Assembly: GCA_021736475.1 (NCBI GenBank)
Contig: JAIPFV010000001.1
Coordinates: 56,991-120,990 of the forward strand
DNA: 64,000 nt
From: Spirochaetia bacterium
GTDB taxonomy: Bacteria > Spirochaetota > Spirochaetia > DSM-16054 > Sediminispirochaetaceae
Direction of reading: 5' to 3'
Of the stretch, positions 1-64,000 are shown piece by piece. The notes under the pieces are model-generated. The model was given only the letters and a program-made list of their open reading frames with translations, was not told where the DNA came from and made no database searches. Numbering within the stretch: position 1 is the first letter of the stretch; the number at the start of each line of letters is the position of its first letter. A program made the position numbers and the translations under genes.

Positions 1-716
1 CCTATGACTTTCTCATGCTGAATCGTGAATATAACTGTAAACTGCAGGTAGGCGGCGATGATCAGTGGGGTAATATCGTCAGCGGCGTTGAACTAATACG
101 ACGGATGGATGGAAACGAGGCGCACGGTTTAACATTTCCTCTTATTACCCGGGCGGACGGCAAAAAAATGGGCAAGTCCGAGCGCGGAGCAATTTTTCTT
201 GATCCGGAGTTATGCTCACCCTACGAGTTTTTTCAATATTGGCGTAACGTGAATGATGCTGATGTTGAGCGCTTTTTGAAAATGTTTACCTTCCTGTCGA
301 TGGACGAAATTGCCGAGCTGGCAAAGCTGGAGGGACAGGATATCAATAAAGCCAAGGAGAGACTAGCTTGGGAGCAGACTAAGCTTATACATGGCGAAGC
401 AGAGGCCAATAAATCCCTGGAAGCTTCAAAAGCCGCTTTCTCATCCGGTGGTGTGGCCGCCCGTGATGGAATTCCTTCCTTGGAAGTAGACGCAGCTGAA
501 CTTGAATCCGGTATCAATGTGATGGATCTGTTCTCCCGCACCAGCCTCTGTGCTTCCAAAAGTGAAGCCCGCCGACTGGTAAAGCAGGGAGGGGCCATAG
601 TCAACGAGCGCAAGGTTGAGGATATTGAGGAGAACATTACCGCCGATGAACTTGTGGACAACGAGCTACTTCTACGGGCGGGGAAAAAGCGATATTTTCG
701 AATAACACTAAAGTAA
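1..716 (+). CDS. tyrS: Tyrosyl-tRNA synthetase, C-terminal part
   Basis: This cytoplasmic class I synthetase charges tRNA-Tyr with tyrosine. The 5' part lies before the window: the frame is already open at base 3 (Tyr-Asp-Phe-Leu), so the ATG at 15 is internal. Seen directly: the GDDQWGNI motif of the tyrosine/ATP pocket, KMGKS (a variant of the KMSKS loop) about 40 residues later, and an S4 RNA-binding domain over roughly the last 60 residues, ending in the LLRAGKKRYFRI tail usual for TyrS. The next gene starts 10 bases after the stop, so the two may be co-transcribed. Identity is secure; only the length is incomplete. Confidence 0.96.
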   Translation, partial: YDFLMLNREYNCKLQVGGDDQWGNIVSGVELIRRMDGNEAHGLTFPLITRADGKKMGKSERGAIFLDPELCSPYEFFQYWRNVNDADVERFLKMFTFLSMDEIAELAKLEGQDINKAKERLAWEQTKLIHGEAEANKSLEASKAAFSSGGVAARDGIPSLEVDAAELESGINVMDLFSRTSLCASKSEARRLVKQGGAIVNERKVEDIEENITADELVDNELLLRAGKKRYFRITLK

Positions 717-726
717 GGGAGTGTCT

Positions 727-1722
727 ATGAGACGCAGCTACGCTATCATTTTAACTGCAGCACTGCTGCTGGGCGGTGCAGAAATAAATCTTGCAGCACG
801 GGGGCTGCAGGAAGTAAAAGAGACGGAAGAAATCACAATCGAAGCTGCTGCGCTAAAGGGGCCCTCGGGCTTCGGAATGATAAAAATGTTTGAGGATGAA
901 CCGGAATTGGGTCCCGAGGCAGATACTAATTTCAAGGTACTACCCTCTCCGAAAGCTATGGTCTCCAGAGTTGCCGGAGGCGAGCTCGATTTTGCCGTAT
1001 TTCCGGCTAATATGGCTGCTAAGATGTACACCGCCGGACCCGGTTACAAACTGGGTGCCGTGGTGGGGATGGGGGTTCTCCACCTGCTGAGCCGTGATGC
1101 GGACATTAATGAGTGGAGTGACCTGCAGGACAAAACCGTGCACTCAATTGGCAAAGGGGCTACCCCGGATTACCTGTTTCGGTATTTGCTCTCCCAGCAT
1201 GGACTGGATCCGAATGAGGATGTCCGGATTGATTTTTCCGTCAGCAGCGGGCCCCAGCTGGCCCAGCTTTTGATTTCCGGTAAAATTGATACCGCCATCC
1301 TTCCGGAACCCTTTGTGACTATGGTACGCACCAGGGCCTCGGATGTGCGAAGGGTATTGGATTTTCAGTCATCCTGGCAGCAGATACAGGGCGGTGAAAC
1401 CACTTATCCTATTACGGTAGTGGTGGTGAAACCTCAGTTAGCGGCTGAGCGACCCGAGCTCGTAGAGCGCTTTCTAGAGGCTTACTCCGAATCGATTGAA
1501 TGGGTAAACAGCAATCCCGCGGAAGCCGCCCAGTTGATCGGCAAATACGAGGTTATGCCGGCGGCTTTGGCCGAACCGGCCATCCCTCACTGTAATCTGA
1601 AGTTTATACCCTCTGCTGCTGCACGGCCGATAATGGAAGAGTTTCTACAAGTCCTACTGGATTTTAATCCCGCTTCCGTAGGAGGTCAGCTGCCGGATGA
1701 CGGGTTCTACCTTACCCCATAA
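727..1722 (+). CDS. ABC transporter substrate-binding protein, SsuA/NMT1-like
   Basis: Probable periplasmic binding protein of the importer completed by the next two genes. The first about 25 residues form a signal peptide (basic start, hydrophobic core ILTAALLLGG). The mature part has the two-lobe pattern of SsuA/TauA/ThiY-type proteins, including AGGELDFAVFPANMAAKM and DTAILPEPFVTMV. The ATG at 727 is preferred over the GTG at 721 because an AAGGGAG ribosome site ends 5 bases before it. The substrate cannot be read from sequence; sulfonates, taurine, thiamine precursors and similar small molecules are all possible in this family, and no riboswitch is evident. It overlaps the permease gene by 26 bases. 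Confidence 0.82.
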   Translation: MRRSYAIILTAALLLGGAEINLAARGLQEVKETEEITIEAAALKGPSGFGMIKMFEDEPELGPEADTNFKVLPSPKAMVSRVAGGELDFAVFPANMAAKMYTAGPGYKLGAVVGMGVLHLLSRDADINEWSDLQDKTVHSIGKGATPDYLFRYLLSQHGLDPNEDVRIDFSVSSGPQLAQLLISGKIDTAILPEPFVTMVRTRASDVRRVLDFQSSWQQIQGGETTYPITVVVVKPQLAAERPELVERFLEAYSESIEWVNSNPAEAAQLIGKYEVMPAALAEPAIPHCNLKFIPSAAARPIMEEFLQVLLDFNPASVGGQLPDDGFYLTP

Positions 1723-2506
1723 GGGCTCGCAGAACAGAACTGTTCTGCGCCTTCGTAATTTATTTATCTCCGGTGCCGCGGTCCTAGTTCTACTGGTAAT
1801 CTGGTGGACCGCTGCGGTACTGATGGATGCCGCTATAATCCTTCCTCCTCCGCCGGCAGTAATTCGTGAGCTGCTGGGCTTGCTGCAAAGTAATGACTTC
1901 TGGATCTCCGTGTGGGTAACCCTTCTACGTGGCTTCACAGGGTTTATTATTTCGCTGTCGGTAGGTACGGTTGTCGGCATTGCAGCCGGCATCAGCTTGC
2001 CCCTGCATGCATTATTCAAACCGCTTATTGCTATTATCCGAACCACACCGATTATGTCGGTAATTCTAATCGCTCTGTTGTGGTTTAAAACCGGAACCGT
2101 GCCGGTTTTCTCCTCCTTCCTAATAGCCTTCCCCGTCATTACGCAGAACATAATTGTCGGTATTCGGCAGACCGATCAAAAACTGCTGCAAATGGGACGT
2201 GCCTATGGCTTAGACTCCACCCGCAGGTTGCTTCACATTTCTGTGCCCTCAGTAGTGCCGTACTTAATATCTGGAGCCCAAACAGCATTGGGTTTGACAT
2301 GGAAGGTGGTGGTCGCAGCAGAGGTTTTAAGCCTGCCGAATTGGGGAGTGGGGAGTGAGATGCAGTTATCCCAGATGAGTCTTGAGACCGCCCAGGTATT
2401 TGCCTGGACAGCGGTTGCAATACTGTTGAGTGCGGGCAGCCAGTGGCTTCTGAGTCTTGGAATCCACAGCATGCCGTGGAGCCGTCTGTATGCCGATTCA
2501 GTGTAG
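1697..2506 (+). CDS. ABC transporter permease, SsuC-like
   Basis: Inner-membrane permease of the binding-protein-dependent type (MetI superfamily). About six hydrophobic segments are visible, the first at residues 15-38. The cytoplasmic EAA-type loop that docks the ATPase is in the middle third (GRAYGLDSTRRLLHISVPSV). The start at 1697 has AGGAGG 11 bases upstream and overlaps the binding-protein gene by 26 bases, indicating translational coupling. Length (269 residues) fits SsuC/TauC-type permeases. The transported substrate is not known. Confidence 0.85.
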   Translation: MTGSTLPHKGSQNRTVLRLRNLFISGAAVLVLLVIWWTAAVLMDAAIILPPPPAVIRELLGLLQSNDFWISVWVTLLRGFTGFIISLSVGTVVGIAAGISLPLHALFKPLIAIIRTTPIMSVILIALLWFKTGTVPVFSSFLIAFPVITQNIIVGIRQTDQKLLQMGRAYGLDSTRRLLHISVPSVVPYLISGAQTALGLTWKVVVAAEVLSLPNWGVGSEMQLSQMSLETAQVFAWTAVAILLSAGSQWLLSLGIHSMPWSRLYADSV

Positions 2507-3197
2507 TGGGCTAAGCCTCAGTTTCAAGGATTTAACGGTTTTTGATAATTTCTCTTTGGAAATACCGGACCGCCATGTGACTGCTGTCCTGGGACCTTCC
2601 GGATGCGGAAAAACTACCCTGCTTAATCTTATTTCAGGGCTGTTGAATCCTGCAGTTGGAAATGTAAGCGGAGTCGGTGATGAGCGTATCAGTTATCTCT
2701 TTCAGGAGCCGCGACTGCTTCCTTGGAAGAGCGTGCGGAAGAATATTGAGCTGGTACTGGGGCCGTTTATGCAACCGAAGGAAGCTTCAGAGCGTTGCAG
2801 TAAGTTTTTGGAAATGGTAGGCCTCAGTCGTTTCACCGATTATTATCCCCACGAACTGTCCGGAGGAATGCGGCAAAGGGCAGCAGTGGCCAGAGCTTTT
2901 GCCTATCCCGCCGGTGTAATGCTGATGGATGAACCCTTCCAAGCGTTGGATCTACACCTCAAACTCTCTTTGATCGAACTGTTTGAGAAGCTGTGGAGCC
3001 ACGACCGACGCACCGCCGTATTTGTTACCCACGATATTCAGGAGGCCCTTCTGCTAGGTGATACGATTGTAGTGTTATACGGACCTCCGGCAGAAATACA
3101 GGCCGCCATACCGAACCCCGTGCTCCGTGAGCAGCGTTCCTTAAAGGAGCATGCCACATTAGAGCTGGAACAACAGCTCTATTCTCTGCTTGCCTGA
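2490..3197 (+). CDS. ABC transporter ATP-binding protein, SsuB/TauB-like
   Basis: Nucleotide-binding subunit that would energise the preceding permease. Walker A (GPSGCGKTT) is near residue 36, a Q-loop (FQEPRLLPW) near 75, the ABC signature LSGGMRQRAAVARA near 130, Walker B (LMDEPFQALD) near 152 and the switch histidine in FVTHDIQEA near 184. The ORF is open from 2457, but the ATG at 2490 has GGAG 8 bases upstream and gives the 235-residue length typical of SsuB/TauB. It overlaps the permease gene by 17 bases. LLPWKSV after the Q-loop is characteristic of the nitrate/sulfonate/taurine branch, which supports the family placement but not a substrate. Confidence 0.88.
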   Translation: MPIQCSGLSLSFKDLTVFDNFSLEIPDRHVTAVLGPSGCGKTTLLNLISGLLNPAVGNVSGVGDERISYLFQEPRLLPWKSVRKNIELVLGPFMQPKEASERCSKFLEMVGLSRFTDYYPHELSGGMRQRAAVARAFAYPAGVMLMDEPFQALDLHLKLSLIELFEKLWSHDRRTAVFVTHDIQEALLLGDTIVVLYGPPAEIQAAIPNPVLREQRSLKEHATLELEQQLYSLLA

Positions 3198-3235
3198 GCC
3201 TTTATCTATCCTTAAACTTAAAGTAGGAGGTAGGT

Positions 3236-3889
3236 ATGCGACTGCTGGTAGTTTCGGATATTCACGGGAATGGAGATGCTCTTGATAAATGTCGCGATGA
3301 GGCCGCAACGGCGGACATCCTGCTCTGTGTAGGAGATCTTACCCATTTTGGAGGGGTAACCGAGGCGCGCAAGATTTTGGATAAACTGCGAACGCTCCAT
3401 CCGCTAGTGCGTTCAGTAGCAGGCAATTGTGATAATCGAGAAATCGAATCCTATTTGCAAGAGGAAGGGGTGCTCCTAACTTCGAAGACCGAAGAAATTC
3501 AGGGAGCCCGGTTTGTGGGGCTCAGCGGAGCTATGCCGGGACCAATAGATACCCCCTATGAGATATCGGAAGATCAAATTGAAACTTTTCTGGAACAGCT
3601 GCCTGCTGATGCAACTCAGCCGCTTATGTTAGTCTGCCATCAACCGCCCTATAATACCGTGGCCGATCGGGCAATGAAAATGAAACACGTGGGTAGTCAT
3701 CGCCTATCGGAGTGGATAAAAGCACGACAGCCTCTTGTGGTGCTTTCAGGACATATACATGAGTCCTTTGGGCACAAAGTGTATGGCCACAGCCATATCA
3801 TCAATCCAGGTGCCTTAAAAGAGGGCCGCTATGCGATGGTAGACGTTGAGCTGGAAAGAAATGAGGTTTCAGCTGTTTTGAAAGCTTGA
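3236..3889 (+). CDS. Metallophosphoesterase, YfcE/MJ0936-like
   Basis: Small calcineurin-like phosphodiesterase with a two-metal centre. Metal-ligand motifs are all present in order: SDIHGN (residues 7-12), CVGDLTHFGG (about 31-40), GNCDN (about 64-68), CHQPPYN (about 131-137) and GHIHE (about 170-174). At 217 residues it is slightly longer than E. coli YfcE. AGGAGGT lies 3 bases before the ATG. It follows the ABC operon by 38 bases and may be its last gene. Substrates of YfcE-type enzymes vary and the physiological one cannot be deduced. Confidence 0.85.
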   Translation: MRLLVVSDIHGNGDALDKCRDEAATADILLCVGDLTHFGGVTEARKILDKLRTLHPLVRSVAGNCDNREIESYLQEEGVLLTSKTEEIQGARFVGLSGAMPGPIDTPYEISEDQIETFLEQLPADATQPLMLVCHQPPYNTVADRAMKMKHVGSHRLSEWIKARQPLVVLSGHIHESFGHKVYGHSHIINPGALKEGRYAMVDVELERNEVSAVLKA

Positions 3890-3920
3890 GAGGCTCGATT
3901 GATAGCCTTAACAACTGCAA

Positions 3921-3965
3921 TAACCGTGTGCATCATAACCGTAGGCATCATTACCGTGCAGGCAT
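3921..3965 (+). repeat. Three imperfect 15-bp tandem repeats
   Basis: Three consecutive 15-base units (3921-3935, 3936-3950, 3951-3965) share the pattern TAACCGTNNGCATCA; the third is the most degenerate. They fill the gap between the phosphodiesterase stop and the tRNA-Phe terminator. No function is evident. Confidence 0.6.
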
Positions 3966-3997
3966 AAAAAAAGCGTTGAGCCAAGGGCTCAACGCTT
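3966..3997 (-). terminator. Rho-independent terminator of tRNA-Phe
   Basis: A perfect 12-bp stem (AAGCGTTGAGCC at 3971-3982 with its complement at 3986-3997, loop of 3) is followed on the minus strand by a run of seven T. It lies immediately 3' of the tRNA gene. Confidence 0.93.
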
Positions 3998-4002
3998 AAC
4001 TG

Positions 4003-4075
4003 TGCCGCCGAACAGAATTGAACTGTTGACACGGGGATTTTCAGTCCCCTGCTCTACCGACTGAGCTACAGCGGC
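4003..4075 (-). tRNA. tRNA-Phe (anticodon GAA)
   Basis: A 73-nt cloverleaf on the minus strand: acceptor GCCGCTG paired with CGGCGGC (one G-T pair), D stem GCTC/GAGC, anticodon stem GGGGA/TCCCC around loop CTGAAAA (anticodon GAA, phenylalanine), 5-nt variable loop, T stem AACAG/CTGTT with loop TTCAATT, discriminator A. CCA is not encoded, so it must be added by nucleotidyltransferase. It is a single-gene transcription unit with its own promoter and terminator. Confidence 0.96.
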
Positions 4076-4088
4076 ACGAACGAGTGTA

Positions 4089-4117
4089 TTTATACCGATT
4101 TATTGAAAAATTGTCAA
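4089..4117 (-). promoter_or_regulatory. Promoter of tRNA-Phe
   Basis: On the minus strand TTGACA (4117-4112) and TATAAA (4094-4089) are separated by 17 bases, close to the sigma-70 consensus. The start of transcription would fall about 7 bases before the mature tRNA 5' end. Confidence 0.9.
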
Positions 4118-4150
4118 GGGAGCCCGTGAAAATTGCTGCAAAAATTTTAA

Positions 4151-4290
4151 TGGTTCAAAGCTTGGGGGATGCTTCTTCCCACACTCCGATAAAGAGTATT
4201 TTCTATCTATTGTTTTGTGAAAATCACATTCTTCTAGACTGATGGGGTGTGGTTGTAGCTTAAATTTAAATTCCCACAAGCTTTGAACCA
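4151..4290. repeat. 140-bp segment bounded by inverted repeats
   Basis: TGGTTCAAAGCTTG (4151-4164) and its exact reverse complement (4277-4290) bound an AT-rich, apparently non-coding 140-bp segment; after one mismatch the match continues for four more bases. The layout resembles a miniature inverted-repeat element, but no convincing target-site duplication is visible and no transposase is nearby. It fills most of the gap between the tRNA promoter and the fliG-like gene. Confidence 0.45.
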
Positions 4291-4297
4291 CTAATAA

Positions 4298-4326
4298 TTG
4301 TCTAAGTGCTAAGTGATTGATACAAT
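4298..4326 (+). promoter_or_regulatory. Promoter of the fliG-like gene
   Basis: TTGTCT (4298-4303), a 17-base spacer and TACAAT (4321-4326). The -10 box ends only 6 bases before the ATG at 4333, so transcription would start at or beside the start codon. Confidence 0.7.
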
Positions 4327-4332
4327 AGAATA

Positions 4333-5607
4333 ATGAAAAACCGCCATGCGATACAAGCCTACAAATTGCAGGCTTTTCAAAAGAAAGAAGATCCCCCTAA
4401 AAAGGGGAAGAAGAAAGACTCGAAGGCCGACCCATCACCGGACAAACAGCAACCTCTGCAGACAAGAAGAAAGCCGAGTCGGGATACCGGAGATACGGCC
4501 GACACGAAGGCCAGTAAAGATTATGCCCCTGTCTCAAACCGAGATTCAGAGGGAAAGTCGCAGAAGGGTGAGATTTATCGAGCCGGTACTGCAGGAATAA
4601 TTGGACGTAATGGATTCCTCAAAACCGGTTTTGGACATAAAAAAGCGGCCAAACTGCTGCTTCTTTTAGGAAAGGAGCAGGCAGCTGTGGTGCTTAAGCA
4701 CCTGTCTCAGGATGAAATTGAGAAGGTGACAGGGGAAATCGCAAAAATAAAAAGAATCGAGCGCCCCGAGGCTGAAAAGATTCTTGAAGAGTTCGGTGAT
4801 ATCGCCGGGGATTTAGCTGCTAATCCACGAGGAGGGGTGGAGACTGCCCGCGAGATGCTGACCAGTTCTTTTGGTGAAGACAAGGCGAATGAAATATTGG
4901 GGAAGGTGCATCCGTATAGTGGAAATCGGCCATTTTCATTTCTGAATGATATGGATTATCAGCAGATTATGCTATTGCTGCGCAAAGAGCCGGTGCATGT
5001 AATGAGTATTGTTCTCTCCTATTTAGTACCGAATAAGGCCTCACAAGTGCTGGAGTCCCTCCCTCCTGAAGTACAGCAGCAGGCAGTGAAACGTATAGCC
5101 CGGATGGGACAAGTATCCCCGGAGGTGCTCTCTTCGGTTGAAGAGAGCCTGCGTGAACGGATCAGGACGCAGGGGAGGGTGATTACTGAGGATATTGACG
5201 GACAAGCGGTTTTAGCAGATATTTTGAAGAATTTACCGCTTCAAGATGAGAATCGGATACTAGACAACTTACATGAAGAAAACAGCAGTTTAGCCGATGA
5301 AATACGGGAGAGGCTGTTTTCCGTCGAGAGTGTACTGGAAATTCCGGATAAACAGTTGCAGGAACTGCTGCACAAGTATCCTGACCGGGATATTGCGACT
5401 ATACTGAAAGGGAAGACTGAGGAGCTTGCAGATAAGATCCTTCGGAATGTTTCACAACGCCGGCAACAGTTCATACGCAGCGAAAGGGAGCAGCTGGGGC
5501 CGATGAAACGTACGGAGGTAGATAGGGTGACCAAAGATTTTATGGCTTTTATTAGAAGTCAGGCAGAGCAGGGCGAGGTTACCCTTGAACGGGACGAACT
5601 GGTATAA
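4333..5607 (+). CDS. FliG-family flagellar motor switch protein, FliG1-like
   Basis: FliG forms the rotor ring under the MS-ring and transmits torque; spirochetes carry two paralogues, FliG1 and FliG2. Residues about 90-200 match FliG-N (HKKAAKLLLLLGKEQAAVVLKHLS), about 200-285 FliG-M and about 290-415 FliG-C (LADEIRERLFSVESVLEIPD, then LGPMKRTEVDRV). Two departures suggest FliG1 rather than the main torque protein: the EHPQT signature of FliG-M reads KEPVHV, and a Lys/Pro/Asp-rich extension of about 85 residues precedes FliG-N. No other flagellar gene is adjacent. The ATG at 4333 is the only early start and has no ribosome site; the promoter directly abuts it. The paralogue assignment is inference. 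Confidence 0.85.
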   Translation: MKNRHAIQAYKLQAFQKKEDPPKKGKKKDSKADPSPDKQQPLQTRRKPSRDTGDTADTKASKDYAPVSNRDSEGKSQKGEIYRAGTAGIIGRNGFLKTGFGHKKAAKLLLLLGKEQAAVVLKHLSQDEIEKVTGEIAKIKRIERPEAEKILEEFGDIAGDLAANPRGGVETAREMLTSSFGEDKANEILGKVHPYSGNRPFSFLNDMDYQQIMLLLRKEPVHVMSIVLSYLVPNKASQVLESLPPEVQQQAVKRIARMGQVSPEVLSSVEESLRERIRTQGRVITEDIDGQAVLADILKNLPLQDENRILDNLHEENSSLADEIRERLFSVESVLEIPDKQLQELLHKYPDRDIATILKGKTEELADKILRNVSQRRQQFIRSEREQLGPMKRTEVDRVTKDFMAFIRSQAEQGEVTLERDELV

Positions 5608-5628
5608 ATCGGTAGAGGAGGAGAGAGC

Positions 5629-6144
5629 GTGTATTCAACAGGAATAGCATATTTGTTGTGGTTAATATCCGGTTTCGGTGTACTGGGTTTCCATAGATTT
5701 TATTTAGGAAAAATAGGTACTGGGCTGCTGTATATTATTACCGGCGGACTGTTTGGGATTGGATCGGTGTATGATTTTATTACCCTTCCCTTGCAGGTGC
5801 GTGAGGCAAATTTACGAACAGGATGGAGAAATGCCCTGTATGGACAACAGCAGACCATGCGACCGGTAGGTGGGATGTCTTATGGGGATCGTACTGACAA
5901 AGGGCGCCGGCATCCGCTTGAACAGGTCATACTGCAAACTGCGAAGCGCAATAATGGAGTTGCCACCCCCTCTGAAGTAGCGTTAGAAAGTGAACGTAGT
6001 CTGGACGAGGTAAAATCGGCGTTAGAGAAGTTGGTGGAGAAGAACTACGCAGAGCTGCGGGTAAGCAAGAAAAACGGGGGGCTGGTGTACTTTTTCTCGG
6101 AATTTTCAGGTGACGGTTCACATCCCGATCTGGAGGATTTCTAA
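5629..6144 (+). CDS. TM2-domain membrane protein with C-terminal helical domain
   Basis: Residues 1-60 are a TM2 domain: two transmembrane segments around a GFHRFYLGK motif, with GIGSVYDFITLP at the second. A linker of about 30 residues follows. Residues 95-160 (QTAKRNNGVATPSEVALES, then LDEVKSALEKLVEKNYAEL) resemble a winged-helix module like those attached to TM2 proteins in other spirochetes. The GTG start at 5629 has AGGAGG about 10 bases upstream. It follows the fliG-like gene by 21 bases and is probably co-transcribed with it. Function unknown. Confidence 0.75.
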   Translation: MYSTGIAYLLWLISGFGVLGFHRFYLGKIGTGLLYIITGGLFGIGSVYDFITLPLQVREANLRTGWRNALYGQQQTMRPVGGMSYGDRTDKGRRHPLEQVILQTAKRNNGVATPSEVALESERSLDEVKSALEKLVEKNYAELRVSKKNGGLVYFFSEFSGDGSHPDLEDF

Positions 6145-6166
6145 CCAGGCGCAATTCACTGGAGTA

Positions 6167-6195
6167 TTGACATTTCGGCTCCCCATGCCTAATAT
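6167..6195 (+). promoter_or_regulatory. Promoter of alaS
   Basis: TTGACA (6167-6172), 17 bases, TAATAT (6190-6195). The -10 box ends 8 bases before the alaS ATG and there is no ribosome site between. Confidence 0.75.
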
Positions 6196-6203
6196 TCTAA
6201 CCT

Positions 6204-8000
6204 ATGACAGCAGACGAACTTAGACAGAAATATATCGATTTCTTTAAGGAACAAGGACACGCCCAAATCTCCGGTAAATCTCTGGTTCCGGAGAACGATC
6301 CTACAGTACTGTTTACCACGGCCGGTATGCACCCCCTGGTCCCCTATTTACTAGGTCAGGACCATCCGGCGGGCAGCCGTCTGGTAAACTATCAGAAATG
6401 TATCCGCACCGGAGATATAGAATCGGTTGGGGACTTGAGCCACCTTACTTTCTTTGAGATGCTGGGAAACTGGTCATTAGGCGACTACTTCAAAAAGGGC
6501 GCTATCAAAATGAGTTATGAGTTCCTCACCTCCGACAAGTGGTTAGGCCTCCCACCCGAGAAGATATCGGTTACCGTTTTTGAAGGCGATCAAGATGTGC
6601 CTCGCGATGATGAATCAGCGGAGGCCTGGAGATCGGTTGGAATACCGGAGGACCGCATTTATTATCTGCCCCGCGAAGACAATTGGTGGGGTCCCGCCGG
6701 ACAAACCGGTCCCTGTGGTCCCGACTCCGAGATGTTCATAGATACTGGTAAGGCTGCCTGTGGCCCAGATTGTCGGCCGGGTTGCTCCTGCGGAAAATAC
6801 TTTGAAGTGTGGAACGATGTTTTCATGCAGTATAATAAAAAGGCTGATGGAACTTTTCCTCCCCTAGAACGAAAATGCGTAGATACAGGTATGGGGATTG
6901 AACGGACTGTTGCGATTTTGCAGGGCAAGGGTTCGGTATATGATATCGAGGTCTTCACACCGATCATAGAAGGAATCGAGAAAATCAGTGGTGCAAAATA
7001 CCATCAGGATGAGATTACGGATGTTTCTATTCGAATTATTGCGGATCATATTAAAACCTCAGTTTTCATTCTGGGAGATGAGCAGGCGATCACACCATCC
7101 AACCTGGGGCAGGGATACATCCTGCGTAGACTTATTCGACGTGCGGTACGGCACGGGCGTAAGCTGGGCGTAGAGCGGCATTTTTTAGCTGAACTAGCCG
7201 AAATAGTGCTGCAGATGTATCGTGAACCTTATCCAATCCTGGCCGAGCACCACGAAACTATAATACATGAGCTGAACACCGAGGAAGAGCGTTTTTTTAC
7301 GACCCTCAAAAAGGGTGAGCATGAGTTTGAGAAGATGCTACCGGGATTACTGAAAAATCCGAAAAAAATAATACCCGGGCGAATAGCCTTTAAACTATAC
7401 GATACCTTCGGTTTTCCGATTGAAATTACCGAAGAACTGGCTGCTGAGCACGGCCTGACCATCGATCGGGAGGGGTTCGAACAAGCCTTTGAAAAGCATC
7501 AGGAACTATCTAAGAAGGGTGCTGATAAAACTTTTAAGGGTGGACTGGCTGACCAGTCGGACAGAACCACCGCCCTGCACACTGCTACCCACCTACTGCA
7601 CAAAGCTTTGCGGATGGTTCTTGGTGAGCATGTGCAACAGAAGGGTAGTAACATTACTCCGGAGAGGCTGCGCTTCGATTTTGTACATCCGGATAAAATG
7701 ACTCCCGAACAGATTAAAGAGGTTGAAGATATTGTAAATGATGTTATCGAGCAAGATTTGCCGGTGCAGATGAACACAATGACCCTCGAAGAGGCAAAGG
7801 AAGATGGCGCTTTGGCTTTTTTTGACAGCAAGTATGGTGAACAGGTGAAGGTGTATTCGGTTGGTGATTTCTCCAAGGAGGTCTGTGGCGGCCCTCATGT
7901 GCAACATACCTCGCAACTAGGCCGTTTTAAGATCAAAAAGGAACAGTCCTCTTCTGCCGGCGTACGCCGTATTCGTGCGGTCCTAGAGCCCGCGGAATAA
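6204..8000 (+). CDS. alaS: Alanyl-tRNA synthetase, short spirochete form
   Basis: Class II synthetase that charges tRNA-Ala and clears mischarged Ser/Gly-tRNA-Ala. The N-terminal 250 residues hold the catalytic core (FTTAGMHPLVPYL, then LTFFEMLGNWSLGDYFK), with a Cys-rich stretch (CGPDCRPGCSCG) near residue 190. The editing domain is present: HTATHLLH at about 458-465 and CGGPHVQHT at about 561-569. The protein stops there, at 598 residues against about 875 in E. coli, so the C-Ala domain is absent; Borrelia and Treponema enzymes are similarly short. MTADELRQKYIDFF is a normal AlaRS N-terminus, which fixes the start at 6204 despite the lack of a Shine-Dalgarno sequence. Confidence 0.97.
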   Translation: MTADELRQKYIDFFKEQGHAQISGKSLVPENDPTVLFTTAGMHPLVPYLLGQDHPAGSRLVNYQKCIRTGDIESVGDLSHLTFFEMLGNWSLGDYFKKGAIKMSYEFLTSDKWLGLPPEKISVTVFEGDQDVPRDDESAEAWRSVGIPEDRIYYLPREDNWWGPAGQTGPCGPDSEMFIDTGKAACGPDCRPGCSCGKYFEVWNDVFMQYNKKADGTFPPLERKCVDTGMGIERTVAILQGKGSVYDIEVFTPIIEGIEKISGAKYHQDEITDVSIRIIADHIKTSVFILGDEQAITPSNLGQGYILRRLIRRAVRHGRKLGVERHFLAELAEIVLQMYREPYPILAEHHETIIHELNTEEERFFTTLKKGEHEFEKMLPGLLKNPKKIIPGRIAFKLYDTFGFPIEITEELAAEHGLTIDREGFEQAFEKHQELSKKGADKTFKGGLADQSDRTTALHTATHLLHKALRMVLGEHVQQKGSNITPERLRFDFVHPDKMTPEQIKEVEDIVNDVIEQDLPVQMNTMTLEEAKEDGALAFFDSKYGEQVKVYSVGDFSKEVCGGPHVQHTSQLGRFKIKKEQSSSAGVRRIRAVLEPAE

Positions 8001-8044
8001 CCGCGGAATAACCGGCCGCACAGTACCTCTATCTGTAAAACAAG

Positions 8045-9103
8045 TTAAGGGCTTATGGTACCTAGGGTACCGGGCTGTTGTGGCTGTTGGTTGCGGGGTA
8101 CGGCCAATTGCCCGCAAGCACCGTTTACCCCGCGTCCCCTCCTGAATCTACGGGAAGTGGTAATACCTGCCTCCTCCAGTGTGCGGGTAAAGGCGGCAAC
8201 TTCACTCTGCTGTGGCTCAGTATAGGGCAATCCTTCAACAGGGTTCCAAGGTATAATGTTGACCAGAACTTTAAGAGAGCGAATGAACCTTTGTAGAGCC
8301 CTCAGGTCCTCCTGGCGGTTGTTGATACCGTGAAACAGCACGTATTCGAGGGTGATCCGACGACCTGTCTGTTTTTGGTGATACTGCAGGGCCGATTGAA
8401 GCTCATCAAGGGGTGTCGTTTTTGCCATCGGCATCAGTTTTTCCCGGAGCTGCTGATCGGCGGTAATGAGTGAGAGTGCTAAGCGTACATGCGGCCCTTC
8501 ATCGGCAAGGCGTTTTATTCCGGAGACTATACCACTGGTGGAAATTGTGATTTTACGCATGCCGATATTGTGTCCATCAGGGTGATGCAGCACCTCGATG
8601 GCTTTGCTCACCTCATCCAGATTAAGCAGGGGCTCTCCCATCCCCATAAACACAACGTTAGCTATAGTACCGAATTGCCGTTTTAGGTGCAGCACCTGCT
8701 CGACAATTTCCCCTGCGGAAAGGTTACGAAGCAGGCCCATAGTAGCGGTACGGCAGAAAGTACAGCCCAGGGAACACCCTACCTGGCTAGACACACAGGC
8801 AGTTTTTCGGCCGCTTTCATCTTCAAGTAGAACCGCCTCAACTATCGCACTGTCGTAGAGTTTTATGGTAATCTTTGCGGTACCGTCTTTGTCCTGTTGA
8901 ACAGTTTCGACAGTCGAGCTTGATACACGGCTGTATTCACCGGTTAGCCTCTCGCGGAAGGACGCCGGCAGGTTTAACATCTCTTCAAACTCAGAGACCC
9001 CTTTTTGGTGGATCCACTGAAAAATCTGATCCCCCCGGAAGCGAGGAGAAATATTGAGTTTTTCTACAAGTTCGACAGGCAGCAGTCCGGAGAGAGAATT
9101 CAA
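8045..9103 (-). CDS. rlmN: 23S rRNA / tRNA adenine-C2 methyltransferase
   Basis: Radical-SAM enzyme that methylates C2 of A2503 in 23S rRNA and of A37 in several tRNAs. Seen: an N-terminal RNA-binding helical domain (RGDQIFQWIHQKG), the cluster motif CSLGCTFC near residues 109-116, VVFMGMGEPLLN near 150, and the conserved GACGQL containing the resolving cysteine near the C-terminus. Length (352) fits the family. The apparent start is a TTG at 9103, 5 bases after the stop of the TPR gene and without a good ribosome site, so translation is probably coupled. It is the last gene of a three-gene unit. Confidence 0.95.
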   Translation of the reverse strand: MNSLSGLLPVELVEKLNISPRFRGDQIFQWIHQKGVSEFEEMLNLPASFRERLTGEYSRVSSSTVETVQQDKDGTAKITIKLYDSAIVEAVLLEDESGRKTACVSSQVGCSLGCTFCRTATMGLLRNLSAGEIVEQVLHLKRQFGTIANVVFMGMGEPLLNLDEVSKAIEVLHHPDGHNIGMRKITISTSGIVSGIKRLADEGPHVRLALSLITADQQLREKLMPMAKTTPLDELQSALQYHQKQTGRRITLEYVLFHGINNRQEDLRALQRFIRSLKVLVNIIPWNPVEGLPYTEPQQSEVAAFTRTLEEAGITTSRRFRRGRGVNGACGQLAVPRNQQPQQPGTLGTISP

Positions 9104-9108
9104 GATGG

Positions 9109-10296
9109 CTATATGTTTCCGCCTTGTTGAAGCCGTTCCAATAGTTTAGCTACATAGGGATTACGAATGCCCAGCTTATGAAACTCATTGAGAATATCAA
9201 TAGCCTTATGCCGTTGGCCTAAAGCCATATAGCATTCTGCAATCTCGGTATAAAGCCGGTGGTTTTTAGGGTCGTTTCGCAATAATCCGTACAAACTGTC
9301 TATGGCATCCTCGTAATTGCCGCGAGCTTTGTTTATCAAGGATAGACCGAGAATTGCATACATATCAAACTCGATATTAAGCGCCGCGTGGTAGTACTCT
9401 TCGGCGTTGTCATAGTCCTCCATACTGCGATATGCATCGCCGGCTCGGGTAAGAATAACTTTGTTATTCGGATCGAGTTTTAAGATTTTGTGCCAGTACT
9501 CCAGTGATTCGGCATGTTTATTCAAACCGCGGTAACAGTCGGCCAAGCCGAACAGGGCATAAAAGTTATTAGGTTCCAGTTCCAAGGCTTGCTGAAAGTA
9601 CTTAAGCCCCTTATCGTAGGTTTTGAGTTTACGGTGACAATTGCCCAAACTGGTCAGTACCCGGATGTCGACATTGTCCTGCTTTACTTCTAGCATCCGT
9701 TCCCAATAGTGCAGGGCATCTTCATACTCTCTGAAGTCGTAATGCAGGTGCCCCAGACCTATCAAAGCATAGGGGTTGTCCGGCTCAATTTCTAACACCT
9801 TCAGATAGATCTCTTTAGAACGGCGAAAATCTTTGACCTTCCGGTAGGCATCTGCCACTCGGGTGAGCACGGTGACGTTGTTATCATCGTGTTGCAGGTA
9901 TTGTTCCCATATTTTTATTGCATCATTATACCTGTTCAGTGCCTTATAGCAGTCGGCTAGTCCAAACAACGCATAATTGTTGCCGGCATGGTTCTCAAGA
10001 CATTTCTGATAATAGCCGATAGCTTTACGGTATTCGTGCTTTTTCCGGGCTGCATCCCCTAATCCGACTAGGGCGTAATTATTTGTGTTGTCAATATCTA
10101 ATATCTGACTGAAGCTCTCTTCCGCTTCTTTTACAAGATTCTCTTTCAGAAGCTGGTATCCCCGCTTTGAAAGCTCGGAAATTTGATTCAGTTCCTCTTC
10201 ATTCAATCCTTCGGGAGTAATCGCGGATTGTTCTTCAGAATCAGAAAATGCTTCAGATTCAGAATGTTCAAAGTGCTCTTTTTCAAAATCACTCAT
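9109..10296 (-). CDS. Tetratricopeptide-repeat protein
   Basis: Soluble repeat protein without a signal peptide or membrane segment. After an acidic Glu/Ser-rich head of about 35 residues there are roughly nine consecutive TPR units of 34 residues, recognisable from alternating versions of NYALFGLADCYKALNRY and VTVLTRVADAYRKVKDF. Such arrays make protein-protein scaffolds; no enzyme domain is present. It starts 8 bases after the small gene upstream and ends 5 bases before rlmN, so the three form one operon. The partner is unknown. Confidence 0.88.
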   Translation of the reverse strand: MSDFEKEHFEHSESEAFSDSEEQSAITPEGLNEEELNQISELSKRGYQLLKENLVKEAEESFSQILDIDNTNNYALVGLGDAARKKHEYRKAIGYYQKCLENHAGNNYALFGLADCYKALNRYNDAIKIWEQYLQHDDNNVTVLTRVADAYRKVKDFRRSKEIYLKVLEIEPDNPYALIGLGHLHYDFREYEDALHYWERMLEVKQDNVDIRVLTSLGNCHRKLKTYDKGLKYFQQALELEPNNFYALFGLADCYRGLNKHAESLEYWHKILKLDPNNKVILTRAGDAYRSMEDYDNAEEYYHAALNIEFDMYAILGLSLINKARGNYEDAIDSLYGLLRNDPKNHRLYTEIAECYMALGQRHKAIDILNEFHKLGIRNPYVAKLLERLQQGGNI

Positions 10297-10304
10297 ATAT
10301 TAAA

Positions 10305-10640
10305 TCATCCTTTCTCATTGATCCAATACTGCACCAACGCAGCGCATTGTTCAATGAGCTGCTGCTTTTTACCGGGAGCCGGAGCTATCCAGTACATTCG
10401 CAGCGCTTCCAGTATATCGCCTTGCTGTTGATGGTAATCACCGACTCGCTCTAAACCGTCGCTGTATCCAGTTGTGATGAAGATGCGCTTAGCAGTGTCG
10501 ATATCACCTTGATTAAAAAATGCATTCCCCTTACGAATAAGAGCAATTTTTTGTTCCGGTTTAAGTGCCTGCTTGCCGGAAGGGGTTATTTTGAGAAAAC
10601 CTTCTTTCGGCATTTGGTTTAATGCATCTTCTTTATTCAT
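10305..10640 (-). CDS. Small hypothetical protein upstream of the TPR gene
   Basis: A 111-residue cytoplasmic protein with no family I recognise. The middle part (IRKGNAFFNQGDIDTAKRIFITTGYSDGLERVGDYHQQQG) has the spacing of one and a half degenerate TPR-like helix pairs, which suits a partner of the TPR protein made from the next gene. The ATG at 10640 has AAGAGA just upstream and a good promoter about 25-50 bases before it. As first gene of the operon its expression is probably linked to that of the TPR gene and rlmN. Confidence 0.7.
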   Translation of the reverse strand: MNKEDALNQMPKEGFLKITPSGKQALKPEQKIALIRKGNAFFNQGDIDTAKRIFITTGYSDGLERVGDYHQQQGDILEALRMYWIAPAPGKKQQLIEQCAALVQYWINEKG

Positions 10641-10663
10641 TCTCTTGTTTTCAGTTAAAGTGT

Positions 10664-10692
10664 AATATAATTTAAATGGAATTGAAACACAA
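10664..10692 (-). promoter_or_regulatory. Promoter of the small gene-TPR-rlmN operon
   Basis: On the minus strand TTGTGT (10692-10687), 17 bases, TATATT (10669-10664). Transcription would start about 17 bases before the ATG at 10640. The rest of the gap up to hisB (10693-10812) is AT-rich with nothing else clear. Confidence 0.65.
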
Positions 10693-10812
10693 TAAGGTTT
10701 TTTTACAAATCCATTTCTGAGCTTAATATATCAATTATTACTAAAAAAGTCCATAAATTAGCCTTGCACAACCGTGCTAATAGATGAGTTGGAAAGTGTG
10801 AGGCTGCAGTAT

Positions 10813-11397
10813 TTAGAGGACCCCTTTGGTTGAGGAGGGCTCACTGCGCTCACTCCTGCGGTAGGCGGTCATAAATGCTCGCCCGAGCGCTTTGAACAGG
10901 GCCTCTACCATATGGTGGCTGTTTTCCCCGTAGCGGCAATGGGCATGCAGGTTAATCTGGGCGTTATGGGCCAGCGCATACAAAAACTCGCGAATCAGGG
11001 GAATAGGGAATTGCCCGCAGTACTCTTGCGGATAATCGGCGCTGTAGACTAAATAGGGGCGTCCGCTCACATCTACTATCACCTCGCTTAAAGCCTCGTC
11101 CATGGGGATAAGGCTTTGACCATAACGCTCCACATGTCCATACTGCTGTACGGTTTGTCTGAGTGCATTGCCAAGGGCAATACCTACATCCTCAACCAAG
11201 TGGTGTGCATCGACCTGTACATCACCTTCAGCTTTAATCGTGAGTCCGAAAAAGCCGTGATATGCCATTGATGTGAGAATATGATCGAAGAAGGGCAGCC
11301 CTGTATCTACAAACTGCTGGGGTGCATCGAAATCGAGACTAAGTGTAATAGAAGTCTCACGGGTACTCCGTTCAATATTTATCAATCGGCTGCTCAT
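10813..11397 (-). CDS. hisB: Imidazoleglycerol-phosphate dehydratase
   Basis: Catalyses the dehydration of imidazole-glycerol phosphate in histidine biosynthesis. The metal-binding motifs are complete: FFDHIL (about 26-31), DAHHLVEDVG (about 62-71), MDEAL (about 98-102) and GENSHHMVEALFKALG (about 157-172). At 194 residues it is the monofunctional form, without the phosphatase domain of E. coli HisB. AAGGAG stands before the ATG and the gene begins 15 bases after hisG, so it is the third gene of a hisZ-hisG-hisB operon. Other his genes are not in the window. Confidence 0.97.
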   Translation of the reverse strand: MSSRLINIERSTRETSITLSLDFDAPQQFVDTGLPFFDHILTSMAYHGFFGLTIKAEGDVQVDAHHLVEDVGIALGNALRQTVQQYGHVERYGQSLIPMDEALSEVIVDVSGRPYLVYSADYPQEYCGQFPIPLIREFLYALAHNAQINLHAHCRYGENSHHMVEALFKALGRAFMTAYRRSERSEPSSTKGVL

Positions 11398-11412
11398 TTT
11401 TTATCTCCTTGG

Positions 11413-12105
11413 TTATTTATCTGCGTACTTTCGGCCGGATTCAGAACTGCCTGGGACGGTGTTGCCTGTATCCGAGTGCAAAGCAGCTACAAAGCGGTTT
11501 ATGCGCCGATAGTTCAGCTTGTAATAAGAGGGGTTTGAAATCAAATGCACATTGATCTTCTTCAATGTATCTACCACCTCTAAATTGTTGGCCCGCAGGG
11601 TGCTTCCTGTTTCCACTAAGTCGACTATGTATGGGGCTAAGCCTAAAATCGGTGCCAACTCGACCGAACCGTTCAGCTTTATTATTTGTATCGGCACACC
11701 TTGGCTATAAAAATAGTCCCTTGCAAAGCGGGGAAACTTAGTAGCAACCGACACCGTTCGTATCGTATTGGGCTTCCCGTAGCTTTTCCGGGCGGCAAGA
11801 CACATCTCGGTAGAGCCAAAATCAAACTGCATCAGTTGAAAGAAGCGGAGGCCGGTCTCATACAAGACATCCTCTCCGGAGATCCCCAGTCCGGCTATTC
11901 CATGATTCACATAGGTAGGCAGATCTGCGTTCTTTACCAAAAATATCTTTAACAGGCCGCTTTCATCGTGGGCAACTAAGCGGCGCTTTTCAAATTTAAA
12001 GTGAAACCCCTTTTCGGCAAAATATTCCTGCACTTGCTCAAAGAGGCGGCCCTTCGGTAATGCCATAGTAAGCGGGGTTTCGGTGGATTCTAAGTTCAAA
12101 CTCAT
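11413..12105 (-). CDS. hisG: ATP phosphoribosyltransferase, short form
   Basis: First enzyme of histidine synthesis, joining ATP and PRPP. At 230 residues it lacks the C-terminal regulatory domain of long HisG, so it belongs to the short class that works only in complex with HisZ. Family motifs: LTMALPKGRLFEQ at the start, VYHGIAGLGISG-like VNHGIAGLGISGEDVL near residue 67 and the PRPP-binding VDLVETGSTLRANNL near 160. Its ATG overlaps the hisZ stop by 4 bases (ATGA), which is fitting because the products form one complex. Confidence 0.96.
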   Translation of the reverse strand: MSLNLESTETPLTMALPKGRLFEQVQEYFAEKGFHFKFEKRRLVAHDESGLLKIFLVKNADLPTYVNHGIAGLGISGEDVLYETGLRFFQLMQFDFGSTEMCLAARKSYGKPNTIRTVSVATKFPRFARDYFYSQGVPIQIIKLNGSVELAPILGLAPYIVDLVETGSTLRANNLEVVDTLKKINVHLISNPSYYKLNYRRINRFVAALHSDTGNTVPGSSESGRKYADK

Positions 12106-13190
12106 TGTATTGCAATTCCTCCCTTTTCGCGGATCTGCTGAGCGGCGCGAAAAGCCTCGGCAAAGGTTTTCCCCTCTACTTTTACGATATCCTCAGGTAG
12201 GCCGAATCTTTCGGCTACTTGATTTTCAATCTTACGCAGCATCATAGAGAATCCGACCGAGGGGCAGTCGAAACCAAAACGGCTTAGAAGTTTGTCGTAA
12301 CGTCCACCGGAGGCCACCGCGTCATCCAACCCGGCTTGATACACCTGGAAGACAATACCGGTGTAGTAGGGCTGGGTTCCAACTTCGGAGAGATCAATTC
12401 GCACATCCCTTGCGTACCCCAGTTCTTCCATTTGCTCTACCAGCTCCGTTAGATACTGGAGCGATTCCATTTCTTCGTTCTGCAGAATGGCGTCATAGCG
12501 TAAAATCTCTCGGCTAAACTCCTCCCTGTTTCCAATAAAGCTGAACAGGGCGGTAATAACATCTGCCCGGCGAGGGGATGTGTGGGCTTCTATGAGTGAA
12601 TGCAACTTTTGCTGTTCCCGGTTACGAATCGCCTGCACCGCCTCTTTTAGCTCAGTTTCATTCAACTCTTTCAAAGCCAGTGTGAGGAATTGATGAGAAC
12701 CAAGGTGAATGCTGGTAGTGACTCCAATCTCCATAAAGATACTCTCGAGCAGCAGTAGAACCTCCAGATCGGCTTCGCTGCCGGCTTTACCTATTAACTC
12801 CGCACCCGTTTGGAAGAACTCATTTTTAGAAATATCTTCAGCACTCTGATGGCGCAGAATAGTGTCTGCATAGCACACCCTGGTCGGCAGATCTTCTTCC
12901 CGAAGCCATAAGCCCATTTGCTTGGCTAAGAACAGGGTGATATCGGATCGGAGCATGAGCAGATCTCCTTCTCGATCGATCAGTCGGTATACATCCCGGG
13001 CGCTGCTGCGAAGCAGAGGCTCGTAAATATCGTAAAAATCAAAGACTGGTGTCTCCACCGGCAGATATCCCCATTGGGTAAACAGCTGATAGAGTTCTTG
13101 TGTAATCCTGCGGTGGCGATAGGCCTCCTCTAAATGAACTCCCTCCGTTCCCTGAGGCACTTGTAAATATCGTTTGCGTGAATCCGTCAC
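12102..13190 (-). CDS. hisZ: ATP phosphoribosyltransferase regulatory subunit
   Basis: A histidyl-tRNA-synthetase-like protein without aminoacylation activity, needed for activity and histidine feedback of short HisG. Class II core features are present (VETPVFDFYDIYEPLL near 40-55, LMLRSDITLFLAKQM near 80, SGGRYDKLLSRFG near 290), while the C-terminal anticodon-binding domain of true HisRS is missing (362 residues). The start is a GTG at 13190 with AAGGAGG 6 bases upstream. A TATAGT box about 50 bases before the start may be its -10 element, though no clear -35 was found. The short HisG encoded next supports HisZ over HisS. Confidence 0.93.
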   Translation of the reverse strand: MTDSRKRYLQVPQGTEGVHLEEAYRHRRITQELYQLFTQWGYLPVETPVFDFYDIYEPLLRSSARDVYRLIDREGDLLMLRSDITLFLAKQMGLWLREEDLPTRVCYADTILRHQSAEDISKNEFFQTGAELIGKAGSEADLEVLLLLESIFMEIGVTTSIHLGSHQFLTLALKELNETELKEAVQAIRNREQQKLHSLIEAHTSPRRADVITALFSFIGNREEFSREILRYDAILQNEEMESLQYLTELVEQMEELGYARDVRIDLSEVGTQPYYTGIVFQVYQAGLDDAVASGGRYDKLLSRFGFDCPSVGFSMMLRKIENQVAERFGLPEDIVKVEGKTFAEAFRAAQQIREKGGIAIQ

Positions 13191-13345
13191 TGAGACCTCC
13201 TTAGCACCGGTAAATCTTCCCTACTATACCAAAAGCCCGGGCGCGCGGAAAGGGATCCGGCCGTTAACGGAATAAGCTTAACTCCACTTAAAAACAGCAA
13301 TGCCTCCAAACCTTAAAATACATAAAAATTTGCAAAGAAATTGAT

Positions 13346-13389
13346 GCGAATTCTCAATTTGGAAGTCAGAAGACTTCCAAATTGAGAAT
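13346..13389 (-). terminator. Long hairpin over the rsmD stop codon
   Basis: An 18-bp perfect stem (13350-13367 with 13372-13389, loop of four) spans the last codons and stop of rsmD. On the minus strand the hairpin is followed by CGCATCAATTTC rather than a proper T run, so termination is plausible but not certain; it may instead protect the 3' end of the dnaE-yggT-recG-rsmD transcript. Confidence 0.6.
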
Positions 13390-13929
13390 CGCTGACCTAA
13401 AAAAACGAAGGGTAGAACCGCCGTAGGCCCTCACATCACTGACCTCCAGCTGCTCGATATGCTCCGGCCATTGTTCCGGGCTAGGGTGATGAATGAGGCA
13501 GCGACCTTGCGGCGCTAACAGGCCGCTTTGGGCCACCGAGCGAATCAGCTCAATTTTTTGTTCGTATTTGAAGGGGGGATCCAGGTAGATGAGGTCAAAC
13601 TTGGTATCTTGGCGGGATGCCTGCGTGGCAATGTAGCGTTCGGCCGGTTGTATAATCAGCCGGATCGGACTTTCGACAAAGGAAATATTTTTGCGAATAA
13701 CCGGTGTTTTCCGACGGTCTTTTTCTACCAAAACAACCGGCTCCGCTCCACGTGAAGCGGCTTCAATACCCACCACTCCCGAGCCCGTGAAGAGATCCAG
13801 AAATGAAAGTCCTTCAATATTACCTAATATTGAAAACATCGATTCACGCATTCTGTCCATGGCCGGTCGGATAACTCCCGGGGGACATTGAACTCTTCGG
13901 CTGCGGTAGATTCCTCCGGTTATTCTCAT
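13366..13929 (-). CDS. rsmD: 16S rRNA guanine-N2 methyltransferase (m2G966)
   Basis: SAM-dependent enzyme modifying G966 in the P-site region of 16S rRNA. Motifs: RITGGIYRSRRVQCP at the N-terminus, the SAM-binding loop LDLFTGSGVVGIEAASRGA (about 39-57) and the catalytic LDPPFKY (about 115-121). Length (187) is normal. The final eight residues after RFFRS are not conserved and are encoded inside the inverted repeat that overlaps the stop. It follows recG by 47 bases in the same direction and is probably the last gene of that run. Confidence 0.94.
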   Translation of the reverse strand: MRITGGIYRSRRVQCPPGVIRPAMDRMRESMFSILGNIEGLSFLDLFTGSGVVGIEAASRGAEPVVLVEKDRRKTPVIRKNISFVESPIRLIIQPAERYIATQASRQDTKFDLIYLDPPFKYEQKIELIRSVAQSGLLAPQGRCLIHHPSPEQWPEHIEQLEVSDVRAYGGSTLRFFRSAILNLEVF

Positions 13930-13976
13930 GCGCTCTCCCTTAATTATCGGTGTGTCTATTTAACGGTGCGTCTGCC

Positions 13977-16043
13977 TCAGCCGCCGGTCAGCGTATCTTC
14001 CGGAAAGGGCGGACAGCATTCGAGGGTTCGCCGTAGTTGCTGGTGGTCCGGCTGCAGCAAGCCCGGATCAGCCTTAATAATCCGAAAGGCATCTTTGCGG
14101 GCCTTATCCAGCAGGGTAAGATCTCCACTTAAATCGGCAAATTTAAGCCGCATAAAACCCGACTGCCGGGTGCCAGTCACTTCTCCCGGCCCGCGGATTT
14201 TGAGATCTTCCTCGGCGATAAAAAAACCGTCACTACTTTCTTTCATCACCAGCAGGCGTTGCTTGCCCTCTTCGGTAAGCTCTTCGGAGTATACCAGAAA
14301 GGCGTAAGATTGCAATGTGCTGCGGCCTACCCGGCCTCGCAGCTGATGCAGCCCGGCCAGACCGAAACGTTCGGCATGCTCAATGACCATACAGGTCGCA
14401 TTTTTGATATCTACCCCAACTTCCACCACGCTGGTTGATACCAGAATATCGATAGTTCCCTCGGAGAAGGCGTGCATCCGTTCCAACTTCTCTTCTTCGC
14501 GTATTTTAGAATGAATAAGCGCTACTTTATAATTGGGAAAGATAGTGGAGCTAAGCTGCTCGGCAGCCCCCTCGGCGGCTTTCAAAGAGCTTTTCTCCGT
14601 ACCCCGAATCAGGGGATACACAAAATAGGCCTGATGTCCGCGTTCCAGTTCGTGGCGAACCGCATTATACACCTTATCGGCATTTGACTGACGGGCGAGG
14701 TGAGTTACAATCTCTTTCCTACCCGGCGGCATTGTGCGAATGGAGGACACATCCAGGTCTCCGAAAAATGTCAATGTTAAGGTGCGGGGAATCGGGGTTG
14801 CGGTCATTAACAGCAGGTCGGGGGCATGGCCCTTTTCCATCAGCTGAGAGCGCTGTTCTACCCCGAATTTGTGCTGTTCATCGATTATGACCAAGCGCAA
14901 GCTTTGAAATACCACCTCCCGGGTAAACAGGGCGTGGGTACCGATAAGCAGATCAACCTCTCCGGTACGAAGGGCATCTAATAGAGGTCGGCGTGCATTT
15001 TTATCCACATTACCGCTAAGAAAGGCAACTCTCACCCCCAGCGGCTCCAGCAGTTCCGCAGCTCTTTCCGCATGTTGCCGGGCCAAAAGTTCGGTTGGAG
15101 CTAAAAAAGCAGCCTGGTACCCGGCTTCGATCACCGGAAGTGCCGCTAAAAATGCGACTAGAGTTTTTCCGGAACCCACATCACCCTGCAGGAGCCTCCC
15201 CATCGGGTGAGCGCTGTCCAGGTCCTGTTTGATCTCTGTGAGGACGCTGCGCTGGTCGGTGGTGAGGGAAAAGGGGAGGTTCTTTAGGCAGCTCCGTTGC
15301 AGCTTTTCCGGGAGAATTTTGGGGCTGCGGCGACTGTCTTTCCGGGCCAGAGAGTGGCGGGCAACCACCAACTGGAAATAGAGCAACTCCTCGTAGGCCA
15401 GACTCTGCCGTGCCTGGGCGGCAGAGTCATGGGAGTCGGGAAAATGGAGCTGGGCAAGCGCCCTTCGCTTTTCCAGGTAACGGTAATGACTGCGGAGGCT
15501 CTCCGGCAGTTCGTTGTCGATATATTTTCCGTAGGTTGTCAGGGCATCTTGCACCGCCTTCCGCAGTACAGACTGATTCAGTTTACCTGAAAGCGGATAC
15601 ACCGGAAGAATCGATCCAAACTTTGTGTGTTCCGATGGATACGGTTCGGCTTCAAAGCTGCTTGACTGCAAGTCACCGTAGCGGTATGAGAATTGTCCGT
15701 ACAGATAAAATTGATGCCCCACTTTCAGAACATGCTGCAAAAAATTGCGGTTAAAACACACCAGTACTCCAGTAGCAGTCTCATCCTTTACATATACCTT
15801 AAGCGTTTTTTTATGTTCCGGACCGAAAAAATCATGAGCCACTACCTCAACTAGTGTGTTGACGGTTGCATCCTGATATCCCTCCTTAAGAGGTACTATG
15901 CGGGAGCGATCTTCATAATCCCGGGGCACATGCAGCAGGAGGTCGGCGACCGACATGATGTCTAGTGTTGCGAGCTGCCCGGCGGTGTGCGGGCCGATGC
16001 CTTTGAGTTTCGTTATAGAATGCTTAATTTCCCCTAACAGCAT
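13977..16043 (-). CDS. recG: ATP-dependent DNA helicase RecG
   Basis: Superfamily 2 helicase that remodels stalled forks and branched DNA. It has an N-terminal HhH (LKGIGPHTAGQLATLDI) and wedge OB-fold region (about 60-160), Walker A in QGDVGSGKTLVAF near 288, IDEQHKFG near 388 and the C-terminal motif block HQLRGRVGRS near 600. The frame is open upstream to 16124, but that part overlaps yggT and resembles no RecG; the ATG at 16043 gives 688 residues, like E. coli RecG (693), and lies 22 bases after the yggT stop. Confidence 0.95.
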   Translation of the reverse strand: MLLGEIKHSITKLKGIGPHTAGQLATLDIMSVADLLLHVPRDYEDRSRIVPLKEGYQDATVNTLVEVVAHDFFGPEHKKTLKVYVKDETATGVLVCFNRNFLQHVLKVGHQFYLYGQFSYRYGDLQSSSFEAEPYPSEHTKFGSILPVYPLSGKLNQSVLRKAVQDALTTYGKYIDNELPESLRSHYRYLEKRRALAQLHFPDSHDSAAQARQSLAYEELLYFQLVVARHSLARKDSRRSPKILPEKLQRSCLKNLPFSLTTDQRSVLTEIKQDLDSAHPMGRLLQGDVGSGKTLVAFLAALPVIEAGYQAAFLAPTELLARQHAERAAELLEPLGVRVAFLSGNVDKNARRPLLDALRTGEVDLLIGTHALFTREVVFQSLRLVIIDEQHKFGVEQRSQLMEKGHAPDLLLMTATPIPRTLTLTFFGDLDVSSIRTMPPGRKEIVTHLARQSNADKVYNAVRHELERGHQAYFVYPLIRGTEKSSLKAAEGAAEQLSSTIFPNYKVALIHSKIREEEKLERMHAFSEGTIDILVSTSVVEVGVDIKNATCMVIEHAERFGLAGLHQLRGRVGRSTLQSYAFLVYSEELTEEGKQRLLVMKESSDGFFIAEEDLKIRGPGEVTGTRQSGFMRLKFADLSGDLTLLDKARKDAFRIIKADPGLLQPDHQQLRRTLECCPPFPEDTLTGG

Positions 16044-16065
16044 ATGCCCGCAGCCAATGGTCGTA

Positions 16066-16656
16066 TTAGAAAGGCAGGGACTGGAAGAAGCGGGAAAGGT
16101 GAAACACGATATAGTTGCCCGCAATAGAGGCTACCAGCAGACTAGCTCCAGTGATGGCAAGACCGGTCTGCAGAGTGAGGAACCTTCGCTTAAAAAAAGT
16201 GTTGTGAATCCAGTTCAACAGAGGGGTAATCAGTAGATCGATCGTCCGAATGAAGGGATGTACCGTATTAGCGCTCACAAGCGAGGCCACAAAGCGGATG
16301 ACAATGAGGACAATGAACAGAGTCATCAAAAACGATACCGCTGACCATACGGCGCTGAGTATGATTGCCAAAATGATTCCCAGGGAGATTGAACCGTACA
16401 TTGCCAGGCGATTGAGAATATTCATACCGATAACCAGCACCAACAGACCGGCAATTGGAGAGAAATCTACCGTACCGACCTGGAGAAATCGAAACCGTCG
16501 AAAATAGTTAAGATAAGGATCGGTGAGTGAGCGGATTATCTCATACGGTTTACCGTAGGATGATACCCCGCTGAACCAGGTTAGCAATACTCTGACGAAT
16601 ATCAGAATCATGTAGATGCTCAATATTCCGCTTAAAATTTTAGCTATAGTTACCAT
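16066..16656 (-). CDS. YggT-family membrane protein, two YggT domains
   Basis: Integral membrane protein of 196 residues with two YggT repeats: residues 1-95 (ILSIYMILIFVRVLLTWF, then LTDPYLNYFRRF) and 100-190 (LIVIRFVASLVSANTVHPF, then IDLLITPLLNWI). Four to five transmembrane segments are visible. The frame is open further upstream to 16845, but that part overlaps dnaE in another frame; the ATG at 16656 has AGGAAGGAAA just before it. YggT proteins are implicated in envelope and cell-shape functions, with the molecular role unresolved. It lies between dnaE and recG. Confidence 0.85.
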   Translation of the reverse strand: MVTIAKILSGILSIYMILIFVRVLLTWFSGVSSYGKPYEIIRSLTDPYLNYFRRFRFLQVGTVDFSPIAGLLVLVIGMNILNRLAMYGSISLGIILAIILSAVWSAVSFLMTLFIVLIVIRFVASLVSANTVHPFIRTIDLLITPLLNWIHNTFFKRRFLTLQTGLAITGASLLVASIAGNYIVFHLSRFFQSLPF

Positions 16657-16697
16657 AACGTTTCCTTCCTTGTGTCTGCTGGACTGGGTCTTCGGGA

Positions 16698-19600
16698 CTA
16701 GGCGGTCCAGATATCCTCTATTGTAGGATACCTGCTCAACTCTTCCAATACATTTTGGGCTGAAGAGAGGGTTATTTGGCTGGATGCCTTGATTACTGTT
16801 TCCCTCTGTCCGTTTGCATTGTTCAGATGGAGGAAAAGCGGGCATGCACCCTTATGGTCAAAAAGATATGAGCGGAGATTGTATAGCCCTTCCTCGGACA
16901 TCGTATTTCGTTCAAGGCGAATGTGAACCTCTCTGGTTTCAGTTTCCTTGAGCTCTTCCGGCTTCAGAATAGTTTCCACGATAAACTTTGGATCGCCCCG
17001 GCTGAGGTCAAGCTTTCCTGAACAGGCTAGAATACTGTCGACTTCAATCACATCCCGGTGCTCTTCCCATTGATCGGAGAAAACAACCAACTCAATGGTC
17101 CCGTTGTAATCTTCGATCTGTAAAAATGCCATTGGACGCCCTTTTTTTGTAAAAATAGAACGGACACTAGTGACGATTCCCAGCAGTGAATATTTTGCGT
17201 TAGGTACAAAGTGATCTGGGCGGCCCAGGTTGATGTTTACAGTCCTTTTCCAAGTTTCGCGATAGGTATCGAGGGGGTGGCCTGAAACATAGAAACCCAA
17301 CAGGGACTTTTCCTGCTGCAGCCTTTCCTGAGTCGGCCATTCATCGAACTCTTCAAAATCAAAGCGCTCCATCTCTTCCTGCTGGGCGCCCTCGAATAAA
17401 GAGGTCTGCCCAAATTGCTCCCGCTCCTTTTTCTTTTGAATAAATTCGAGGGCTTGGTCAAGATTCTCCATCAGAGTTGCCCGTGCATGACCAAGACTGT
17501 CGAAGGCTCCGCACTGAATAAGTGTCTCAATTACCTTGCGGTTGACTGACCGCAGATCTACCTTGCCGAGAAAATCCATGAAATTCTCGTAAATGCCCTC
17601 TGTCTTCCGGGCTCGGAGTATCTCCTCAACTGCCCCTTTGCCTACATTTTTGATTCCTACCAGGCCGTACACAACCCGTCCGTCGCTCACCGAGAAATTG
17701 TGGTCCGATAGGTTAATATCGGGCGGCAGGATTTCTATTCCCATAGCGGCGGTTTCTGTAATATAGATAGACAGTTTATCAGGATTGTTAATTTCGTTGG
17801 TGAGGTTGGCGGCCATAAACTCAGCCGGGTAATTTGCCTTCAGGTACGCGGTATGGTAGGCAATTACCGAATACGCTGCCGCATGACTTTTATTGAAACC
17901 GTACTGTGAAAAGGGTATTAACATCTCAAAGATATCCTCTGCATGCTGTTTACTATGACCCTTTTCAATGGCCCCGTTGATGAAGTCGACCTTCAACTTT
18001 TCCATCTCTTTAAGTTTCTTCTTTCCCATTGCCCGCCGCAGAATATCTGCTTTTCCAAGAGAGAAGCCACCGATAATTTGAGCTACCTGCATTACCTGTT
18101 CCTGGTAGACAATAACTCCGTAGGTTGGTCGTAGAATCTCTTCAAGACTCTTATCGGGATACTGAATTTCCTGCTGTCCGTTTTTGCTGGCCACAAACTG
18201 GGGAATATACTGCATAGGTCCCGGGCGGTACAGGGCGTTCAATGCAATTAAGTCCTCAATTGTCTCCGGCTTGGCCTGGCGTAGGATATTCTGCATGCCG
18301 CTGCTTTCAAACTGGAATATACTGGTGCTTTTTCCTTCTCCTAACAAGTCAAAAGTAGTTTTGTCAGTTTCAGGAACCTTCTCTATATCAAAGTCGATAC
18401 CCCGCCTGCGGATAAGCTTTTCCGTATTTCTGATGAGAGTGAGGGTTTTCAGTCCTAAAAAGTCCATCTTTACCAGGCCGCACTCTTCAAGCTGATCCAT
18501 AGTGTACTGGGTGGAAATTGCCCCGGTGCGAGGCTCAACGTACAGGGGCACATATTCGGTGAGCGGTTCACGGCCGATTACAACTCCGGCAGCATGGGTT
18601 GAGGCGTGACGTGAGAGACCTTCCAAGGTTCGGGCGGTCTGTATAAGCTCGGTGTAAGCACCTCCCTGCTCTTCCACTTCTTTGAGGCGTGGTTCGGCCT
18701 CGAGAGCTTTGTCGATGGTGATTCCCAGATCACCGGGTACCAGTTTGGCTATCCGGTTGGTTTCCACTAAAGGAATATCAAGCACTCGGGCGACATCCCG
18801 CAGTACCGCTTTTGCTTTTAAGGTTCCAAAGGTAATTATTTGACCTACCTTGTCCTTGCCGTATTTTTCGGTAACGTAGTCGATTACTTCTCCCCGGCGT
18901 TCAAAGCAGAAGTCGATATCGAAGTCTGGCATTGAAACCCTTTCCGGGTTGAGAAAGCGCTCGAACAGAAGATTGTATTTGAGTGGTTCTATATTGGTGA
19001 TGCCGAGGGCATATGCGACTATCGAGCCGGCACCTGAACCGCGTCCCGGACCAACGGGTATATCTTTTTTACGTGCAAAATCGATAAAATCCCAGACTAT
19101 CAAAAAGTATCCGGGGAAACCCATAGAGTTAATGATGCCGAGCTCATGCTCGGCCCTCAATCTTAGCTCCTCTGTTACCGCACCGTAGCGCTCTTTTAAG
19201 CCTTCGAGAGTAATATGGTGTAGATATTCCTCGAGAGTGTCAAATTCGGAGGGTATCTCATAATGGGGGAGGATTGGACCGGGTAGGGGGATTTCCAGGT
19301 CACACTTATCGGCCACGGCAACCGTATTATCGAGAGCCTTCGGTATATGGCTGAACAACCTGCGCATTTCTTCTTCGCTCTTCAAATAAAACTGATCCGA
19401 ATCGAATTTGAGACGGTCGCTCTGATCTTTCTTTTTGTTGGTGCCGATACAGATGAGGATATCCTGGGCATTGGCGTCCTCACGCTTGATATAGTGGATG
19501 TCGTTGGTTGCAATCAGGGGTAATCCGGTTTCTTCGGACATACGGATAAGCTCCTGGTTTACCTCGTTTTGTTCTGGAATACCGTGATCCTGCAGTTCGA

Positions 19601-20120
19601 GATAGAAGTTGCCTTCCCCGAAGAGGCCCTGATAATAACGAGCTTTTTCAACTGCTGATTCGTAGTTTCCCTGCAGAATGAGCTGGGGTATTTCTCCGGC
19701 CAGACAGGCGCTTGCCCCTATGAGCCCTTCAGAGTAGCTTTCCAGAAGCTCGTTGTCAATTCGCGGCTTATAGTAAAAACCTTCGGTATAGGCCCGACTC
19801 GAGAGGCGCATCAGGTTTTTGTAGCCCTCTTTGTTACGGGCAATTACCAGCAAGTGGAAATACTTGTTCTTTTGTTCGGACCCCTTTTTATCGAACCGTG
19901 ATCCGGGGGCAATGTAAAATTCGCAGCCAATTATCGGCTTTATGTCATAGGCTTTACAGGTTTTGTAGAACTTCAAAACACCAAACATGTTTCCATGGTC
20001 GGTTATCGCCAATTGCTGCATACCCAATTCGGCTGCAGTTTTTACCATTTTCTCAATGTTGGCGGCTCCGTCCAGTAGTGAGTAGTCGGTGTGGTTATGT
20101 AGATGGACAAAATTGGGCAT
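16698..20120 (-). CDS. dnaE: DNA polymerase III alpha subunit
   Basis: Replicative polymerase catalytic subunit. The PHP domain opens with HLHNHTDYSLLDGA (residues 5-18). The polymerase active site aspartates lie in MPDFDIDFCFERRGEVI near 397. The HhH region and the beta-clamp-binding area follow, and a C-terminal OB fold (residues about 970-1060) precedes the end at about 1140 residues. No exonuclease insertion is present, so this is DnaE, not PolC. The start at 20120 is chosen because AAGGAG precedes it and MPNFVHLHNHT is the usual N-terminus. A promoter (TTTACA-18-TATATT) lies just upstream. Confidence 0.97.
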   Translation of the reverse strand: MPNFVHLHNHTDYSLLDGAANIEKMVKTAAELGMQQLAITDHGNMFGVLKFYKTCKAYDIKPIIGCEFYIAPGSRFDKKGSEQKNKYFHLLVIARNKEGYKNLMRLSSRAYTEGFYYKPRIDNELLESYSEGLIGASACLAGEIPQLILQGNYESAVEKARYYQGLFGEGNFYLELQDHGIPEQNEVNQELIRMSEETGLPLIATNDIHYIKREDANAQDILICIGTNKKKDQSDRLKFDSDQFYLKSEEEMRRLFSHIPKALDNTVAVADKCDLEIPLPGPILPHYEIPSEFDTLEEYLHHITLEGLKERYGAVTEELRLRAEHELGIINSMGFPGYFLIVWDFIDFARKKDIPVGPGRGSGAGSIVAYALGITNIEPLKYNLLFERFLNPERVSMPDFDIDFCFERRGEVIDYVTEKYGKDKVGQIITFGTLKAKAVLRDVARVLDIPLVETNRIAKLVPGDLGITIDKALEAEPRLKEVEEQGGAYTELIQTARTLEGLSRHASTHAAGVVIGREPLTEYVPLYVEPRTGAISTQYTMDQLEECGLVKMDFLGLKTLTLIRNTEKLIRRRGIDFDIEKVPETDKTTFDLLGEGKSTSIFQFESSGMQNILRQAKPETIEDLIALNALYRPGPMQYIPQFVASKNGQQEIQYPDKSLEEILRPTYGVIVYQEQVMQVAQIIGGFSLGKADILRRAMGKKKLKEMEKLKVDFINGAIEKGHSKQHAEDIFEMLIPFSQYGFNKSHAAAYSVIAYHTAYLKANYPAEFMAANLTNEINNPDKLSIYITETAAMGIEILPPDINLSDHNFSVSDGRVVYGLVGIKNVGKGAVEEILRARKTEGIYENFMDFLGKVDLRSVNRKVIETLIQCGAFDSLGHARATLMENLDQALEFIQKKKEREQFGQTSLFEGAQQEEMERFDFEEFDEWPTQERLQQEKSLLGFYVSGHPLDTYRETWKRTVNINLGRPDHFVPNAKYSLLGIVTSVRSIFTKKGRPMAFLQIEDYNGTIELVVFSDQWEEHRDVIEVDSILACSGKLDLSRGDPKFIVETILKPEELKETETREVHIRLERNTMSEEGLYNLRSYLFDHKGACPLFLHLNNANGQRETVIKASSQITLSSAQNVLEELSRYPTIEDIWTA

Positions 20121-20138
20121 GGAAAACTCCTTGTTCAA

Positions 20139-20168
20139 AATATACCGAAAGGTTGAGTTCCCTGTAAA
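20139..20168 (-). promoter_or_regulatory. Promoter of dnaE
   Basis: On the minus strand TTTACA (20168-20163), 18 bases, TATATT (20144-20139). Transcription would start about 12 bases before the ATG at 20120, leaving room for the AAGGAG site. Confidence 0.7.
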
Positions 20169-20180
20169 GCCTTTTAGTCA

Positions 20181-21050
20181 TTAATAGAATAACTCCGAGG
20201 TTGGTTCATGCAGGGCGCTGAGGTACCACTGTAACAACCTAAGAGCCCGTTGTTTTTGGAAAAGAGTCACTTCCCCCGGGAGATCCATCAAAGAGCTGCG
20301 GAATAGACTTCGGGCTTCAGCCCTCATTTTTTCACTCAGGGGTACTTTCTTGCCGCTAATGAGAGTTTCCAGTTCACGGTCGCGGAGTACTGACCTGCCA
20401 AGAAAGGTAAATGCAACCCGGAAATCGGTTATCTCTCCTTTTTCTACAGCCGTAAGCGCACTAAAGGTGAGAGAGGATTTTGGTTTTGTAAACGGATCGC
20501 CAATCCGCTGGTAAAACTGGAGGTTCCAATCGACGAAAGGAATTCGAATTCGGCTGATAAACTCTCCTGTCTCTAAGGCCGGTTCACCGGTTTTAGTAAA
20601 TAAACGCGGAACTTGTACCCAGCGGCTACTGCCGGACTTACGCAGCTCTACCCGTGCATCTAAAATGGTCAACGGACCAAAGGTGTTGAGTCGGCGCGAC
20701 TGATGCCCCAAATTACCGCCCAGAGTACCCATATTGCGAACTGCAGGATGAGCAATATTGTGGAGAGCATGGGTAAAAACTTTCGGTAAAACATGCTGCC
20801 CCACCTTTAATATTCGACTGATAGGGACACATGAACCTATTTCAAAGTAACGTTCTGTACGGCTTATGCGCTGGAGCTCCGGGATTCTACTAATGTGCAG
20901 TACCATATCCGGCAACTCAAACGGCCCGTCTCCCTTCTGCTCTCGGGCAATCGCGGTGGACCCGGCCAATACCAATGCCTCAGGATACTCCTGATAGGTA
21001 CGTAGTAGTTCATTGATCGAAGTCGGCTGAAACACCTTACTATCGCTCAT
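20181..21050 (-). CDS. Molybdenum hydroxylase FAD-binding subunit
   Basis: Medium (FAD) subunit of a xanthine-dehydrogenase-family enzyme, passing electrons from the Fe-S subunit to an acceptor. FAD-site motifs: VLAGSTAIA (residues about 26-34) and PAVRNMGTLGGNLGH (about 100-114). A CO-dehydrogenase flavoprotein C-terminal domain follows (ALTAVEKGEITDFRVAFTFLG). Length 289 is normal. It overlaps the Fe-S subunit gene by 11 bases and is the last gene of the long minus-strand run. The substrate is unknown. Confidence 0.88.
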   Translation of the reverse strand: MSDSKVFQPTSINELLRTYQEYPEALVLAGSTAIAREQKGDGPFELPDMVLHISRIPELQRISRTERYFEIGSCVPISRILKVGQHVLPKVFTHALHNIAHPAVRNMGTLGGNLGHQSRRLNTFGPLTILDARVELRKSGSSRWVQVPRLFTKTGEPALETGEFISRIRIPFVDWNLQFYQRIGDPFTKPKSSLTFSALTAVEKGEITDFRVAFTFLGRSVLRDRELETLISGKKVPLSEKMRAEARSLFRSSLMDLPGEVTLFQKQRALRLLQWYLSALHEPTSELFY

Positions 21051-21519
21051 GGAGCCGCCTCCGCCGGTATTCGCCCGCCCGGATAACTCCGCGAGCCAAG
21101 TTATGAAAATTGGTGCAGGGGCAGTAGGTGCCTGAGAATGCTTCCAAAACTTCCTGCTGGTTGGGATCGAGGGTACTCTCTAATATTGATTGGGTTATAA
21201 CAACCTTAGCCGAGAGACAGTAGGTGCAGGGATATGCCTGCTCATCATGAAAACCGGATATGATATCGTTATATTCAAGGGTGTCGATGATCCCTTCATA
21301 GGTTATTATCGACCTTCCCTGTACTGCAAAGCCCGGAAGCAGACAAGAGTAGACCAGCTCACCATCCAATAGAATTGCACAATTGCCGCACTGCCCGTCA
21401 TAGCATGAGGGATGAAGGCTTTGAAGCTGCAGTTCTCTGCGAAGGAAGTCGACCAAGCGGGTTGAGGTTGAGATATCGGCTTCTACAGCCCTTCCATTCA
21501 GGGTCAAGCTGAGTTTCAT
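21040..21519 (-). CDS. Molybdenum hydroxylase [2Fe-2S] subunit
   Basis: Small subunit carrying two 2Fe-2S clusters. The plant-ferredoxin-type cluster is CYDGQCGNC (about 39-47) plus the Cys in LVYSCLL (about 59). The second, helical-domain cluster is CTYC (about 98-101) and CPCTNF (about 133-138). In most relatives the second pair reads CGFCTPG and CRCTGY, so the cysteines are kept but their surroundings diverge. Length 159 is normal. It overlaps the molybdopterin subunit gene by 4 bases and the FAD subunit gene by 11. Confidence 0.88.
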   Translation of the reverse strand: MKLSLTLNGRAVEADISTSTRLVDFLRRELQLQSLHPSCYDGQCGNCAILLDGELVYSCLLPGFAVQGRSIITYEGIIDTLEYNDIISGFHDEQAYPCTYCLSAKVVITQSILESTLDPNQQEVLEAFSGTYCPCTNFHNLARGVIRAGEYRRRRLHER

Positions 21520-23582
21520 GAAGGCTCCTCCAGATAACTCTGAATTGTTTCCGCGTTGAGGGGAATACGATCAAAATAAACACCCGTAGCTTGGCTCAAA
21601 GCAGTTACAAAGGCTGCCGGCACTAATGATTCGGAGATTTCATTTATTCCTCCGGGGAGACCCTTTGCACGATTTGCAAACACCACCGACACCGGTGGTA
21701 GCCGCAGGTTAGGTGTATCGTGTCCCTCAATCACGTAATCTTGATAGTACCGGGGATTTACCCTTTGTTCTCCCATAGCCCAGGCCAGCGCCTCGTAAAT
21801 ACCTCCCTCTGCAATCGATACTGCGTATTGGGTGTTATATACAAGTCCGCAATCGAAGGCGGCCCACACTCCGCGTACTTCCGGTACGAGGGTCAGCGGG
21901 TCCAGTTGTACTTCTACGACCACCGCACCCCAGGAAAGACTATGAAAAGGTACTCCCGTAAAACTGGAGGCGTCCCAGGTGCTACGTTTAGCGGAGAGAA
22001 TGTTGCGCCGTACTTCGATCGGCAACGGCTTATTAAAACGCTGTTTGCGGATATAATTACAGCAGCGGTCAACTAAACTGGTATACACCGTAACCGGCAT
22101 ACCTAACATCATCGGCCCGGAGTCCGGTAAAGTGTCGGTATCGCCGGAGGCAATTTCCACTGATTCAGGTGAGATCCCCAAGATTTCCCCGGCTCGACGC
22201 TTCCAAATGGTTTTTATAGCTTCCGGTACGGTCATAGTTCCGCACTCAATAGTAAGCTGGTCCTTTTTATCAAGAGTGGCTTCAATACCCCAGTTCTTGT
22301 TAGTGCCGGGTTTATCGGTGAATCCATTACCAGTGAAGCCGGTGGCTATACCTATACCACGTAGAAACCGACGTGAAGCTTTGACGGAGTTACGACGCTT
22401 GCGGATCTGTTCGTAGGCTGAATGTTTACGGTAAAAGTCCGACTGTTCAACAACTGTATCTACGAGTTTTTCTAAGGGCATATTTGGAAGGTGCGCACCG
22501 GTTATGATGTGTTTTTCCTTGGTATGGTTCTTTTTCCAGTCACCGGGGTTGAGCTGCGAGAATTCTGCTAAACGGGAGAAATGGACTTCCGTTGCGAACA
22601 AACTCTGAGAGACACCCAGTCCTCGATAGATATTCATCGGCGGGGCGGATGTCTGAATTGCTTCTGCGGTAATTGATACATTCGGCACCTGGTAATAGCT
22701 GCCCGAAGTGATAACCGCCCTCTGCAGCAGCTCTTTTGTAAAAAGTGGATATGCTCCTACATCAAAGCGCATATGGGTATCATGGGCAATTATTTTACCG
22801 GCTTCATTCAGAATAGAAGTGCTTTTTACATGTACCGGCGCTTTGCGGGTGGTAAACTTTTCAGCTTCTTTGGGGGATAAGAGCAGACGGGCTGCCTTTC
22901 CGGTATTGTGACACACTAGAGAGGCCATTGCGGCTAGAATTGAGGGAAACACCACTTTTTCTCCGTATGCAGGGCTGGGATTGGTCTGCACAACTTTTAT
23001 CTCGCTCTCATCAATACCAAGTACTTCTGCAATTGTAGAGCGCACATGAAACGGCCAGTGAGTTGGTGTATATACTGTAAAACGGCCATCCTGCAATTCG
23101 ACATATGCCCCAATAGGGGCTCTACTTACATGGCTTTCAATTGTGGTGCGGTATTCAGCCTCTACAATTTGAGTTGTTTCTTCAAACTCCTTTGCAGGAT
23201 TGCCCCTGGACAAACGAACAGTATCGACGGTTTGATCTTTAGAGGCTGGCTCAAAGGCAAGCAAAGAAAAATCAGTCTCATAAGAAATTTTTAACCGTCG
23301 CTCCGCTAAGTCAAGCGTTTCCGGATCCTCAGCCGCAATCAGCAGAATCGGCTCTCCCTCATAGGCGATATTTCCGTTACTCAGCAGGGGCATCTCTTCC
23401 TCTACCACCGCAACCCGGTTAATTCCTTCAATATCATTAGCCTCAAAGATGAGGATATCCTCCGGCAAGTCGGTACTTTCTATCGAAGAGACCCTCCCCC
23501 GTGGAATATCTGAACGAACAATCTTCAGATGCAACATTCCGCGGCTGGCAAACTCATCTATAAAGCGGCGGCTATTTTCCAC
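21516..23582 (-). CDS. Molybdenum hydroxylase molybdopterin-binding subunit, divergent
   Basis: Large catalytic subunit of the xanthine dehydrogenase/aldehyde oxidase family. Recognisable: the a/b hammerhead (GNIAYEGEPILLIAAEDPETLDLA), YRGLGVSQSLFATE near residue 330 and a C-terminal LPGGINEISESLVPAA where the catalytic glutamate is expected. The usual GGGFGGK loop reads PAYGEKVV and the usual GEPP around the glutamate reads INEISE, so cofactor contacts are unusual and activity on purines should not be assumed. The GTG at 23582 has AAGGAG 4 bases upstream and gives 689 residues; the frame is open to 23630 but that part overlaps the aminotransferase gene. Confidence 0.8.
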   Translation of the reverse strand: MENSRRFIDEFASRGMLHLKIVRSDIPRGRVSSIESTDLPEDILIFEANDIEGINRVAVVEEEMPLLSNGNIAYEGEPILLIAAEDPETLDLAERRLKISYETDFSLLAFEPASKDQTVDTVRLSRGNPAKEFEETTQIVEAEYRTTIESHVSRAPIGAYVELQDGRFTVYTPTHWPFHVRSTIAEVLGIDESEIKVVQTNPSPAYGEKVVFPSILAAMASLVCHNTGKAARLLLSPKEAEKFTTRKAPVHVKSTSILNEAGKIIAHDTHMRFDVGAYPLFTKELLQRAVITSGSYYQVPNVSITAEAIQTSAPPMNIYRGLGVSQSLFATEVHFSRLAEFSQLNPGDWKKNHTKEKHIITGAHLPNMPLEKLVDTVVEQSDFYRKHSAYEQIRKRRNSVKASRRFLRGIGIATGFTGNGFTDKPGTNKNWGIEATLDKKDQLTIECGTMTVPEAIKTIWKRRAGEILGISPESVEIASGDTDTLPDSGPMMLGMPVTVYTSLVDRCCNYIRKQRFNKPLPIEVRRNILSAKRSTWDASSFTGVPFHSLSWGAVVVEVQLDPLTLVPEVRGVWAAFDCGLVYNTQYAVSIAEGGIYEALAWAMGEQRVNPRYYQDYVIEGHDTPNLRLPPVSVVFANRAKGLPGGINEISESLVPAAFVTALSQATGVYFDRIPLNAETIQSYLEEPS

Positions 23583-24765
23583 TCTTGCTCCTTCGATAAT
23601 ATTGAGTTCCAATTGAAATGACCGCTTCAATTATGCGTTCTACTTCCACATCAGATAAGTCCGGATAGATAGGAACGCTAAAAGCGGTGCGATACACCCG
23701 CATGGAAACCGGAAAATCTTCAGGGGAAAAACTGTATCGCTTGGCATAGTAACTCATAATATGCAGGGGTATATAATGTACAGAAGTTCCGATACCCTTA
23801 CTCTGTAGTAGTTCAATATACTTATCACGATCAATGGTAAGCTTTTCCGGACGAATTCTCAAGATGAATAAATGCCACGCGTGCTGTTCCGGGGCTGAAG
23901 GCAGCTGTAGAAAATCATATGCAGCCCAGGCTTCTAAATATCGTTTTGCAATACTGCGCCTTCTTTCTAAAAACTCATGGGCTCGCTTTAGCTGTACCCG
24001 ACCAATGGCAGCTGCAACGTCCGGCAAATTGTACTTGTAACCGGCTGCTACCACGTCGTATTTCCAAGACGTACTGCTATCGGTATAGCGCTTCCATACT
24101 TCCCGGTCGATACCGTGCAAACGCATTACTTTGATGCGTTCGGCGATTTCGGAATTTGAGGTGGTAACCATACCACCTTCACCAGTGGTAATGGTTTTTG
24201 TTGCGTAGAAAGAAAACACCCCTACATCACCTATGCAGCCTAAAAATGAATCTCCATAACGTACCGGGAGGGCGTGGGCAGAATCTTCTACCAGAGCAAT
24301 AGAGTTTTCTTGAGCAATCTTTTGCAGAGATTCCATATCGCTGGGATGGCCGCCCATATGTACCGGAAGCAAAGCCGCCACCTTGGAGTTAGCCGCGGCA
24401 TCTGCGACCTGGCGGGGGTCGATGGTGAGACTTGCTTCATCGATATCAACGAACAAGGGATCGGCCTGGAGATAGCGAATAACCTCTGCGGTTGCGGTAA
24501 AGGTGTAGGGAGTGGTAATTACCTTATCCCCGGCCTTCACGCCAACCGCTTCAAGGGCCAGATGCAAGCCGGCGGTAGCGGAGTTTACCGCTAAGGCGTG
24601 GTGAGCTCCGGTCAGTTCGGCGAACTCCTGTTCGAAAGCCTGGGCTTGTCCTGCGGTTGTCAGCCAGCCGCTGCGCAGTACCTGCAGTACCGCCTGCTCT
24701 TCTTCCCGGCCTATGGAGGGGCGGGCAAAGGGGATAAACTTTGGTGCATTAGTAGATTGGTTCAT
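23572..24765 (-). CDS. DegT/DnrJ/EryC1-family nucleotide-sugar aminotransferase
   Basis: PLP enzyme that aminates a keto nucleotide sugar, usually the product of a 4,6-dehydratase. Family signs: PFARPSIGREEEQAV at the start, CVGT-like NSATAGLHLAL near 57, DSAHALPVRY near 164 and the PLP lysine in FYATKTITTGEGG near 191. Length 397 fits. It overlaps the dehydratase gene by 17 bases, so the pair likely acts in sequence to make an aminodeoxy sugar for a surface glycan. The molybdenum hydroxylase genes overlap its end. The exact sugar is unknown. Confidence 0.9.
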   Translation of the reverse strand: MNQSTNAPKFIPFARPSIGREEEQAVLQVLRSGWLTTAGQAQAFEQEFAELTGAHHALAVNSATAGLHLALEAVGVKAGDKVITTPYTFTATAEVIRYLQADPLFVDIDEASLTIDPRQVADAAANSKVAALLPVHMGGHPSDMESLQKIAQENSIALVEDSAHALPVRYGDSFLGCIGDVGVFSFYATKTITTGEGGMVTTSNSEIAERIKVMRLHGIDREVWKRYTDSSTSWKYDVVAAGYKYNLPDVAAAIGRVQLKRAHEFLERRRSIAKRYLEAWAAYDFLQLPSAPEQHAWHLFILRIRPEKLTIDRDKYIELLQSKGIGTSVHYIPLHIMSYYAKRYSFSPEDFPVSMRVYRTAFSVPIYPDLSDVEVERIIEAVISIGTQYYRRSKSGK

Positions 24766-26227
24766 TTTGAGCCTTTCGAATAGTGGGAAGGTAGCGTTGT
24801 AGCCTCTCTCTTAGGAGCAGCCGATTCCGATAGTCTCCGGCTGTATCAGGATGAAAAAAGCAAATTGAATGAAGCTCCTCTAACACTGAGTCAATAGTCT
24901 CTGTAAAACGGGGAATTCGTTCCAACCTGTTGATACCGGTATGTTCGGTACTCTCCAGCTGCTCTCCCTCGGACCATAGCCGTTCATTTACCTTTTCTCC
25001 AGGCCGCAACCCGATATAGCGGATCGGAATTTCAACTTCCGGGGTAAAGCCGTAAAAGCGAATCATCTGCTCGGCTAAATCCCGTATCAGCAGTGGTTCT
25101 CCCATATCCAGAATATATACATTGCCGCCTTCTACTACCCCGCCGGCTTTCAGCACAAGTGAAGAAGCCTCGGGAATTGTCATAAAGAATCGGGTTGCCT
25201 CGGGGTGGGTGATGGTAACCGGGCCGCCCTTAAGAATTTGCTTTGTAAACAGCGGGACGATACTCCCTCGAGATCCGAGCACATTGCCGAAGCGGACCAC
25301 GATAAAATCTCCAGCTCCACCATTGTTTCCAAGTACTATCTCCTCGGCTAAGCTTTTTGAGGCTCCATAAATGCTGGTTGGGTTTACTGCCTTGTCGGTT
25401 GAAACCAAAACAAACCTCGGCACATTGTTTGCTCTGGCCGCCTCAACCACATTCTTTGTACCGAACACATTATTTTTTATTGCATCTATCGGATTTTCTT
25501 CCAGCAGGGGCACATGCTTATATGCGGCACAATGAAAAATTACATCCGCCTTAAGCCGTCGTATGATGAAGTTCATATAATGGGCATCCTGCATCTCACC
25601 GATGATCGGGACGATGGTTGCCTTTTCACCCACCCCCTCTTCCTGCAGAATCCGAAGCTCTTTTTCGATCTCATACACACTGTTTTCGCCATGATCGAAA
25701 AGATATAGACGTTCGGCCCCACCGGATAAGAGCTGTCGAGCCAATTCACTGCCAATGCTGCCGCCGGCCCCGGTTATCAGAACCCGACGTCCACGCAGAT
25801 AATCGAGGCTCTCCTTCAGGCAAATTGAAATCTGGTTGCGGCCTAATAGATCCTGAGCGGTAATTTCGCGGGTTTGGATAAGGTGCGCATCTCCGTCAAT
25901 GATTTGTGAGAGCTTAGGAAGAATACGAATACGATTCAGCTTGGTATTTTGAAGAATGGTGTAAATACGGCGAAGCTGTTCGCTGCCGGCAGCTGGAATT
26001 GCGATTAATGCCTCATCTGCCGGTGTATGGGCTAAAATCGATTGTATTGATGAAATCGGCCCGTATACGGGAATCCCATTAATAGTTGTGCCGATTTTCT
26101 CCGGATCGTCATCAATAAAGGCAACCACCTTGCCTAGAATACCCTTTGACTTAATCTCTTCGGCAATTTCGTGGCCTGCAAAACCGGCCCCGATAATGTA
26201 AATATTACTTTGCTTTTCTTGGATCAT
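24749..26227 (-). CDS. CapD/FlaA1-like nucleotide-sugar 4,6-dehydratase, no membrane anchor
   Basis: Two Rossmann domains: an N-terminal CoA-binding-like fold (IYIIGAGFAGHEIAEEI, residues 9-25) that takes the place of the membrane part of WbpM/CapD, and an extended SDR domain with GAGGSIGSELARQL (about 153-166), VSTDKAVNPTSIYGASK (catalytic Tyr and Lys, about 285-301) and GSRGSIVPLFTKQI. Relatives convert UDP-GlcNAc to 4-keto-6-deoxy sugars. With 492 residues and no transmembrane helices it should be cytoplasmic. It overlaps the upstream NusG-like gene by 23 bases. Confidence 0.88.
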   Translation of the reverse strand: MIQEKQSNIYIIGAGFAGHEIAEEIKSKGILGKVVAFIDDDPEKIGTTINGIPVYGPISSIQSILAHTPADEALIAIPAAGSEQLRRIYTILQNTKLNRIRILPKLSQIIDGDAHLIQTREITAQDLLGRNQISICLKESLDYLRGRRVLITGAGGSIGSELARQLLSGGAERLYLFDHGENSVYEIEKELRILQEEGVGEKATIVPIIGEMQDAHYMNFIIRRLKADVIFHCAAYKHVPLLEENPIDAIKNNVFGTKNVVEAARANNVPRFVLVSTDKAVNPTSIYGASKSLAEEIVLGNNGGAGDFIVVRFGNVLGSRGSIVPLFTKQILKGGPVTITHPEATRFFMTIPEASSLVLKAGGVVEGGNVYILDMGEPLLIRDLAEQMIRFYGFTPEVEIPIRYIGLRPGEKVNERLWSEGEQLESTEHTGINRLERIPRFTETIDSVLEELHSICFFHPDTAGDYRNRLLLRERLQRYLPTIRKAQNEPIY

Positions 26228-26762
26228 CTTTACTCTTCTTTTCTAGAAATTCAAACCCAAAATCAATTAAAAACGACTGTTCGTACAATGAAAGTTTAAC
26301 TTTCGCCCGCTTCTTGCGTTTGTTTACCTTCACTATGAGCCCCTCAAGCCCCTTCATCGGACCGTCAAGCACAACTATCCGGTTATTTTCATCAAAAGAG
26401 ACGGTAGATTTGTCTACAATCTCTCCATAACTCAGAAAGTGCAGAAGCAAGCCTTTGTCATCTCCGGTCAGGGGTTCAATATTCTGGTTACTCTTCAAAA
26501 ATCGAATAAAACCGGAGGTACGCTTAAGTGTCCAGTATACCTCTGTGGGTAACTCTTCCGCTTCATAGAACAGATAGCCTGGAAATATCGGAGCCAGCTC
26601 CTCTTTTGTCTTACCCCGCCTTCGTACGGTTAGTTTTCTGCGGGGCCATAAAAAGCGACCCTCCTCAAACCATTCAGGGCAGTCGACCCGAAGTGCATTT
26701 CGGGCTAATGTTAAGTATTTGGGTTCTTCCCGGGTCAATACCTGTATGACAAAATACTTCAT
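26205..26762 (-). CDS. NusG paralogue, LoaP/RfaH-type antiterminator
   Basis: Specialised NusG-family elongation factor. The NGN domain covers about residues 1-110 (MKYFVIQVLTREEPKYL, then APIFPGYLFYEAE) and a KOW domain about 125-165 (VVLDGPMKGLEGLIVKVNKRKKRAKVKLSL). It is not the housekeeping nusG, which normally sits beside secE and rplK. Members encoded first in polysaccharide operons (RfaH, UpxY, LoaP) let RNA polymerase read through the long operon; this gene heads exactly such a run, so a cis role is inferred. No clear ribosome site precedes the ATG at 26762. Confidence 0.85.
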   Translation of the reverse strand: MKYFVIQVLTREEPKYLTLARNALRVDCPEWFEEGRFLWPRRKLTVRRRGKTKEELAPIFPGYLFYEAEELPTEVYWTLKRTSGFIRFLKSNQNIEPLTGDDKGLLLHFLSYGEIVDKSTVSFDENNRIVVLDGPMKGLEGLIVKVNKRKKRAKVKLSLYEQSFLIDFGFEFLEKKSKDDPRKAK

Positions 26763-26891
26763 AAGGCGAGTACCAGTTTTTTCTGTGTCACTTTTGCGGT
26801 TAAATTATTCACAATTATGAATAGAAAATACCATGGAAATGGGTACACTGCAACCACTTCAGCGGTTCTTCATTAGTTAGATTCTCTTTCC

Positions 26892-26905
26892 GGCTTGTAC
26901 AAGCC
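26892..26905. promoter_or_regulatory. 14-bp palindrome between divergent genes
   Basis: GGCTTGTACAAGCC is a perfect palindrome in the 202-bp gap between the NusG-like gene and the divergent secreted-protein gene. It precedes a TTTACA that could be a -35 box for the plus-strand gene. A repressor site is possible but unproven. Confidence 0.4.
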
Positions 26906-26964
26906 ATTTACAAACTTGGGGTTTGTTCCGATATTGTAATTAATACATCGTTGGGGGGACTTTT

Positions 26965-27456
26965 ATGAAAAAAACGGTCTTAAGTCTTTTGTTCTTGGGA
27001 ATACTCCTGTCATCAGCTTATGCTGAAACAGTTATGCTTTTTTCGGAAGAACCTACAGGAATCGGAAACGAACGTGATTCTATAATATATATTGAGGACG
27101 GGATCATGGACGTGTTTTTCAGCGCCGGCCATATCATTTTCAACGGCGGGTACCAGCAGTTTGAGCCGGAAAGTGCAGCCGCTCAGAGTACATTCGGCGA
27201 TACACCATCTTTTCGTATAGCCAAGTCGGGGGGTGCAGATTATATGCTCCAGGTTCAGCTGGAGTTTACCCAGGATGACCAGGATTCCCTTCCGGTGAAA
27301 GCCCTCTATAGTTTTTACCACCTCAATTCTGAAGAAAAATTGGCCGGTGGCGAAGTTCTGCTTACTGAAGCCGGAGAGCGGGAGGAGATGGAAGAGGAAG
27401 TTTTGATCCGCCGTATGGGAAGACATGTCGGCACCAGGGCAATGGAGGGAATGTAG
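26965..27456 (+). CDS. Secreted hypothetical protein
   Basis: A 163-residue protein with a clear signal peptide (MKKTVLSLLFLGILLSSAYA). The mature part has no family I recognise; it contains GGADYMLQVQLEF followed by a polar stretch and an acidic Glu-rich segment near the C-terminus (EREEMEEEVLIRRMGRH). GGGGGG lies 6 bases before the ATG. It is followed 67 bases later by the SPOR-domain gene in the same direction, suggesting a shared envelope role, which remains inference. Confidence 0.75.
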   Translation: MKKTVLSLLFLGILLSSAYAETVMLFSEEPTGIGNERDSIIYIEDGIMDVFFSAGHIIFNGGYQQFEPESAAAQSTFGDTPSFRIAKSGGADYMLQVQLEFTQDDQDSLPVKALYSFYHLNSEEKLAGGEVLLTEAGEREEMEEEVLIRRMGRHVGTRAMEGM

Positions 27457-27523
27457 TCTGTTCCGGCAGAAAATTCTCAATAAGTCGTGCACAAACCCCG
27501 AGAATGAGATATGGGAGTGTAAT

Positions 27524-29071
27524 ATGACAGATAAACACCGTTTTTATCAAAAAGCGACGCTATTTACATATGCTGTGGCCCTCTTTTTGCTTACTAGTAT
27601 TTCGGGAGGAACCCTATGGGCTCAAGATTCATATTGGGAAGGAAATGTAACCACCGCCCCTTATGGTTTGTTACCTCATAGCGGCATGTACGCCGCCTCT
27701 AATGCGTTCCCGCTGGATACGAAGGTATCCATTACACACCCCTCTGATGCGACTACAATTGAGGTGCGTATTGTTGCGCGTTTAGACCGGGGGCGTGTGT
27801 TTATGCAGGTTTCCCGGGATGCCGCCCAGAAATTGGGAATCAGGGAAGATGAAATCATCACCGTACAAGTTACTCCGGTAGAAAGAGAAGACGATCTAAT
27901 AGAATCCTCCCTTGGCCAAGAGAAGCCCTTTTCAGCTGATCCTGATCTAAACCCTTCAGAGGCAGTCCAAGATGAGAGCCTCGCATTAGTGCAGGAATAT
28001 TTGGCTGAACAGCCGGAGCCAGAACCGGAGCCAGAACCGGAAGAGAGAGTGGCTGTTGTTCAAGAACCCGAGCCGCCGGAGGAAACGGAACAGCAGGACC
28101 AGGATACAGTGAGCATGGCTGAAGAAGAGACTGAAGCGGCACCGGTAGAGGAAGAAGTGATTGAAGAAATTACCCAGGAACCACAGGCGGACACTCTTCC
28201 GGTAAGAGTTCAGCCCAGGTCTAAGCTGACTGTAGTGCTGCCTGAACCCAGCCGTGTACCCGATGAGACAGTATCTCCATCTGAGACCACAGGTCCGCGT
28301 ACCGCAGAGCTTGAACCGCTGTTTATGCAACAGAAAGATAAAAGGTATACTCCTAATGCTCCTGAATTGCCGCAGGACACAGCTGTTGCAGAAGGACCTT
28401 CCTCTTCGCTGGAAGCTGTTTCACCATTATCCACGAAATACACCTCGGAGTTTGAGGTAAGTCATTCTCCGGAGCCACCACCCGCGCTGCTCCCTTCCAC
28501 AGATCTCGCATCAGCTGAAGTTGAAGCTGAACCTGAAGAAGAGGGAGAAGGTGAGCCTCCTCACAGCCCTCTCTTACCTGTAGCCGAGGAGAGTGAGCTT
28601 GCTGAGAGAAGTGTAGAGCCAGAGCCCGAGGAGGAAATTAAGGAATTACCCGAAGATGCCGAGCTGGTTCTGGTTCCTGCTGAAGAGCGACCGCCAGAGG
28701 GGCCGGTAACAGAACCTAAGGAGCAAGTACAGCAGGAAACAGAGACTGCTGAAACTGAAAAGCGTGTCACATCGGCAGCTGAGGAAGTCTCCACGGGTGA
28801 TATCGCAGCGGGTGACATTGCAGTAAAGCGCAGCATTGATAAGGATAGTTATTACCTGCAGGTAGCGGCTTACTCCAAACTCGATTTGGCACAATCTCGC
28901 GGACAAGAGTTGTCCCTTAGATATCCGGTTACCCTCTATATGGAAGAGAGAGCCTCTGCAGCACCGTATAAATTGATGATCGGTCCGCTGAATGAGGATG
29001 AGAGCGGCACCCTGCTGTATACTTTTACCTCACGTGGTTTTCGCGACGCGTTTATTCGAAAGGGTAATTAA
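27524..29071 (+). CDS. RlpA-like/SPOR-domain envelope protein with acidic linker
   Basis: Exported protein (signal peptide ending near SGGTLWAQ) of 515 residues. Residues about 40-125 look like a divergent double-psi beta-barrel of the RlpA type (YAASNAFPLDTKVSI, then ARLDRGRVFMQVSRDAAQKLGI). A linker of about 300 residues rich in Glu and Pro follows (several EPEPE runs), then a C-terminal SPOR domain (SYYLQVAAYSKLDLAQSRG to SRGFRDAFIR), which binds denuded septal peptidoglycan glycans. The start at 27524 is chosen because GGGAG precedes it. A lytic transglycosylase-like role, as for RlpA, is possible; the catalytic residues cannot be confirmed here. Confidence 0.75.
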   Translation: MTDKHRFYQKATLFTYAVALFLLTSISGGTLWAQDSYWEGNVTTAPYGLLPHSGMYAASNAFPLDTKVSITHPSDATTIEVRIVARLDRGRVFMQVSRDAAQKLGIREDEIITVQVTPVEREDDLIESSLGQEKPFSADPDLNPSEAVQDESLALVQEYLAEQPEPEPEPEPEERVAVVQEPEPPEETEQQDQDTVSMAEEETEAAPVEEEVIEEITQEPQADTLPVRVQPRSKLTVVLPEPSRVPDETVSPSETTGPRTAELEPLFMQQKDKRYTPNAPELPQDTAVAEGPSSSLEAVSPLSTKYTSEFEVSHSPEPPPALLPSTDLASAEVEAEPEEEGEGEPPHSPLLPVAEESELAERSVEPEPEEEIKELPEDAELVLVPAEERPPEGPVTEPKEQVQQETETAETEKRVTSAAEEVSTGDIAAGDIAVKRSIDKDSYYLQVAAYSKLDLAQSRGQELSLRYPVTLYMEERASAAPYKLMIGPLNEDESGTLLYTFTSRGFRDAFIRKGN

Positions 29072-29075
29072 GACT

Positions 29076-31160
29076 ATGCCTGAAAGTGAGTATAATGAAG
29101 CTCGGAGTGAGATAGAACGCCTCTCCGAGCTTTTGCATCGTTATCAACGTGAATATTATGTTGAAGGTCGACCAAGTGTTTCTGACCTTGAATACGACCG
29201 GCTCTTTGATCGTTTGGCAGAGCTCGAGTCGAAGTATCCTGAGCTAAAACAGCCCGACTCACCCACCCAACGAGTCGGAACGGAACCCACAGAAACATTT
29301 CCCGAAGTTGAACATACAGTTCCAGTCTTGAGTCTTGATAAAGCCTACAGTTCCAATGAAATAGCCGATTGGATTCAACGTACCACCAAGCGCAGCGGAC
29401 AGGCCCTTAGCTTTGTGGTTGAAGAGAAAATTGACGGGGTAGCCATTGTGCTCTATTACGAGGCCGGCCGTTTGATACGGGCTGTAACCCGCGGAAACGG
29501 TTTTGTGGGAAATGATATCACTGCGAATGTCAAAACCATCCGAACGGTGCCTCTACGTTTACCGGAGGCGATAGATGTTGCTGTACGGGGAGAGATCTAC
29601 TTGCCGAAGGACCGTTTTGAAGAGATAAACCGGAAAATGGAAACTCCCTATGCGAACCCACGGAATTTGGCAGCCGGGAGCCTCCGCCGCATAAAGAGCA
29701 GTGAAGTGGCCCGTATTCCTTTGAATATGTTTGCTTATGAGGGAGCCTTTCCACAACAAGAGTTAAGTCATATCGAGGTTCTGGAAAAGCTGACCGTACT
29801 CCAGTTCCGTGTGAGCAACCGTATTGGAGTGTTTTCAAATCGTCTTGATACTGAAGATCTGGAAGCCCGATATCCGGAGTGGAGTTTTGGAAAATTCGAA
29901 GAGCTTCCGGAGTATATTGAACAGGCAGCCTCTGAACGGGATGCGCTGGAATATGAAATCGACGGTCTGGTGGTAAAAGTAAATGAGTTGCAGGTTCGTG
30001 AGGAATTGGGATATACCGGTCATCATCCGCGCTGGGCTATCGCTTATAAGTTTGAATCTCCCCAGGGAACCACTACCATAAAGACAATTGAAGTGCAGGT
30101 GGGAAGAACCGGTCGGATTACTCCTGTTGCCCGGGTTGAACCGGTGCAGATCGGCGGGTCGACGATTAGCAATGTAACCCTGCACAATCAGGCCTATATC
30201 GAGATGCTTGAGATTGCAGAGGGTGATCAGGTGACCGTTTCTCGCCGCGGGGATGTAATTCCGGCGGTGGAAAAGGTTGTTCAGAAGAATGAAGTGGGCA
30301 ATCCGGTGTGGCACATACCCGAGAAATGTCCCTCCTGTGGTTCCAGGCTGGAAGTGTACGGGGCTCACCATTTCTGCAGAAACAATCAATGCCCCGATCA
30401 GGTACGGGGGCGGCTCCACTTTTTTATTGGCCGGAATCAGATGGATATCGAGAATCTTGGTCCCGAGACTGCTGAACTGTTGATTGAAGAGGGCTTTGTG
30501 CAAGACCTTCCAGATCTGTACCGCTTCGACTTTGAGCGCTTGAAGGGTTATCCGGGCTTTGGTGAGAAGAAAATCGCCGCGATTAAGGCCGGACTTGAGA
30601 AAAGCATGTCTCAACCCTTCCGTGTGGTGTTGCCCTCATTAGGTATTCCCGAAGTGGGCCCAAATGTAACCGAGCTTTTAATCCGGGCAGGCTATACTTC
30701 TATAGATAAGATAATAAGAACCGCAGAACAAGGTGAGTCTGAGAAACTGGTGGATATTAAGGGTATCGGCGAAAAAACGGCCGCCACGATAATCGAGGAG
30801 TTCTCCCGACCTGAAGTCAAACAACGAATTGAGGAATTAAAGAAGGTGGGATTACAATTTGAGACTACTGCTGCAGACAAAACTATTGAGGGTGAGGACT
30901 CAATACCCCCTCTGTTTGAAGGTGAAAACTGGTGTGTGACAGGCAGTTTTGAGCGTTTTAATCCCAGGTCAAAAGCCATGGAATATGTCAAAGCCGGCGG
31001 TGGGCGAACCAGCAGCCAAGTCAGCGGCAGCACAACCCATCTTCTGGCCGGAAGCGGCGGTGGAAGCAAACTGCAGAAAGCACAGCAGCTGGGGGTAGAA
31101 ATTGTAAGCGAAGAGGAGTTCGTGGAGCGACTAAAGGACGAGGGAATACAGATAGCATGA
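29076..31160 (+). CDS. ligA: NAD-dependent DNA ligase
   Basis: Seals nicks in replication and repair using NAD. Domains in order: Ia (EYYVEGRPSVSDLEYDRLF, near 27-45), adenylation with the nucleophile lysine in EEKIDGVAIV near 117, OB fold, a four-Cys zinc finger (CPSCGS to CRNNQCPD, about 418-443), helix-hairpin-helix repeats (LKGYPGFGEKKIAAI, then IKGIGEKTAATI) and a C-terminal BRCT domain (about 615-690). The ATG at 29076 gives 694 residues, normal for LigA; the frame is open to 28992 but overlaps the SPOR gene. Confidence 0.97.
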   Translation: MPESEYNEARSEIERLSELLHRYQREYYVEGRPSVSDLEYDRLFDRLAELESKYPELKQPDSPTQRVGTEPTETFPEVEHTVPVLSLDKAYSSNEIADWIQRTTKRSGQALSFVVEEKIDGVAIVLYYEAGRLIRAVTRGNGFVGNDITANVKTIRTVPLRLPEAIDVAVRGEIYLPKDRFEEINRKMETPYANPRNLAAGSLRRIKSSEVARIPLNMFAYEGAFPQQELSHIEVLEKLTVLQFRVSNRIGVFSNRLDTEDLEARYPEWSFGKFEELPEYIEQAASERDALEYEIDGLVVKVNELQVREELGYTGHHPRWAIAYKFESPQGTTTIKTIEVQVGRTGRITPVARVEPVQIGGSTISNVTLHNQAYIEMLEIAEGDQVTVSRRGDVIPAVEKVVQKNEVGNPVWHIPEKCPSCGSRLEVYGAHHFCRNNQCPDQVRGRLHFFIGRNQMDIENLGPETAELLIEEGFVQDLPDLYRFDFERLKGYPGFGEKKIAAIKAGLEKSMSQPFRVVLPSLGIPEVGPNVTELLIRAGYTSIDKIIRTAEQGESEKLVDIKGIGEKTAATIIEEFSRPEVKQRIEELKKVGLQFETTAADKTIEGEDSIPPLFEGENWCVTGSFERFNPRSKAMEYVKAGGGRTSSQVSGSTTHLLAGSGGGSKLQKAQQLGVEIVSEEEFVERLKDEGIQIA

Positions 31161-31906
31161 ATGAACAGTCGATGATTACCGCGCTGCAGTGTTCAGGCTA
31201 TGGAATAATTCCTCCTCAGCAGTTTCATAGTGACTTAGAGAGTGAGTTTTTAGAGTTATGGGAGCGGGTGCGCAGCTATACAATGATAAGCCCGGAACGG
31301 GCCTACGCAATTTATTCAGCTATACACTACTTGGTAAAAGCAGATATTCCGGGAGCCCTTGTGGAATGCGGTGTCTGGAAAGGCGGGGCGACCATGCTAA
31401 TGGCATTGACACTCTTAGAACTGGATGCTGCCGATCGTGAACTCTACCTGTTCGATACTTTCCAAGGAATGACTCCCCCGACCGAAAAAGATACGGTTGC
31501 CTGGTCCGGTCAGCCGGTCCAGGAGAAATGGGCTGAAGATCAGCGGGGTGAAAAAAATAATTTCGGCTGGTGGGCTGTATCCCGTCAAGAGGTGGTGAAG
31601 AATCTGAGCTCCACCGGATATCCCAAAGAATTGATCCTTGCTGTTGAGGGAGATGTAGCCACTACTATTCCTGCCCAGAGTCCCGAAGGGATTGCCCTAT
31701 TACGCTTGGATACAGACTGGTATGAATCTACGCTGCACGAGCTGCAGCATCTGTATCCGCGTCTCCAGCGGGGCGGAGTTTTACTGCTGGACGATTACGG
31801 GCACTTTACCGGAGCACGCAGGGCTGTGGATGAGTATTTTGAGGGCACTCCGATTTTTCTGCACCGTGATGACTATACCGGCCGCTCCATGGTCAAAGGA
31901 CGATAG
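31157..31906 (+). CDS. TylF/macrocin-type O-methyltransferase family protein
   Basis: Class I SAM-dependent methyltransferase-like protein of 249 residues. The SAM site is visible as GALVECGVWKGGATMLM near residues 61-77, followed by LYLFDTFQGM, and the metal-binding-type motifs LLRLDTDWYEST and GGVLLLDDYGHF near 180-215. The family methylates sugars in natural products and surface glycans; the substrate here is unknown. Its ATG overlaps the ligA stop by 4 bases, so it is translated with ligA, with no obvious functional link. Confidence 0.82.
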   Translation: MNEQSMITALQCSGYGIIPPQQFHSDLESEFLELWERVRSYTMISPERAYAIYSAIHYLVKADIPGALVECGVWKGGATMLMALTLLELDAADRELYLFDTFQGMTPPTEKDTVAWSGQPVQEKWAEDQRGEKNNFGWWAVSRQEVVKNLSSTGYPKELILAVEGDVATTIPAQSPEGIALLRLDTDWYESTLHELQHLYPRLQRGGVLLLDDYGHFTGARRAVDEYFEGTPIFLHRDDYTGRSMVKGR

Positions 31907-31926
31907 CCACAGCTATTATCGGTTTG

Positions 31927-32256
31927 CTAATACCTGTCGTTGCGTAGTGGCCGGATATAACTTTGTGGCGCGACATTTTTCCCACCCACTAGACTTACAA
32001 TCACTCTCTCAATTACCGATTTGTATTGGGGATAACGCAGCCGCAAGTGCTGTACATATGCGAGCTCCTGCTTAATCCTCTCACGCTTCATTTTTCCCAG
32101 TCGGTCTAAAACTATATTCCGATCGGACTCATCCATATACAGCATGCAGATAGCTAAGTTGCGGTCTGTAATTCGCATCAGCCGGTTTTGTGCTTCCGCA
32201 GCAGAAAGGGATTTTAAGATTTTTATGAGTTGTTTATCCGGGGATTCTTTCATCAT
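31927..32256 (-). CDS. Small protein resembling the FliG C-terminal domain
   Basis: A 109-residue cytoplasmic protein. Residues about 25-95 follow the FliG-C pattern: ITDRNLAICMLYMDESDRNI matches the helix pair that in FliG reads like DRDLALALKGASEELKEKI, and KMKRERIKQELAYVQHLR matches the MSKRAAEMLREDMEYLGPVR segment. FliG-N and FliG-M are absent. It starts directly after the stop of the PEGA lipoprotein gene, so the two are one unit. Whether it touches the flagellar motor is inference. Confidence 0.65.
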   Translation of the reverse strand: MMKESPDKQLIKILKSLSAAEAQNRLMRITDRNLAICMLYMDESDRNIVLDRLGKMKRERIKQELAYVQHLRLRYPQYKSVIERVIVSLVGGKNVAPQSYIRPLRNDRY

Positions 32257-33855
32257 TTACCGAATATAATAAAAAGTTATTCCACTTGTATAGTAGCTAA
32301 GTAACTCCTCTTCCGAAATGCCTCCTGCAAATAGATTCAGATGCATTGAACTTCGGGGTATGAGCCAGCTGAATTCTATCCCATACCCAAAATGGTGTAA
32401 CTCAGTACTGGTTTTTGCAGTAAGGGCAACGGCCTTATCCTCGATTTGGAGAAACGCTCCGCCATGCAGTCGGCCCATCCATCTTTCGCCGCTGTTTTCA
32501 TTTACCTGAAATTCAACTGAAGGACTTAAGGAGACCCCCATGAACCTGTCAATGCTCGGGTGCAGAGTAAACTCGAAAATAGGTCTCGAGCCTACTGCTG
32601 TTTCACAAGGAAGCAAAGCTGCAGGCGCATCAGAAATTTCCCTGTCCGGGAGGTAGTTTCCGAAGAGCTCGAAGGCACCTGAAAATCTGGCTCTGTTCCC
32701 GGTTTTGAAGACCCCGCGTTTCAGCTGTGCGGATCCGCTCCACATGGTTGTTCTGTTTTTTTCAATCAGCAAGCCTGTAGAAGTCTGAAATTCCAATGAA
32801 TAGGGCAATCCGGCAACCACACTCAACTGGGCTGGAAATATAACGGGAGAAGCTTCTATTCTACCACCACCACCGAAGGAAAATGAACTCTGCACTATTT
32901 CGGGGCTTACAGTACGGGCGCGGGGAACGCCGATTGCTGCGATAGTTGCCGGGAGACTGGTAGTGAAGAGAGAGATAGGTTCCTCTTGGATTACCCTAAC
33001 TCTTTGCTCATATACAGTTGGTTCCATATTCTCGTGAGCCTTGCCTTGAACGATTATTCGGTAGGTTCCGGGGGGCAGGCGATATCTCTTTTCAAAGGAA
33101 GGCGAGTTCGGCAGCTCGATTAACTCGGTACTAAAGAGTTTATCCTCACTGGTGCGAATAGTAATTTTGATACTTCCCGGTGCACTGACCGATCCTTTGA
33201 TCACTAATTCCCGCTGCGGTAATGGTGGAACAATTTGTATCTTCTTTGGAAAGACGGATAGATCCTCCACGGCAAAGGGCCGTGGCTCCAGTTTAATCTT
33301 TGGCTGCACCCTTTCGGCTTGTTTTACTTGCACCTCCGCTGCTGTAGACTCATACCCGAAGCGGCTGACCCGCAGGGTATAGGTACCCACGGGAAGTTCT
33401 ATTGGAAAGTTTTGAATGTGCACATTGTTAATTGTTACCACAGCATCTTGCGGGCTGATTACCGGAGCAACCATGCCGGTCTGCGGTTCTAGAAAAACCT
33501 GGACAGCCGCAATATTATCGTTTTGGATGTCCAGATAGAAATTGGTTGAATGGTAACGCTGTCGGGTGATGCGAATGTGATATGAACCGTCTGGGAGTGG
33601 GTGAAGAAGGGGGGTGGAGCCAATGGCTTTTCCATTAATAAATAACCTTGCCCCGGCAGGATTTGTAATGAAAAGGACTTTACCCCGTTCTGCAGAAATG
33701 TCCAGCTGAGGCAATTCTTCTGTTCGGGAATATATTCGAAGTTGTGGAGTATCATCAGAGGGTAGTGATGTAGCACAGCTTAGAATTCCTACTACTAATC
33801 CTGTTAATAAAAGGAGGGAAAATAAAGCCTGTAAAGAAAGACGAATGAATCTCAT
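32257..33855 (-). CDS. PEGA-domain lipoprotein
   Basis: Probable lipoprotein of 532 residues: the lipobox VGILSC places the acylated cysteine at residue 27. Two PEGA domains follow, at about 57-125 (GARLFINGKAIGSTPL) and 130-195 (NFPIELPVGTYTLRVSRFGYE). The rest looks beta-rich, and the C-terminal 180 residues alternate polar and hydrophobic residues in a way that could form an outer-membrane or surface beta domain, ending in an aromatic ITFYYIR. PEGA domains are common in spirochete envelope proteins. Specific function unknown. Confidence 0.8.
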   Translation of the reverse strand: MRFIRLSLQALFSLLLLTGLVVGILSCATSLPSDDTPQLRIYSRTEELPQLDISAERGKVLFITNPAGARLFINGKAIGSTPLLHPLPDGSYHIRITRQRYHSTNFYLDIQNDNIAAVQVFLEPQTGMVAPVISPQDAVVTINNVHIQNFPIELPVGTYTLRVSRFGYESTAAEVQVKQAERVQPKIKLEPRPFAVEDLSVFPKKIQIVPPLPQRELVIKGSVSAPGSIKITIRTSEDKLFSTELIELPNSPSFEKRYRLPPGTYRIIVQGKAHENMEPTVYEQRVRVIQEEPISLFTTSLPATIAAIGVPRARTVSPEIVQSSFSFGGGGRIEASPVIFPAQLSVVAGLPYSLEFQTSTGLLIEKNRTTMWSGSAQLKRGVFKTGNRARFSGAFELFGNYLPDREISDAPAALLPCETAVGSRPIFEFTLHPSIDRFMGVSLSPSVEFQVNENSGERWMGRLHGGAFLQIEDKAVALTAKTSTELHHFGYGIEFSWLIPRSSMHLNLFAGGISEEELLSYYTSGITFYYIR

Positions 33856-33878
33856 TGCCTGCCTTAACTCTTTAAACT

Positions 33879-33914
33879 AAAAAGCGGCACAACAGGTAAC
33901 CTGTGGCCGCTTTT
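33879..33914 (-). terminator. Terminator downstream of the RRM gene
   Basis: A hairpin with outer stem AGCGGC/GCCGCT and inner stem CAGG/CCTG is followed by a T run on the minus strand; an A run on the other side would let it also act on the plus strand. It separates the RRM gene from the PEGA lipoprotein gene. Confidence 0.8.
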
Positions 33915-33989
33915 GAAAAAAGTATACCGAATCAATTGAGAATTGTACATGTACCATATGAGGTGTACTTTGATAACACCTTATAAGAC

Positions 33990-34235
33990 TTATCTCTTTT
34001 CTCTTGCCTCGTTAACCTTCATCGCTCTTCCCATAAAATCAGTGCCGTTTAATGCGTCAATCGCACTGTTGGCTTCTCCATCATCGGGCATATCCACAAA
34101 TGCGAAACCCTTTGACCGTTGGGTCATACGATCAATAATAACCCGGACGGAAGAAACGGTGCCATACTCCTGAAATAAGTTTTTCAGGTCATCCTCTGTT
34201 ACGGAATAATTGAGATTTCCGACGTAAATGTTCAT
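33990..34235 (-). CDS. RRM-type RNA-binding protein
   Basis: Single RNA-recognition-motif protein of 81 residues. RNP2 is NIYVGNL (residues 2-8) and RNP1 is KGFAFVDM (about 43-50), with the aromatic residues that stack on RNA kept. The start at 34235 is set by AGGAGC upstream and by the usual MNIYVGNLNYSV beginning; the frame extends to 34298 without support. Bacterial RRM proteins of this size in cyanobacteria and spirochetes are often cold-inducible RNA chaperones; that role is inferred here. A second RRM gene lies at 37778. Confidence 0.92.
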   Translation of the reverse strand: MNIYVGNLNYSVTEDDLKNLFQEYGTVSSVRVIIDRMTQRSKGFAFVDMPDDGEANSAIDALNGTDFMGRAMKVNEAREKR

Positions 34236-34332
34236 ACAAAATGCTCCTAAGAAATAAAAAGTACAAAGAGATGAATTGATAGATAAAAGGTTACCCATGT
34301 TGTAGATACTATCTCAACATATCTTTTGATCG

Positions 34333-34361
34333 ATATTACGGCATTTTAGTTCAAAATGCAA
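34333..34361 (-). promoter_or_regulatory. Promoter with internal palindrome before the RRM gene
   Basis: On the minus strand TTGCAT (34361-34356), 17 bases, TAATAT (34338-34333). The spacer and -35 overlap an inverted repeat GCATTTT-N5-AAAATGC (34341-34359), a candidate operator. The leader would be about 90 bases and contains a second, imperfect 11-bp inverted repeat near 34300-34322. Confidence 0.55.
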
Positions 34362-34388
34362 TCTTTTTTTTTACAACTATGCCGACAA

Positions 34389-35339
34389 CTATGCCGGCTG
34401 CCTTAGATACCAATGGATGCCTTCGTTTTTTGTTTCAACCAGTCCGCGTTTTTCCGCATCAAAAACAAGCTTTTTGAATTTGCTGTACCCGTAACGCTTT
34501 ATGGAAACTTTTTTCTCCTGCAGGTGCTGGCTTGATTTGGCGAAGGATGTCCAATTACTTCCATTCAAAGAGTTAAGCAGGTACTTAAAAATTTCAGGGA
34601 GCTGTTCAGTACTTGTGGTACGGCTGCGGGCGGCGATGGTCAGCAGGTTGCTGTTCTCCGTGCTGTATTCCACATTTGTATGTTCGATTGCGTCTACAAG
34701 AAAAGCCTTCCAGGACTTGTAGCCGATCTTGCTTTCGCTGAAATCCTCGTTGAGCAGTTTCATCTTTACTTTAACCGAGCCGGGGCTTGGCTTTTTCTTC
34801 TGTTTCAACATTAAATTAACCGCTTCAGCAAAGAGCTGAAAAGCCGCTTCCTTAGAGATAGTTTCCGTGGACTCCTCTTCCTGGTCCTCCTCGTAATCCT
34901 TGGTCATGATAGTGCGGTAATCGAAGTACTTATCCGCCTGAGCGAGGAGATCTTCCGAGGCATTTGAGGCGTCACAGATGATCCACACCTCTTTCCCATG
35001 TTTTTTGAGAGTAGTCAGCAGGGGGCGGAAATCGGCATCGCCGGTGATCAGAATGAAGCGCTGCAGATGGGGATACAGAAAGATCATCTCGGTGGCATGG
35101 GTGATCAAGGCCATATCGGCGCTGTTTTTTCTTGATTTCGGAATATGAATAAGCTCAAAATTGTAGTCTGACAGATTACTGGGAAGTTTTTTTAGATGCG
35201 GGCGGGTCCAGTCGCCGAAACAGCTGGCTGAGGATACCTTGTTCTCCTCTTCCAGAAAATCAAACAGGTTGGCAATAAATTTATGGTCATTCTTGGGAGT
35301 GACATTCTCTATGTCCCAGAGAATTGTTGCATTGTCCAT
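34389..35339 (-). CDS. NYN-domain nuclease with LOTUS-like C-terminal domains
   Basis: A PIN-like NYN domain fills residues 1-150, with the acidic active-site residues visible in ILWDIENV (residues 5-12), NSADMALI (about 72-79) and ITGDADFRPLL (about 97-107). Residues about 165-235 look like an OST-HTH/LOTUS domain (LFAEAVNLMLKQKKKPSPGSVK, then GYKSWKAFLVDA) and the last 75 residues like a second one (IKRYGYSKFKKLVFDAEKRGLV). Such proteins are RNA nucleases or RNA binders, related in layout to eukaryotic MARF1. AAAGGAG precedes the ATG at 35339. Neighbouring genes also encode RNA-binding proteins. The target is unknown. Confidence 0.82.
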   Translation of the reverse strand: MDNATILWDIENVTPKNDHKFIANLFDFLEEENKVSSASCFGDWTRPHLKKLPSNLSDYNFELIHIPKSRKNSADMALITHATEMIFLYPHLQRFILITGDADFRPLLTTLKKHGKEVWIICDASNASEDLLAQADKYFDYRTIMTKDYEEDQEEESTETISKEAAFQLFAEAVNLMLKQKKKPSPGSVKVKMKLLNEDFSESKIGYKSWKAFLVDAIEHTNVEYSTENSNLLTIAARSRTTSTEQLPEIFKYLLNSLNGSNWTSFAKSSQHLQEKKVSIKRYGYSKFKKLVFDAEKRGLVETKNEGIHWYLRQPA

Positions 35340-35401
35340 GTTCTCTCCTTTCTTCAAATATATCTCAAAATTCAGCTAAACGCTATGGGATCAGCTTGGT
35401 T

Positions 35402-36175
35402 TCAATTATCTCGCCAGTTCTCCAGCATTGCACGTACCGAGCGACGCATTTCCTGCATAAAGGAAGAACTGAACTTGCGCAGGTATATATGCTGGCCGTG
35501 ATTCTCGGCACCCTCTAAAAAATGTGGACTCGGTGGTAGATTCGCATCATACAGTGTCTTTGCTTCTTCCGGTTGTAGATGCCTGTAGCTGTCCTTTGAG
35601 ATAATCAGGTCTCTGGAAAGACGGGGAGTAAGGGGGCGTTTTTTCTGCTGTTCTGAGGGGTAACCCAGACAGAGCATAGTAATCGGTACTGCATACTTGG
35701 GAAGTTTCAGTAGATCCCGGTGGATCTCATAATTTTCCATAATGTCGCCGATATAACAGGTACCGATTCCCAGGGACTCTGCCGCCAGAACGGCAGTGTG
35801 GGCTGCAATCAGGGCATCGCAACCGGCCAGCAAAAGATCCGCCTCCTGGGGTTTTGCCGAAGGGGCAAGCTTGGAGTTAATCAGCGAATCGACACCGGAG
35901 TAGTAAAAAAAGTCGTATATGCGCTGTGAATCGGCCAAAAAAATCAATACCCAGGGAGCGTCGGCAATAAAAGGCTGATGATCACAGGTTTCGGCCAGTT
36001 TTGCCTTCAATGCTGCCGATTCTACCTCGATGACCGAATAGAGCATTTGGTTGCCGGCAGTCGGGGCGCGCAGCATCGCTTCGATTATACGCTGTTTCTC
36101 GGTATCCGGGATTGGATTCGGAAGATAACTTCTTATCGATTTTCTCTGCAGAATGGTATCAATGCACTCGCTCAT
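35402..36175 (-). CDS. Nitroreductase family protein, NfsA-like
   Basis: FMN-dependent oxidoreductase of 257 residues. Family signs: IDTILQRKSIRSYLPNPI at the N-terminus (FMN phosphate contacts), LRAPTAGNQMLYSVIEV near 33-50, the central DALIAAHTAVLAAESLGIGTCYIGDI, and MLCLGYPSEQQKKRP near 160. The physiological substrate is unknown; members reduce quinones, flavins or nitroaromatics. The start codon lies 15 bases after an 8-bp tandem repeat tract that occupies most of the gap to ywbE, so expression may vary with repeat number. Confidence 0.85.
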   Translation of the reverse strand: MSECIDTILQRKSIRSYLPNPIPDTEKQRIIEAMLRAPTAGNQMLYSVIEVESAALKAKLAETCDHQPFIADAPWVLIFLADSQRIYDFFYYSGVDSLINSKLAPSAKPQEADLLLAGCDALIAAHTAVLAAESLGIGTCYIGDIMENYEIHRDLLKLPKYAVPITMLCLGYPSEQQKKRPLTPRLSRDLIISKDSYRHLQPEEAKTLYDANLPPSPHFLEGAENHGQHIYLRKFSSSFMQEMRRSVRAMLENWRDN

Positions 36176-36190
36176 TTTCTTCCAGGCCCT

Positions 36191-36230
36191 CTCTATTTCT
36201 CTATTTCTCTATTTCTCTATTTCTCTATTT
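36191..36230. repeat. Octanucleotide tandem repeat (CTCTATTT)x5
   Basis: Five exact head-to-tail copies of CTCTATTT plus a partial sixth (CTATTT, to 36236) fill the 55-bp gap between the ywbE-like stop and the nitroreductase start. Read on the coding strand the unit is AAATAGAG. Such tracts change copy number by slipped-strand mispairing. Confidence 0.95.
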
Positions 36231-36425
36231 CTATTTATAGATTTTTTTTATTCTACCCACCACACCCGAGGATAGTCGCACCTTTATACCATGGGGATGG
36301 TATGCCGACTTTGTGAGAATCCGATCGACTACCCCGTCTGTGAGATGTCCCGTTCCCTGGTCCTGCTTTTTCACTACATCGACTTGCTGGCCAGCTTTTA
36401 CATTCTCTCTATAACGTCCGTCCAT
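36231..36425 (-). CDS. YwbE family protein
   Basis: A 64-residue protein matching the YwbE/DUF2196 family: GQQVDVVKKQDQGTGHLTDG and VVDRILTKSAYHPHGIKVRL are near-consensus, followed by SSGVVGRIKKI. The compact beta-rich fold suggests nucleic-acid or protein binding; the function is not established. It starts 3 bases after the eIF1-like gene stop, with GGGAGG inside that gene's end as ribosome site, so the two are coupled. Its stop abuts the octanucleotide repeat. Confidence 0.88.
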   Translation of the reverse strand: MDGRYRENVKAGQQVDVVKKQDQGTGHLTDGVVDRILTKSAYHPHGIKVRLSSGVVGRIKKIYK

Positions 36426-36428
36426 CCG

Positions 36429-36779
36429 TCAACCTCCCGCCCGCTTGGCTGAAAAGCCGGCATTTGCAAGAATTGATACAATCGTTTCCACTTTATCTCC
36501 TTGAATAATAATGGATCCGGATTTGACACTTCCTCCGGTCCCGCACTGCTGTTTCAGTTTCGTTGCCCATGCCTGTAGTTCCTCTTCTGAAACAGGCATA
36601 CCGTGGACTACCGAAACTGTTTTACCGCCTCGGCCCTTGCTCTCCCGCTGTACTCTAATTATTCCGTCGTTTTTTATGCCGGGTGGAGTTTTCGCATCTC
36701 CTCGGCTGCTTCTTTTCTTGCCTTTTTTCTGCTTTCGCAGATCTCCTTCATCGGTAGAGTATACAAACTCGTCATCCAT
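36429..36779 (-). CDS. SUI1/eIF1-like translation factor, YciH-type
   Basis: A 116-residue protein with a basic N-terminal third (DLRKQKKGKKRSSRGD) and a C-terminal SUI1 domain: RVQRESKGRGGKTVSVVHG, LKQQCGTGGSVKSGSIIIQGD and VETIVSILANAGF. Bacterial YciH resembles eukaryotic eIF1 and can influence start-site selection in vitro. The ATG at 36779 is preferred over an upstream in-frame start because AAGGTGG lies before it. First gene of the unit with ywbE and the nitroreductase. Confidence 0.9.
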   Translation of the reverse strand: MDDEFVYSTDEGDLRKQKKGKKRSSRGDAKTPPGIKNDGIIRVQRESKGRGGKTVSVVHGMPVSEEELQAWATKLKQQCGTGGSVKSGSIIIQGDKVETIVSILANAGFSAKRAGG

Positions 36780-36891
36780 AGTGCTTCCACCTTGTACCGA
36801 AAATTGACTGAACGACAGCATAGCACAGACTTCCGACTGCCGAAAAGCCTAAGTGTGCTTCTTCAACAACAAAAAGTGACTAAAAACAGCA

Positions 36892-36921
36892 TTGCTAAGG
36901 GCAGCAGCTTAATAGTACAAT
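36892..36921 (+). promoter_or_regulatory. Promoter of the GNAT gene
   Basis: TTGCTA (36892-36897), 18 bases, TACAAT (36916-36921), about 30 bases before the ATG at 36951, which has AAGGGAGG upstream. Confidence 0.55.
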
Positions 36922-36950
36922 TTGTGCAGTATAAGTGAAGGGAGGTTCAC

Positions 36951-37511
36951 ATGCCCTATTTTCGTAAAATTGTGGGTGAAAGACTGTATCTCTCACCGGT
37001 AAGCGGCGAGGAAGCGGAGAAATATACCCGCTGGATGAACGACCTTGAAACGACTCTGAATCTTACAACCGCCCCCCAGATTATCTCACTTGAAAAAGAG
37101 AAACAGATGCTGGAATTGTTCCAGAAAGAGGGCTATAATTTCGCGGTCGTGCAAAAGGAAAACGATGAACTGACCGGTAATTGCGGATTGATGAATGTGG
37201 ACCTTGTGCAAAGGACCGCCGAATTAGGTCTGTTTATTGGAGAGAAAAAGCATCGCGGTAAAGGATACGGCACTGAAACTGTACAGCTTCTGCTGGATTA
37301 TGCCTTTAATCTTCTTAACCTGCACAGCGTTTATCTGCGGGTCCGTTCGTTTAATGAAGCGGCTTTGCGCTGTTACCCAAAACTAGGTTTTAAGGAAATT
37401 GGTCGCCGGCGCGAATGTGTACTGGTGGGTGGTTCTTACTATGATGAAATCTATATGGACATACTCGATCGAGAATTCGTCGGCAGTATCGCAGTAGAGA
37501 GAATGAGTTAA
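36951..37511 (+). CDS. GNAT family N-acetyltransferase
   Basis: Acetyl-CoA-dependent N-acetyltransferase of the RimJ/RimL/SpeG-like branch (186 residues). It starts with GERLYLSPVSGEEAEKYTRW, has AELGLFIGEKKHRGKGYGTETV around residues 86-105, where RGKGYG is the acetyl-CoA pyrophosphate loop, and ends with VYLRVRSFNEAALRCYPKLGF, the typical beta5-alpha4 segment. The substrate (protein N-terminus, polyamine or antibiotic) cannot be told. It is a single-gene unit with its own promoter. Confidence 0.88.
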   Translation: MPYFRKIVGERLYLSPVSGEEAEKYTRWMNDLETTLNLTTAPQIISLEKEKQMLELFQKEGYNFAVVQKENDELTGNCGLMNVDLVQRTAELGLFIGEKKHRGKGYGTETVQLLLDYAFNLLNLHSVYLRVRSFNEAALRCYPKLGFKEIGRRRECVLVGGSYYDEIYMDILDREFVGSIAVERMS

Positions 37512-37553
37512 GCGAATTTACCGCTTATAAGCCCATCTTTTTTTTCAAGGTGC

Positions 37554-37582
37554 TTGATTAAAGTGGAGAGTTATAGTATATT
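37554..37582 (+). promoter_or_regulatory. Promoter of the second RRM gene, long leader
   Basis: TTGATT (37554-37559), 17 bases, TATATT (37577-37582). From here the transcript would have a leader of about 190 bases before the ATG at 37778. The leader holds a hairpin ACCCTG-N9-CAGGGT (37741-37761) immediately before the ribosome site. Confidence 0.65.
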
Positions 37583-37777
37583 AAACGAAGTATATCGGAT
37601 GCGGTATTGTTCTTTAATTTTCGATAGGGTTTCTTCGGGTTGATGATAGCTGATTCTTTTCTGTCTCTTCTCCCATCAAAAAGTAATTTCCTACTGAACG
37701 ATTAAGATCTATTTCTTCCATATACATAAATATTTTTAAGACCCTGTGCAAATATCAGGGTAGAAGGATGCTACACT

Positions 37778-38038
37778 ATGGCTAAGAAAATTTATGTAGG
37801 AAACATGAATTACAACACTACTGAGCAGGAACTTGAAAACCTGTTTGGTCAGTATGGTACTGTTGCAAGTGCCAACATTATCATCGATCGCTACACCGAC
37901 CGTTCCAAGGGTTTCGGCTTTGTAGAAATGGAAGATGAACAAGCTGCTGACGCAGCAATTTCCGCGCTGGACAACTCTGAGTTCGGCGGACGTAACCTGA
38001 AAGTAAACGTGGCCAAAGAGCGCCGCCCACGCTTCTAA
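37778..38038 (+). CDS. RRM-type RNA-binding protein
   Basis: An 86-residue single-RRM protein: RNP2 is KIYVGNM (residues 4-10), RNP1 is KGFGFVEM (about 46-53), and the tail ends in the basic KERRPRF. It is clearly similar to the RRM protein at 33990-34235 but not identical (shared pattern TVxSxxxIIDRxTxRSKGFxFV), so they are paralogues. GAAGGA stands 9 bases before the ATG. The long leader and the strong terminator downstream suit a highly expressed, possibly cold-regulated RNA chaperone, which is inference. Confidence 0.92.
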   Translation: MAKKIYVGNMNYNTTEQELENLFGQYGTVASANIIIDRYTDRSKGFGFVEMEDEQAADAAISALDNSEFGGRNLKVNVAKERRPRF

Positions 38039-38064
38039 GCGAAAACTATATAAAGTTACTAAAT

Positions 38065-38097
38065 GCCGGTTGGATACCCTCCTTCCGGCTTTTTTTT
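38065..38097 (+). terminator. Terminator of the second RRM gene
   Basis: Stem GCCGG/CCGGC, extended by GG/CC across a TT mismatch, followed by eight T (38090-38097). It lies 27 bases after the RRM stop codon. Confidence 0.88.
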
Positions 38098-38157
38098 GGC
38101 AATCTTTCAACCACTACCTTCATCTTCCTAGGGCGGAGTGTCGATAATATACTTAAG

Positions 38158-38760
38158 ATGAACATTTCCTTTCATACTAAAGTCATATCTTTCCCTATCC
38201 TCTGTGCACTTTTGTTCTTCAGCCTAGCAATATCCCTGCCGGCGCAGACCACAAAGCAGCCAGAGGAGCCTGTTGACCAGCTTGATGAACGTGCCGAGCC
38301 GCTCCCCGCCGGGTTTAACCGCATCCAGCTGGGAATGGACCTTGCCTCGGTGCAACAGGCCCTGGAGGCGGACGGGAACTTCAGGTACCGCGGCGAGCCG
38401 GATGTCAGCATGCTGCGCTCACGCAGCGACTCGCTTATACAAACCGACGGGGTCGACTTTATTCAGCAGGCCTCCTTTCAGTTTGTCGATAACGCCCTGT
38501 TCACCATTACCCTTATTCTAAACCCCAACCGATTAGGGTACTACACCATGTACAGCACCCTGCAGGAGCGCTATGGCGAGCCGGACCGCCTCTCTCCCGA
38601 TAAGGCGGTGTGGGAAAACGAACAGGTTCAGATGGCCCTGGAGCGGCCGCTGCGCATTAAATATATCTCCATGCCTACCCTGCAGGAACTCCGACGCAGC
38701 AGCAGCCGTGAAAAATCCCTCGAAAAGCTCACCCGCGAGCGATTTCTGGAGCAATTTTGA
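38158..38760 (+). CDS. Secreted hypothetical protein
   Basis: A 200-residue protein with a signal peptide (hydrophobic ILCALLFFSLAISLPAQ). The mature part has a proline/glutamate-rich start, then a globular domain (FNRIQLGMDLASVQQALEADG, then LQERYGEPDRLSPDKAVWENE). This resembles domains that recognise envelope components in other spirochete secreted proteins, but I cannot name a family. The ATG at 38158 has no ribosome site and a -10-like TATACT ends 4 bases before it. It shares one base with the start of the DUF192 gene. Confidence 0.72.
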   Translation: MNISFHTKVISFPILCALLFFSLAISLPAQTTKQPEEPVDQLDERAEPLPAGFNRIQLGMDLASVQQALEADGNFRYRGEPDVSMLRSRSDSLIQTDGVDFIQQASFQFVDNALFTITLILNPNRLGYYTMYSTLQERYGEPDRLSPDKAVWENEQVQMALERPLRIKYISMPTLQELRRSSSREKSLEKLTRERFLEQF

Positions 38761-39188
38761 TGCGTATATTTGTTATAATGATGCTCTTAATGACATTTGG
38801 CTGCAGTGCCGAAGAGGACCTTCCGGCGAATAAGTTACAGGTGGGCGAGGATACGTATACTGTAGAAGTTGCCCGCAGCAATGAAGAACGTCAACGCGGG
38901 CTTATGCACCGGGAGTCCATCGGCGAGTATGAGGGAATGCTGTTTGTCTTTGAACGGGACCAACATCTGAGTTTTTGGATGAAAAATACCTATGTTCCCC
39001 TCTCCATTGCGTATATTTCAAAGAGCGGGGTAATAAAGAGTATTCATCATATGGAACCTGAATCGCTGCGGCCGGTAAAATCGGACTACGCGGTTCGCTT
39101 TGCCCTTGAGTTGCCGCGGGGGGCTTTCCAGCGTTCGGGAGTTGAAGTTGGTGATACTATCGAAGGGCTGGACCGCTTTATCGAATAG
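38760..39188 (+). CDS. DUF192 lipoprotein
   Basis: Probable lipoprotein (lipobox MTFGC, acylated Cys at residue 15) of 142 residues with a DUF192 domain: VEVARSNEERQRGLMHRES, GMLFVFERDQHLSFWMKNT, LSIAYISKSGVIKSI and YAVRFALELPRGAFQRSGV. DUF192 is widespread, usually exported, and of unknown function. The ATG overlaps the preceding stop by one base (TGATG), so translation is coupled to the secreted protein upstream. Confidence 0.88.
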   Translation: MRIFVIMMLLMTFGCSAEEDLPANKLQVGEDTYTVEVARSNEERQRGLMHRESIGEYEGMLFVFERDQHLSFWMKNTYVPLSIAYISKSGVIKSIHHMEPESLRPVKSDYAVRFALELPRGAFQRSGVEVGDTIEGLDRFIE

Positions 39189-39224
39189 CGGTTTTCCGGT
39201 ACACTGTAGGAAAAGGAGCGTCTT

Positions 39225-39530
39225 ATTCCGGATGAACGACCTTTCTTACACGCCTATTTTGATCTTGTAGAACACATCACCCGTATGGAGTTGCGCAATA
39301 CCAGCAAGCAGGTCCTCCTCAACTACATAAATGAATCGCCCCAGCCCAAGCTTATCCTGCGCGCCCGCGAGGCGATCCGCCGATATATTCAGGAGGAGCT
39401 GCCAAGTCTTGAAGAAATCCAGGCCAAAGCCCAAGCGGGGGAGGAACTGAACGAGTATGATCATAAATTGTTAAAAATGGAGTATGAGGCCCGTCGCTTT
39501 GAAGAGCGCTATCACCACCGACCTAAGTAG
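39225..39530 (+). CDS. Small hypothetical protein, possible ATT start
   Basis: A charged, probably all-helical cytoplasmic protein (RAREAIRRYIQEELPSLEEI, EYDHKLLKMEYEARRFEER) of no family I recognise. The first ATG in frame is at 39285 and has no ribosome site. An in-frame ATT at 39225 has AAGGAG exactly 6 bases upstream and would add 20 plausible residues (DERPFLHAYFDLVEHITR), giving 101 residues. ATT initiation is known for infC, so this is possible but unusual; the alternative is an 81-residue protein from 39285. Confidence 0.6.
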   Translation: MPDERPFLHAYFDLVEHITRMELRNTSKQVLLNYINESPQPKLILRAREAIRRYIQEELPSLEEIQAKAQAGEELNEYDHKLLKMEYEARRFEERYHHRPK

Positions 39531-39542
39531 TGCCGTAAGAGT

Positions 39543-41165
39543 TTATCGGGCCGGGAGTGTTGCCCGCTCGGTTTTAAACTCACTGGTAAAGTGAAACTCA
39601 ATGTCCGGATTATCTTCGATCACGGTACGCAGCATCCACTGGGTTTCGGCAAAGTAAACCGGCTTCTGTTCGAGGTCATAGGCAATTTTCGATTCCTTAA
39701 AACGGAGAAACTCCTTAAGCTTTTTCGGGTCCTCCGAGGTAATCCAGCAGGCCTGGGCAAAACTCAACGGTTCAAAGCGGCAGGATGCCCCGTATTCGTA
39801 CTCGAGTCGGTAGTTAATTACGTCGAACTGCAGGTCACCCACCGTACCAACGATCTTACGTCGCCCCTTGTCCTGAATAAAGAGCTGGGCGATACCCTCT
39901 TCACTGAGCTGTGCAATTCCCTTGTCCAGCTGTTTGGAGCGCATGGGGTCGGTATTGATAAGCTCTTTAAAGATCTCGGGAGAGAAGTGGGGGACCCCTC
40001 GAAAGGTAAACTCTTCGCCTTCGGTGAGGGTGTCTCCGATTTTCAGGTCTCCCCGGTCATATAAACCCACTACATCTCCCGGATAGGCCTCATCTACCAC
40101 ACTTTTCCGTTGGGCCATAAAGTTATAGGGCGAGGTAAAGCGCAGGTTTTTGCCGAGGCGGACATGACGAAAGGGGCGGTCCTTCATAAAGGTTCCCGAA
40201 CAGACCCGTAGGAAGGCGATTCGGTCGCGATGGCGCGGGTCGAGGTTGGCATGAATCTTAAAGATAAAACCACTAAACTTCTCCTCCTGGGGTTCGACAA
40301 AGCGGGTATCCGTCTCCCGTTTGACCGGAGAAGGGGCAATCTCCAGGAAGGTCTCCAGCAGCTCGCGTACACCGAAGTTGTTGAGGGCGCTGCCGAAAAA
40401 CACCGGCGCTAGCGTTCCTTGGCTGTACTCTTCCTGCGAGAATTGGTCGTAGACCCCTTCGATCAGGTCGACATCCTCCCGCAGCTGCTTGGCACTGCTG
40501 CCAAGCTTCTCATCCAGCACCTTCGACTGCAGATCGTCTACCAGCAGACGATCCGCCTCAACCTGTGTTTTTCCCGATTGGAACAGGTACACGTTTTTTT
40601 CGTGCAGATTATAGACGCCTTTGAAGTTCATTCCCATATCAATCGGCCATGTGAGGGGGCGGACTCGAATGTCGAGTTTCTCCTCCAGTTCATCCATCAG
40701 CTCCATGGGGGGCTTTCCTTCGCGGTCGAGTTTGTTGACAAAAATGATCACCGGAGTATTACGCATACGGCAGACATTCATCAGCTTTTCCGTCTGTTCC
40801 TCAACTCCCTTGGCACAGTCGACTACCAGAATTACGCTGTCCACAGCGGTCAGGGTACGGTAGGTGTCCTCGGCAAAGTCTTTATGCCCTGGGGTATCCA
40901 GAATATTGATCAGTTTCCCCTTGTATTCAAAGGTCATCACCGAGGTGGCTACGGAAATACCGCGCTGCTTCTCGATCTGCATAAAGTCGGAGGTAGCGCT
41001 GCGTTTAATTTTATTGTTTTTTACCGCTCCGGCGGTACGTATTCCACCTCCAAAGAGCAGCAGCTTTTCGGTGAGGGTAGTTTTACCCGCATCCGGGTGG
41101 CTGATGATAGCGAAGGTTTTTCGTTTCTCTATTTCGGTCTGTAATTTTTCTGTGTGTAAGTTCAT
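39543..41165 (-). CDS. prfC: Peptide chain release factor 3
   Basis: Translational GTPase that removes RF1/RF2 from the ribosome after termination. GTPase motifs: [15 protein letters not shown] (G1, about 20-34), DTPGHKDF (G3, about 93-100) and NKLDREG (G4, about 147-153). The RF3-specific C-terminal half is present ([21 protein letters not shown] near 420). At 540 residues it is about ten longer than E. coli RF3. It ends 12 bases from the convergent gene at 39225-39530. No strong ribosome site is seen before the ATG. Confidence 0.96.
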
Positions 41166-41206
41166 TCAAATTTCTCTTTATAAAAGGTAATTAAACGTAT
41201 TAGGCT

Positions 41207-41455
41207 CTATTCCCTGTTGCCGCTGTCTTCCGTACCGGGAAACAGCTCCAGGTTAGGTTCTTCTTTTGTTGAATCCGGTTCATTGACCAGTATTTCAATC
41301 TTGCGTTCTATCTTCGAAAGGTCTTTTTCAAGGCTTTTGGCAAGCTTAATGCCCTCTTCAAACATCTCGACGGCATCGTCAAGAGGTACCTTTCCGGCCT
41401 TCATCTGTTCATTCAGCTCTTCGAGCTTTTCGAGCCGCTCCTCAAACTTTTTCAC
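41207..41455 (-). CDS. xseB: Exodeoxyribonuclease VII small subunit
   Basis: An 82-residue helical protein: FEERLEKLEELNEQMKAGKV and LDDAVEMFEEGIKLAKSLEKDL are the XseB consensus, forming the coiled-coil that binds several copies to each XseA. It overlaps the end of xseA by 4 bases, the usual xseA-xseB arrangement, ensuring co-production of the nuclease that degrades single-stranded DNA. Confidence 0.95.
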   Translation of the reverse strand: MKKFEERLEKLEELNEQMKAGKVPLDDAVEMFEEGIKLAKSLEKDLSKIERKIEILVNEPDSTKEEPNLELFPGTEDSGNRE

Positions 41456-42684
41456 GGCGTCTCCTCCTCAATGCGGGTGTATCTGTTCTCTACGGTAGCG
41501 TCCAGTCGACCGTCGTGGAGACGAATATCAATCGGATCTCCGGTGTTACTTTGCTTCACACTTCCTATCAGCACGCCGTTGCGGCGGTCAGTGACTACTG
41601 CGTAGCCCTTCCGTAAAATAGCTAAGGGCGAGTTGCCCTCGATGGAAGACCTCAGCATATCAACTCGATGCCGGGAGCTGGTCAGCATATCCTGTAGGTT
41701 TCTGACCGCCTCCTCCTTGGCATCATCGAGACGCAGCTGGTAGGGTTGCAGTACCTGCCGAAAGCGCTCCTCCAGATTTTCCGGTGTAAACTGTCGAATC
41801 AGGAGCCCGGCGTTTTCCACCCGGTTCTGAATTCGGGTGCTCATTTCTTCCTTTAAGCGATAAACTCTATCGGAAAGCTCTTCGCGGCTTTTACTGACAA
41901 TCTCAGCTGCCGCTGAGGGTGTCGGTGCGCTTACATCGGCCGCATAATCGGTTAGGGCTGTGTCGATTTCATGTCCCACTGCCGAGATAACCGGGATTTC
42001 AGATTCGGCCACCGCCCGAACCACCTCTTCGTCGGAAAAGGGCAACAGATCTTCAAGGGAGCCGCCGCCCCGGCCGGTAATTATGACGTCTCCAAGCTGA
42101 AAACGGTTTGCACGGCGTATTTGGGCGGCAATTTTTGCTCCGGCGCTGTCTCCCTGGACGGGAGCCGGTAGTACCACTACATCCAATCCGGATGAACGTC
42201 GGCCGAGTACCTGCAGTATATCCCGGATAGCCGCTCCGGTGGGAGAGGTAACCACTGCTATTCTGGTGGGGAAAAAGGGCAGCGGCCTTTTTTTCTCTTC
42301 GGCAAACAGTCCCTCTGCGGCGAGTTTACGTTTGCGCTCTTCCAGCATGGCCAGAATATCACCTTCTCCGGCCTTTTCCATGCTGTCGCATATAATCTGG
42401 TAGTTTCCCCGCTTGGCGTACACGCTGATGTTACCGCGAACCACCACTTTCTGACCGTCCGCAGGAGTAAAGGCAACCCGGGCAGAGCGGTACTTAAACA
42501 TTACCGCTTGAATCATTGCATCCCGATCTTTTAAGGTAAAATACCAATGACCGCTTCCGGCGGGCCGAAAGTTTGATATTTCCCCTTCTATCGCGACTGT
42601 TGAAAAGCTTTGTTCAAGAATCTCTTTGATATGGGCGGTGATTTCGGAAACCTGAAATCGGTATTCACCTGGTGGAAACTGCAT
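41452..42684 (-). CDS. xseA: Exodeoxyribonuclease VII large subunit
   Basis: Catalytic subunit of the single-strand exonuclease. The N-terminal OB fold (VAIEGEISNFRPAGSGHWYFTLKD, residues about 28-51) is followed by the Exonuc_VII_L core: RIAVVTSPTGAAIRDILQVL near 135, ITGRGGGSLEDLLPFSDEEV near 195 and SAVGHEIDTALTDYAAD near 230, then a long helical tail. Length 410 is normal. The ATG at 42684 lacks a ribosome site and follows a promoter -10 box by 6 bases. The xseB gene follows with a 4-base overlap. Confidence 0.96.
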   Translation of the reverse strand: MQFPPGEYRFQVSEITAHIKEILEQSFSTVAIEGEISNFRPAGSGHWYFTLKDRDAMIQAVMFKYRSARVAFTPADGQKVVVRGNISVYAKRGNYQIICDSMEKAGEGDILAMLEERKRKLAAEGLFAEEKKRPLPFFPTRIAVVTSPTGAAIRDILQVLGRRSSGLDVVVLPAPVQGDSAGAKIAAQIRRANRFQLGDVIITGRGGGSLEDLLPFSDEEVVRAVAESEIPVISAVGHEIDTALTDYAADVSAPTPSAAAEIVSKSREELSDRVYRLKEEMSTRIQNRVENAGLLIRQFTPENLEERFRQVLQPYQLRLDDAKEEAVRNLQDMLTSSRHRVDMLRSSIEGNSPLAILRKGYAVVTDRRNGVLIGSVKQSNTGDPIDIRLHDGRLDATVENRYTRIEEETP

Positions 42685-42690
42685 TTACCT

Positions 42691-42719
42691 ATCTTACACG
42701 TATTTAATTGCTTTTTCAA
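42691..42719 (-). promoter_or_regulatory. Promoter of xseA
   Basis: On the minus strand TTGAAA (42719-42714), 17 bases, TAAGAT (42696-42691); the ATG starts 7 bases after the -10 box. Confidence 0.65.
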
Positions 42720-42745
42720 TCACTTCAATCGACCCTGCAATGGGG

Positions 42746-43333
42746 CTATGAGTCTATATGATGGCCGAGCTTTTGTCTAATCCATTTGTAGCTCTCATCA
42801 GCCATCTCTCGGAAATCGGTGGGCAACTGCTGACTCAACATTTGTTCAAGTACATCTCTGGCCGCTTCATAGTATTTGAAGTGGATATGCGCCATAGCCA
42901 GTGCATAACCGGTACGGTAGTCTTCGGGATTCAGTTTGTAGGAGGTTTGAAATTTAATATAACTCTCATCCTTTTTGCCGAGCTGATTGTATACCACCCC
43001 TAAATTGCGTTTTATTGAAGAGCTATCGGGCATGAGCTTCTCTGCCTTTTCAAGATATTCGCAAGCTTCCTGGTAATGACCAATTTTAAAATTGGCACAA
43101 CCGCATGCTTCGAGGGCCTGGGGATGTTCCTCTTCAAACTTGAAAAAGAAATCCAAAGCCTTCTTCGCCTCCAGCGCCTGATTGTTCTCGGTAAAGGCAA
43201 CGCCGATACGCCACAGAGCTTCCTGGTTATCCGGCTCATCCGCCAGGATTCTGTTCAGCAGCTCTACCGCTTCCTCATACATTCCGGTTTCGATTAAACT
43301 GTCGACTCTTTCGAAATCATTATCCATACTCAT
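42746..43333 (-). CDS. Tetratricopeptide-repeat protein
   Basis: A soluble 195-residue protein with about four TPR units: YEEAVELLNRILADEPDNQEA, NNQALEAKKALDFFFKFEEEH, YQEACEYLEKAEKLMPDSSS and GKKDESYIKFQTSYKLNPED. No signal peptide or enzyme domain. Two ATG codons six bases apart (43333 and 43327) could start it; neither has a ribosome site, and a TATATT box ends 9 bases before the first. It is divergent from the thioesterase gene across a gap of about 165 bases. Role unknown. Confidence 0.82.
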   Translation of the reverse strand: MSMDNDFERVDSLIETGMYEEAVELLNRILADEPDNQEALWRIGVAFTENNQALEAKKALDFFFKFEEEHPQALEACGCANFKIGHYQEACEYLEKAEKLMPDSSSIKRNLGVVYNQLGKKDESYIKFQTSYKLNPEDYRTGYALAMAHIHFKYYEAARDVLEQMLSQQLPTDFREMADESYKWIRQKLGHHIDS

Positions 43334-43342
43334 TCTGTAATA

Positions 43343-43370
43343 AATATACTAGGGAAGTGCGAAAAATCAA
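43343..43370 (-). promoter_or_regulatory. Promoter of the TPR gene at 43.3 kb
   Basis: On the minus strand TTGATT (43370-43365), 16 bases, TATATT (43348-43343). Predicted transcription start is about 3 bases before the ATG at 43333. Confidence 0.6.
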
Positions 43371-43499
43371 AACTCAAGGAATAGTTATTTCAAATTAGTT
43401 TTGCATGCCGCTTCGCTGGAACCGAAACCACGAAAAATAGCCGGCTGTAGGCTCTTCCCTTTTGACGGAGACAGGTTGTATTATCTACATGGAGGGATT

Positions 43500-44003
43500 A
43501 TGAAGAAACAGAAAGTAACCGCAAAGCAGAACAACAGTAAGAGCTGCATTGTCTGCGGCCTTGAAAATGATTTCAGTCTATTCACCCGTTTTTATGAGAT
43601 AGAGGGGAAGGAGTTAGTTGCCCTTGCAAAGGGAAGGGATGAGCATCAGGGCTATCCGGGGAGAATGCACGGGGGGCTAATTTCGGCCTTGCTGGACGAG
43701 ACCATCGGCAGAGCGATTATGATAGAGGACCCCAATGCCTGGGGGGTGACCGTCGAACTGAATGTGCGTTTCAGGCAACCGGTTCCGTTGGGAGAGGAAC
43801 TGAGGGTGGTAGGGCGTATAGATAAACTGGGCAGAAAGATCTTTTCCGGCTCAGGAGAACTCCTGCTGCCGGACGGCACTCCGGCGGCTAAGGCTACCGG
43901 AAAATATGTTCGCCTCAGTATCGACTCAATTGTAGATGATGCAGATGCTTTTGCAGAAGAGTGGTTTCAGGAAAAGCGGGACCAGGAACCGGAGGTTGTG
44001 TAA
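43500..44003 (+). CDS. PaaI-type hotdog-fold thioesterase
   Basis: Acyl-CoA thioesterase family protein of 167 residues. The motif GYPGRMHGGLISALLDETIGRAI (about 52-74) contains the HGG and catalytic acidic residue of the PaaI/DUF4442 group, and NVRFRQPVPLGEELRVVGRI follows on the next strand. An N-terminal CIVCGLEND segment is common in the branch of PaaI proteins often encoded near envelope genes. GGAGG sits 6 bases before the ATG at 43500; an upstream extension of the frame has no such support. Substrate unknown. Confidence 0.85.
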   Translation: MKKQKVTAKQNNSKSCIVCGLENDFSLFTRFYEIEGKELVALAKGRDEHQGYPGRMHGGLISALLDETIGRAIMIEDPNAWGVTVELNVRFRQPVPLGEELRVVGRIDKLGRKIFSGSGELLLPDGTPAAKATGKYVRLSIDSIVDDADAFAEEWFQEKRDQEPEVV

Positions 44004-44015
44004 GGAGTGTATATT

Positions 44016-45098
44016 ATGAAAAATAGTGTGGGGAAAATAGTAGTTATTAGTCTTTCAGCGGGTTTAATACTGTTTATGATCGGATGTGCAACCGGAATAA
44101 GGGATATGCCGATTGCTTCAATAGAGACAACCCTTAAAGACGATAATGGAAATCGGGTAGAGACACTACTGCCGGACTCATTATATACCCTCGATTTCCG
44201 GGTGAAAGACCAGGCTGGAGAGCAGTATATCAATCCGAATTACCGGGATTTCCGCTTGGATGGGCTGAAGAATATAACCATTGTCCAGCACGCACGTTTT
44301 CGGGTGGAGTTTCGCACGGCAAAAGCTACGTTTCACCCACCGGGGACTGATCTGTATGGTTTCAGCTTGTCCGTAAAGGACAACGCGTTTCCCCATAAAA
44401 TATACACGTATCCCCTTAATTGGGATGAATATTCAAAAATCGATTATAGTGGACAGGACGGTGAGGACGGTAAAGACGGTGAGGACGGCTTCTCCGCTTC
44501 CGGTAGTTCCGCCGATTCAGTGCAGGGAGGCGATGGCGAAGACGGCAGCGACGGTTCCCGTGGGTATGCCGGTAAGGATGTTCGTCTACTTCTGTGTCGC
44601 TATCAGTACACTACCGAAGAGAAACTACTGTGGTACGATCTAGATCGTGAGCGGCTGTACCTTTCGGATATGAAAGAGATGGTTATTGATGCAAGCGGGG
44701 GCGATGGCGGCCGTGGGGGCCGCGGAGGAGACGGTGGCAGCGGCCGAACGTTTGTTGATGAGTCCACTACTGAATATCCTGGTAGTGCCGGTACACCTGG
44801 GGACGGGGGAGACGGCGGTCATGCTGGGTTTGGCGGAGATATAACCTTGATAACCGCTGATCCCAGACTTCTCAGCTATATAAGGGCCAATGTCGAGGGA
44901 GGTCAGGGAGGCCATGGCGGTGCAGCCGGCAAGTCCTATGTGGATGGCGAACTTGAGAAACGCGGACGGGCTGGGCGTGCCGGACGGGATGGCCGAGATG
45001 GTACAGTGAGTACTAACATAATTTCACGTTCCACACTGCGGGAGAAGCTTGAGCAGATCGGAAAGCCTGGGTTTGAGCTTGAGAAAGTCCGCTATTAG
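44016..45098 (+). CDS. Lipoprotein with collagen-like Gly-rich repeats
   Basis: A probable lipoprotein (lipobox FMIGC, Cys at residue 24). Two low-complexity stretches rich in Gly and Asp lie in the middle: a collagen-like run of G-x-D/E-G units near 145-160 (GQDGEDGKDGEDG) and a longer GGDGG/GRGG run near 225-300. Between them is a folded segment (VRLLLCRYQYTTEEKLLWYDL). The pattern is typical of surface-exposed proteins that use Gly-rich repeats for adhesion or calcium binding, but the exact role is unknown. AAGGAG stands 8 bases before the ATG. It follows the thioesterase by 12 bases. Confidence 0.78.
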   Translation: MKNSVGKIVVISLSAGLILFMIGCATGIRDMPIASIETTLKDDNGNRVETLLPDSLYTLDFRVKDQAGEQYINPNYRDFRLDGLKNITIVQHARFRVEFRTAKATFHPPGTDLYGFSLSVKDNAFPHKIYTYPLNWDEYSKIDYSGQDGEDGKDGEDGFSASGSSADSVQGGDGEDGSDGSRGYAGKDVRLLLCRYQYTTEEKLLWYDLDRERLYLSDMKEMVIDASGGDGGRGGRGGDGGSGRTFVDESTTEYPGSAGTPGDGGDGGHAGFGGDITLITADPRLLSYIRANVEGGQGGHGGAAGKSYVDGELEKRGRAGRAGRDGRDGTVSTNIISRSTLREKLEQIGKPGFELEKVRY

Positions 45099-45133
45099 GG
45101 AACACTTCTCATTCAGGCTGCTAAGCTGGGGTA

Positions 45134-46534
45134 TTAACTTGAGGTTGGAGCAGAGGGGCGGGGGAACCGGATAACAAAGACCGGGTGCGGTTCTCGGGTA
45201 ATCTCCAAACTGCCCTGAATCTGCTCGACCAGGGTTTGAATGAGTCGGAAACCAAGGGTCTCTTTAGAAGATATGTCTACCGAGCGGGGGAGTGGATTTC
45301 CGGAGTTTTCAAGCTTGAGAACCAGGAGAGTTCCGTGGTCTTTGCTTTCCATGTGCACTTGGAACCAGCTGCGTTCATCAGGGCGAAAACCGTGTTTTAT
45401 TGCATTGGTGGCAATTTCATTCACTATAAGGCCGATAGTAATTGCGGTATCCGGATCAATTGAAATAGGGTTCAGTTCGGCATATAATTTGACCGGATAA
45501 TCTGAAAAGGTAGCGAAAAGTGAGCTTAACAGTTCTTGGATGTACTGTTGAAGGTCTATTTGGGTGGCATCGGTATTCTGATGGAGCTTCTCATAGAGGG
45601 TGCTGAGGGCTGCTATTTTGCCTTTCAAGTCTGCAAAAACTGCTTTGGCTTCCAGCTTATCTGTTTTCAAATTGATAAGAGAGTTGATCATGTTCAGGCT
45701 GTTCTTTACTCGATGGTGGGTTTCCCGTAGGAGAAACTCCTTTTCTATCACGGTGTTCCGAAGCTTTTCCATCAACTGCTGCTCTTCTGTAATGTCTTTT
45801 GCCACTGACAGAATGTAAGTGTGTCCGTTATGACGATAAGGCAGATCATACCACTCACACAATAAATCGCGGCCGTCTTTTGTACGGTCATAATTGTAGT
45901 TATGTGATTTCTTTTGATTTTCGAGGTTGTCCCGTAAATAACCTTGAAGTTCTGGAATTTTTTTCTCGTTTTTTTGGGAGTAGAGAGTTTGGATGAGGTT
46001 TTCCCCCAGTACTTCCTTACGGCCATAGCCGAACAGCTCGCCGGCGGAATAGTTCCACTCTTGTATGCGGTACTGATCGTCGGATACTACTGCTGCAATA
46101 GGGATACTATTAAAAAAGAAGCGGTATTTTTCTTCACTCGATTTGTGTCTATGTTCGGATTTATATAAACGAAGAGCGGTTACAATAGTGCTAATTAAAA
46201 ATTGGCTGTGAGCCATATCCTGCTGAATTATTCCGTAATGATTAGCCTGCTCGATATCGCTGAGTATAGCTGAATCGTTCCGCTTGGTTACAAACACAAC
46301 TGGGAGGTTATGGGTGGTGAAGAGTTCGGAGGAGAGAGTGAGGCCTCCGGCTTTCTCCTGATGTAATTCCAGCTCGATAAGAGCAAGTTGGAAGGCCGAT
46401 TTCTTTTTTAGTGTGTCCCGACATTCTCCAACCGACAATGCCGACTCTGTCTTGAACCCATATTTGTCTAGATACTCGGAAGTGAGACGAATAAAGGATT
46501 TATCAGAGTGAACAATTAAAATTACCGGTTGCAA
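45134..46534 (-). CDS. Sensor histidine kinase with degenerate receiver, PAS and HisKA_2
   Basis: Cytoplasmic sensor kinase of 466 residues. The N-terminal 120 residues have receiver-domain spacing (MQPVILIVHSDKSFIRLTSEY), but the acidic pair is replaced by His-Ser and the phosphorylated aspartate position reads Glu (LALIELEL, E54), so it probably cannot be phosphorylated. A PAS domain follows (RFFFNSIPIAAVVSDDQYRI). The HisKA_2 dimerisation domain carries the phosphoacceptor in LRETHHRVKNSLNMI (near 270), and an HATPase domain ends the protein (IGLIVNEIATNAIKHG). No response regulator is adjacent. Confidence 0.88.
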   Translation of the reverse strand: MQPVILIVHSDKSFIRLTSEYLDKYGFKTESALSVGECRDTLKKKSAFQLALIELELHQEKAGGLTLSSELFTTHNLPVVFVTKRNDSAILSDIEQANHYGIIQQDMAHSQFLISTIVTALRLYKSEHRHKSSEEKYRFFFNSIPIAAVVSDDQYRIQEWNYSAGELFGYGRKEVLGENLIQTLYSQKNEKKIPELQGYLRDNLENQKKSHNYNYDRTKDGRDLLCEWYDLPYRHNGHTYILSVAKDITEEQQLMEKLRNTVIEKEFLLRETHHRVKNSLNMINSLINLKTDKLEAKAVFADLKGKIAALSTLYEKLHQNTDATQIDLQQYIQELLSSLFATFSDYPVKLYAELNPISIDPDTAITIGLIVNEIATNAIKHGFRPDERSWFQVHMESKDHGTLLVLKLENSGNPLPRSVDISSKETLGFRLIQTLVEQIQGSLEITREPHPVFVIRFPRPSAPTSS

Positions 46535-46616
46535 TTAGAACTCCCACAAAAGTCATCATTATTATCTAAAATAAATTAATAACTCTAAAAAATCAAATAG
46601 TTGCTAAAAAAAAGCG

Positions 46617-46645
46617 TTGTAATATCTCATTAATTGCATTATACA
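46617..46645 (+). promoter_or_regulatory. Promoter of the small membrane-protein gene
   Basis: TTGTAA (46617-46622), 17 bases, TATACA (46640-46645), with AAGGGAG just before the ATG at 46676. Confidence 0.5.
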
Positions 46646-46675
46646 TCAATATAGAGGGTCAAAAGGGAGAGTTCT

Positions 46676-46921
46676 ATGGGTAAAATTTTGTCTAATGCTT
46701 TGCTACTTGGGGTTATCGGACTGGTAGTAGGTTATTTTTTGTTTGGAAAGGTCGGCAATTCATATATAGGCTTGAAAGCCTTGTTGATGCCGGGTGACTC
46801 GCTTTTATCTCAAATTGGAAATACCCTTCGAGGGGTAGAGACTATACGGCAGAACATTCTGCTCAGTGGCGGTGCCGGGGCTGTGTTAGGAGCAGTAACG
46901 GGGGCACTGCGCTCCCGCTGA
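46676..46921 (+). CDS. Small membrane protein
   Basis: An 81-residue protein with a hydrophobic first helix (LLLGVIGLVVGYFLFG, residues 8-23) and a second Gly/Ala-rich hydrophobic segment near the C-terminus (LLSGGAGAVLGAVTGAL). No family recognised. The next gene, a nitrilase, follows 60 bases later; co-transcription is possible. Confidence 0.65.
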   Translation: MGKILSNALLLGVIGLVVGYFLFGKVGNSYIGLKALLMPGDSLLSQIGNTLRGVETIRQNILLSGGAGAVLGAVTGALRSR

Positions 46922-46981
46922 AGCAGTGAGCGCTTTTGAGAAAAGGGCGGCATTGAAAAAGTTTTGTAGAGGAAGAATCTA

Positions 46982-47929
46982 ATGGAAGACGAACTATCTA
47001 CACCTACTATCTTAAAGACTGCAGTGCTTCAGGCATCTCCGGTCCTTTTTGATGGACCTGCAACGCTCACTAAGGCCGTTCAACTAATTGAGCATGCTGC
47101 AGCCTCCGGAGCTAAACTAATAGTGTTTCCCGAATCTTTTATCCCGGCGTATCCCCGGGGTTTGAGCTTTGGGTTTTTGGTCGGCAGTCGGAGCGAAGCC
47201 GGACGGCGTGACTGGCAGCGCTTTTACGAAAATGCCGTGGAAGTGCCGGGTGCAGCCACCGAACTTCTCGGAAAGGCTGCTCGTGAGGCCGGTGCCTATC
47301 TGGTACTAGGGGTGACTGAACGGGACCTCTGCAACCGGACCCTCTACTGTACTACCCTCTACTTTGGTACCGACGGCACCCTGCTGGGAAAGCATCGCAA
47401 ACTAAAACCTACCGGTTCGGAGCGGCTGATCTGGGGCGAAGGGGACGGCTCTACCCTTACAGTAGTAGACACAGCCTATGGCCGGATGGGAGGGCTGATC
47501 TGCTGGGAGAACTACATGCCCCTGGCAAGAGCTGCTATGTATCAACAGGGAGTACGTCTCTACATTGCACCCACCGCCGATTCAAGAGATGCCTGGCAAA
47601 GCACGGTAAGGCATATTGCCCTCGAGGGGCGCTGCTATGTGATAGGTTGTAATCAGTATGTAGAAAAAAGCATGTACCCTACCAATCTGGAACACTACTA
47701 TGAATTGGAGTCTGCGCCGGAGGTTATGTGCCGGGGCGGAAGCTGTGTTGTAGATCCCTATGGCGAGTACCTTGCAGGCCCCCTGTTTGACGAAGAGGGA
47801 ATGCTGCTTGCCGAACTTGATACGGGAGTTCTTACCCGCAGTGCCCTCGATTTTGATCCCATCGGTCATTATAACCGCCCCGATGTCTTTCAGCTGCATG
47901 TGGCGCGGGGGGGGCCGTCGCAGAGCTGA
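46982..47929 (+). CDS. Nitrilase-superfamily amidohydrolase
   Basis: Carbon-nitrogen hydrolase of 315 residues with the complete catalytic set: Glu in VFPESFIPAYP (about 47-57), Lys in KHRKLKPT (about 137-144) and Cys in GGLICWENYMP (about 168-178). The flanking text (GSRSEAGRRDWQRFYENAVEVPG) is that of branch 1, the true nitrilases that convert nitriles to acids and ammonia, rather than amidases or ureidopropionases. AGAGGAAG lies before the ATG. The natural nitrile is not known. Confidence 0.88.
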   Translation: MEDELSTPTILKTAVLQASPVLFDGPATLTKAVQLIEHAAASGAKLIVFPESFIPAYPRGLSFGFLVGSRSEAGRRDWQRFYENAVEVPGAATELLGKAAREAGAYLVLGVTERDLCNRTLYCTTLYFGTDGTLLGKHRKLKPTGSERLIWGEGDGSTLTVVDTAYGRMGGLICWENYMPLARAAMYQQGVRLYIAPTADSRDAWQSTVRHIALEGRCYVIGCNQYVEKSMYPTNLEHYYELESAPEVMCRGGSCVVDPYGEYLAGPLFDEEGMLLAELDTGVLTRSALDFDPIGHYNRPDVFQLHVARGGPSQS

Positions 47930-48001
47930 TTAAGGCATAGCAGGCCTATCTCAAGGACTTTAACAATCACCTTGCCGCCGATTGCATCCAGCCCCTATTC
48001 C

Positions 48002-49840
48002 ATGAGAAAGTACCCCGTGATTTCAGAAAAAGAGTTATACGGCGAATTAAAAAGATACTTCGGCTTCTCAAAGTTTAAGGCGAACCAGCTGGAGGTTGTG
48101 CAGGCACTCCTGGGCGGTTCCGACGCCTTTGTTTCCATGCCTACCGGCGGCGGCAAGTCGCTCTGTTACCAACTGACGGGGCTTCTGTTGGAGGGTTTGA
48201 CGGTGGTGGTCAGCCCGCTGATCGCCCTCATGCAGGATCAGGTCAGTGCGGCGCAGGAGCTCGGTTTGGCAGCAGCTTTCCTGAACAGCAGCATGAACGA
48301 AAAGGAGATCCGAGGGGTGTACCGCCGGCTGCACGCCGGCGAGATAAAACTTTTGTACATCAGTCCCGAACGATTTTCTTCGGATCAGTTTCGCTTGCGG
48401 CTAAAGGAATTTGACCCTGTGCTGTGTGTGATCGATGAAGCCCACTGCATCAGTGAATGGGGACATGATTTTCGTCCAGACTACCTGGCCTTATCACTGA
48501 TTCGCAGCGAGTTTCCCGGTTGCCTGATTGCTGCCTTCACCGCTACGGCCACCCGGACTGTCCAACAGGATATACAGACCAAGTTGAAGATGAAAAACCC
48601 CTTTGTGGTGCGCGCCAGTTTCGACCGGCCCGAGCTGTTCTACCGGGTGAGTCCCAAGCAGAGCGTGCTGGACCAGATTCTGGCCTTTGTTCAGGACCGT
48701 CCGGGGAAGGCGGGAATCATCTATCGCAGTAAGCGGGCCGATGTGGAGGCTACTAGCGATTTTTTGCGCACACATGGAGTAAACGCGCTGCCCTACCACG
48801 CCGGTCTGCCCGATAAAACCCGGCTTACCCATCAAGAGCGTTTTGTCCGGGATGAGGCGGATGTGATTGTGGCAACTATTGCCTTCGGGATGGGAATTGA
48901 TAAATCTAACGTTCGTTTTGTCGTGCACGGGGATTTGCCCAAAAGCCTGGAAGCCTATTACCAGGAAACCGGCCGGGCCGGCCGAGACGGCTTGTTGTCC
49001 CACTGTCTGCTTCTCTACTCGCCGGGGGATATTCGCACCCAGCGTTACTTTATCGATCAAATTGAAGATGAAGAGGAGGCCGCCCGCGGCCGCCGCAATC
49101 TGGACACCATGCTGCGCTACGCTCAGGCCTCTGAATGCCGCCGCACCCTGTTGCTAGGCCATTTTGACGAGGAACATACCGGGGGCTGCGGCAGGTGTGA
49201 TGTGTGCACCGACGAGGCTAGTACCGAGGATCTATCGGTTGATGCCCAGAAGCTGTTGTCGGCGATTGCCCGTACGGGTGAGCGTTTTGGCGGCGGGCAC
49301 ATTATCGATATAGTAAAGGGCGGGGATACCGAAAAGATCCGCGAGCGGGGCCATGACACACTGCCTACCTTCGGGGTGGGGAAGGGCAAGCCTAAAAAGC
49401 ACTGGCAGCAGGTGCTGAACGACCTGCTGAACCGGGGTGCCCTGCAGCAAAACGGTGGCCGCTATCCAACTCTCAGCATGACCGAGTCCGGCCGGGATAT
49501 TCTGTTCGGCCGAGAGGCCTTTCAGGTGGTGCGCCGGGCGCAGCAGGCAATATTAATCAAAAAGTCCTCCAAGGAGGAGTACGATCTTGAGCTCTTCGAA
49601 CGACTGCGGGAGAAGCGGCTCGAGCTGTCCCGGGAAAAGGGAATTGCCCCGTACATGGTCTTCTCCGATGCGAGTCTGGAAGAGATGGCCCGCGAAATTC
49701 CCCGTGATCGTCCCGCCTTTCTCCAAATCAGCGGTGTGGGTCGAAAGAAAATGAAACAGTACGGAACTTTGTTTTTAGAACTTATCGACGGCTATGCCCG
49801 TGAGAAGGGCTTTACCGAAAGCCGGCCGGATGTGCGGTAA
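48002..49840 (+). CDS. recQ: ATP-dependent DNA helicase RecQ
   Basis: Superfamily 2 helicase for recombination and repair. Motifs: FGFSKFKANQLEVVQALL (motif 0), MPTGGGKSLCYQL (Walker A, near 45-57), VIDEAHCISEWGHDFR (near 142-157), the ARL-type YHAGL, and YYQETGRAGRDG near 320. A zinc-binding four-Cys pattern (ECRRTLLLGHF to GCGRCDVC) and a C-terminal HRDC domain (AFLQISGVGRKKMKQYG) are present. The start is uncertain: the ATG at 48002 is used, but an in-frame TTG at 47972 is also possible; neither has a good ribosome site. Confidence 0.96.
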   Translation: MRKYPVISEKELYGELKRYFGFSKFKANQLEVVQALLGGSDAFVSMPTGGGKSLCYQLTGLLLEGLTVVVSPLIALMQDQVSAAQELGLAAAFLNSSMNEKEIRGVYRRLHAGEIKLLYISPERFSSDQFRLRLKEFDPVLCVIDEAHCISEWGHDFRPDYLALSLIRSEFPGCLIAAFTATATRTVQQDIQTKLKMKNPFVVRASFDRPELFYRVSPKQSVLDQILAFVQDRPGKAGIIYRSKRADVEATSDFLRTHGVNALPYHAGLPDKTRLTHQERFVRDEADVIVATIAFGMGIDKSNVRFVVHGDLPKSLEAYYQETGRAGRDGLLSHCLLLYSPGDIRTQRYFIDQIEDEEEAARGRRNLDTMLRYAQASECRRTLLLGHFDEEHTGGCGRCDVCTDEASTEDLSVDAQKLLSAIARTGERFGGGHIIDIVKGGDTEKIRERGHDTLPTFGVGKGKPKKHWQQVLNDLLNRGALQQNGGRYPTLSMTESGRDILFGREAFQVVRRAQQAILIKKSSKEEYDLELFERLREKRLELSREKGIAPYMVFSDASLEEMAREIPRDRPAFLQISGVGRKKMKQYGTLFLELIDGYAREKGFTESRPDVR

Positions 49841-49889
49841 CGGCTTACATTAACTCGGTAAGCTTACACTCTGAGCTGTGTAAAAATAT

Positions 49890-49918
49890 CTTCCCCGGTA
49901 CTGTGCACACCGGGGAAG
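49890..49918 (-). terminator. Terminator downstream of the DUF3830 gene
   Basis: A 10-bp perfect stem (CTTCCCCGGT with its complement, loop of 9) followed by ATATTTTTAC on the minus strand. It lies 18 bases after the DUF3830 stop. On the plus strand there is no T run, so its effect on recQ transcripts is less clear. Confidence 0.8.
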
Positions 49919-49936
49919 GGGAGAATAGGCTTATGT

Positions 49937-50410
49937 TCAGCAGCGGGTGAGGCGGATTCTTTTCTTGCCTTCACTTTGGCAACGGGCGCAGACCGCTGCA
50001 AACTCCTCCAGATTTTCTGTTATAGTTCCAAAACGGTTGCTGGGACGCCAGCCTACCGGAAGCAGCAGTCTACTGTCACGACCATAAAAGATTCCAAAAT
50101 CATATACCGGATTTGGATTTCCCTGCCATTGATAGGGAAAATAGCCATTCCAGATAAGGTCTCCGGGGATTGGGATAACGGTCTGGTTTTCCGGAGGAAT
50201 ATGTAAGCCTTCATCCTTTGGAAAGCGGTTGTGGGGTATCGGAAATGAGATCTCCCGGCCTGTCCACATGGCATGGATACCCAAGTTTTCTACCGGAGTT
50301 TCTAGAAGATTCCAGATGCACTCGGAGGTGCGCGGTGCTTGGTCCCATAGCAGTTCGGCCTTTGCTGACACGCCTTCATCGACGAAACTAATTTCTATTT
50401 TGCGATTCAT
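49937..50410 (-). CDS. DUF3830 family protein
   Basis: A 157-residue cytoplasmic protein of the DUF3830 family, which has a cyclophilin-like fold: APRTSECIWNLLETPVENLG, HAMWTGREISFPIP, ENQTVIPIPGDLIWNGYFP and DFGIFYGRDSRLLLP are typical. The family has no known biochemical role but recurs in operons with amidohydrolases, racemases and transporters. Here it overlaps the amidohydrolase-like DUF6282 gene by 4 bases, so the two products are made together and may act in one pathway. Confidence 0.85.
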   Translation of the reverse strand: MNRKIEISFVDEGVSAKAELLWDQAPRTSECIWNLLETPVENLGIHAMWTGREISFPIPHNRFPKDEGLHIPPENQTVIPIPGDLIWNGYFPYQWQGNPNPVYDFGIFYGRDSRLLLPVGWRPSNRFGTITENLEEFAAVCARCQSEGKKRIRLTRC

Positions 50411-51465
50411 TTTGCTCCTTCCTCATTTTCATTGGAACCCAGTGGAAAAGAGTCAGGATCCATTGCTTCGAGGCTGAGGATTTTTTCTGGATTCGTTTTA
50501 ACCATGGTACGCACATCAGCAGCGGAAACACCAATATCCAGCATCATGGAGATAAACTGGCGCAGCCCTTCTACTGGGCTGGATAGTGCATAGCGGCCGA
50601 AATCGGTGTCCATTATCATATTTTCCGCACCAAAGGCAGCTACCTGATCTGCAACAATACCGACTCCCTTGTTGACAGGTTTATCCATACCCTCATCTAC
50701 AGAGGAATACTCTTTTTCCACATAATAGTGAGTTAAAGGAATCATCTGAGCAGCAGTATATGCACCTAGTGTCTGTTCGATATATGCCCCTTTCTTTACC
50801 ATATACTCCAACTGCTGCATACTGGCAACTTTAACCACCGAACTGGAGATAACTATCTTTTCGTACCCGTATTTTTCCTTTAAATCACAGAGGCGCATAG
50901 CTTCTTCCGGTGATACATGACCGGTATCCATATATACATCGGGGTGGTCGGCGATCAGGCGGAGAATTTCATCAAGCGCTTCCCCCGGCTCTTCTTCGAG
51001 GGGAATTCTGATGGCACGACTCAATTCTTCTTTTTTGAACTTAGGGTATATATCTGCCAGAGATTTGAATTCACCGTCGATGATTCGTCCTTCCCTAGCT
51101 GCTTGATAATAAGTGGAATGGGTACCAAAGGATATGTATTTGGCTCCACTTCCATAATAGAGGGCAGTTTTGACTGCTCTCGGGTTCATCCCTCCATAGA
51201 CGGTGTTAAGGGCTAATCCACCGTATACGGTGAAATTATCTACATGACGGTTTACGATCCATGTATAGCCGTTGCTCATTTCGAATACATCGACTATAGC
51301 AAAAGCACGCATTCCTGCGGCTCGTGCTTCTATAGCGCATTCGATGGGGTCTTGTCGGCGGGGACTGCTGAATAGGTGCGGCCCCACATGAACATGGAGG
51401 TCAATAGCTCCTTTTAGTAATTCTTGAGAGAGTTCGAGGGATCGGCCCTCTTGTAGTGCATTCAT
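50407..51465 (-). CDS. DUF6282 amidohydrolase-like protein
   Basis: A 352-residue TIM-barrel-type metal hydrolase relative. The amidohydrolase metal motif H-x-H is seen in IDLHVHVGPHLF (His24, His26), further likely ligands in FGTHSTYY (near 122) and DTGHVSPEEAM (near 186), and a candidate catalytic Asp in MIDTDFGRYA-like MIMDTDFGRYA near 300. The family (DUF6282) has no established substrate. GGAGG precedes the start. Its promoter is overlapped by an inverted repeat, and the divergent neighbour is an RpiR regulator, so this pair is likely substrate-controlled. Confidence 0.8.
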   Translation of the reverse strand: MNALQEGRSLELSQELLKGAIDLHVHVGPHLFSSPRRQDPIECAIEARAAGMRAFAIVDVFEMSNGYTWIVNRHVDNFTVYGGLALNTVYGGMNPRAVKTALYYGSGAKYISFGTHSTYYQAAREGRIIDGEFKSLADIYPKFKKEELSRAIRIPLEEEPGEALDEILRLIADHPDVYMDTGHVSPEEAMRLCDLKEKYGYEKIVISSSVVKVASMQQLEYMVKKGAYIEQTLGAYTAAQMIPLTHYYVEKEYSSVDEGMDKPVNKGVGIVADQVAAFGAENMIMDTDFGRYALSSPVEGLRQFISMMLDIGVSAADVRTMVKTNPEKILSLEAMDPDSFPLGSNENEEGAK

Positions 51466-51534
51466 AGGTTTCCTCCGGTTTAGTGTAAACTGTACTTTGC
51501 CTAATGGATTTACAAAAATAAAACAATGAAAAAT

Positions 51535-51564
51535 ATTTTACAACACAATTGTATAGTTTGTCAA
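51535..51564 (-). promoter_or_regulatory. Promoter of the DUF6282-DUF3830 operon
   Basis: On the minus strand TTGACA (51564-51559), 18 bases, TAAAAT (51540-51535), giving a leader of about 65 bases. Confidence 0.75.
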
Positions 51565-51572
51565 ATACAATT
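51547..51572. promoter_or_regulatory. Operator-like inverted repeat over the DUF6282 promoter
   Basis: AATTGTAT-N10-ATACAATT, a perfect 8-bp inverted repeat with one-turn half-site spacing, covers the -35 box and much of the spacer. A protein bound here would block the promoter. The RpiR regulator encoded next to it is the first candidate. Confidence 0.65.
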
Positions 51573-51625
51573 TTGGTATGGTTATCCACAGAATGGTACG
51601 GAAATTTGCTACTCATGAGTATGGT

Positions 51626-51655
51626 TTGACAAGCTGGAGATTTTGTAGGAGTATT
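51626..51655 (+). promoter_or_regulatory. Likely promoter of the RpiR gene
   Basis: A consensus TTGACA (51626-51631) precedes a weak -10 region (AGTATT, 18 bases on). A perfect palindrome TACTCATGAGTA (51610-51621) lies just upstream of the -35 box. Confidence 0.45.
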
Positions 51656-51698
51656 CAAACCAGCAGAACTGACAAGGTTGATTCAAAGGGTGAAAAGT

Positions 51699-52571
51699 AT
51701 GAAGAATAAAATATCAGAGCAATATGATTCTCTTACCAAACAACAGAAAAAAATTGCCACTTACATTTTAGACAATATGAACGATGTGATTTTTGAAAAT
51801 GTGACCTTCCTGGCTGAACAGACCGGTACCAGTGTTGCCTCGGTAGTAAGGTTCGCTAATGCCCTTGGATATGACGGATTTCCCCAGCTTAAAGAGGATC
51901 TGATAAACTATTATAAAAATCAGATGGACATTGCAGATAGATTTAAACGGACAATCGACAATTTGCCCGAAGGGAGGCCTAGTTTTGCAGCGATTTCCCA
52001 GTCCGAGGTGGATTATCTTCAGAAAGCGGTTAGCACGCTTGACCAAAACGCCTTCGACCAGGTGGTAGATTTAATTTGTGCTGCACAAAAGGTCTATGTC
52101 TTCGGCAATAGTTCAAACGAAAGCCTGGCCAACAACCTATGGTTTCGCCTTGACCGTCTTGGTTTGGAAGTACTACAACTTTCACAGTCTGGTCACTGTC
52201 TTATCGAACGTTTGTTCAAACTTAATGCTGATGATGTGATAGTAGTGTTCGATTTTTTTACCCCTTCCCTGGATACTACCAGAATTCATGAGCTCCATGA
52301 GCGTAATCGTGCGAAAATAATATCCGTCACCGATACCATCAACCCCAGCATGATTAAAAATTCAACGGTGGTACTGCATGCAAAACGAGGCTCCCCTGAA
52401 AACTTTAACTCCCATGTAGTTCCCTCTGCAATTATTAATGCGCTAGTTATTGCAGTGGCTCATGAGCTTGGTCAACCAGCTATTGATAAACTGAAAGAAC
52501 TTTCCAAGTTGCGGGAGGTCTTCTCATATCCTCCACTTGACAACAGTATGCGTCTTGAAAACATTCGGTAA
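51699..52571 (+). CDS. MurR/RpiR family transcriptional regulator
   Basis: A 290-residue regulator with an N-terminal HTH of the RpiR type (SLTKQQKKIATYILDNMNDV, then LAEQTGTSVASVVRFANALGYDGFPQLKEDL) and a C-terminal SIS domain (VYVFGNSSNESLANNLWFRLDRLG) that senses a phosphosugar or related ligand in characterised members. The ATG at 51699 has AAAGGG just upstream; the in-frame TTG at 51678 is less likely. It is divergent from the DUF6282 operon and upstream of the DUF362 gene, both plausible targets. Ligand unknown. Confidence 0.88.
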   Translation: MKNKISEQYDSLTKQQKKIATYILDNMNDVIFENVTFLAEQTGTSVASVVRFANALGYDGFPQLKEDLINYYKNQMDIADRFKRTIDNLPEGRPSFAAISQSEVDYLQKAVSTLDQNAFDQVVDLICAAQKVYVFGNSSNESLANNLWFRLDRLGLEVLQLSQSGHCLIERLFKLNADDVIVVFDFFTPSLDTTRIHELHERNRAKIISVTDTINPSMIKNSTVVLHAKRGSPENFNSHVVPSAIINALVIAVAHELGQPAIDKLKELSKLREVFSYPPLDNSMRLENIR

Positions 52572-52772
52572 TACTCTCTATAATTTCATAGAGCTAGAGC
52601 GACTTAAATTCCAGCCTCCTATAATAAACTGCCTTCTGCCATAATGTGAAATAAGGTTTCAAAAATACATTTTGTTCATTGACTATTATTACCTCCGATG
52701 CAAAAATACATCTAAATCTGATAAAGCCTGTAGATAATGAAATTTTTGTGAAAAATATTAAGGAGAAAGATA

Positions 52773-53678
52773 ATGGTAAAACCCCGGGAACGTACAAAAA
52801 ATGTATATATGCAGGAGGGGAAACCGCTGGTTGTCAAGGTTCCTCATTTTAATGGAGATTATCTTCCGGAAACTGTAGCTCAGGCGGCGGAGATGCTTGG
52901 TGGAGTAGAAAAATCAATAAAGCCGGGTGACAAGGTAATTCTAAAACCTAATTTTAACTGTAGATTCGCCATGCCCCTGTCCACTCATCTTACTTTTTTA
53001 AGCTCGGTAATAGAGCTGCTGCAGGATCATGGGGCTAAAGTAACCGTAGCTGAGAGTTCCGGTAAAGCCGACGGTCCTACAGAAGAGGTGGTTAGGGACC
53101 TGAAGATTCTTCCTCTTCTTGAACGTTACGGTGTAGCCTTTGTGGATTTTGAAAAAGATCAGTGGCTGGAGATGGAAATACCAGGAAAACATTTTAAGAA
53201 ACTACGGGTTCCGAAATCAATATACGAAGCGGATAAGCGGGTCTATATTGCAAATGCACGGGGTCACAATTCCGCTCGCTTTTCCGCAAGTCAGAAGCTA
53301 AGTGTGGGCTGGATCGATTCTGAATATCGGGGGTTTTTCCACGAGGAGAGGTCACTGGTTGAGTATAAGATACCCGAGCTCAACTTAGGATGGCAGCCGG
53401 ACCTGGTCTTTATTGATGCCCGGCGTACCACTATCTCTCAATCCGGACGCGGTGCATACATATATCCGAATGTGGTGCTTGCCTCGGGAGATATGGTAGC
53501 GATAGATGCGGAGGCGATGAAAATAATAAAGAGCTTTCCCGCGGATAATTTACTTGATATACCCCTGGAAGAGATGGGACAGTTTGCTGCCGCTACTGCC
53601 TACGGATTGGGGTCACTGGATTATACCCTGCTTGAGGCTGAGGGTAATCTAGAGACCCTGCAGAAAAGCAGGTTCTAA
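52773..53678 (+). CDS. DUF362 family protein
   Basis: A 301-residue protein of the DUF362 family: GDKVILKPNFN near 51-61, VTVAESSGKADGPTEEVV, a central VPKSIYEADKRVYIANARGH and VVLASGDMVAIDAEAMKII near 230-250. The ferredoxin domain some DUF362 proteins carry is absent. The family has no established function. AAGGAG stands 7 bases before the ATG. Its 200-bp upstream gap contains the 11-mer CAAAAATACAT twice (52660-52670, 52701-52711), about four helical turns apart, which could be regulator sites. Grouping with DUF6282/DUF3830 and RpiR suggests a shared pathway. Confidence 0.8.
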   Translation: MVKPRERTKNVYMQEGKPLVVKVPHFNGDYLPETVAQAAEMLGGVEKSIKPGDKVILKPNFNCRFAMPLSTHLTFLSSVIELLQDHGAKVTVAESSGKADGPTEEVVRDLKILPLLERYGVAFVDFEKDQWLEMEIPGKHFKKLRVPKSIYEADKRVYIANARGHNSARFSASQKLSVGWIDSEYRGFFHEERSLVEYKIPELNLGWQPDLVFIDARRTTISQSGRGAYIYPNVVLASGDMVAIDAEAMKIIKSFPADNLLDIPLEEMGQFAAATAYGLGSLDYTLLEAEGNLETLQKSRF

Positions 53679-53773
53679 ACTCTACGGCAGTATATATAGC
53701 ATGTATGTCAGGTGGGGGAGTGGTAAATCAACGTGAGCCGTGCATTTAAAAGGCTGTATATCTCCACGAGGAG

Positions 53774-53806
53774 GAGGGCTGCAGTCCTTCCCTCGTGAAT
53801 GCAGGG
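53774..53806. terminator. Hairpin after the chromate-transporter genes
   Basis: An imperfect 33-base palindrome (CACGAGG arms, centre CTGCAG) lies 9 bases after the minus-strand chromate-transporter stop. It lacks a T run on either strand, so a terminator role is only suggested by position between convergent genes. Confidence 0.4.
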
Positions 53807-53814
53807 TACGGTTT

Positions 53815-54363
53815 TTAGAAAAGGAAAATTCCGATAAGGCCCCCAGCCACAATGTAATAGACCGGGTAGGCTTTTGTTTTCCAGTACACCAGGGCGATGA
53901 CCGCTCCTAGGGTGAAGGCCGGCAGTTCGAACCAGCCCGTTCCGGGGAAATGTTCCATCAGCAGGACCGAGTTGGACAGGACAAACCAGGCGGCCGCGGC
54001 AATCAAGCCGATGGCCGCCGGGCGGACTCCGCCCAGTACGTTTTGTACCAGAGGATGGTCGGAAAAATTGCGCATAAATCGGGCAATGAGAATAATTATA
54101 ATTAGTGAAGGAGCAACCATCCCGGCGGTAGCGGCAAGCGAGCCCGGAAAAGAGGCGGCTTTAAAGCCCGCATAGGTGGCCATATTGATGCCGATCGGTC
54201 CGGGGGTGGACTGGCTAACCGCCAGCATGTCGATAAACTCGGCCCCTGAGACCCAGCCCCCGGCTACCAGTTCCTCCCGCAGCAGAGGGATAGCCGCTAG
54301 GCCGCCGCCGATAGTAAACAGGCCAATCTTAAAAAATGCGGCAAAAATAGTGAGCAAACTCAT
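53815..54363 (-). CDS. Chromate transporter family, second short subunit
   Basis: A 182-residue membrane protein of the CHR family (short, single-domain form). The conserved GLFTIGGGLAAIPLLREELV (residues 12-31) and VSQSTPGPIGINMATYAGF (about 49-67) are present, with five to six hydrophobic segments. Short CHR proteins work in pairs; the partner gene directly precedes and overlaps by 4 bases. CHR proteins are known for chromate efflux, but in bacteria without chromate exposure the natural anion may differ. Confidence 0.9.
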   Translation of the reverse strand: MSLLTIFAAFFKIGLFTIGGGLAAIPLLREELVAGGWVSGAEFIDMLAVSQSTPGPIGINMATYAGFKAASFPGSLAATAGMVAPSLIIIILIARFMRNFSDHPLVQNVLGGVRPAAIGLIAAAAWFVLSNSVLLMEHFPGTGWFELPAFTLGAVIALVYWKTKAYPVYYIVAGGLIGIFLF

Positions 54364-54941
54364 TTCTGATCACCTCTTCCATTGTTTTCCGGGTCGACAT
54401 GTTTTCTACGAGCCAAAGCACCTGCGGCAAGGCCGATGAAGGCTCCCGTCAGCAGAACAGGAATAGGCGAGAGCCTGAGTAGCGCTACGCCGATAAATGC
54501 CCCTATGAACAAAACTACCCCCTGCAGCCCGTGGACAGCCTTTTTGATGAGGGAGGCCACCGTAAAGCTCAGCAGCACCGCCACCGCCACCCGGATTCCC
54601 CGCAGCGCCTTTTGAACCACTACTTCATCCTGAAAGCGGGCAAAAAATATGGCTATGATGGTGATTATAATGAGCGAGGGGCCGACCATTCCTGCGGTGG
54701 AGGCCAGCGCACCCCACACTCCCCGCCGCTTGTAGCCGACAAAGGTGGCCGTATTTATCGCGATAATTCCGGGGGTGGCTTGGGCGATAGCGTAGTAATC
54801 GATGAGCTCGGCGTCGCTTAGCCAATCCCGGTCCTCTACCATCTCGCGGCGAAGCATCGGCAGCATTACGTAGCCACCGCCGATGGAAAATAGGCCGATT
54901 TTGAAAAATATGATAAAAAGGTTCAGTAGTTCGCGTAGCAT
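54360..54941 (-). CDS. Chromate transporter family, first short subunit
   Basis: A 193-residue CHR-family membrane protein: IGLFSIGGGYVMLPMLRREMV (about 15-34) and IAQATPGIIAINTATFVGY (about 51-69) repeat the motifs of the partner encoded downstream. Together the two halves make the equivalent of a two-domain ChrA. Translation of the second gene is coupled through the 4-base ATGA overlap. The two sequences are similar but clearly diverged, as expected for an old duplication with opposite membrane topology. Confidence 0.9.
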   Translation of the reverse strand: MLRELLNLFIIFFKIGLFSIGGGYVMLPMLRREMVEDRDWLSDAELIDYYAIAQATPGIIAINTATFVGYKRRGVWGALASTAGMVGPSLIIITIIAIFFARFQDEVVVQKALRGIRVAVAVLLSFTVASLIKKAVHGLQGVVLFIGAFIGVALLRLSPIPVLLTGAFIGLAAGALARRKHVDPENNGRGDQK

Positions 54942-55055
54942 TGCTTTTCCATTAGTATTGTTTTTTGGCTGTTCTATGAACGTGCGCCGCGATTGTATGC
55001 GATAAAACCGAGCACTGCAAGCAGTCTTTAGTCAAAAAACATACTACGCTACAAT

Positions 55056-55084
55056 TTGACATATCGGGGCGGTGCGCCTATTAT
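55056..55084 (+). promoter_or_regulatory. Promoter of the PAP2 gene
   Basis: TTGACA (55056-55061), 17 bases, TATTAT (55079-55084): close to consensus. The ATG at 55091 is exactly 7 bases after the -10 box, i.e. at the predicted +1. Confidence 0.85.
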
Positions 55085-55090
55085 GGCTCT

Positions 55091-55960
55091 ATGGAATTAC
55101 AAGTTGAACTGCTGAAAATGATACAGCAGATTCGGTTTCCTCTGTTGGATGTGCTGTTTCAGGCAATAACTATGACTGCAGAGGAACTGGTTATTATTGT
55201 AATTGCGGCATGGTTTTTGTGGTGCGGCAACAAGCAGCTTGGGTATCGGGTGGGCTTTGCCTTTTTGGTAAGCACTGTGGTGAACCCCCTGCTTAAAAAC
55301 AGCTTTCGCCTGGAACGGCCGATCGGCATTGAGGGCATCGAGTCTCAACGGGTGCATACTGCGGAAGGGTTTGCCTTTCCCAGCGGGCATACCCAGGCCG
55401 CCGCTGCCCTCTGGACAGGGTTGATGAGCTTTGTCCGTCGCCCCTGGATGTACCGGCTTGGTGGGAGTATGATTGTGCTGGTTGCTCTTTCAAGGATGTA
55501 CTTGGGGGTGCACTGGCCTATGGATGTGCTCGGTGGTGCTGCAGCGGGGATAATTACCGCGCTGTTGATGAACAAGCTCTTCGATCTGGCTTCACGGCGC
55601 AAGAACAAATACCTGCTGCTGTGGGCGGTAATTCCGCTATTCCTAGGGTTGTTTCTGTTTGAAGATAAAAACTATGTGCAGCCCTTTGGGGCCCTGCTCG
55701 GGTTTTGGCTGGGGTATCTTCTTGAGGAGCGGTATATAAAAATTGAAGTTTCAGCTGTGTGGTGGCGGCAGGGACTGAAAATGGCTGTCGGTTTGCTGGG
55801 ATTGATCGGTATTAGAGTAGGCCTGAAGCTGCTGCTCGGAACAGTCTTTCCTGCCGACTTTATGGTTTCTGACCTCATACGGTACTTTTTTATAGGGCTA
55901 TGGCTAACTGCTGGTGCACCCTATGTGTTTAAAAATTGTAACATACAATATAAGAAATAA
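55091..55960 (+). CDS. PAP2-family membrane phosphatase
   Basis: Integral membrane phosphatase of 289 residues with the three PAP2 motifs: KNSFRLERP (near 74), PSGHTQAAAALW (near 97) and SRMYLGVHWPMDVLGG (near 136), containing the catalytic histidines. About six transmembrane segments surround them; the C-terminal third adds further helices not found in minimal PAP2 proteins. Likely substrates are undecaprenyl pyrophosphate, phosphatidate or related lipids. It has no ribosome site, and its promoter places +1 at the ATG. Confidence 0.9.
   Translation: MELQVELLKMIQQIRFPLLDVLFQAITMTAEELVIIVIAAWFLWCGNKQLGYRVGFAFLVSTVVNPLLKNSFRLERPIGIEGIESQRVHTAEGFAFPSGHTQAAAALWTGLMSFVRRPWMYRLGGSMIVLVALSRMYLGVHWPMDVLGGAAAGIITALLMNKLFDLASRRKNKYLLLWAVIPLFLGLFLFEDKNYVQPFGALLGFWLGYLLEERYIKIEVSAVWWRQGLKMAVGLLGLIGIRVGLKLLLGTVFPADFMVSDLIRYFFIGLWLTAGAPYVFKNCNIQYKK
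55935..55949. promoter_or_regulatory. Operator-like repeat before the GntR/LacI gene
   Basis: ATTGTA-N3-TACAAT, a perfect inverted repeat of 6 bp at the end of the PAP2 gene, with a further AATTGTAT half-site at 55965-55972, just upstream of the regulator promoter. The half-site TTGTA recurs before the transporter operon at 57196-57208 and 57313-57323. Confidence 0.5.
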
Positions 55961-55982
55961 TAGAAATTGTATTGCTTAATAG

Positions 55983-56011
55983 TTGACAAATGCATATTTT
56001 GCTTTCATACT
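55983..56011 (+). promoter_or_regulatory. Promoter of the GntR/LacI gene
   Basis: TTGACA (55983-55988), 17 bases, CATACT (56006-56011); the ATG at 56019 follows after 7 bases with no ribosome site. Confidence 0.7.
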
Positions 56012-56018
56012 TTGTGTG

Positions 56019-57122
56019 ATGGAAACACACTCGAATTCGAAACATAAGTATCTTGAAATTGCCGATATCATTCGTAAGGATATTGTAGCCGGGGTGTATG
56101 CGGTCGGGGAAAAAATTCCGCCTATTCGTCGCTTATCTGAGAAGTACGGAGTTAACCCGCAGACAGTTAATAAGGCAACCGCCCATTTAGCCAGTCTTGG
56201 TTATCTACAGCCACGTCAGGGTGCGGGCTCTACAGTGACTGTTCCGTATGAAAAAGCGCCAACCCGTTATATTGGTATGCTGGTCGACCGTTCTCGCAGC
56301 CACTGGCTTACCGACCAGGAGAATCCTGAAAACAGTCACAGCCGAGATATTTACTTCTCTTATTTTATGTTGATGAATAACAACAAGATAAATGCCGATT
56401 TTATAATTTACGATAAGGACTGCGAGACGGTTCCGGAGGAATTTAAGGAAAAGGCTCTCAAGGCATCCGGCTTTTTTGTACAGGGTAGTCTACCTAAGTG
56501 CTATTTTGAGTTTTTAGGACAGCATGAAATTCCCGCAGTTCTAATTAACCGCAATTTGGCAAAGGGCTCTGCGGGAAAATTTGGTTCAGTGCTAATATCA
56601 GAAGAAAAAATACGAGATATGCTCAATTATCTGGTCAGTATGGGCCATACTAAGCTCCTGTTTGCCTTTTCTAAAGAGTTTGAGGAGAATGAGGTCTATT
56701 ATCGACGTTTAGGTGAACTTCAGTCGGCTATCAAAAGCTGGGGCGATTCTCGAATCCAGCTTGAGGTTTTCGCATTCGATGCCCATGAGGGTGAAACTGT
56801 GGTGCAGCTAGAGGCATATCTACAGGATGGGTTTTCGGCCGCCTTTGGGTATAACGACGTTTCTGCTCTTCGGCTCTACTCCCTGCTCAATACAACGGGT
56901 CACTCAATTCCCGAAGATTTTTCAGTGGTTGGTTTTGATGATATTATGGCCAGCAACCTGGCCAACCCTCCACTGACTACGCTGCGGGTAAACCGGGCAT
57001 CCCTAGTTCATGAAGGCTTTTCTATTATGGAAGAATTGATTTCCAGTCGCGCTCCCATTTATCTGGAAAAAACCCTAAAAACTGAATTGATTATTCGCAA
57101 ATCGGTATTTGTAAAAAAATAG
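56019..57122 (+). CDS. GntR-HTH/LacI-type regulator, AraR-like
   Basis: Transcription factor of 367 residues with a GntR winged-helix N-terminus (HKYLEIADIIRKDIVAGVYAVGEKIPP, then EKYGVNPQTVNKATAHLASLGYL) and a LacI/GalR-type periplasmic-binding-protein domain (RYIGMLVDRSRS to SVVGFDDIMASNLANPPLTTLRV). This is the build of AraR-like sugar-responsive repressors. The start METHSNSKHKYLEI at 56019 suits the domain; the frame is open upstream to 55983 but that lies inside the promoter. It precedes a sugar ABC transporter and glycosidase genes, its likely targets. Confidence 0.88.
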   Translation: METHSNSKHKYLEIADIIRKDIVAGVYAVGEKIPPIRRLSEKYGVNPQTVNKATAHLASLGYLQPRQGAGSTVTVPYEKAPTRYIGMLVDRSRSHWLTDQENPENSHSRDIYFSYFMLMNNNKINADFIIYDKDCETVPEEFKEKALKASGFFVQGSLPKCYFEFLGQHEIPAVLINRNLAKGSAGKFGSVLISEEKIRDMLNYLVSMGHTKLLFAFSKEFEENEVYYRRLGELQSAIKSWGDSRIQLEVFAFDAHEGETVVQLEAYLQDGFSAAFGYNDVSALRLYSLLNTTGHSIPEDFSVVGFDDIMASNLANPPLTTLRVNRASLVHEGFSIMEELISSRAPIYLEKTLKTELIIRKSVFVKK

Positions 57123-57195
57123 CAGCTCCCGGATGTATTAAACCAAAACTCAGGTAATCTTCTTCTTAACACGATCAAAAAAAATCGATTATATA

Positions 57196-57208
57196 TTGTA
57201 CGGTACAA
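57196..57208. promoter_or_regulatory. AraR-like operator upstream of the sugar operon
   Basis: TTGTAC-G-GTACAA, a perfect palindrome close to the Bacillus AraR box (TTGTACGTACAA core), about 40 bases before the -35 box of the transporter operon. An extra AATTGTAT lies at 57216-57223. Confidence 0.6.
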
Positions 57209-57245
57209 AAAGTAAAATTGTATTGTATAAATAACGAAAAAAGAG

Positions 57246-57273
57246 TTGACATCAATTAGAATTGTGTTACTAT
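57246..57273 (+). promoter_or_regulatory. Promoter of the sugar-transporter operon
   Basis: TTGACA (57246-57251), 16 bases, TACTAT (57268-57273). The leader is about 55 bases and carries a palindrome TACAA-T-TTGTA (57313-57323) just before the AAGGAG ribosome site, a further candidate operator. Confidence 0.65.
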
Positions 57274-57336
57274 AAAAAAGTAACAAGTTAGGGTGTTGGC
57301 ATCAATGCTCTATACAATTTGTAGTAAGGAGTGTGC

Positions 57337-58329
57337 ATGAACGCTGGTAGGTCTGATGTACAGGAGCCTAATTTACAAAAAAGTGTTTTGAATAAACGAG
57401 GTTTGAAGAAGTCTGATCTTCATAAGGCAGCAGTTTTCAATCCCGAGGGGCAGCGTTCAATGTGGATTGCTCTGTTTCTCCTACCGACTATGTTGGTGTT
57501 TTTAATGTTTATTTTGTGGCCGATCATCGCCAGTATCTATTACTCCTTCTTCCAGTGGAACGGAATAGGGGAGTGGCCGAGTTATTATGTAGGGCTGCGA
57601 AATTATCAGGATTTGATTGGGGATAGTCACTTCTGGAATGCCTTCAAAAATACGGTGGTCTTTGTAGTACTGAATAATCTGATTAAACTTCCGCTCACTT
57701 TAATAATCGCCTACATGCTGAACAATCCCCGTTTGCGGTTTTCTAATTTGTACCGTACCGGGCTCTTCCTGCCGATGGTCAGTTCAACCGCTATTATAGG
57801 GATAGTAATGACCTTTATATTAAATCCCTGGAACGGCCCTCTGAATAAGATGCTGTTGGAAATTGGAGTACTCGGAAGGCCGGTCGACTGGCTGGGAAAC
57901 ATTAACCTGGCAATGCTTGTGGTTATTCTGGTGGAGGTGTGGCACTACTCCGGACAGTACATCATCTATTGGCTGGCGGGTTTGCAAACCATTCCTAAAG
58001 AGCTATATGAGGCGGCTGAAGTGGATGGGGCGAACTCGGTGCAGACCTTTCTGTTTGTTACCATTCCCGCCCTTAAACCGGTCATCATTATCGTTACCTT
58101 GTTGGGTATTGTAATGTCCCTGCGAGTCTTTGACATTGTAATGGCCATGACCGGCGGCGGACCGGCTTTCTCAACTGATGTGATCGGCACTTTTATCTAT
58201 CGGAATGCCTTCGGCACAGCTTCTCCGCGAATCGGCTACTCTTCGGCGGTGGCGGTGCTCTTCGGAGGACTCATTATGGTTCTTGGAACCCTACAGGGTA
58301 AAATCGTCGGGAGGGGCAACCATGGCTAA
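57337..58329 (+). CDS. Sugar ABC transporter permease, MalF-like
   Basis: Inner-membrane permease of the carbohydrate uptake 1 family (330 residues). After a polar N-terminal tail of about 40 residues come six transmembrane segments, starting at WIALFLLPTMLVFLMFILWP. The EAA loop that contacts the ATPase is YEAAEVDGANSVQTFLFVTIPALKP-like, near residues 220-245. AAGGAG lies 5 bases before the ATG at 57337. No ATPase gene is in the cluster, so a shared MsmK/UgpC-type ATPase elsewhere is likely. It overlaps the next gene by 8 bases. Confidence 0.9.
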   Translation: MNAGRSDVQEPNLQKSVLNKRGLKKSDLHKAAVFNPEGQRSMWIALFLLPTMLVFLMFILWPIIASIYYSFFQWNGIGEWPSYYVGLRNYQDLIGDSHFWNAFKNTVVFVVLNNLIKLPLTLIIAYMLNNPRLRFSNLYRTGLFLPMVSSTAIIGIVMTFILNPWNGPLNKMLLEIGVLGRPVDWLGNINLAMLVVILVEVWHYSGQYIIYWLAGLQTIPKELYEAAEVDGANSVQTFLFVTIPALKPVIIIVTLLGIVMSLRVFDIVMAMTGGGPAFSTDVIGTFIYRNAFGTASPRIGYSSAVAVLFGGLIMVLGTLQGKIVGRGNHG

Positions 58330-59176
58330 AGCAACGGGAGGGGACTATCTGCGACGTCTGATGCAGCGCGGCTCGCTGCATGCGGTTCTGATACTGTTGT
58401 GCATAATCTGGATATACCCGATTGTGTGGATGGTATCGGCAAGTTTTAAGACAAATGCTCAAATGTGGAACAACAGCGCCGGGCTGATACCCGACCCGCT
58501 GCAGCTGGATAACTACGTACGGGCTTGGACTACTTCCAACTTTTCCATTTACTTTCTGAATACCGTGATATTCGCGGTGAGTGTAGTGGCACTGATTGTT
58601 TTTCTGGGTTCAACCAGCGGTTATGTGCTTGGCCGATTTAAGTTTCCCGGTAAACGACTGATTATGGTGCTGTTCATCGGAACCACAGTGGTACCCCGGG
58701 CAACCACAATAATACCCCTGTTTCAACTTGCGGATATGCTGGGGCTACTCAACAACCGGATCGGCTACACCCTGGCCTATACCAGCAAAACCCTGATAAT
58801 CGCAATCCTGCTGTTTATAGGCTTCTATATCGGGGTTCCCCGGGAGATGGAAGACTCGGGAGCAATTGACGGCTGTAATTTCTGGCAGCAGTTCCGGCAT
58901 ATAATGCTGCCCCTGGCCAAACCGATTATCGGCACCGTAACTATTCTGAACACAATCGGGGCGTGGAAGGCCTTCATGATACCCTTGGTCTTTACCTTCA
59001 GCCGTCCGAATCTGCGCACCCTGGGCGTGGGTATGTACGCCTTTGTCGGCGAGTTTTCCAGTGATTGGGCGGCCATGGCGGCGGCCGCATCGATTTCGAT
59101 TGTACCCATGATGGTGGTATTTCTGCTGTTTCAACGCTACTTCATAGAAGGATTAGCGGGAGCAGTGAAAGGATAG
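58322..59176 (+). CDS. Sugar ABC transporter permease, MalG-like
   Basis: Second permease of the importer, 284 residues, six transmembrane segments (first at LHAVLILLCIIWIYPIVWMV). WMVSASFKTNAQM after the first helix and the EAA loop MEDSGAIDGCNFWQQFRHIM near 185 are typical of MalG-type subunits. The ATG at 58322 has GGGAGGGG upstream and overlaps the previous stop by 8 bases; the long open frame before it is the other permease's sequence in another frame. It pairs with the preceding permease. Confidence 0.9.
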   Translation: MAKATGGDYLRRLMQRGSLHAVLILLCIIWIYPIVWMVSASFKTNAQMWNNSAGLIPDPLQLDNYVRAWTTSNFSIYFLNTVIFAVSVVALIVFLGSTSGYVLGRFKFPGKRLIMVLFIGTTVVPRATTIIPLFQLADMLGLLNNRIGYTLAYTSKTLIIAILLFIGFYIGVPREMEDSGAIDGCNFWQQFRHIMLPLAKPIIGTVTILNTIGAWKAFMIPLVFTFSRPNLRTLGVGMYAFVGEFSSDWAAMAAAASISIVPMMVVFLLFQRYFIEGLAGAVKG

Positions 59177-59251
59177 AAGATGGTCTTGGCTTTGCACAAG
59201 CTTGCTTTGTACTAGCTTTGAACCACTTCACAAAAATTATTAGGAGGAGAA

Positions 59252-60703
59252 ATGATGCGTAAGAAAAGTATCATGCTACTGGTAGCACTTATAGTGCTGA
59301 TGACTCCCGCTCTGTGGGCTGGTGGTGCCCAGGAAGAGGCGGCTGAGGGCGGACAGGAAGGTCCGGTTACTATCACCGTAACTAACTGGTCCCAGGAAAA
59401 CCAAGACTTTTTCGAGGCTGAAGCTGAAAAGTTTGAGGCTGAACATCCGAATATACACGTGAAATTTGAGACCTATGCCCAGGATCAGTACCAGCAGACT
59501 CTGCCCCTTTCTCTAAAAAGCGGCCAGGCTGCCGATCTGTTCTGGCTGTCCCCCGAGATGAGTGCAATGGATTATATTGCTCAAGACTGGATCCAGCCGA
59601 TCGGTGAGTATATGGACCAGGATTTTCTGTCACAGTTTGACCAGCGACTGTTTCAGGAAGGAATTATGAAGCACAACGGCAAGCTTTACACCCTCCCTTT
59701 TGAGAATCGCTTTGTGAAACTGCACGGGCTGTTGTTCTACAATAAAGAGGTATTCGAAATGGCCGGGCTCGATCCTTCCCAGGACATGCCGGAGACTTTT
59801 TCCGAGTTTCGCGAAGTGTGCCGACAGATTACCGAAGCTGGAGATGGAAAATTCTATGGTATCGCATTTCCAGGCGTTGGAAATGGAATGGACCGCCCGC
59901 TGCAGGGCTTCTTTACCACCGCAACCCCCGCTTCCGGAGATATCCGCTACGGTCGGCCCGGTTTTGATTACCGGGATGGTGATTTTAAGTTTGAAAACCG
60001 GAACCACCTAGGTGTATACCGACTCCTGAAAGGGTTGGTCGATGACGGTAGTGTGGCCCCGGGCTGGAGCTCAATGAAAAAGGAAGCGGCCCGCAGTATG
60101 TTCGGTGAGAATCGAGTGGCCTTCTATTTAGATGGAACCTGGATGCCGGGAGTGTGGGAGTCCATGGGCTATGAGGATATCGATTTCGGTATTGCCTATG
60201 TTCCGGCACCCGACAGCGGTCGTCGAGCGTATCGCTACATGAGTCTGGCGAAGGGTTCTGTGTATCTCTCTTCCCAGAGCGAAAACCCGGAAGAAGCGGC
60301 GGAAGTGTACAAATGGCTGCACGGACAAGACTTCCAGAAAGCACACTTTGATGAGAATGGAGTTTTCCCGGGGAACAAAAATGTTGACACCAGTAACGCA
60401 AATTGGTATCAAAAACGGTTTCTTGAAATTGCGGATGAAGTAGTTAAAAACCACCCCGAACCGGTTACCCAGAATCCGGATGCCGGAAAGGTGCAGTGGC
60501 CGTCGGTTTCTCCCGGGATGGGCGAGATATTTAGTGCATCCCTGCTAAAGGGCGAGGACTATTTTGTTCAGCAAGCCCGTGAATGGGACGAAAAGATGGC
60601 TGAACAGCTAAGACGAAACATCGAAAAAGCGAATGCCGAAGGTGCCGATGTACAGATCGATGATTTTATATTTCCCGATTGGGATCCAATGAAGAATTAC
60701 TAA
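59252..60703 (+). CDS. Sugar ABC transporter substrate-binding protein
   Basis: Extracytoplasmic sugar-binding protein of the SBP_bac_1 type (483 residues). The signal peptide ends at ALWA, and the mature start GGAQEEAAEGGQ is typical of spirochete binding proteins. The body shows TITVTNWSQENQDFFEAEAE (first lobe), SGQAADLFWLSPEMSAMDY and FGENRVAFYLDGTWMPGVWE (hinge-side loop). It follows the permeases with AGGAGGAG as ribosome site; ATG codons at 59252 and 59255 are both usable. The bound glycan is not known; the neighbouring GH3 and DUF2264 genes suggest an oligosaccharide. Confidence 0.9.
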   Translation: MMRKKSIMLLVALIVLMTPALWAGGAQEEAAEGGQEGPVTITVTNWSQENQDFFEAEAEKFEAEHPNIHVKFETYAQDQYQQTLPLSLKSGQAADLFWLSPEMSAMDYIAQDWIQPIGEYMDQDFLSQFDQRLFQEGIMKHNGKLYTLPFENRFVKLHGLLFYNKEVFEMAGLDPSQDMPETFSEFREVCRQITEAGDGKFYGIAFPGVGNGMDRPLQGFFTTATPASGDIRYGRPGFDYRDGDFKFENRNHLGVYRLLKGLVDDGSVAPGWSSMKKEAARSMFGENRVAFYLDGTWMPGVWESMGYEDIDFGIAYVPAPDSGRRAYRYMSLAKGSVYLSSQSENPEEAAEVYKWLHGQDFQKAHFDENGVFPGNKNVDTSNANWYQKRFLEIADEVVKNHPEPVTQNPDAGKVQWPSVSPGMGEIFSASLLKGEDYFVQQAREWDEKMAEQLRRNIEKANAEGADVQIDDFIFPDWDPMKNY

Positions 60704-60708
60704 AACCA

Positions 60709-60779
60709 GGGGATAAGAGAAACTCTTACCCCCCGGAAAGGACGCGGGGGCCGGCAAGTGTGAGGCTTACAGCCCCCGC
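60709..60779. promoter_or_regulatory. Two hairpins between binding-protein and GH3 genes
   Basis: A first stem (GGGG and TAAGAG paired with CTCTTA and CCCC, one bulge; 60709-60732) and a second 8-bp perfect stem (GCGGGGGC with GCCCCCGC; 60744-60779) fill the gap. Neither has a T run. Such structures often protect the 3' end of binding-protein mRNA so that it is made in excess over downstream genes. Confidence 0.6.
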
Positions 60780-60856
60780 TGCTCTTCAAAGTATACATAT
60801 AAAAATGCAGAACTCCAATGGCACTACCAAGAGATGAAGTGGGAAAGGAGATAAGT

Positions 60857-62644
60857 GTGACTGATGAACAGTTTATAGAGAACATAATCGGACAAATGTC
60901 CGTTGAACAGAAAATTGGCCAATGTGTGGTGGTGGGCATGTCCGGTACAGTTATCACCAACGATCTACGCGAGGCGATCACCAGGTATCAGTGCGGAGGG
61001 GTACGATTGTCTCCCTTCTACCGGATTTTTCGATACTTCAGCGATGATCGGGCAAAGCGGCAGGACCTGGGAGCAGACTATATACCATCGATGCAGAAAA
61101 TAGCAAAATCAGGAGAGCCCCCCTATGCCTCGCCGGAGCAGTTTGTCGAAATGCTCAATGAACTGCGAGGACTGGCGGCTGTACGGACTCCGGGAATTCC
61201 TCTGCATATGGTAGTTGATCAGGAGGGGGATACCAGCAAGGACTACAGTCGCGGGGGCGTGGTGCAGTTTCCATCCAATTTAGGGATTGCCGCATCGGGT
61301 AGCCCGCAGCTTGCCTATGAAGTAGCCCGGGCAACCGGTCTACAGATGAAGGCCGCCGGCTTGGACATGATCCACTCACCGGTGGTAGATGTGAATATAA
61401 ACCCCTTGAACCCGGAGATCGGCCGGCGTTCCTTCGGCGATGATCCGGCGGTAGTTGCCGAGTATGCCCTTGCAATGCTGCAGGGTTTTAAGGAAGCTGG
61501 AGTGGTTGCAGCGGCGAAGCACTTTCCCGGCCGTGGCGACAGTGCTACCGACGCCCATCATGCCTGTCCTAAGCTGGAGGTTGATAACCGGCGGTTTCAT
61601 GAAGTGGAGCTGTATCCGTATAAACGTCTTATTGAGGCCGGAATTGATGCGGTGATGGTAGCCCATTGTATGTATCCCCATCTGGACGGAGATACTATTT
61701 CAACGGTCTCGAGAAGTATAGTAACCGATCTGTTGCGGGAAGAGCTCGGCTTTGAAGGGGTGATAACCACTGACAGTATGACCATGGGCGCCTTGATCGA
61801 CCGTTACGGGGTCGGTGAATCCTGTGCCCGTGCCCTGGCCGCGGGTTCGGATTTAATTCTGATGAAAGCAGAGAATCAGTGGCGGGGGGAGATGTTCTAC
61901 ACCATCCGAAAATGGGTCGACCAGGAAAAAATCCCCTCGGATGAACTGGATAACAAGGTCCGCCGGGTTTTGAGAATGAAACAGAAGTACGGCATGTTCG
62001 CTAGCATGGGAATGGCCGACTCTGAGCTGGCCTCCGAACCATTTAGTGATCCGGTTGTGGTGCAAACCGCAAAAAAAGCCGCCCGCAGTGCTATCCTGGT
62101 ACCAAAGGATGACCTGAATGCAGTGCCTCTGTCCGGCACAGCCTCCCGGGTGCTGCTGATAAACCAGCTAAACACGGTAAAAAGCCCCAATGACCGCTGG
62201 GACCATCCGGCCCTGTTCTCCGAGCTGTTGGAAGCGGAGTGGCCGGCACTTCAGACCTATGAAACCGATTTTGCAGGAAATGAAGAAGATGATCGTGGGG
62301 TACCGGAATTTGTAAAACAGGGCAACTGGGATCTGATTATCTGCACCAACTTCTACGACCGTTCGGCAGCTCCCAACCGGTATGTAAAAGAGCTGATCGA
62401 TGCGGGGTATCCGGTGCTGCTTATCACCAATACCCCCTATCAGATAAAAGAGAGCGGCGGAATGATCCCTGATGCGCCGAGTATTGTGCTGAATATGAAC
62501 CTTTCGCCGGAAGGGCTGCGGGCTACTCGAGATGTACTGTTCGGAAGGGTTCCACCGCAAGGCCGGTGGCCGCTGTCTACCTATAACCCCTTTAAAATCG
62601 AAGAGGCAAATTCTACTCAGCTTTCCGGAGGGGGAGAAAAGTGA
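60857..62644 (+). CDS. Glycoside hydrolase family 3, NagZ-like
   Basis: GH3 enzyme of 595 residues, without signal peptide, so cytoplasmic. The TIM barrel begins with QMSVEQKIGQCVVVGMSG. The loop KHFPGRGDSATDAHH (about 221-235) carries the Asp-His pair used as acid/base by NagZ-type enzymes, and TTDSMTMGAL (about 305) holds the catalytic nucleophile Asp. A second alpha/beta domain follows. Beta-N-acetylglucosaminidase is the best guess, though beta-glucosidase activity is possible. The GTG at 60857 is chosen because AAGGAG lies 6 bases upstream; the ATG at 60818 has no ribosome site. Confidence 0.88.
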   Translation: MTDEQFIENIIGQMSVEQKIGQCVVVGMSGTVITNDLREAITRYQCGGVRLSPFYRIFRYFSDDRAKRQDLGADYIPSMQKIAKSGEPPYASPEQFVEMLNELRGLAAVRTPGIPLHMVVDQEGDTSKDYSRGGVVQFPSNLGIAASGSPQLAYEVARATGLQMKAAGLDMIHSPVVDVNINPLNPEIGRRSFGDDPAVVAEYALAMLQGFKEAGVVAAAKHFPGRGDSATDAHHACPKLEVDNRRFHEVELYPYKRLIEAGIDAVMVAHCMYPHLDGDTISTVSRSIVTDLLREELGFEGVITTDSMTMGALIDRYGVGESCARALAAGSDLILMKAENQWRGEMFYTIRKWVDQEKIPSDELDNKVRRVLRMKQKYGMFASMGMADSELASEPFSDPVVVQTAKKAARSAILVPKDDLNAVPLSGTASRVLLINQLNTVKSPNDRWDHPALFSELLEAEWPALQTYETDFAGNEEDDRGVPEFVKQGNWDLIICTNFYDRSAAPNRYVKELIDAGYPVLLITNTPYQIKESGGMIPDAPSIVLNMNLSPEGLRATRDVLFGRVPPQGRWPLSTYNPFKIEEANSTQLSGGGEK

Positions 62645-64000
62645 AACGGATAGATTTCAAAACACCCTACGATTACTCCGCCTCCCGCTTCTCCGGCTAT
62701 ACCAAGGCCCACTACGAGGAGATTTTTTGCGAGCTTATGGCCGCAATTATCGATAACGGATCTCCGGGCTGCGCCCGTCAGCTAATTCCCGGGCCCCGCA
62801 GCCACCACGGACGGCTTGCCGATGAATTGGAGGGGTTTACCCGCTCGTTCATTATGGCGGGCCCGTGGCTGTCCCAGCAGAGTGATACTGTTTTTGAGTT
62901 GGGAGGGCGGCACTACGATGTCCCAGAGTTTTACCGACGGGGAATTGTAAACGGTACTAACCCTCAGCATCCCGAATATTGGGGCGATATTACCGACTAT
63001 GCCCAGCATCTGGTGGAGATGGCCTCTCTATCCTGGGGCTTGTATCAGTCGCGCAGGCACATCTGGGATCAGTTTTCCCCGGCAGAGCAGCAGCAGGTGG
63101 GAGGTTACCTTTTTCAATGCACCCAAGCCGAGTATCATCAAAACAACTGGCTGCTGTTTAATGTGGTTACCAATGGGGTGCTGAAAAAACTGGGGAGGCC
63201 CTACAGTCAGGAACAGATCGACCGGAATATCGCCGCCTGTGAGCACATGTATATCGGTGAAGGGTGGTATCGAGACGGTAATATAAACCGAATCGATTAT
63301 TACAACGCCTGGGCCTTTCATTACTATTATCTAATTTACACAATCTTGGAAGGTGACGAGCATCCCGAACTGGCGGAGACCCACAAGCAGCGGGTACGCG
63401 AGTTTGCACGGATACTGCGCTATTTTATCTCGAGTGATGGAAGTGCGCCCTGTTTCGGCCGCTCGATGATCTATCGCTTTGGCTATCTGGCCCCGCTTGC
63501 CCTGGGCTACTCCCTAGGGGCTTTAGATATAACCGTAGGCGAACTGCGGACCATGTTCAATATGACCCTAAAATTTTTCTTTTCCCGGGAAATTCTTACC
63601 GATCTGGGTCACCTGTCGATGGGTTTTGTTCGACCCGCCGAAGGGGTTCTGGAACACTACAATTGTGGTGGCTCGCCCTACTGGGCAGTCAAGGCGTTAA
63701 ATATACTGATGATCCCGCCGGAGGACCCCTTCTGGTCTGTTCCGGAAGATCCGCTGCCGATTCACAAGAGTAGTTTTTCTGTCCCCCTTAAGAGGGCCGG
63801 GATGCTGCTGCTGGGCGATCAGAACAGCGGACAGATACAGCTGATAAACCACAAGTCGTATCATGACAAAGATGAATACAACGCCAAATATACCAATTTT
63901 TCGTACTCAAGCATTTTTACCTTCGATTCACGGGCGGTATACGGTTCTTTCAACAGCGATTCGAGCCTGCAGTGGTCGGAGGATGGAATTTTCTTTCATC
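62641..64000 (+). CDS. DUF2264 family protein, 3' end outside window
   Basis: The open frame runs to the end of the window (453 codons seen). It matches DUF2264: FTRSFIMAGPWLSQQSD near 58-75, YWGDITDYAQHLVEMASLSW near 109-128, NNWLLFNVVTNGVLKKLG near 166-183, EGWYRDGNINRIDYYNAWAFHYY near 206-230 and SDGSAPCFGRSMIYRFGYLAP near 267-287. The family looks like an alpha/alpha-barrel carbohydrate-active enzyme, found in glycan-degradation loci, with no defined reaction. The GTG start overlaps the GH3 stop by 4 bases and has GGAGGGGGAG before it. Confidence 0.88.
   Translation, partial: MKRIDFKTPYDYSASRFSGYTKAHYEEIFCELMAAIIDNGSPGCARQLIPGPRSHHGRLADELEGFTRSFIMAGPWLSQQSDTVFELGGRHYDVPEFYRRGIVNGTNPQHPEYWGDITDYAQHLVEMASLSWGLYQSRRHIWDQFSPAEQQQVGGYLFQCTQAEYHQNNWLLFNVVTNGVLKKLGRPYSQEQIDRNIAACEHMYIGEGWYRDGNINRIDYYNAWAFHYYYLIYTILEGDEHPELAETHKQRVREFARILRYFISSDGSAPCFGRSMIYRFGYLAPLALGYSLGALDITVGELRTMFNMTLKFFFSREILTDLGHLSMGFVRPAEGVLEHYNCGGSPYWAVKALNILMIPPEDPFWSVPEDPLPIHKSSFSVPLKRAGMLLLGDQNSGQIQLINHKSYHDKDEYNAKYTNFSYSSIFTFDSRAVYGSFNSDSSLQWSEDGIFFH

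Follow-up and report, generated by a model that had tools for sequence, protein, structure and literature searches.

Leaderless genes preceded by a TA-like signal have been predicted in 6 of 18 Spirochaetes genomes, where they make up 1.8-6.9% of the genes (Zheng et al. 2011, PMC3160421). Likewise, dRNA-seq of Leptospira interrogans recovered about 440 mRNAs with a 5'UTR shorter than 10 nt (PMC5243855). Beyond the spirochaetes, a -10 region adjoining the ORF has been shown experimentally to drive leaderless expression in Deinococcus-Thermus (PMC12340547), and in Mycobacterium tuberculosis many mRNAs start at the start codon, beside a Shine-Dalgarno (SD) mode (PMC3898074). The leaderless mode itself is already known in bacteria, spirochaetes included, and is here confirmed statistically for an uncultured lineage of the class Spirochaetia represented by a metagenome-assembled genome (MAG).

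The genes described below resemble the set of Zheng et al. in possessing a TANNNT motif about 10 bases before the start codon, in lacking an SD site and in forming a minority of all genes, and their share of 4-5% falls inside the published spirochaete range (PMC3160421). In contrast to that survey, the present analysis also covers the -35 box, its spacing and the conservation of the layout in orthologues. Leptospira interrogans belongs to the same phylum but to a different class, and its leaderless mRNAs were measured, whereas those reported here are predicted (PMC5243855). The Deinococcus-Thermus promoters have the same promoter-to-ATG geometry, but are found at about 30% of genes as against 4-5% here, where TTGACA at a 17-base spacing is usual (PMC12340547). 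The actinobacterial M. tuberculosis likewise mixes the leaderless and SD modes, with the former far more frequent than here (PMC3898074). The observations below put numbers on one more genome that mixes SD with leaderless initiation, and they correct the annotation of start codons and the prediction of promoters in a lineage that has received little study.

The promoter of the PAP2 gene

The clearest case in the window (the whole 64,000-nucleotide stretch of DNA analysed) is a gene for a PAP2-superfamily phosphatase, with the following features:

55056..55061, + strand: -35 box TTGACA of the PAP2 gene (sequence reading and promoter matrix)
55079..55084, + strand: -10 box TATTAT of the PAP2 gene, first base at -12 (sequence and matrix; same positions in the congener G001)
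55091..55960, + strand: PAP2-superfamily phosphatase gene, 289 aa, predicted leaderless (Pfam PF01569, E 1.1e-20)

The upstream region reads TTGACA, a 17-base spacer, TATTAT, GGCTCT and the ATG at 55091-55093. Since the -10 hexamer starts at -12, which is also the genome-wide mode, the A of the ATG falls at the usual +1. The first-pass annotation had placed this ATG at the predicted transcription start of a TTGACA-17-TATTAT promoter, and the sequence agrees: a promoter matrix trained outside the window gives it a score of 13.5 (empirical p 0.001), the best of seven cases listed in the window. The congener has the layout TTGACT-17-TATCCT-6-ATG. Among relatives of the gene the layout was recovered in 2 of 23 overall, which is not above chance, only the single congener having it, and in the orthologue scan SD sites were frequent among distant PAP2 relatives. 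Relatives of the PAP2 gene occur on many spirochaete contigs. Divergent from the PAP2 gene and 149 bases from it lie two adjoining chromate-transporter half genes (182 and 193 aa; window 53815-54941).

A genome-wide excess of -10 boxes at the start codon

The MAG comprises 3.22 Mb in 160 contigs, of which 1.63 Mb (about half) with 1326 genes was analysed. Genes were called with a hexamer coding model, and their starts were picked by coding potential, never by upstream signals. At least 45 bases of upstream space, taken as room for a promoter, are available to 686 of the 1326 genes, and 283 of these 686 have no SD match of at least 4 bases. The MAG yields no 16S rRNA match from which the anti-SD could be read directly.

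In these 283 genes TANNNT starts exactly at -12 in 51, as against a background of 7.6 (mean of positions -60 to -25; Poisson tail about 1e-25). The main peak is one base wide, with 6 genes at -11 and 18 at -13. Positions -16 to -13 form a shoulder, each with a -10 box in 15-19 genes (versus 7.6). The peak at -12 is absent in SD genes (4 of 266) and in operon-internal genes without SD (2 of 93). In the first 1.39 Mb, 44 genes have the motif at -12, while 200 dinucleotide shuffles gave 6.6 +/- 2.5 with a maximum of 16. The signal persists under the longest-ORF start rule (59 of 686, background 22), without any filter (75 of 1326, background 33) and with the window excluded (50 of 269). Among genes with only one possible start codon it is at least as sharp (18 of 60, background 1.4). 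The regular leaderless mode that the first-pass annotation had suspected from seven genes is supported by the genome-wide count it had proposed: the excess (51 versus 7.6, with controls of 2 to 4) is robust to the start rule and is seen only where an SD match is lacking or minimal.

The 51 genes were chosen solely by TANNNT at -12, and 31 of them also possess a TTGACA-like box (at most 2 mismatches) 16-18 bases upstream, whereas each of two wrong spacings yields 4 of 51. After refinement the -35 consensus reads TTGACA, and 17 is the commonest spacing (37 of 56), with a -35 match that is only partial in many genes. The shoulder genes have -35 partners too (e.g. 9 of 19 at -15). A pyrimidine occupies -1 in 77% of the genes with the box at -12 and in 60% of the SD genes, a surplus that would be expected of a start at A+1. 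ATG is the start codon of 63 of 66 leaderless candidates and of 240 of 258 SD genes, in calls by a start picker that itself favours ATG. The promoter matrix, from whose training the window was excluded, gives 68 hits between -16 and -11 among 420 genes with little or no SD, whereas ten upstream control windows, which contain true promoters themselves, average 11.2. The resulting excess of about 57 in 1326 genes is 4.3%, an estimate that 'about one gene in twenty' rounds. Roughly 4-5% of the genes use the promoter-at-ATG layout, beside the dominant SD mode.

Further cases in the window

The remaining features of the layout in the window are:

4298..4326, + strand: fliG1 promoter TTGTCT-17-TACAAT, -10 at -12 (matrix; layout in 8/20 fliG relatives)
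4333..5607, + strand: fliG1, 424 aa, predicted leaderless (Pfam FliG N, M and C domains)
6167..6195, + strand: alaS promoter TTGACA-17-TAATAT, -10 at -14 (matrix; conserved in 17/26 orthologues)
6204..8000, + strand: alaS, alanyl-tRNA synthetase, 598 aa, predicted leaderless or with a leader of at most 3 nt (Pfam PF01411, E 6.4e-147)
38145..38153, + strand: weak case at start 38158, overlapping -10-like TAATAT (-13) and TATACT (-10) without a good -35 (matrix)
41452..42684, - strand: xseA, exonuclease VII large subunit, predicted leaderless (Pfam PF02601, E 8.4e-88)
42691..42719, - strand: xseA promoter TTGAAA-17-TAAGAT, -10 at -12 (matrix; similar layout in 5/19 orthologues)
42746..43333, - strand: TPR protein gene, 195 aa, predicted leader of 0-3 nt (Pfam TPR)
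43343..43370, - strand: TPR gene promoter TTGATT-16-TATATT, -10 at -15 (matrix)
55983..56011, + strand: weak case TTGACA-17-CATACT, good -35 and poor -10 (matrix)
start 56019, + strand: GntR/LacI-type regulator (Pfam GntR and Peripla_BP_3)

Seven genes of the window, the PAP2 gene among them, had been listed as sharing one arrangement. Five of them are strong by the matrix trained outside the window: beside the PAP2 gene, these are the TPR gene at 43333 (score 12.4, empirical p 0.003), alaS at 6204 (12.2, p 0.004), fliG1 at 4333 (10.2, p 0.010) and xseA at 42684 (10.1, p 0.011). The other two are weak, namely 38158 (best 7.9 at -10, or 5.0 at -13; p 0.03-0.07) and 56019 (6.1, p 0.05, with CATACT as its -10). 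For 6204 and 43333 the promoter is strong, but the -10 lies 2-3 bases further out, and these two genes may have a leader of 0-3 nt. The window itself has no significant local excess, with 5 matrix hits versus 2.7 expected per 64 kb (Poisson p 0.13).

The genes fliG1, alaS and a TM2-domain gene are grouped at 4333-8000. By hit positions, fliG and alaS also lie within a few kb of each other in the relatives G001, G008, G015, G018, G019 and G025, and the fliG-alaS neighborhood looks conserved in the class. The FliG protein of the window (4333-5607) has about 100 residues ahead of its FliG_N domain, which begins at residue 101; the genome has a second gene for FliG at another locus (G000:C63). A recoded TGA was considered for the fliG genes of G010 and G017 and rejected, as the apparent internal stops lie upstream of the true start.

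Conservation of the layout in alaS, fliG1 and xseA

A promoter at -16 to -11 with no SD is present in 17 of 26 alaS orthologues of the class, including one near-duplicate pair (G002 and G003), whereas shuffles gave 0.5 with a maximum of 4. The layout is TTGACA-17-TACTAT-7/9-ATG, with a perfect TTGACA in 15 of the 17, a -10 that is mostly TACTAT or TAGTAT, and positions of this box mostly at -13 to -15. Pyrimidines predominate directly ahead of the ATG (CCT, CCC, GCC, GCT), which would make A+1 the likeliest purine start even with the -10 at -13 to -15. Four of the remaining nine orthologues carry an SD instead. A strict sequence pattern of leaderless alaS matches 18 of 247 genomes of the phylum, all in class Spirochaetia; it was not found outside this class in that set, unlike the leaderless mode as such, which is shared with Leptospira. 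The layout recurs in 8 of 20 relatives of fliG1 (0.26 shuffled), often as TTGACC-17-TANNAT-6-ATG, and in 5 of 19 xseA orthologues (0.25 shuffled). By comparison of these upstream sequences, it is kept across much of the class in alaS, and in part in fliG1 and xseA.

The conserved layout at alaS is a new detail, in that no description of a leaderless alaS in spirochaetes was found in an incomplete search of the literature. With it, nature provides a clean test of whether selection acts on the leaderless translation of an essential gene, and of what controls such translation. One might speculate, tentatively and with more doubt than conviction, that a small core set, above all alaS, is kept leaderless by selection throughout most of Spirochaetia via a near-identical TTGACA-17-TA(C/G)TAT abutting the ATG, with leaderless initiation as a maintained control feature. 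If this were true, leaderless initiation of alaS would not be a by-product, and could, for example, tie the translation of this gene to how many free 70S ribosomes are available.

Proposed mechanism and alternative explanations

Taken together, the two boxes with their exact positions and spacing, the missing SD, the excess across the genome and the conservation in alaS make it very probable that these are leaderless genes with ordinary housekeeping promoters of the sigma-70 type. Where transcription starts, and by which route these mRNAs are translated, is inferred from what is known of bacterial promoters and leaderless mRNAs in general. The -35 and -10 boxes are placed so that RNA polymerase would start on the A of the ATG or no more than about three bases away from it. 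Such an mRNA would begin with AUG, and the 70S ribosome (or the 30S with IF2) and initiator tRNA would take it directly, without SD pairing. The -10 boxes at -13 to -16, that of alaS at -14 included, could give leaders of 1-4 nt instead of none. Indeed, the shoulder with its -35 partners and the prevailing -10 position in alaS orthologues would also fit ultrashort leaders of 1-5 nt, so that the genes would be near-leaderless in function and strictly not leaderless. This is an appreciable possibility, if not the expected one, as the one-base-wide main peak at -12 puts +1, at the standard distance from the box, on the A of the ATG, and the pyrimidines preceding the alaS ATG point the same way.

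More distant alternatives concern the start codons, the transcripts and the matches themselves. Some upstream gaps are wide (443 bases for fliG1), as might be expected if the promoter next to the ATG were secondary and the main transcripts started further upstream, with a long leader without SD (e.g. S1-dependent). This is improbable, given that the adjacent promoter is conserved in alaS while the surrounding DNA diverges and is avoided in SD genes, both of which imply that it is what selection keeps. It is even harder to sustain that the promoters are real but the start codons wrong, and that translation truly begins further downstream, after a normal leader with an SD. Within 40 codons, 7 of 59 such genes do have another in-frame start preceded by an SD, but this is no higher than in SD genes (33 of 266), the alaS orthologues align from residue 1 at the same ATG across many genera, and the peak loses none of its sharpness in genes with a single possible start. 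Chance matches in AT-rich upstream DNA, picked by a pattern-seeking reader, could reach 38158 and 56019, but are scarcely credible beyond these; as an explanation for the whole set they are refuted by all controls, being reproduced by neither shuffles, SD genes, operon-internal genes, wrong spacings, reversed patterns nor a 15-base gap.

Distribution in the phylum and genes carrying the layout

The pattern TTGACN-(16-18)-TANNNT-6-ATG has 32 matches in the whole genome, versus 5 with a 15-base gap. Seventeen genomes of the class total 342 matches versus 68 in the control, and 51 genomes of other classes 972 versus 438, with 48 of the 51 in the same direction. Family f20, which comprises small genomes of the same class (G022, G136 and G141), shows no leaderless signature by this count (7 versus 9 in the control). 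Thirteen genomes of other phyla have 1-17 matches, with reversed-pattern controls mostly close.

The best-scoring hits of the genome include genes for methionyl-tRNA synthetase (metG), PTS enzyme I, CheD, 16S rRNA (cytidine 1402) 2'-O-methyltransferase, nicotinate phosphoribosyltransferase, a ROK-family protein, a ParA-type ATPase, a response regulator, two sensor kinases, a TetR regulator and two DUF4143 AAA ATPases. The earlier suggestion that essential genes are among those with this layout is supported by alaS and metG. The two DUF4143/AAA_14 ATPase genes lie on separate contigs (L095:9802-11139 and L146:16024-17211), and both have near-consensus leaderless promoters, with scores of 12.3 and 13.5.
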